Of a stretch of 9,731 bases of DNA, positions 1-9,731 are shown one piece after another; position 1 is the first letter of the stretch; each line of letters opens with the position of its first letter. Position numbers and translations under genes: made by a program. Source of the stretch: Oscillospiraceae bacterium (GTDB lineage Bacteria; Bacillota_A; Clostridia; Oscillospirales; Oscillospiraceae); contig JAEDOK010000061.1 of the NCBI GenBank assembly GCA_016302005.1, positions 1 through 9,731 on the forward strand. The letters are read 5' to 3'. The notes under the pieces were generated by a model. It saw nothing but the letters and a program-made list of their open reading frames with translations, searched no databases and was not told the origin of the DNA.

Positions 1-106
1 GCCACTCCTTTTTGCTCGCTTCTTCCGCCGCAGGCGGCGCTCGCAAACGTCCCCCGCCGTTCCGCGAAGCGGCAGACAGTAGGCATAAACAAGTCTGTAC
101 GGTGTC

Positions 107-147
107 GGTAGTTCCTACACACGGCGGGGACATGTCCCCGCCCTACA
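107..147 (-). repeat. Palindromic dispersed repeat, copy A
   Basis: The core GGCGGGGACATGTCCCCGCC at 123-142 is a perfect 20-base palindrome. Read on the minus strand with its flanks (TGTAG on one side, GTGTAGGAACTACC on the other), the unit matches the copy at 7363-7405 almost base for base over about 40 bases, in inverted orientation. It is intergenic in both places. It resembles the small REP/MITE-like repeats seen in Clostridia genomes. It could fold as a hairpin in RNA, but there is no T-run after it, so I do not call it a terminator. Confidence 0.8.
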
Positions 148-210
148 GAAGATTTTACAAAAAATGACACATCGGAGGCTTTTTATTGCCCGATTTTTTG
201 TGTTTTTGTG

Positions 211-244
211 TTGCGGTTGAGAGAAGTTTGTGGTAAAATATACG
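211..244 (+). promoter_or_regulatory. Candidate promoter of the LeuA-like operon
   Basis: Two overlapping sigma-A-like pairings are possible. One is TTGAGA (217-222) with TATACG (239-244) at 16 bases spacing. The other is TTGCGG (211-216) with TAAAAT (234-239) at 17 bases spacing. Both lie in the AT-rich stretch 50-60 bases before the start codon at 294. Neither is as good as the two downstream promoters with perfect TTGACA boxes. There is no visible attenuator between this promoter and the gene. Confidence 0.4.
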
Positions 245-293
245 CTAATCTATGATAAACCAACCAATCATTCACGAAAAGGAGAGAATCGCC

Positions 294-1709
294 ATGAAAA
301 CCATCCAAATTTCCGATTTGACGCTGCGTTTAAACGAGACGCAGAAATGCCCTGTTTCCAGCTTCCGCGAGAAGGTGGAAATTATGAAAGAGATGGATCG
401 ACTTTGCGTGGATGTGATTGAGACGACCTGCCGCAAGGAGCAGAAGGCGGACGCTCTGCTCCTGCATACCGCCGCTCCCCTGCTGCGTCACAGCGCCCTG
501 AGCTGCGCCTGTGAATTGTCCACAGAGGGGATCGACGCCGCGTGGGACGCCATCAAAGCCGCCGCGAAGCCGCGTCTGCTGCTTTCCGTCCCGACCTCCA
601 GTGTGCAGATGGAATACCTCTGCGGCTGCAAGCCGAAGATGCTTTTGGAAAAGATCCCCGCACTCGTCGCCCATGCCGCCGCGCTTTGCCCCGAGGTGGA
701 GTTTGCCGCCGTGGACGCAACGCGCAGTGAGCCGGAATTCCTGCGTCAGGCAATCCAAGCGGCGATTGACGCGGGTGCAACCACCGTGACCGTCTGCGAT
801 ACGGCTGGTGTCCTGCTGCCTGAGGAATTCAGTGACTTCCTTTGCAAGCTGCAGGAAGCCGTTCCCGCGCTGCAAAAGGTCTGTCTCGGCGCGGAGTGCT
901 CGGACAAGATGCACATGGGCGCCGCCTGCATGGTCGCGGCGGTGCAGGCGGGCGCAACGCTGCTCAAGACCGCCATCGGCTCCGGGGAGCTGCTGCCCGT
1001 TTCCGCGTTTTCCGATATTTTGAAGCTGCGCGGCGATTCGCTCGAACTGAGCTGTGCGCTGAATTTTCCCGTATTGGAGCAGGCTTGCGGCAGGATCCGT
1101 GACATGCTCTCGGCAAAGCAAAGCGCGCGTTCCCCCTTCACCGCAGGCGTGCAGGCGCTCGACGAAGCCATTCTCCTGCATGCGGGAGACGACCGCGCAA
1201 CCGTCGCCGCCTGTGTTTCCAAGTTGGGCTATGAGCTGAGCGAGGAGGATCTTGCGCGGGTGTATGAGAGCTTCCGCCGCATTTCCGAAAAGAAGGACAT
1301 CGGCAGCCGCGAGCTGGATGCCATCGTCGCAAGCTCCGCGATGCAGGTCGCGCCGACCTACCGTCTGAAGACCTTTGTTGCCAACAGCAGCAATGTCATG
1401 AGCGCGACCGCGCAGATCGAGCTGGAGAAAAACGGCAAGCTTTTGCAGGGCATCAGCCTCGGCGACGGCCCCATCGACGCTGCGTTCCTCGCGATTGAAG
1501 GCATCGTCGGGCATCATTTCGACCTCGACGACTTCCAGATCCAATCCGTCACCGAGGGCCGCGAGGCCATGGGCGAGGCGCTGGTCAAGCTCCGCTCCAA
1601 CGGCAAGCTCTACGCCGGACGCGGCATTTCCACCGACATCATCGGCGCGAGTATCCACGCGTACATCAGCGCGCTCAATAAAATCTGCTATGAGGAGGCG
1701 CAGGAATGA
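294..1709 (+). CDS. 2-isopropylmalate synthase-like protein with degenerate catalytic site and intact LeuA allosteric domain
   Basis: 471 residues; the start at 294 is chosen because AAAGGAGAG sits just upstream, whereas the ATG at 252 has no such site. Residues 1-270 follow the HMGL/LeuA TIM barrel: DLTLR (8-12), VEFAAVDATRSE (135-146), GATTVTVCDTAG (161-172) and AAVQAGA (215-221). Residues about 355-465 are a clear LeuA dimer/regulatory domain, with GDGPIDAAF (390-398), VTEGREAMGE (419-428) and GISTDIIGASIHAYISALN (444-462). Key catalytic positions are changed. The metal-ligand Asp after LR is Leu13. The HxH motif aligns with E201-C202-S203. The Asn of the NGIGER motif aligns with Gly229. 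Arg12 is kept. Known LeuA enzymes are usually over 500 residues and condense acetyl-CoA with 2-oxoisovalerate. I infer this protein is non-catalytic or has a different chemistry, perhaps sensing or regulatory. It overlaps the next gene by four bases, so the two are probably translationally coupled. Confidence 0.85.
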   Translation: MKTIQISDLTLRLNETQKCPVSSFREKVEIMKEMDRLCVDVIETTCRKEQKADALLLHTAAPLLRHSALSCACELSTEGIDAAWDAIKAAAKPRLLLSVPTSSVQMEYLCGCKPKMLLEKIPALVAHAAALCPEVEFAAVDATRSEPEFLRQAIQAAIDAGATTVTVCDTAGVLLPEEFSDFLCKLQEAVPALQKVCLGAECSDKMHMGAACMVAAVQAGATLLKTAIGSGELLPVSAFSDILKLRGDSLELSCALNFPVLEQACGRIRDMLSAKQSARSPFTAGVQALDEAILLHAGDDRATVAACVSKLGYELSEEDLARVYESFRRISEKKDIGSRELDAIVASSAMQVAPTYRLKTFVANSSNVMSATAQIELEKNGKLLQGISLGDGPIDAAFLAIEGIVGHHFDLDDFQIQSVTEGREAMGEALVKLRSNGKLYAGRGISTDIIGASIHAYISALNKICYEEAQE

Positions 1710-4186
1710 AGCTCTCCTTTTCCACCAATCACTGGGGCGAAAATAACATCAGAAGCTGTCTCGACATCGCCGCGGAATACGGCTTTTCGGGCGTGGAGCT
1801 GCACAGCCTCGACGACCTCGGCGGCGAAACGCCCGCTGCGGTCTACCACCGTCTGATCGCGCTCGGGCTAAGGATCCCCTGCGTCGATCTTTGCGCCGAC
1901 ATCGGCAATGCCGCGCAGAAGGATGCCGCCCTTGCGGAGCTGAAAGCCGTCCTTCCCGCCATGCAGGCGCTGCGCGTGACCTATCTGCGCCTGCGCGCCT
2001 CGGAGGGTGAAACTGCCGTCAATGCCACGAAGGACTTCCTGCGTGAGGCAGTCCCCGTTGCGGAGCGCGGCGGCATCGTCCTGCTCATCGAAACGGCAGG
2101 CGCGTTTGCCAACACCGAGACGCTGCGCAGCGTGCTCGGCAGCTTTGCCTCCGATGCTCTCGGTGCTCTGTGGGATCTCCACTATCCCTATCATGTCTGC
2201 GGAGAAAGCCCGGAGGACACCATCCGCAACCTCGGCGCGTATGTGCGCCATGTCCATATCAAGGACTCCACCGACGCAGGCACCTACTGCCTCGTCGGTG
2301 AGGGTGCGCTCCCGCTGGATGAATTCATCGACGCGCTGCGCTCGGTCAACTACGACGAGTTTGTCTCGCTGGAATGGGATCCCGCGTGGGCAGAAGAATA
2401 TGCCGATATGGATCTGATCTTCACCCACTTTGTCAGCTTCATGTCGCGCTATTCCAACCTCTCCCGCGCCCGCAAGAGCCTCTATCACAGCCGCAGCGGC
2501 GCAGGCAGATTCGTCTGGAAAAAGGACGCGCTGATCGAAAAGACCTTCTCGCAGGTGCTGGACACAATGGTAGAGCAGTTCCCGGATCAGTACGCCATCA
2601 AATACACGACCCTTGATTACACCCGCACCTATGCGCAGTTCCGCGACGATGTGGACACCTTTGCCCGCGCCCTGATCGATATGGGCGTTCGCGCGGGCAG
2701 CCATGTGGCGGTCTGGGCGACGAACATCCCCCAGTGGTATATCGCCTTTTGGGCAGTGACCAAGCTCGGCGGCGTCCTGGTCACGGTGAACACCGCCTAT
2801 AAAATCCACGAGGCGGAATACCTGCTCCGCCAGTCCGACACGCACACCCTCGTTATGGTCAGCGGCTACCGCGACTCCGACTATGCCTCGATCATCTCGG
2901 AGCTTTGCCCGGAGCTTGCCGATACGCGCCCGGGCGAGCCTCTGCGGAGCAAACGGCTGCCCTTCCTGCGCAATGTCATTACCGTCGGCTTCTCCATGCA
3001 GGGCGCAATGACATGGGAGCAGGCGATCAGCCGCAGCGCAAAGGTGCCGATTGAGGAGGTACAGCGCATGGCTGCCGCCGTCAATGTCCACGATGTGTGC
3101 AATATGCAGTACACCTCCGGTACGACGGGCTTCCCGAAGGGTGTCATGCTGACCCATTATAATATCGTCAACAACGGCAAGTGCATCGGCGACCGCATGG
3201 ATCTGTCCACCGCCGACCGCATGATGATCCAAGTGCCGATGTTCCACTGCTTCGGCATGGTGCTTGCCATGACCGCGTCCATGACCCACGGCGCGACGAT
3301 CCTGCCACTGCCCTATTTCTCCCCGAAACCGGCGCTCGCCTGCGTCAATCAGGAGCATATCACCGCCTTCCACGGCGTTCCGACGATGTTCATCGCCATG
3401 CTGGAGCATCCCGATTTTGAAAAGACCGATTTTTCCTTCATGCGCACCGGCATCATGGCAGGCTCTCCCTGCCCGATCTCCGTCATGCAGGATGTGGTGG
3501 AAAAGATGCATATGCGGGAGATCACCATCGTCTACGGGCAGACCGAAGCCTCCCCCGGCTGCACAATGAGCAGCACGGACGATCCGATCGAGGTGCGCGT
3601 TGCCACCGTCGGACGCGCCCTGCCCGAGATCGAGTGCAAGATCGTTGATCCCGAGACGGGCGAGGACTGCCCCGACAATGTGACGGGCGAATTCGTCGCG
3701 CGGGGCTACAACATCATGAAGGGCTACTACAAAATGCCCCGCGCCACCGCCGCTGCCATCGACAAGGACGGCTGGCTGCACACGGGCGACCTCGCCTGCC
3801 GCACCCCCGAGGGCAACTACCGCATCACCGGACGCCTCAAGGACATGATCATCCGCGGCGGCGAAAACATCTATCCCAAGGAGATCGAGGAATTCATCTA
3901 CACGCACCCAAAGGTCAGCGATGTGCAGGTCATCGGTGTGCCGGACGAGCAGTACGGCGAGGAGATCATGGCGTGCATCATCCTGAAAGAGGGCGAGACC
4001 ATGACCGCCGACGAGATGAAGACCTATATCCGCGAGCACATGGCAAAGCACAAGGTGCCCCGCTATGTTGATTTCGTGGATTCCTTCCCGATGAATGTCG
4101 CGGGCAAGATCCTCAAATACAAAATGCGCGAGGATGCCATTCAAAAGCTGGGGCTGCAAAAAGCAAACGCCATCGAAACGGCTTAA
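1706..4186 (+). CDS. Fusion: xylose-isomerase-like TIM barrel plus AMP-forming acyl-CoA synthetase
   Basis: 826 residues; it starts in the ATGA overlap with the previous stop, with GAGGAGG at 1692-1698 seven bases upstream. Residues 1 to about 245 resemble sugar phosphate isomerase/epimerases of the AP-endonuclease-2/xylose-isomerase-like TIM barrel class. Likely metal ligands are E129 (LLIETAG), D157 (LWDLHYPYH), H184 (VRHVHIKD) and E223 (SLEWDP), so that site looks intact. After a short linker, residues about 273-826 form a full-length adenylate-forming ligase. Its motifs are the P-loop YTSGTTGFPKG (469-479), YGQTE (610-614), HTGD (692-695), GRLKDMIIRGGENIYP (709-724) and the C-terminal catalytic lysine K801 in NVAGKILK. 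Such ligases make an acyl-AMP from ATP and a carboxylic acid, then transfer the acyl group to CoA; the protein should be cytoplasmic. The ligase part is closer to general fatty-acyl ligases (FadD/YngI type) than to the MACS enzymes downstream. The acid used and the role of the TIM barrel are unknown. No frameshift or internal stop separates the two halves. Confidence 0.88.
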   Translation: MKLSFSTNHWGENNIRSCLDIAAEYGFSGVELHSLDDLGGETPAAVYHRLIALGLRIPCVDLCADIGNAAQKDAALAELKAVLPAMQALRVTYLRLRASEGETAVNATKDFLREAVPVAERGGIVLLIETAGAFANTETLRSVLGSFASDALGALWDLHYPYHVCGESPEDTIRNLGAYVRHVHIKDSTDAGTYCLVGEGALPLDEFIDALRSVNYDEFVSLEWDPAWAEEYADMDLIFTHFVSFMSRYSNLSRARKSLYHSRSGAGRFVWKKDALIEKTFSQVLDTMVEQFPDQYAIKYTTLDYTRTYAQFRDDVDTFARALIDMGVRAGSHVAVWATNIPQWYIAFWAVTKLGGVLVTVNTAYKIHEAEYLLRQSDTHTLVMVSGYRDSDYASIISELCPELADTRPGEPLRSKRLPFLRNVITVGFSMQGAMTWEQAISRSAKVPIEEVQRMAAAVNVHDVCNMQYTSGTTGFPKGVMLTHYNIVNNGKCIGDRMDLSTADRMMIQVPMFHCFGMVLAMTASMTHGATILPLPYFSPKPALACVNQEHITAFHGVPTMFIAMLEHPDFEKTDFSFMRTGIMAGSPCPISVMQDVVEKMHMREITIVYGQTEASPGCTMSSTDDPIEVRVATVGRALPEIECKIVDPETGEDCPDNVTGEFVARGYNIMKGYYKMPRATAAAIDKDGWLHTGDLACRTPEGNYRITGRLKDMIIRGGENIYPKEIEEFIYTHPKVSDVQVIGVPDEQYGEEIMACIILKEGETMTADEMKTYIREHMAKHKVPRYVDFVDSFPMNVAGKILKYKMREDAIQKLGLQKANAIETA

Positions 4187-4202
4187 TTTAGAAAGAAAAA
4201 GC

Positions 4203-4231
4203 TTGACAAATTCTGTCGGCTGTGCTATCAT
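4203..4231 (+). promoter_or_regulatory. Sigma-A-type promoter of the first T-box unit
   Basis: A perfect -35 TTGACA (4203-4208) is followed after 17 bases by TATCAT (4226-4231), with predicted transcription start near 4238. It lies only 16 bases after the stop of the upstream gene, with no terminator between. Readthrough from the upstream operon would therefore also pass through the T-box. The promoter at 7035-7063 is closely similar, including GGCTGTG before the -10. Confidence 0.85.
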
Positions 4232-4237
4232 ATCACC

Positions 4238-4520
4238 AATTCAATACTTCAAAGGCTATGACGAAGACGGCATAGATCCCTTCCGTCCCAGAGAGTCGGC
4301 GTTGCTGCGAGGCCGATACGTGAAAGATCTGATTCTGCCCATCCCTTCCGAGCCGGAGATCCGAGAATATGCGCAAGCAAAAGGTAGGCGTCTCCCGTCA
4401 CTGCCACGTCACGGCAAGGGGCTTGTCAGAGCCATAAGGGGCACGAATGTGCAATTTGAGTGGTACCGCGGGTTAATACATTATCCCGTCTCAAAGCAAA
4501 CGCTTTGAGACGGGTTTTTT
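4238..4520 (+). promoter_or_regulatory. T-box riboswitch leader 1, specifier tentatively ATC (Ile)
   Basis: The T-box sequence GAGTGGTACCGCGGG is at 4458-4472. The antiterminator can form by pairing TTTGAG (4455-4460) with CTCAAA (4490-4495), and CGGG with CCCG, leaving the TGGTACCG bulge for the tRNA acceptor end. The competing hairpin is the terminator at 4485-4520. Stem I is recognisable: base helix GGCT (4254-4257) with AGCC (4351-4354), a TATGA kink-turn-like segment, lower helix CGAAG with CTTCCG, and distal AGAGAGTCGGC...GGCCGAT (4290-4316). The 3' strand of the specifier loop is CATCC (4340-4344), between TGCC and CTTCCG. By position the specifier is ATC at 4341-4343, an isoleucine codon. 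The base after it is C rather than the usual purine, so the codon call is weaker than the T-box call. T-boxes of this kind read through when the matching tRNA is uncharged. Confidence 0.93.
4485..4520 (+). terminator. T-box intrinsic terminator 1
   Basis: A 13-base-pair stem is formed by CCCGTCTCAAAGC (4485-4497) and GCTTTGAGACGGG (4502-4514), with loop AAAC and a run of six T (4515-4520). Its 5' arm is shared with the antiterminator, which makes it the conditional terminator of the T-box rather than the end of the upstream operon. Confidence 0.95.
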
Positions 4521-4577
4521 CATGAATGCACCACCCCGTTTAGGGGCAGACGCCTATGCAGGCACTTTCTTCCATCG

Positions 4578-4602
4578 CGTAGGGGCGGCTATCAGCCGCC
4601 CG
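4578..4602 (+). repeat. Palindromic repeat B, left copy of an inverted pair
   Basis: A 25-base unit beginning CGTAGGGGCGGC and ending CAGCCGCCCG. It is an exact reverse complement of 4649-4673 and is itself nearly palindromic. It sits between the T-box terminator and the start of the next gene, followed by GTGCAGGAACTATT. That flank resembles the GTGTAGGAACT flank of the other repeats in this window. Confidence 0.85.
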
Positions 4603-4648
4603 CGTGCAGGAACTATTGAAAGTGTACCAATTTGTTCGCTCGTGCCGG

Positions 4649-4673
4649 CGGGCGGCTGATAGCCGCCCCTACG
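4649..4673 (-). repeat. Palindromic repeat B, right copy of an inverted pair
   Basis: Exact reverse complement of 4578-4602, with 46 bases between the two. The pair could form either two small hairpins or one long cruciform-like stem in the 5' untranslated region of the XRE-cupin-ligase gene. It is probably a small non-autonomous repeat unit rather than a coding segment, although a reading frame opening with GTG at 4604 crosses it. Confidence 0.85.
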
Positions 4674-4750
4674 AGAACGAACGCATCCATACAAAAAACT
4701 ACAACAACGCAAAACGCGAAGAAAATTCAACAGAAAAAGAGGGCTTGACT

Positions 4751-7018
4751 ATGCAGACAACGACATACGATTCCACCATCACCGCCATTGCCGAGCGTAT
4801 TCGGGACATGCGCGAAATCGCGGGCTTCTCCGTTGCGGAAATGGCGCAGAAGACCGATACGACGCCGGAGCAGTACGAGGCTTACGAAAACGGCACCTGT
4901 GATTTTCCCTTCTCCTTCCTTCACAAGTGCTCCATTGCCTTCGGCATCGAGACGACGGCGATCTTAGAGGGTCGGACGGCAAAGCTCTCGTCCTACACCG
5001 TCACCCGCAGCGGCGAGGGGCAGGTCGTGGTGCAGGAGGGCGGCATTGAGATCTGCAACCTCGCGCCGCGCTTCCGTGACAAGATCGCAGAGCCGCACCT
5101 TGTCCGTTACGGCTACCGCGCCGAGCAGCAGAATCTCCCCATTCAAACAAGCACCCACTCCGGGCAGGAATTCGACTATATCGTCAGCGGCAAGCTCAAG
5201 GTGCAGATCGGCAAGCATACCGAGATCCTCGGTCCCGGCGACTCCATCTACTATAACAGCTCCACACCCCACGGCATGATCGCGGTGGACGGGCAGGATT
5301 GCGTTTTCTGCGCCGTTGTCCTGCCCGGTGAGGACATGGCACCGGAGTCCGTCAGTCAGAGTATCGCGGTCGCCCGTTCGAGCCAGCGCCTGCTGTGCGA
5401 AAAGTTCGTAAAGTGTACCGAAAACGAAAAGGGTGAGCTGCAAAAGATCGCCTTTGAAAACGAAAACAGCTACAACTTCGCCTTTGACACCGTAGACGCT
5501 TTGGCAGACGCCTATCCCGAAAAGCTTGCCATGCTCCATTTGGACAAAAACAAGGTCGAGCGCCGCTTTACCTTCCGCGACATCAAGCGTGCCTCCAATC
5601 AGACGGCGAACTATTTCCGCTCCCTCGGCATTCAAAAGGGTGACCGCGTCATGCTGGTGCTCAAGCGTCATTACCAATTCTGGTTCTCCATGCTTGCCCT
5701 GCATAAGCTCGGCGCCATTGCCATTCCCGCAACCAATCAGCTTCTGACCCACGACTTTGAATACCGCTTCCAAGCCGCAGGCGTCAGCGCCATCGTCGCA
5801 ACAGCAGACGGCGCGGTCGCAGACTGCGTTGATGCAGCGGCAAAGACCTGTCCGGAGCTGAAAACCAAGATCTTAGTCGGCGGAAAGCGCGAGGGCTGGC
5901 ACAGCTTTGATGAAGAATACTCCCTCTATACCGGAAAATTTGAGCGCTCTGCCGATACGCCCTGCGGTGAGGATATCTGCACCATGTTCTTCACCTCCGG
6001 CACGACGGGCTATCCAAAAATCGCCGCCCACAGCTACAAATACGCCCTCGGGCATTTCATCACGGCGAAATACTGGCACTGCGTCGAGCGCGACGGTCTG
6101 CACCTGACCATCTCCGACACCGGCTGGGGCAAGGCGCTGTGGGGCAAGTTCTACGGGCAGTGGATGGCGGAGGGCGCCGTCTTTACCTATGACTTTGACC
6201 GTTTCGACGCCCAAGATATTCTGCCGCTGTTTGCCAAGTACCGGATCACGACCTTCTGCGCACCTCCCACGATGCTGCGTATGCTCATCAAGGAGGATCT
6301 GTCGAAATACGACCTCAGCTCCATCCACCACATGACCACGGCGGGCGAAGCGCTCAACCCCGAGGTTTTCCGTCAGATCAAGAAGCTGACGGGTCTGACC
6401 GTCATGGAGGGCTTCGGTCAGACCGAAACGACCCTCTCCATCGCCACCCTGCCCGGCACGCCCAGCCGTCCCGGCTCGATGGGCAAGCCCACGCCGCTGT
6501 ATGATATCGACCTCGTGGATGCGGATGGCAACAGCGTGCCCGACGGCGAGGTCGGTGAGATCGTCATCCGCACCGATAAGGGTGTCCCCTGCGGACTGTT
6601 CAGCGGCTATTACCGCGACGAAGCGCGCACCAAGGAGGTCTGGCACGACGGACTGTATCACACCGGCGATACCGCGTGGCGCGATGAGGACGGCTATTTC
6701 TGGTATGTCGGCAGAGTGGACGATGTGATCAAGTCCTCCGGCTACCGCATCGGACCGTTCGAAATTGAAAACGTCATCATGGAGCTGCCCTATGTCCTCG
6801 AGTGCGGTGTCTCCTCCGCCCCCGACGAGGTGCGCGGTCAGGTCGTCAAAGCAAGCATCGTACTGACCAATGGCACGCAGCCCAGCGAGGAACTGAAAAA
6901 AGAGATTCAGAACTATGTAAAATCGCATACCGCGCCCTATAAATACCCGCGCATCATCGTCTTCCGCGACGAGCTTCCCAAGACCATTTCCGGCAAAATT
7001 CAAAGAAACAAGCTTTAA
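4751..7018 (+). CDS. XRE-HTH / cupin / MACS-type acyl-CoA synthetase fusion, copy 1
   Basis: 755 residues. The start at 4751 is chosen because AGAGGG (4738-4743) lies seven bases upstream and the paralogue at 7637 begins at the equivalent point; the frame is open further upstream but runs through a repeat. Residues about 10-73 are an XRE-like helix-turn-helix (AERIRDMREIAGFSVAEMAQ). Residues about 80-192 are a single cupin with H136, E140, G147 and H174, where the first histidine of the classic HxH is Ser134. Residues about 235-755 are a complete medium-chain acyl-CoA synthetase-like ligase: P-loop FFTSGTTGYPK (413-423), SDTGWGKALWGK (455-466), FGQTE (555-559), YHTGD (636-640), GRVDDVIKSSGYRIGPFEIE (654-673) and catalytic K749 in TISGKIQR. 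Known MACS enzymes activate short or medium acids, including branched ones, to acyl-CoA. It lies downstream of T-box 1, so expression should rise when the cognate tRNA is uncharged. Whether the HTH really binds DNA, and the exact substrate, are unknown. Confidence 0.92.
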   Translation: MQTTTYDSTITAIAERIRDMREIAGFSVAEMAQKTDTTPEQYEAYENGTCDFPFSFLHKCSIAFGIETTAILEGRTAKLSSYTVTRSGEGQVVVQEGGIEICNLAPRFRDKIAEPHLVRYGYRAEQQNLPIQTSTHSGQEFDYIVSGKLKVQIGKHTEILGPGDSIYYNSSTPHGMIAVDGQDCVFCAVVLPGEDMAPESVSQSIAVARSSQRLLCEKFVKCTENEKGELQKIAFENENSYNFAFDTVDALADAYPEKLAMLHLDKNKVERRFTFRDIKRASNQTANYFRSLGIQKGDRVMLVLKRHYQFWFSMLALHKLGAIAIPATNQLLTHDFEYRFQAAGVSAIVATADGAVADCVDAAAKTCPELKTKILVGGKREGWHSFDEEYSLYTGKFERSADTPCGEDICTMFFTSGTTGYPKIAAHSYKYALGHFITAKYWHCVERDGLHLTISDTGWGKALWGKFYGQWMAEGAVFTYDFDRFDAQDILPLFAKYRITTFCAPPTMLRMLIKEDLSKYDLSSIHHMTTAGEALNPEVFRQIKKLTGLTVMEGFGQTETTLSIATLPGTPSRPGSMGKPTPLYDIDLVDADGNSVPDGEVGEIVIRTDKGVPCGLFSGYYRDEARTKEVWHDGLYHTGDTAWRDEDGYFWYVGRVDDVIKSSGYRIGPFEIENVIMELPYVLECGVSSAPDEVRGQVVKASIVLTNGTQPSEELKKEIQNYVKSHTAPYKYPRIIVFRDELPKTISGKIQRNKL

Positions 7019-7034
7019 ATCGTTAAAGATTTCC

Positions 7035-7063
7035 TTGACAATCCGAGACGGCTGTGGTATCAT
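7035..7063 (+). promoter_or_regulatory. Sigma-A-type promoter of the second T-box unit
   Basis: TTGACA (7035-7040), a 17-base spacer and TATCAT (7058-7063), with predicted start near 7070. It begins 16 bases after the previous stop codon, the same spacing as in the first unit. This supports duplication of the whole promoter-leader-gene block. Confidence 0.87.
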
Positions 7064-7069
7064 GGATGA

Positions 7070-7336
7070 AAATTCATAGAAAAACGATGACGGAGAGTGT
7101 CACGGATCCCGCTTTTTTCAGAGAGTCGGCGTATGGTGCGAGCCGATAAAAAGCTCCCGCAGACTGTAGCTCCCGAGTTGGAAAGAAGAAAGCATGTTTC
7201 ATGTGAGTAGACCTTTCCCGTGATTGCTGCGTAAAGGCATAATGCTTGTTAGAGCATGAGTGGCACGAAGGTGCAATTTGAGTGGTACCGCGGGATCATA
7301 CCCGTCTCAAAGAAGAACTCTTTGAGACGGGTTTTT
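7070..7336 (+). promoter_or_regulatory. T-box riboswitch leader 2, specifier tentatively GTA (Val)
   Basis: The T-box GAGTGGTACCGCGGG is at 7280-7294, preceded by the same GCAC-GAA-GTGC-type hairpin as leader 1. Stem I shows AACGATGA (7083-7090, kink-turn region) and lower helix CGGAG (7091-7095) with CTCCCG (7170-7175). The 5' loop strand is AGT, followed by helix GTCaCGG (7099-7105) with CCGcaGAC (7157-7164), and the distal motif is AGAGAGTCGGC...GAGCCGAT (7120-7146). The 3' strand of the specifier loop is TGTAG (7165-7169). The triplet one base before the lower helix is GTA (7166-7168), a valine codon, followed by the expected purine G. The codon call rests on hand folding and is moderate; the T-box identity is near certain. 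Confidence 0.93.
7301..7336 (+). terminator. T-box intrinsic terminator 2
   Basis: CCCGTCTCAAAG (7301-7312) pairs with CTTTGAGACGGG (7320-7331), followed by five T (7332-7336). The stem is nearly identical to that of T-box 1, and its 5' arm can instead pair with the TTTGAG and CGGG of the antiterminator. Confidence 0.95.
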
Positions 7337-7362
7337 GCATTTCTCTTACAATCCGCACAACC

Positions 7363-7405
7363 AATGTAGGGCGGGGACATGTCCCCGCCGCATGTAGGAA
7401 CTACC
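7363..7405 (+). repeat. Palindromic dispersed repeat, copy B
   Basis: It contains the perfect palindrome GGCGGGGACATGTCCCCGCC at 7370-7389, flanked by TGTAG and by ATGTAGGAACTACC. It is the inverted counterpart of the copy at 107-147, differing at only a couple of positions. It lies in the untranslated leader between T-box terminator 2 and the last gene. Confidence 0.85.
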
Positions 7406-7410
7406 AAGCC

Positions 7411-7529
7411 TTGTCATTGCGAGGAGCGAAGCGACGTGGCAATCTCGTGTAGGAACTTCCAAGTGCGCACCCACAAGAAACTGCTATAGATTGCCACAGC
7501 CAGTGTGCGCACTGGCTTCGCAATGACAA
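7411..7529. repeat. MITE-like element with TTGTCATTGCGA terminal inverted repeats
   Basis: The left end TTGTCATTGCGA (7411-7422) is exactly mirrored by TCGCAATGACAA (7518-7529). Inside are GTGGCAATCT (7436-7445), its partner ATTGCCAC (7490-7497), and a hairpin AGCCAGTG-TGCG-CACTGGCT (7498-7517). There is no transposase frame inside. Similar TGTCATTGCGA...GGCAATC sequences recur as dispersed repeats in many bacterial genomes. I infer a non-autonomous element or a pair of head-to-head repeat units. Confidence 0.7.
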
Positions 7530-7544
7530 AATGGGCAATCTTCC

Positions 7545-7580
7545 CGTGTCATTGCGAAGAGAGCAGCGACGCGGAAATCC
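7545..7580 (+). repeat. Partial, diverged extra copy of the TGTCATTGCGA repeat
   Basis: GTGTCATTGCGAAGAGAGCAG followed by CGACGCGGAAATCC matches the left half of the element at 7411-7445 with substitutions (GCGACGTGGCAATCT becomes GCGACGCGGAAATCC). It lies directly upstream of the ribosome binding site region of the next gene. Confidence 0.65.
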
Positions 7581-7636
7581 AATTCAAAAAATGATATAAA
7601 CGCCGCGTGAGAATCAAGAGAAACGGAGGAACGCCA

Positions 7637-9731
7637 ATGAAATCAACCACCGGCTTAAAGCTCACCATTCAGGATATGGCAAAGCGTATCCGCGACCTGC
7701 GCGAGATCGAGGGCTATACCGTCAGCGAGATGGCGAAGAAAACAGGTCTGACCCCCGAGGAATACGCCAGCTGCGAGGCAGGCGAAAGCGACCTCAGCTT
7801 TGCCTTCCTCTACCGCTGCGCCCTGGAATTCGGTGTCGATGTCACCGACCTGATTCAAGGCTCCAGCCCGACCCTTTCTTCCTATACGCTCACACGAAAG
7901 GGCGAAGGGCAGCGCATTGAGGAGGCGCACGGTCTGACCTATTACAACATGGCTGCCGCCTACCGCAACCGCATTGCAGAGCCGCTGTTCGTCATCTCCG
8001 CCTACTCTCCCGAACGGGAACACAGTGAGATCGAGCTGACCACCCACGAAGGGCAGGAATGTGACCTTGTCGTGCGCGGCAAGATGAAAATTCAGATTGG
8101 TAACCATATTGAAATCCTCTCCGAGGGAGATTCCATCTACTACGACTCCTCCACCCCGCACGGCATGATCGCTATCGACGGGCAGGACTGCGCATTCTAC
8201 GCCATCGTCCTCAACCCCTCCGGCGAGAGCGAGAAGCCCAAGGAGGAGAACTATACCGACGATGTCCGCGCCACGCAGCACGACACCAAAGCGCGCATCT
8301 ATCAAAACTACATCATCGCAGATGAGGACGAGAAGGGCGCGCTCCGCTCCATCGCCTTCCAAAACACCGAGCGCTTTAACTTCGCCTACGACATTTTGGA
8401 TAAGCTTGCCGACACCCAGCCGAACAAGCTCGCTATGCTCCATGTTGCCGCAGACTGCACGGAGCGGCGCTTCACCTTCCGCGATGTCAAGCAGGCGTCG
8501 AACCGCGCGGCAAACTTCTTCCGCTCCCTCGGTATCCAAAAGGGCGACCGCGTAATGCTGGTGCTGAAGCGGCACTATCAATTCTGGTTCGCCATGATGG
8601 GCTTGAATAAGCTGGGCGCGATTGCCATTCCCGCCACCTGCCAGCTCAAGTCCCATGATTTTGAGTATCGCTTCCAAGCGGCGGGCGTCTCGGCGATTCT
8701 CTGCACCGCCGACGGCGATGTTGCCAAAGAGGTGGAGCTTGGCGCCACGAACTGCCCTGCGTTGAAAACAAAAATTCTCGTCGGCGGACAGCGCGAAGGC
8801 TGGCGCAATTTCGACGCGGAGTTCTCCATGTTCTCCAGCCACTTTGACCGCACCGACGATACCGCCTGCGGCGACGATTTGATGCTGATGTTCTTCACCT
8901 CCGGCACGACGGGCTATCCCAAAATCGCCGCGCACAGCTATAAATATCCCCTTGGTCACTTCATCACCGCGAAATACTGGCATCAGGTCGATCCCGACGG
9001 TCTGCATCTGACCATTTCGGACACCGGCTGGGCAAAGGCGATGTGGGGCAAGCTCTACGGGCAGTGGCTCTGTGAGGGCGCGGTCTTCATCTATGACTTT
9101 GACCGCTTTGACGCGGCGGACATCCTGCCGCTGTTTGCCAAGTATCAGATCACGACCTTCTGCGCCCCGCCCACGATTTACCGCATGATGATCAAGCAGG
9201 ATATTGCAAAATACGATTTCTCCAGCGTCAAGCACGCGACCATTGCGGGCGAAGCGCTCAACCCCGAGGTCTTCCGCCAGTTCGAAAAGGCAACGGGTCT
9301 GCGCGTGATGGAGGGCTTTGGGCAGTCCGAGACAACCCTCGTCATTGGCAACACCATAGGCATGAAGCATAAGCTCGGCTCGATGGGCAAGCCCGTCCCG
9401 CTCTACGAGGTTGAGCTGCTCAGCCCCGACGGCAAACCCGTCCCCACCGGCGAGACCGGCGAGATCTGCATCAGCGTGGCAAATGGTATGCCCTGCGGTC
9501 TCTTTGTTGAATATTACCGCGACGAGGAGAAGACGAACGAATGCCGCCACGACGGCTGGTACCACACGGGCGATCTCGCGTGGAAGGACGAAGAGGGCTT
9601 CTACTGGTATGTCGGCAGAGCGGACGATGTCATCAAGTCCTCCGGCTACCGCATCGGGCCGTTTGAGATCGAGAATGTCATCATGGAGCTGCCCTATGTG
9701 CTGGAATGCGGCGTCTCCTCCGCTCCCGACG
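7637..9731 (+). CDS. XRE-HTH / cupin / MACS-type acyl-CoA synthetase fusion, copy 2 (cut by window end)
   Basis: 698 codons are visible with no stop; about 57 C-terminal residues are missing compared with copy 1. The start is set by GGAGGA (7625-7630), six bases before ATG. Residues about 11-74 are an XRE-like HTH (AKRIRDLREIEGYTVSEMAK). Residues about 80-195 are a cupin with H137, E141, G148 and H175. Residues about 240-698 are the ligase: P-loop FFTSGTTGYPK (419-429), SDTGWAKAMWGK (461-472), FGQSE (561-565, Ser in place of the Thr in copy 1), YHTGD (642-646) and GRADDVIKSSGYRIGPFEIE (660-679). The catalytic A10 lysine would lie beyond the edge. The ligase part is very similar to copy 1, while the HTH-cupin part has diverged more. 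It sits behind T-box 2 (tentative Val), so it is probably a paralogue with a different branched acid substrate. The substrate call is inference. Confidence 0.92.
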   Translation, partial: MKSTTGLKLTIQDMAKRIRDLREIEGYTVSEMAKKTGLTPEEYASCEAGESDLSFAFLYRCALEFGVDVTDLIQGSSPTLSSYTLTRKGEGQRIEEAHGLTYYNMAAAYRNRIAEPLFVISAYSPEREHSEIELTTHEGQECDLVVRGKMKIQIGNHIEILSEGDSIYYDSSTPHGMIAIDGQDCAFYAIVLNPSGESEKPKEENYTDDVRATQHDTKARIYQNYIIADEDEKGALRSIAFQNTERFNFAYDILDKLADTQPNKLAMLHVAADCTERRFTFRDVKQASNRAANFFRSLGIQKGDRVMLVLKRHYQFWFAMMGLNKLGAIAIPATCQLKSHDFEYRFQAAGVSAILCTADGDVAKEVELGATNCPALKTKILVGGQREGWRNFDAEFSMFSSHFDRTDDTACGDDLMLMFFTSGTTGYPKIAAHSYKYPLGHFITAKYWHQVDPDGLHLTISDTGWAKAMWGKLYGQWLCEGAVFIYDFDRFDAADILPLFAKYQITTFCAPPTIYRMMIKQDIAKYDFSSVKHATIAGEALNPEVFRQFEKATGLRVMEGFGQSETTLVIGNTIGMKHKLGSMGKPVPLYEVELLSPDGKPVPTGETGEICISVANGMPCGLFVEYYRDEEKTNECRHDGWYHTGDLAWKDEEGFYWYVGRADDVIKSSGYRIGPFEIENVIMELPYVLECGVSSAPD

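Follow-up and report, generated by a model that had tools for sequence, protein, structure and literature searches.

Why would a gut bacterium place two paralogous acyl-CoA ligase genes each behind a T-box leader of its own? T-boxes turn genes on under shortage of the amino acid, and the codon that each leader presents could indicate what each ligase is for. We analysed this question in a stretch of 9,731 nucleotides from an Oscillospiraceae bacterium (contig JAEDOK010000061.1; hereafter the window), whose features are collected in Table 1. Genome context comes from G001, the nearest genome, and from further relatives. A tRNA-Pro reported by ARAGORN on the minus strand at 5067-5154 sits within ligase 1 and was taken as a false positive.

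Table 1. Features of the window and the evidence for each.
Feature	Position	Strand	Basis
LeuA-like predicted pseudo-enzyme, proposed leucine sensor	294..1709	+	Pfam: HMGL-like barrel and LeuA_dimer domain
AP_endonuc_2 + AMP-binding fusion, predicted acyl-CoA ligase (isovalerate proposed)	1706..4186	+	Pfam; substrate inferred
T-box leader 1 (isoleucine)	4249..4496	+	RF00230, 63.9 bits, E 8.9e-14, below gathering score
Leader 1 Stem I lower helix, 5′ strand GAAG	4263..4266	+	Pairs with CTTC 4345-4348; 67/67 paired
Leader 1 specifier codon ATC (Ile)	4341..4343	+	Rfam model columns, position rule, relatives
Leader 1 T-box core TGGTACCGCG	4461..4470	+	UGGU fits discriminator A73
Leader 1 intrinsic terminator	4485..4520	+	Hairpin 4485-4514 and T run; -24.1 kcal/mol, z -8.2
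Ligase 1, HTH + cupin + AMP-binding, predicted 2-methylbutyryl-CoA ligase	4751..7018	+	Pfam, NCBIfam, 3ETC, tree, residues
T-box leader 2 (valine)	7078..7312	+	RF00230, 92.3 bits, E 4.1e-21, just below gathering score
Leader 2 Stem I lower helix, 5′ strand GGAG	7092..7095	+	Pairs with CTCC 7170-7173; 59/59 paired
Leader 2 specifier codon GTA (Val)	7166..7168	+	Rfam model columns, position rule, relatives
Leader 2 T-box core TGGTACCGCG	7283..7292	+	Same UGGU as leader 1
Leader 2 intrinsic terminator	7300..7336	+	Hairpin 7300-7332 and T run; -23.5 kcal/mol, z -7.5
Ligase 2, ligase 1 paralogue, predicted isobutyryl-CoA ligase	7637..9731	+	Gene cut by window end; Pfam, NCBIfam, 3ETC

The leaders and their specifier codons

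Both leaders match the Rfam T-box model (RF00230) end to end. Their scores lie below its gathering score of 93 bits, so that neither is listed in a scan at the gathering threshold; the pheS (85.6 bits) and cysE (75.8 bits) T-boxes of the nearest genome likewise score below 93. The first-pass annotation had read ATC as an Ile and GTA as a Val specifier from position alone, and the specifier columns of the Rfam alignment fall on the same triplets. Covariation among relatives agrees with a specifier-loop position for ATC and for GTA/GTC. It had also named CTTCCG and CTCCCG as the lower-helix strands; their paired parts are CTTC and CTCC.

In the 67 Ile and 59 Val leaders examined, Stem I has a lower and an upper helix, and the codon occupies the internal loop that separates them. 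The lower helix is paired in every leader of both sets; its columns are near-invariant for Ile, and the Val leaders show compensatory changes. The upper helix is clearly seen among the Ile leaders but only weakly among the Val leaders, where the best run of four pairs is 75% paired. RNAalifold's own pairings draw part of the Ile codon into a helix; we set them aside because they rest on near-invariant columns, and retained the standard Stem I register with its lower pairs in 67/67 leaders and covarying upper pairs. This choice leans on known T-box architecture, part of which we take as given. In the core, UGGNACCGCG, the N is matched to the cognate discriminator, giving UGGU in both leaders. 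In the nearest genome the discriminator of tRNA-Val(UAC) is A73, which fits UGGU; no tRNA-Ile turned up among the tRNAs read there, and we take A73 as its discriminator too. The core is an imperfect guide, as the tyrS T-box of one relative (L119) has TGGA, mismatched to A73 of tRNA-Tyr. Antiterminator pairing was present in the fold of leader 2 and partial in that of leader 1, and neither beat shuffled sequences (z -1.2, -0.9).

To count T-boxes in relatives, we used genes labelled by tblastn whose N-terminus is present and which have 420 nt or more of upstream sequence, with the window ligases included and duplicates kept (L068 and L139 are apparently one contig; L083 is nearly identical to L085). 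A core lies upstream of 66 of the 76 ligase-1 genes, and the specifier is ATC in 64 of them by script and in the remaining two by eye. Among the 74 genes closest to ligase 2, 62 have a core, with GTA in 48, GTC in 11 and ATC in three; the three ATC-led genes are placed in the ligase-1 clade of the tree described below. No core was found upstream of 10/76 ligase-1 and 12/74 ligase-2 genes, and in the same-genus clusters L139 and L142 it was found before neither ligase.

By the position rule used here, the codon is followed by one nucleotide, the 3′ strand of the 4-bp lower helix, one more nucleotide and GAG. Applied in frame 0 to six valS leaders, this rule was readable in five, all giving Val; it gave Tyr on 5/5 tyrS leaders, Phe for pheS and Cys for cysE. 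In the -1 frame, the Ile set yields His (41), Tyr (24), Asn (1) and Asp (1); the Val set yields Cys (53), Arg (3), Ser (2) and Gly (1). These results, taken together, confirm the two leaders as T-boxes with Ile and Val specifiers, through which the corresponding tRNAs would presumably be sensed.

The ligases and the pathway they may feed

In a tree of 147 ligases, one split (support 0.996/0.998) separates the 67 ATC-led from the 54 GTA/GTC-led ligases (43 GTA and 11 GTC) with zero exceptions. At the threshold used, the only consistent ligase-domain differences between the two types are residues 460 (Gly/Ala) and 463, which sit in a loop that aligns with the acyl pocket of acetyl-CoA synthetase; we take that pocket to comprise Acs Val310/Thr311, for which our literature search gave no paper. 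The acyl-site Trp of the TAKYW motif is present in 147/147 ligases.

The closest solved structure is 3ETC (MacsMa), at 641.7 bits for ligase 1 and 547.4 bits for ligase 2 (next best 370 and 290). Both have the whole ligase domain and the acyl-site Trp of the MACS type (MacsMa-like), the TAKYW Trp being equated by alignment with Trp259 of PMC10455477; in that paper, MacsMa is reported to prefer 2-methylbutyrate and also to adenylate propionate. The top NCBIfam model for both is MbcS (NF047394), at 443.8 bits for ligase 1 and 340.4 bits for ligase 2, whose protein is cut by the window end. As these scores are far below the cut-off of 850, we did not assign either ligase as an MbcS equivalog. MbcS is described in PMC10026030 as preferring 2-methylbutyrate and isobutyrate and as feeding branched-chain fatty acid synthesis. 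By naming an amino acid, the T-box codon points to a probable acid for each ligase, whose substrate is otherwise difficult to assign. Ligase 1 is a predicted 2-methylbutyryl-CoA ligase and ligase 2 a predicted isobutyryl-CoA ligase.

In the nearest genome, beyond the window's extent, ligase 2 is followed by a P-loop gene and then by the alpha, beta and gamma genes of 2-oxoisovalerate:ferredoxin oxidoreductase (VOR), with VOR alpha about 0.9 kb past ligase 2 scoring 546.7 bits against the NF005507 curated cut-off of 399. Of 80 loci in relatives, 54 carry a same-strand VOR downstream. Each of the nine two-ligase loci lacking it stops within 3 kb; eight loci with a single ligase type have none downstream on the same strand despite over 4.5 kb of room, two of them having VOR on the opposite strand. 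VOR alpha was found in 17/19 genomes whose ligase match reaches E 1e-120, with plain ligases counted, versus 1/11 others. IlvE (branched-chain aminotransferase) is within 18/80 loci, its identity having been checked in two.

IlvC and IlvD are missing from 16/17 same-genus genomes, including 8/8 with the ligase, some of the same-genus genomes being only 55-76% complete. At the genus level this loss does not track the ligase, as 8/9 ligase-free genomes also lack KARI. At the order level (147 genomes, phylogeny uncontrolled), KARI is missing in 44/56 genomes with a full-length ligase versus 27/91 without, and the two occur together in 12/56. The first-pass annotation had proposed tRNA-controlled branched-acid salvage and suggested a search for a ferredoxin 2-oxoacid oxidoreductase. 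Of the three results that it named as contrary, none was observed: the codons hold, the ligases agree by homology, and the oxidoreductase is found in the nearest genome. The salvage idea is well supported by the downstream VOR, the IlvE in some clusters and the absence of IlvC/IlvD.

Our preferred reading, with a probability of roughly 0.84, is a module for branched-chain amino acid salvage gated by tRNA, in which tRNA sensing, substrates and flux direction are predicted. Uncharged tRNA-Ile would cause readthrough of T-box 1, so that the HTH-cupin-fused ligase 1 activates 2-methylbutyrate, and uncharged tRNA-Val would do likewise at T-box 2, so that ligase 2 activates isobutyrate. VOR, presumably past the window end here, would convert each acyl-CoA with CO2 to a 2-oxo acid, from which a transaminase would make Ile or Val. 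Given paired Ile/Val switches and close relatives mostly without the usual pathway, these bacteria probably remake each amino acid from a waste acid only when it is in short supply.

Alternatively, the ligases could make branched acyl-CoA primers for membrane lipids, the purpose that S. aureus MbcS is reported to serve, or could join VOR, an enzyme generally known to be reversible, in amino-acid breakdown, with an indirect T-box response to amino-acid status; the eight single-type loci that have room but no downstream VOR count in favour of this reading. We consider this unlikely, because a separate T-box for each paralogue, the IlvE in 18/80 loci and the missing IlvC/IlvD in ligase-carrying same-genus genomes point to synthesis, and because induction upon amino-acid shortage has the wrong sign for breakdown. 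It is quite improbable that ligase 1 activates propionate, which MacsMa does accept, for carboxylation to 2-oxobutyrate, the usual Ile precursor, since the step from 2-oxobutyrate to Ile generally requires IlvC and IlvD, both missing in 8/8 same-genus ligase carriers. A +1 reading of the leader 1 specifier as TCA/TCC (Ser) is scarcely credible: it does give Ser in 67/67 Ile-set leaders, but it gives stops in 48 of the 59 Val-set leaders (Ser in 11) and fails on the valS and tyrS leaders, where frame 0 succeeds as it does for pheS and cysE, and both tRNA-Ser read in the nearest genome have G73, which at most wobbles with UGGU (best fit A73).

A LeuA-like gene and possible further arms

Beyond the Ile/Val claim with which the analysis began lie a possible leucine and a possible aromatic arm, the ligand loss in the LeuA-like gene and the missing IlvC/IlvD. 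The LeuA metal ligands, which we take to be the Asp of LRDG and HxH, were compared using canonical letters from PDB alignments. In 25 full-length copies (the window and 24 relatives), 23 lack all three ligands and two keep one; the window gene has lost all three, as have 22/24 relatives. LeuB above its cut-off is missing from 16/17 same-genus genomes. Because of this absence and the ligand loss, we rejected a role for the gene as 2-isopropylmalate synthase in canonical leucine synthesis. The AP_endonuc_2 + AMP-binding ligase starts at most 70 nt from the LeuA-like gene in 29/29 cases. A Leu T-box stands upstream of 10/24 relatives' LeuA-like copies, and no core was found upstream of the other 14/24; in window positions 1-330 none was detected, the gene having only 293 nt upstream there. 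Among relatives, Tyr/Phe T-boxes stand upstream of ligase-IorAB operons, with IorA above the TIGR03336 cut-off in seven aromatic operons.

We tentatively suggest, at slightly less than even odds, that these gut bacteria have a general T-box acid-salvage regulon, in which separate Ile, Val, Leu and Tyr/Phe switches would each turn on an acyl-CoA ligase of its own that feeds VOR or IOR, the dead LeuA, keeping its leucine-binding domain, would act as a leucine sensor on the isovalerate ligase, and the HTH-cupin of the Ile and Val enzymes would be the enzyme's own transcription regulator. If so, the Ile and Val arms would each be under double control.

The locus offers candidate genes for rumen-type building of Ile, Val, Leu and Phe from acids, a separate ligase for each amino acid, and opens the pathway, its regulation and the proposed sensor role of the dead LeuA to direct tests. 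It also offers a marker for gut bacteria that may depend on the branched acids of others. Isoacid feeding is a current livestock topic, and the use of branched and aromatic acids by rumen bacteria has long been reported.

Comparison with known systems

The leaders share Stem I with its specifier loop, the UGGN core and the terminator with known T-boxes of the Ile, Val, Leu and aromatic regulons (RF00230). Codon usage follows that given in TBDB (PMC7778990): AUC for Ile, CUC for Leu and 3′-A/3′-C for Val. The codon lies 6 nt before GAG, whereas Wels 2008 (PMC2494555) places it 1-5 nt before. The targets here differ in being acyl-CoA ligases with a predicted part in acid salvage, each behind a T-box of its own. 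The main text of Wels 2008 contains none of the terms CoA ligase, acyl-CoA, ferredoxin, AMP-binding and indolepyruvate, and among the open-licence papers listed by our literature searches none dealt with acyl-CoA ligases or VOR under T-box control.

MacsMa of Methanosarcina acetivorans (PDB 3ETC) is alignable over the whole ligase domain and has the same GWGK-loop Gly as ligase 1, where ligase 2 has Ala; its chain of 580 residues leaves no room for the HTH-cupin part found here. MacsMa is not known to have a T-box. MbcS of Staphylococcus aureus shares its two preferred acids with the substrates predicted here and uses isovalerate poorly, but it is reported (PMC10026030) to be a single enzyme for two acids that serves membrane lipids, whereas we predict one ligase per acid.

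Rumen bacteria are reported to convert isovalerate to Leu, 2-methylbutyrate to Ile, isobutyrate to Val and phenylacetate to Phe (Allison and co-workers, as cited in PMC7356843). That carboxylation is older biochemistry, for which we propose, from sequence, a gene cluster and its regulation. VOR (NF005507) and IOR (TIGR03336) are likewise known families; here they lie downstream of T-box-led ligases and are proposed to run in the direction of synthesis.

Specifier codons of the leaders

Both T-box leaders of the window contain the core TGGTACCGCG and a strong terminator. Neither was listed by the Rfam gathering scan of the window, both scoring below gathering; the same threshold would miss two T-boxes of the nearest genome, those of pheS (85.6 bits) and cysE (75.8 bits). 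The first-pass annotation had read the specifiers as ATC and GTA, and the specifier columns of the Rfam model select the same codons.

T-box leaders of the window and their specifier codons
Feature	Position	Specifier	Source of specifier
T-box leader 1	4249-4496	ATC at 4341-4343	Rfam model's specifier columns
T-box leader 2	7078-7312	GTA at 7166-7168	Rfam model's specifier columns

We tested the position rule (codon, 6 nt, GAG) on Rfam-found T-boxes of the nearest genome (G001) and 19 relatives, and 20 downstream proteins were compared with NCBIfam. The valS leaders gave GTC in five of six cases (L105, L111, L118, L120, L121), L112 yielding no codon, and the tyrS leaders gave TAC in all five (L003, L101, L103, L107, L119). 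The pheS leader (L006) read TTC, the cysE leader (L007, core TGGA) TGC, and the true leuA (L108) and ilvC (L113) leaders CTC. The 20 included two other acyl-CoA ligases, L102, which the script misread as AAA, and L126 (TAC). The proteins of L110, L115 and L116 had no NCBIfam match at the threshold used. The tyrS T-box of L119 has the core TGGA, a mismatch to tRNA-Tyr if its discriminator is A73. Discriminators in the nearest genome were A73 for tRNA-Val(UAC), U73 for tRNA-Cys, C73 for tRNA-His and G73 for two tRNA-Ser; tRNA-Ile did not appear in the 30 tRNA loci read out of the 36 detected.

The relatives' sample consisted of 80 loci encoding ligase relatives, the best 80 of at least 591 matches, in genomes named as Clostridia or Oscillospiraceae; the titles of many give a ruminant gut origin. 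The leader census covered these loci, the window and 20 further stretches, counting genes whose N-terminus was present and that had 420 nt or more of upstream sequence (76 ligase-1, 74 ligase-2 and 24 LeuA-like genes; the LeuA-like gene of the window was excluded, its upstream region measuring 293 nt). T-box cores preceded 66 of the 76, 62 of the 74 and 10 of the 24, respectively. Every ligase-1 core went with ATC (64 by script, two by eye), and the ligase-2 leaders carried GTA (48), GTC (11) or ATC (3). When 147 ligases of at least 680 aa, out of 167 pieces, were placed in a FastTree phylogeny, one split (support 0.996/0.998) separated 85 proteins with 67 ATC and no Val codon from 62 with 43 GTA, 11 GTC and no Ile codon; the remaining members lacked a core or a readable codon, or had too short an upstream region. 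The ligases behind the three ATC leaders, assigned to ligase 2 by nearest hit, group on the 85-protein side. In the same-genus loci L139 and L142, where ligases 1 and 2 form one run, no T-box core was detected before either. A plain ligase of another family without HTH-cupin (L154) has its own T-box, read by eye as GTA (Val).

Only frame 0 gave a single amino acid per set in both sets; the +1 frame gave Ser across the whole Ile set but a stop codon for 48 of the 59 Val leaders. The codon lies on the 3′ side, between the lower and upper helices. For the Ile leaders, covariation is seen in the upper helix (64, 67, 64 and 53 of 67 paired, as many as five pair types), the lower one being near-invariant. 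For the Val leaders, compensatory changes occur in the lower helix (AU 41/GC 18; GC 52/AU 7), but the upper helix is weak. Excerpts of TBDB (PMC7778990) put the favoured frame 2-4 nt from where the specifier bulge ends, the spacing found here, and give AUC for Ile, CUC for Leu and 3′-A or 3′-C for Val as preferred codons. The codon of these leaders stands 6 nt ahead of GAG, unlike the 1-5 nt given by Wels 2008 (PMC2494555). By comparison with relatives, ATC and GTA are established as the specifier codons.

Inverted, repeat-like sequence was seen by eye between terminator and ligase start (4577-4670 and 7365-7450), and a GGGGACATGTCCCC-like piece also near 120-145. The ARAGORN tRNA-Pro call at 5067-5154, on the minus strand within the ligase-1 coding sequence, is probably a false positive.

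Paralogous ligases and a proposed leucine arm

At the threshold used, 23 columns separated the two ligase clades, two in the ligase domain and 21 in N-terminal residues 6-214, which comprise the HTH, the cupin and the stretch between. This concentration in the HTH-cupin part (window 4751-5400 and 7637-8300) suggests that the paralogues may recognize different DNA sites or ligands. Residue 460 is Gly in 84 of 85 proteins of the clade with ATC leaders vs Ala in 62 of 62 of the clade with GTA or GTC leaders, and residue 463 is Leu vs mostly Met or Ala. Their loop aligns to GWVTG of an acetyl-CoA synthetase, whose Val and Thr we take to be acyl-pocket residues; MacsMa has Gly there. We infer that the pocket of ligase 2 may be smaller, for a smaller acid. 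The closest structure for both ligases is 3ETC, an enzyme whose preferred acid is reported, in excerpts of PMC10455477, as 2-methylbutyrate; those of PMC10026030 state that MbcS prefers 2-methylbutyrate and isobutyrate, isovalerate being poor.

In 23 of 25 full-length LeuA-like proteins (the window's plus 24 from relatives), the Asp and both His, which we assume to be the LeuA metal ligands, have been lost; the canonical letters are taken from PDB alignments. L070 retains the Asp and L141 one His. The window's protein (294-1709) has lost the ligands and has a LeuA_dimer domain. In 29 of 29 cases the fused ligase starts within 70 nt after the LeuA-like gene. The ten T-boxes before LeuA-like genes read CTC (eight) or CTG (two), all Leu; none was found upstream of 14 of the 24 relatives' copies, or detected ahead of the window's. 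From gene context, we propose that the LeuA-like protein senses leucine on behalf of an isovalerate-activating ligase. In the window, the fused ligase (1706-4186) joins a xylose-isomerase-like TIM barrel to the acyl-CoA ligase.

Oxidoreductase genes and genome-wide co-occurrence

The first-pass annotation had suggested a search for 2-oxoisovalerate:ferredoxin oxidoreductase (VOR) genes, and VOR alpha, beta and gamma were found downstream of ligase 2 in the nearest genome, whose ligase 1 is 96% identical to the window's. That contig starts inside the fused ligase and continues with T-box, ligase 1, T-box, ligase 2, a P-loop gene and the VOR genes (alpha, 546.7 against a cut-off of 399). In L039, the family check of gamma gave POR. 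In 54 of the best 80 loci of at least 591 matches, VOR alpha or beta followed the ligase genes on the same strand; of the 26 others, eight had more than 4.5 kb of room, all with a single ligase type, and two of these eight carried VOR on the opposite strand. The ligase-2 genes of L092, L093, L096 and L097 have Val T-boxes, with no VOR in the 6 kb examined downstream. Branched-chain aminotransferase was found by similarity in 18 of the same best 80 loci and above cut-off in L027 and L039, and a class IV transaminase in L076. The small P-loop ATPase gene (L138:6769-7446), with weak ParA/CbiA similarity, occurs in 59 of the 80 loci, usually immediately before VOR.

A ligase match at E 1e-120 was present in 19 of 30 relatives and VOR alpha in 18, namely in 17 of the 19 ligase-bearing vs one of the 11 ligase-free genomes. 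KARI and IlvD were each found in 7 of 30 relatives and 1 of 17 same-genus genomes, as was LeuB above cut-off. KARI is missing in all eight same-genus genomes with the ligase and also in 8 of 9 without it, so that its loss does not track the ligase within the genus. Order-wide (147 genomes at least 90% complete), KARI was missing in 44 of the 56 that carry a full-length HTH-cupin ligase and in 27 of the 91 that do not (Fisher 9e-9, phylogeny not controlled); ten genomes with plain ligases only were scored as without, and one copy truncated at a contig edge as full.

Relation to known systems

Seven same-genus genomes (L158-L164) have a T-box before an acyl-CoA-ligase-sized gene, with IorA above cut-off in the same stretch; the codons, read by eye, are TAC in five and TTC in L162 and L164. 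This is an aromatic counterpart of the Ile/Val system. In the four of these genes tested (L161, L164, and the L160 and L159 regions, equal to L102 and L126), the best NCBIfam model was the fatty-acid-CoA ligase PRK06187, below cut-off. L161 has in addition a 435-aa gene resembling PaaK, again below cut-off. In an eighth genome (L166), a TAC T-box stands ahead of a 746-aa frame, whose part L110 had no NCBIfam match, and no IorA was seen in that stretch. In another family, L171 has a T-box read by eye as TGG (Trp), with core TGGT, in a stretch containing IorA.

Excerpts of PMC7356843 cite rumen work in which isovalerate is converted to Leu, 2-methylbutyrate to Ile, isobutyrate to Val and phenylacetate to Phe. 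The best-supported account of the locus is tRNA-controlled salvage of branched-chain acids, to which we assign a probability of about 0.84. No description of a regulon joining T-box, ligase, VOR and carboxylation was found among the open-licence papers that the searches listed; each of the four is of a kind already known.
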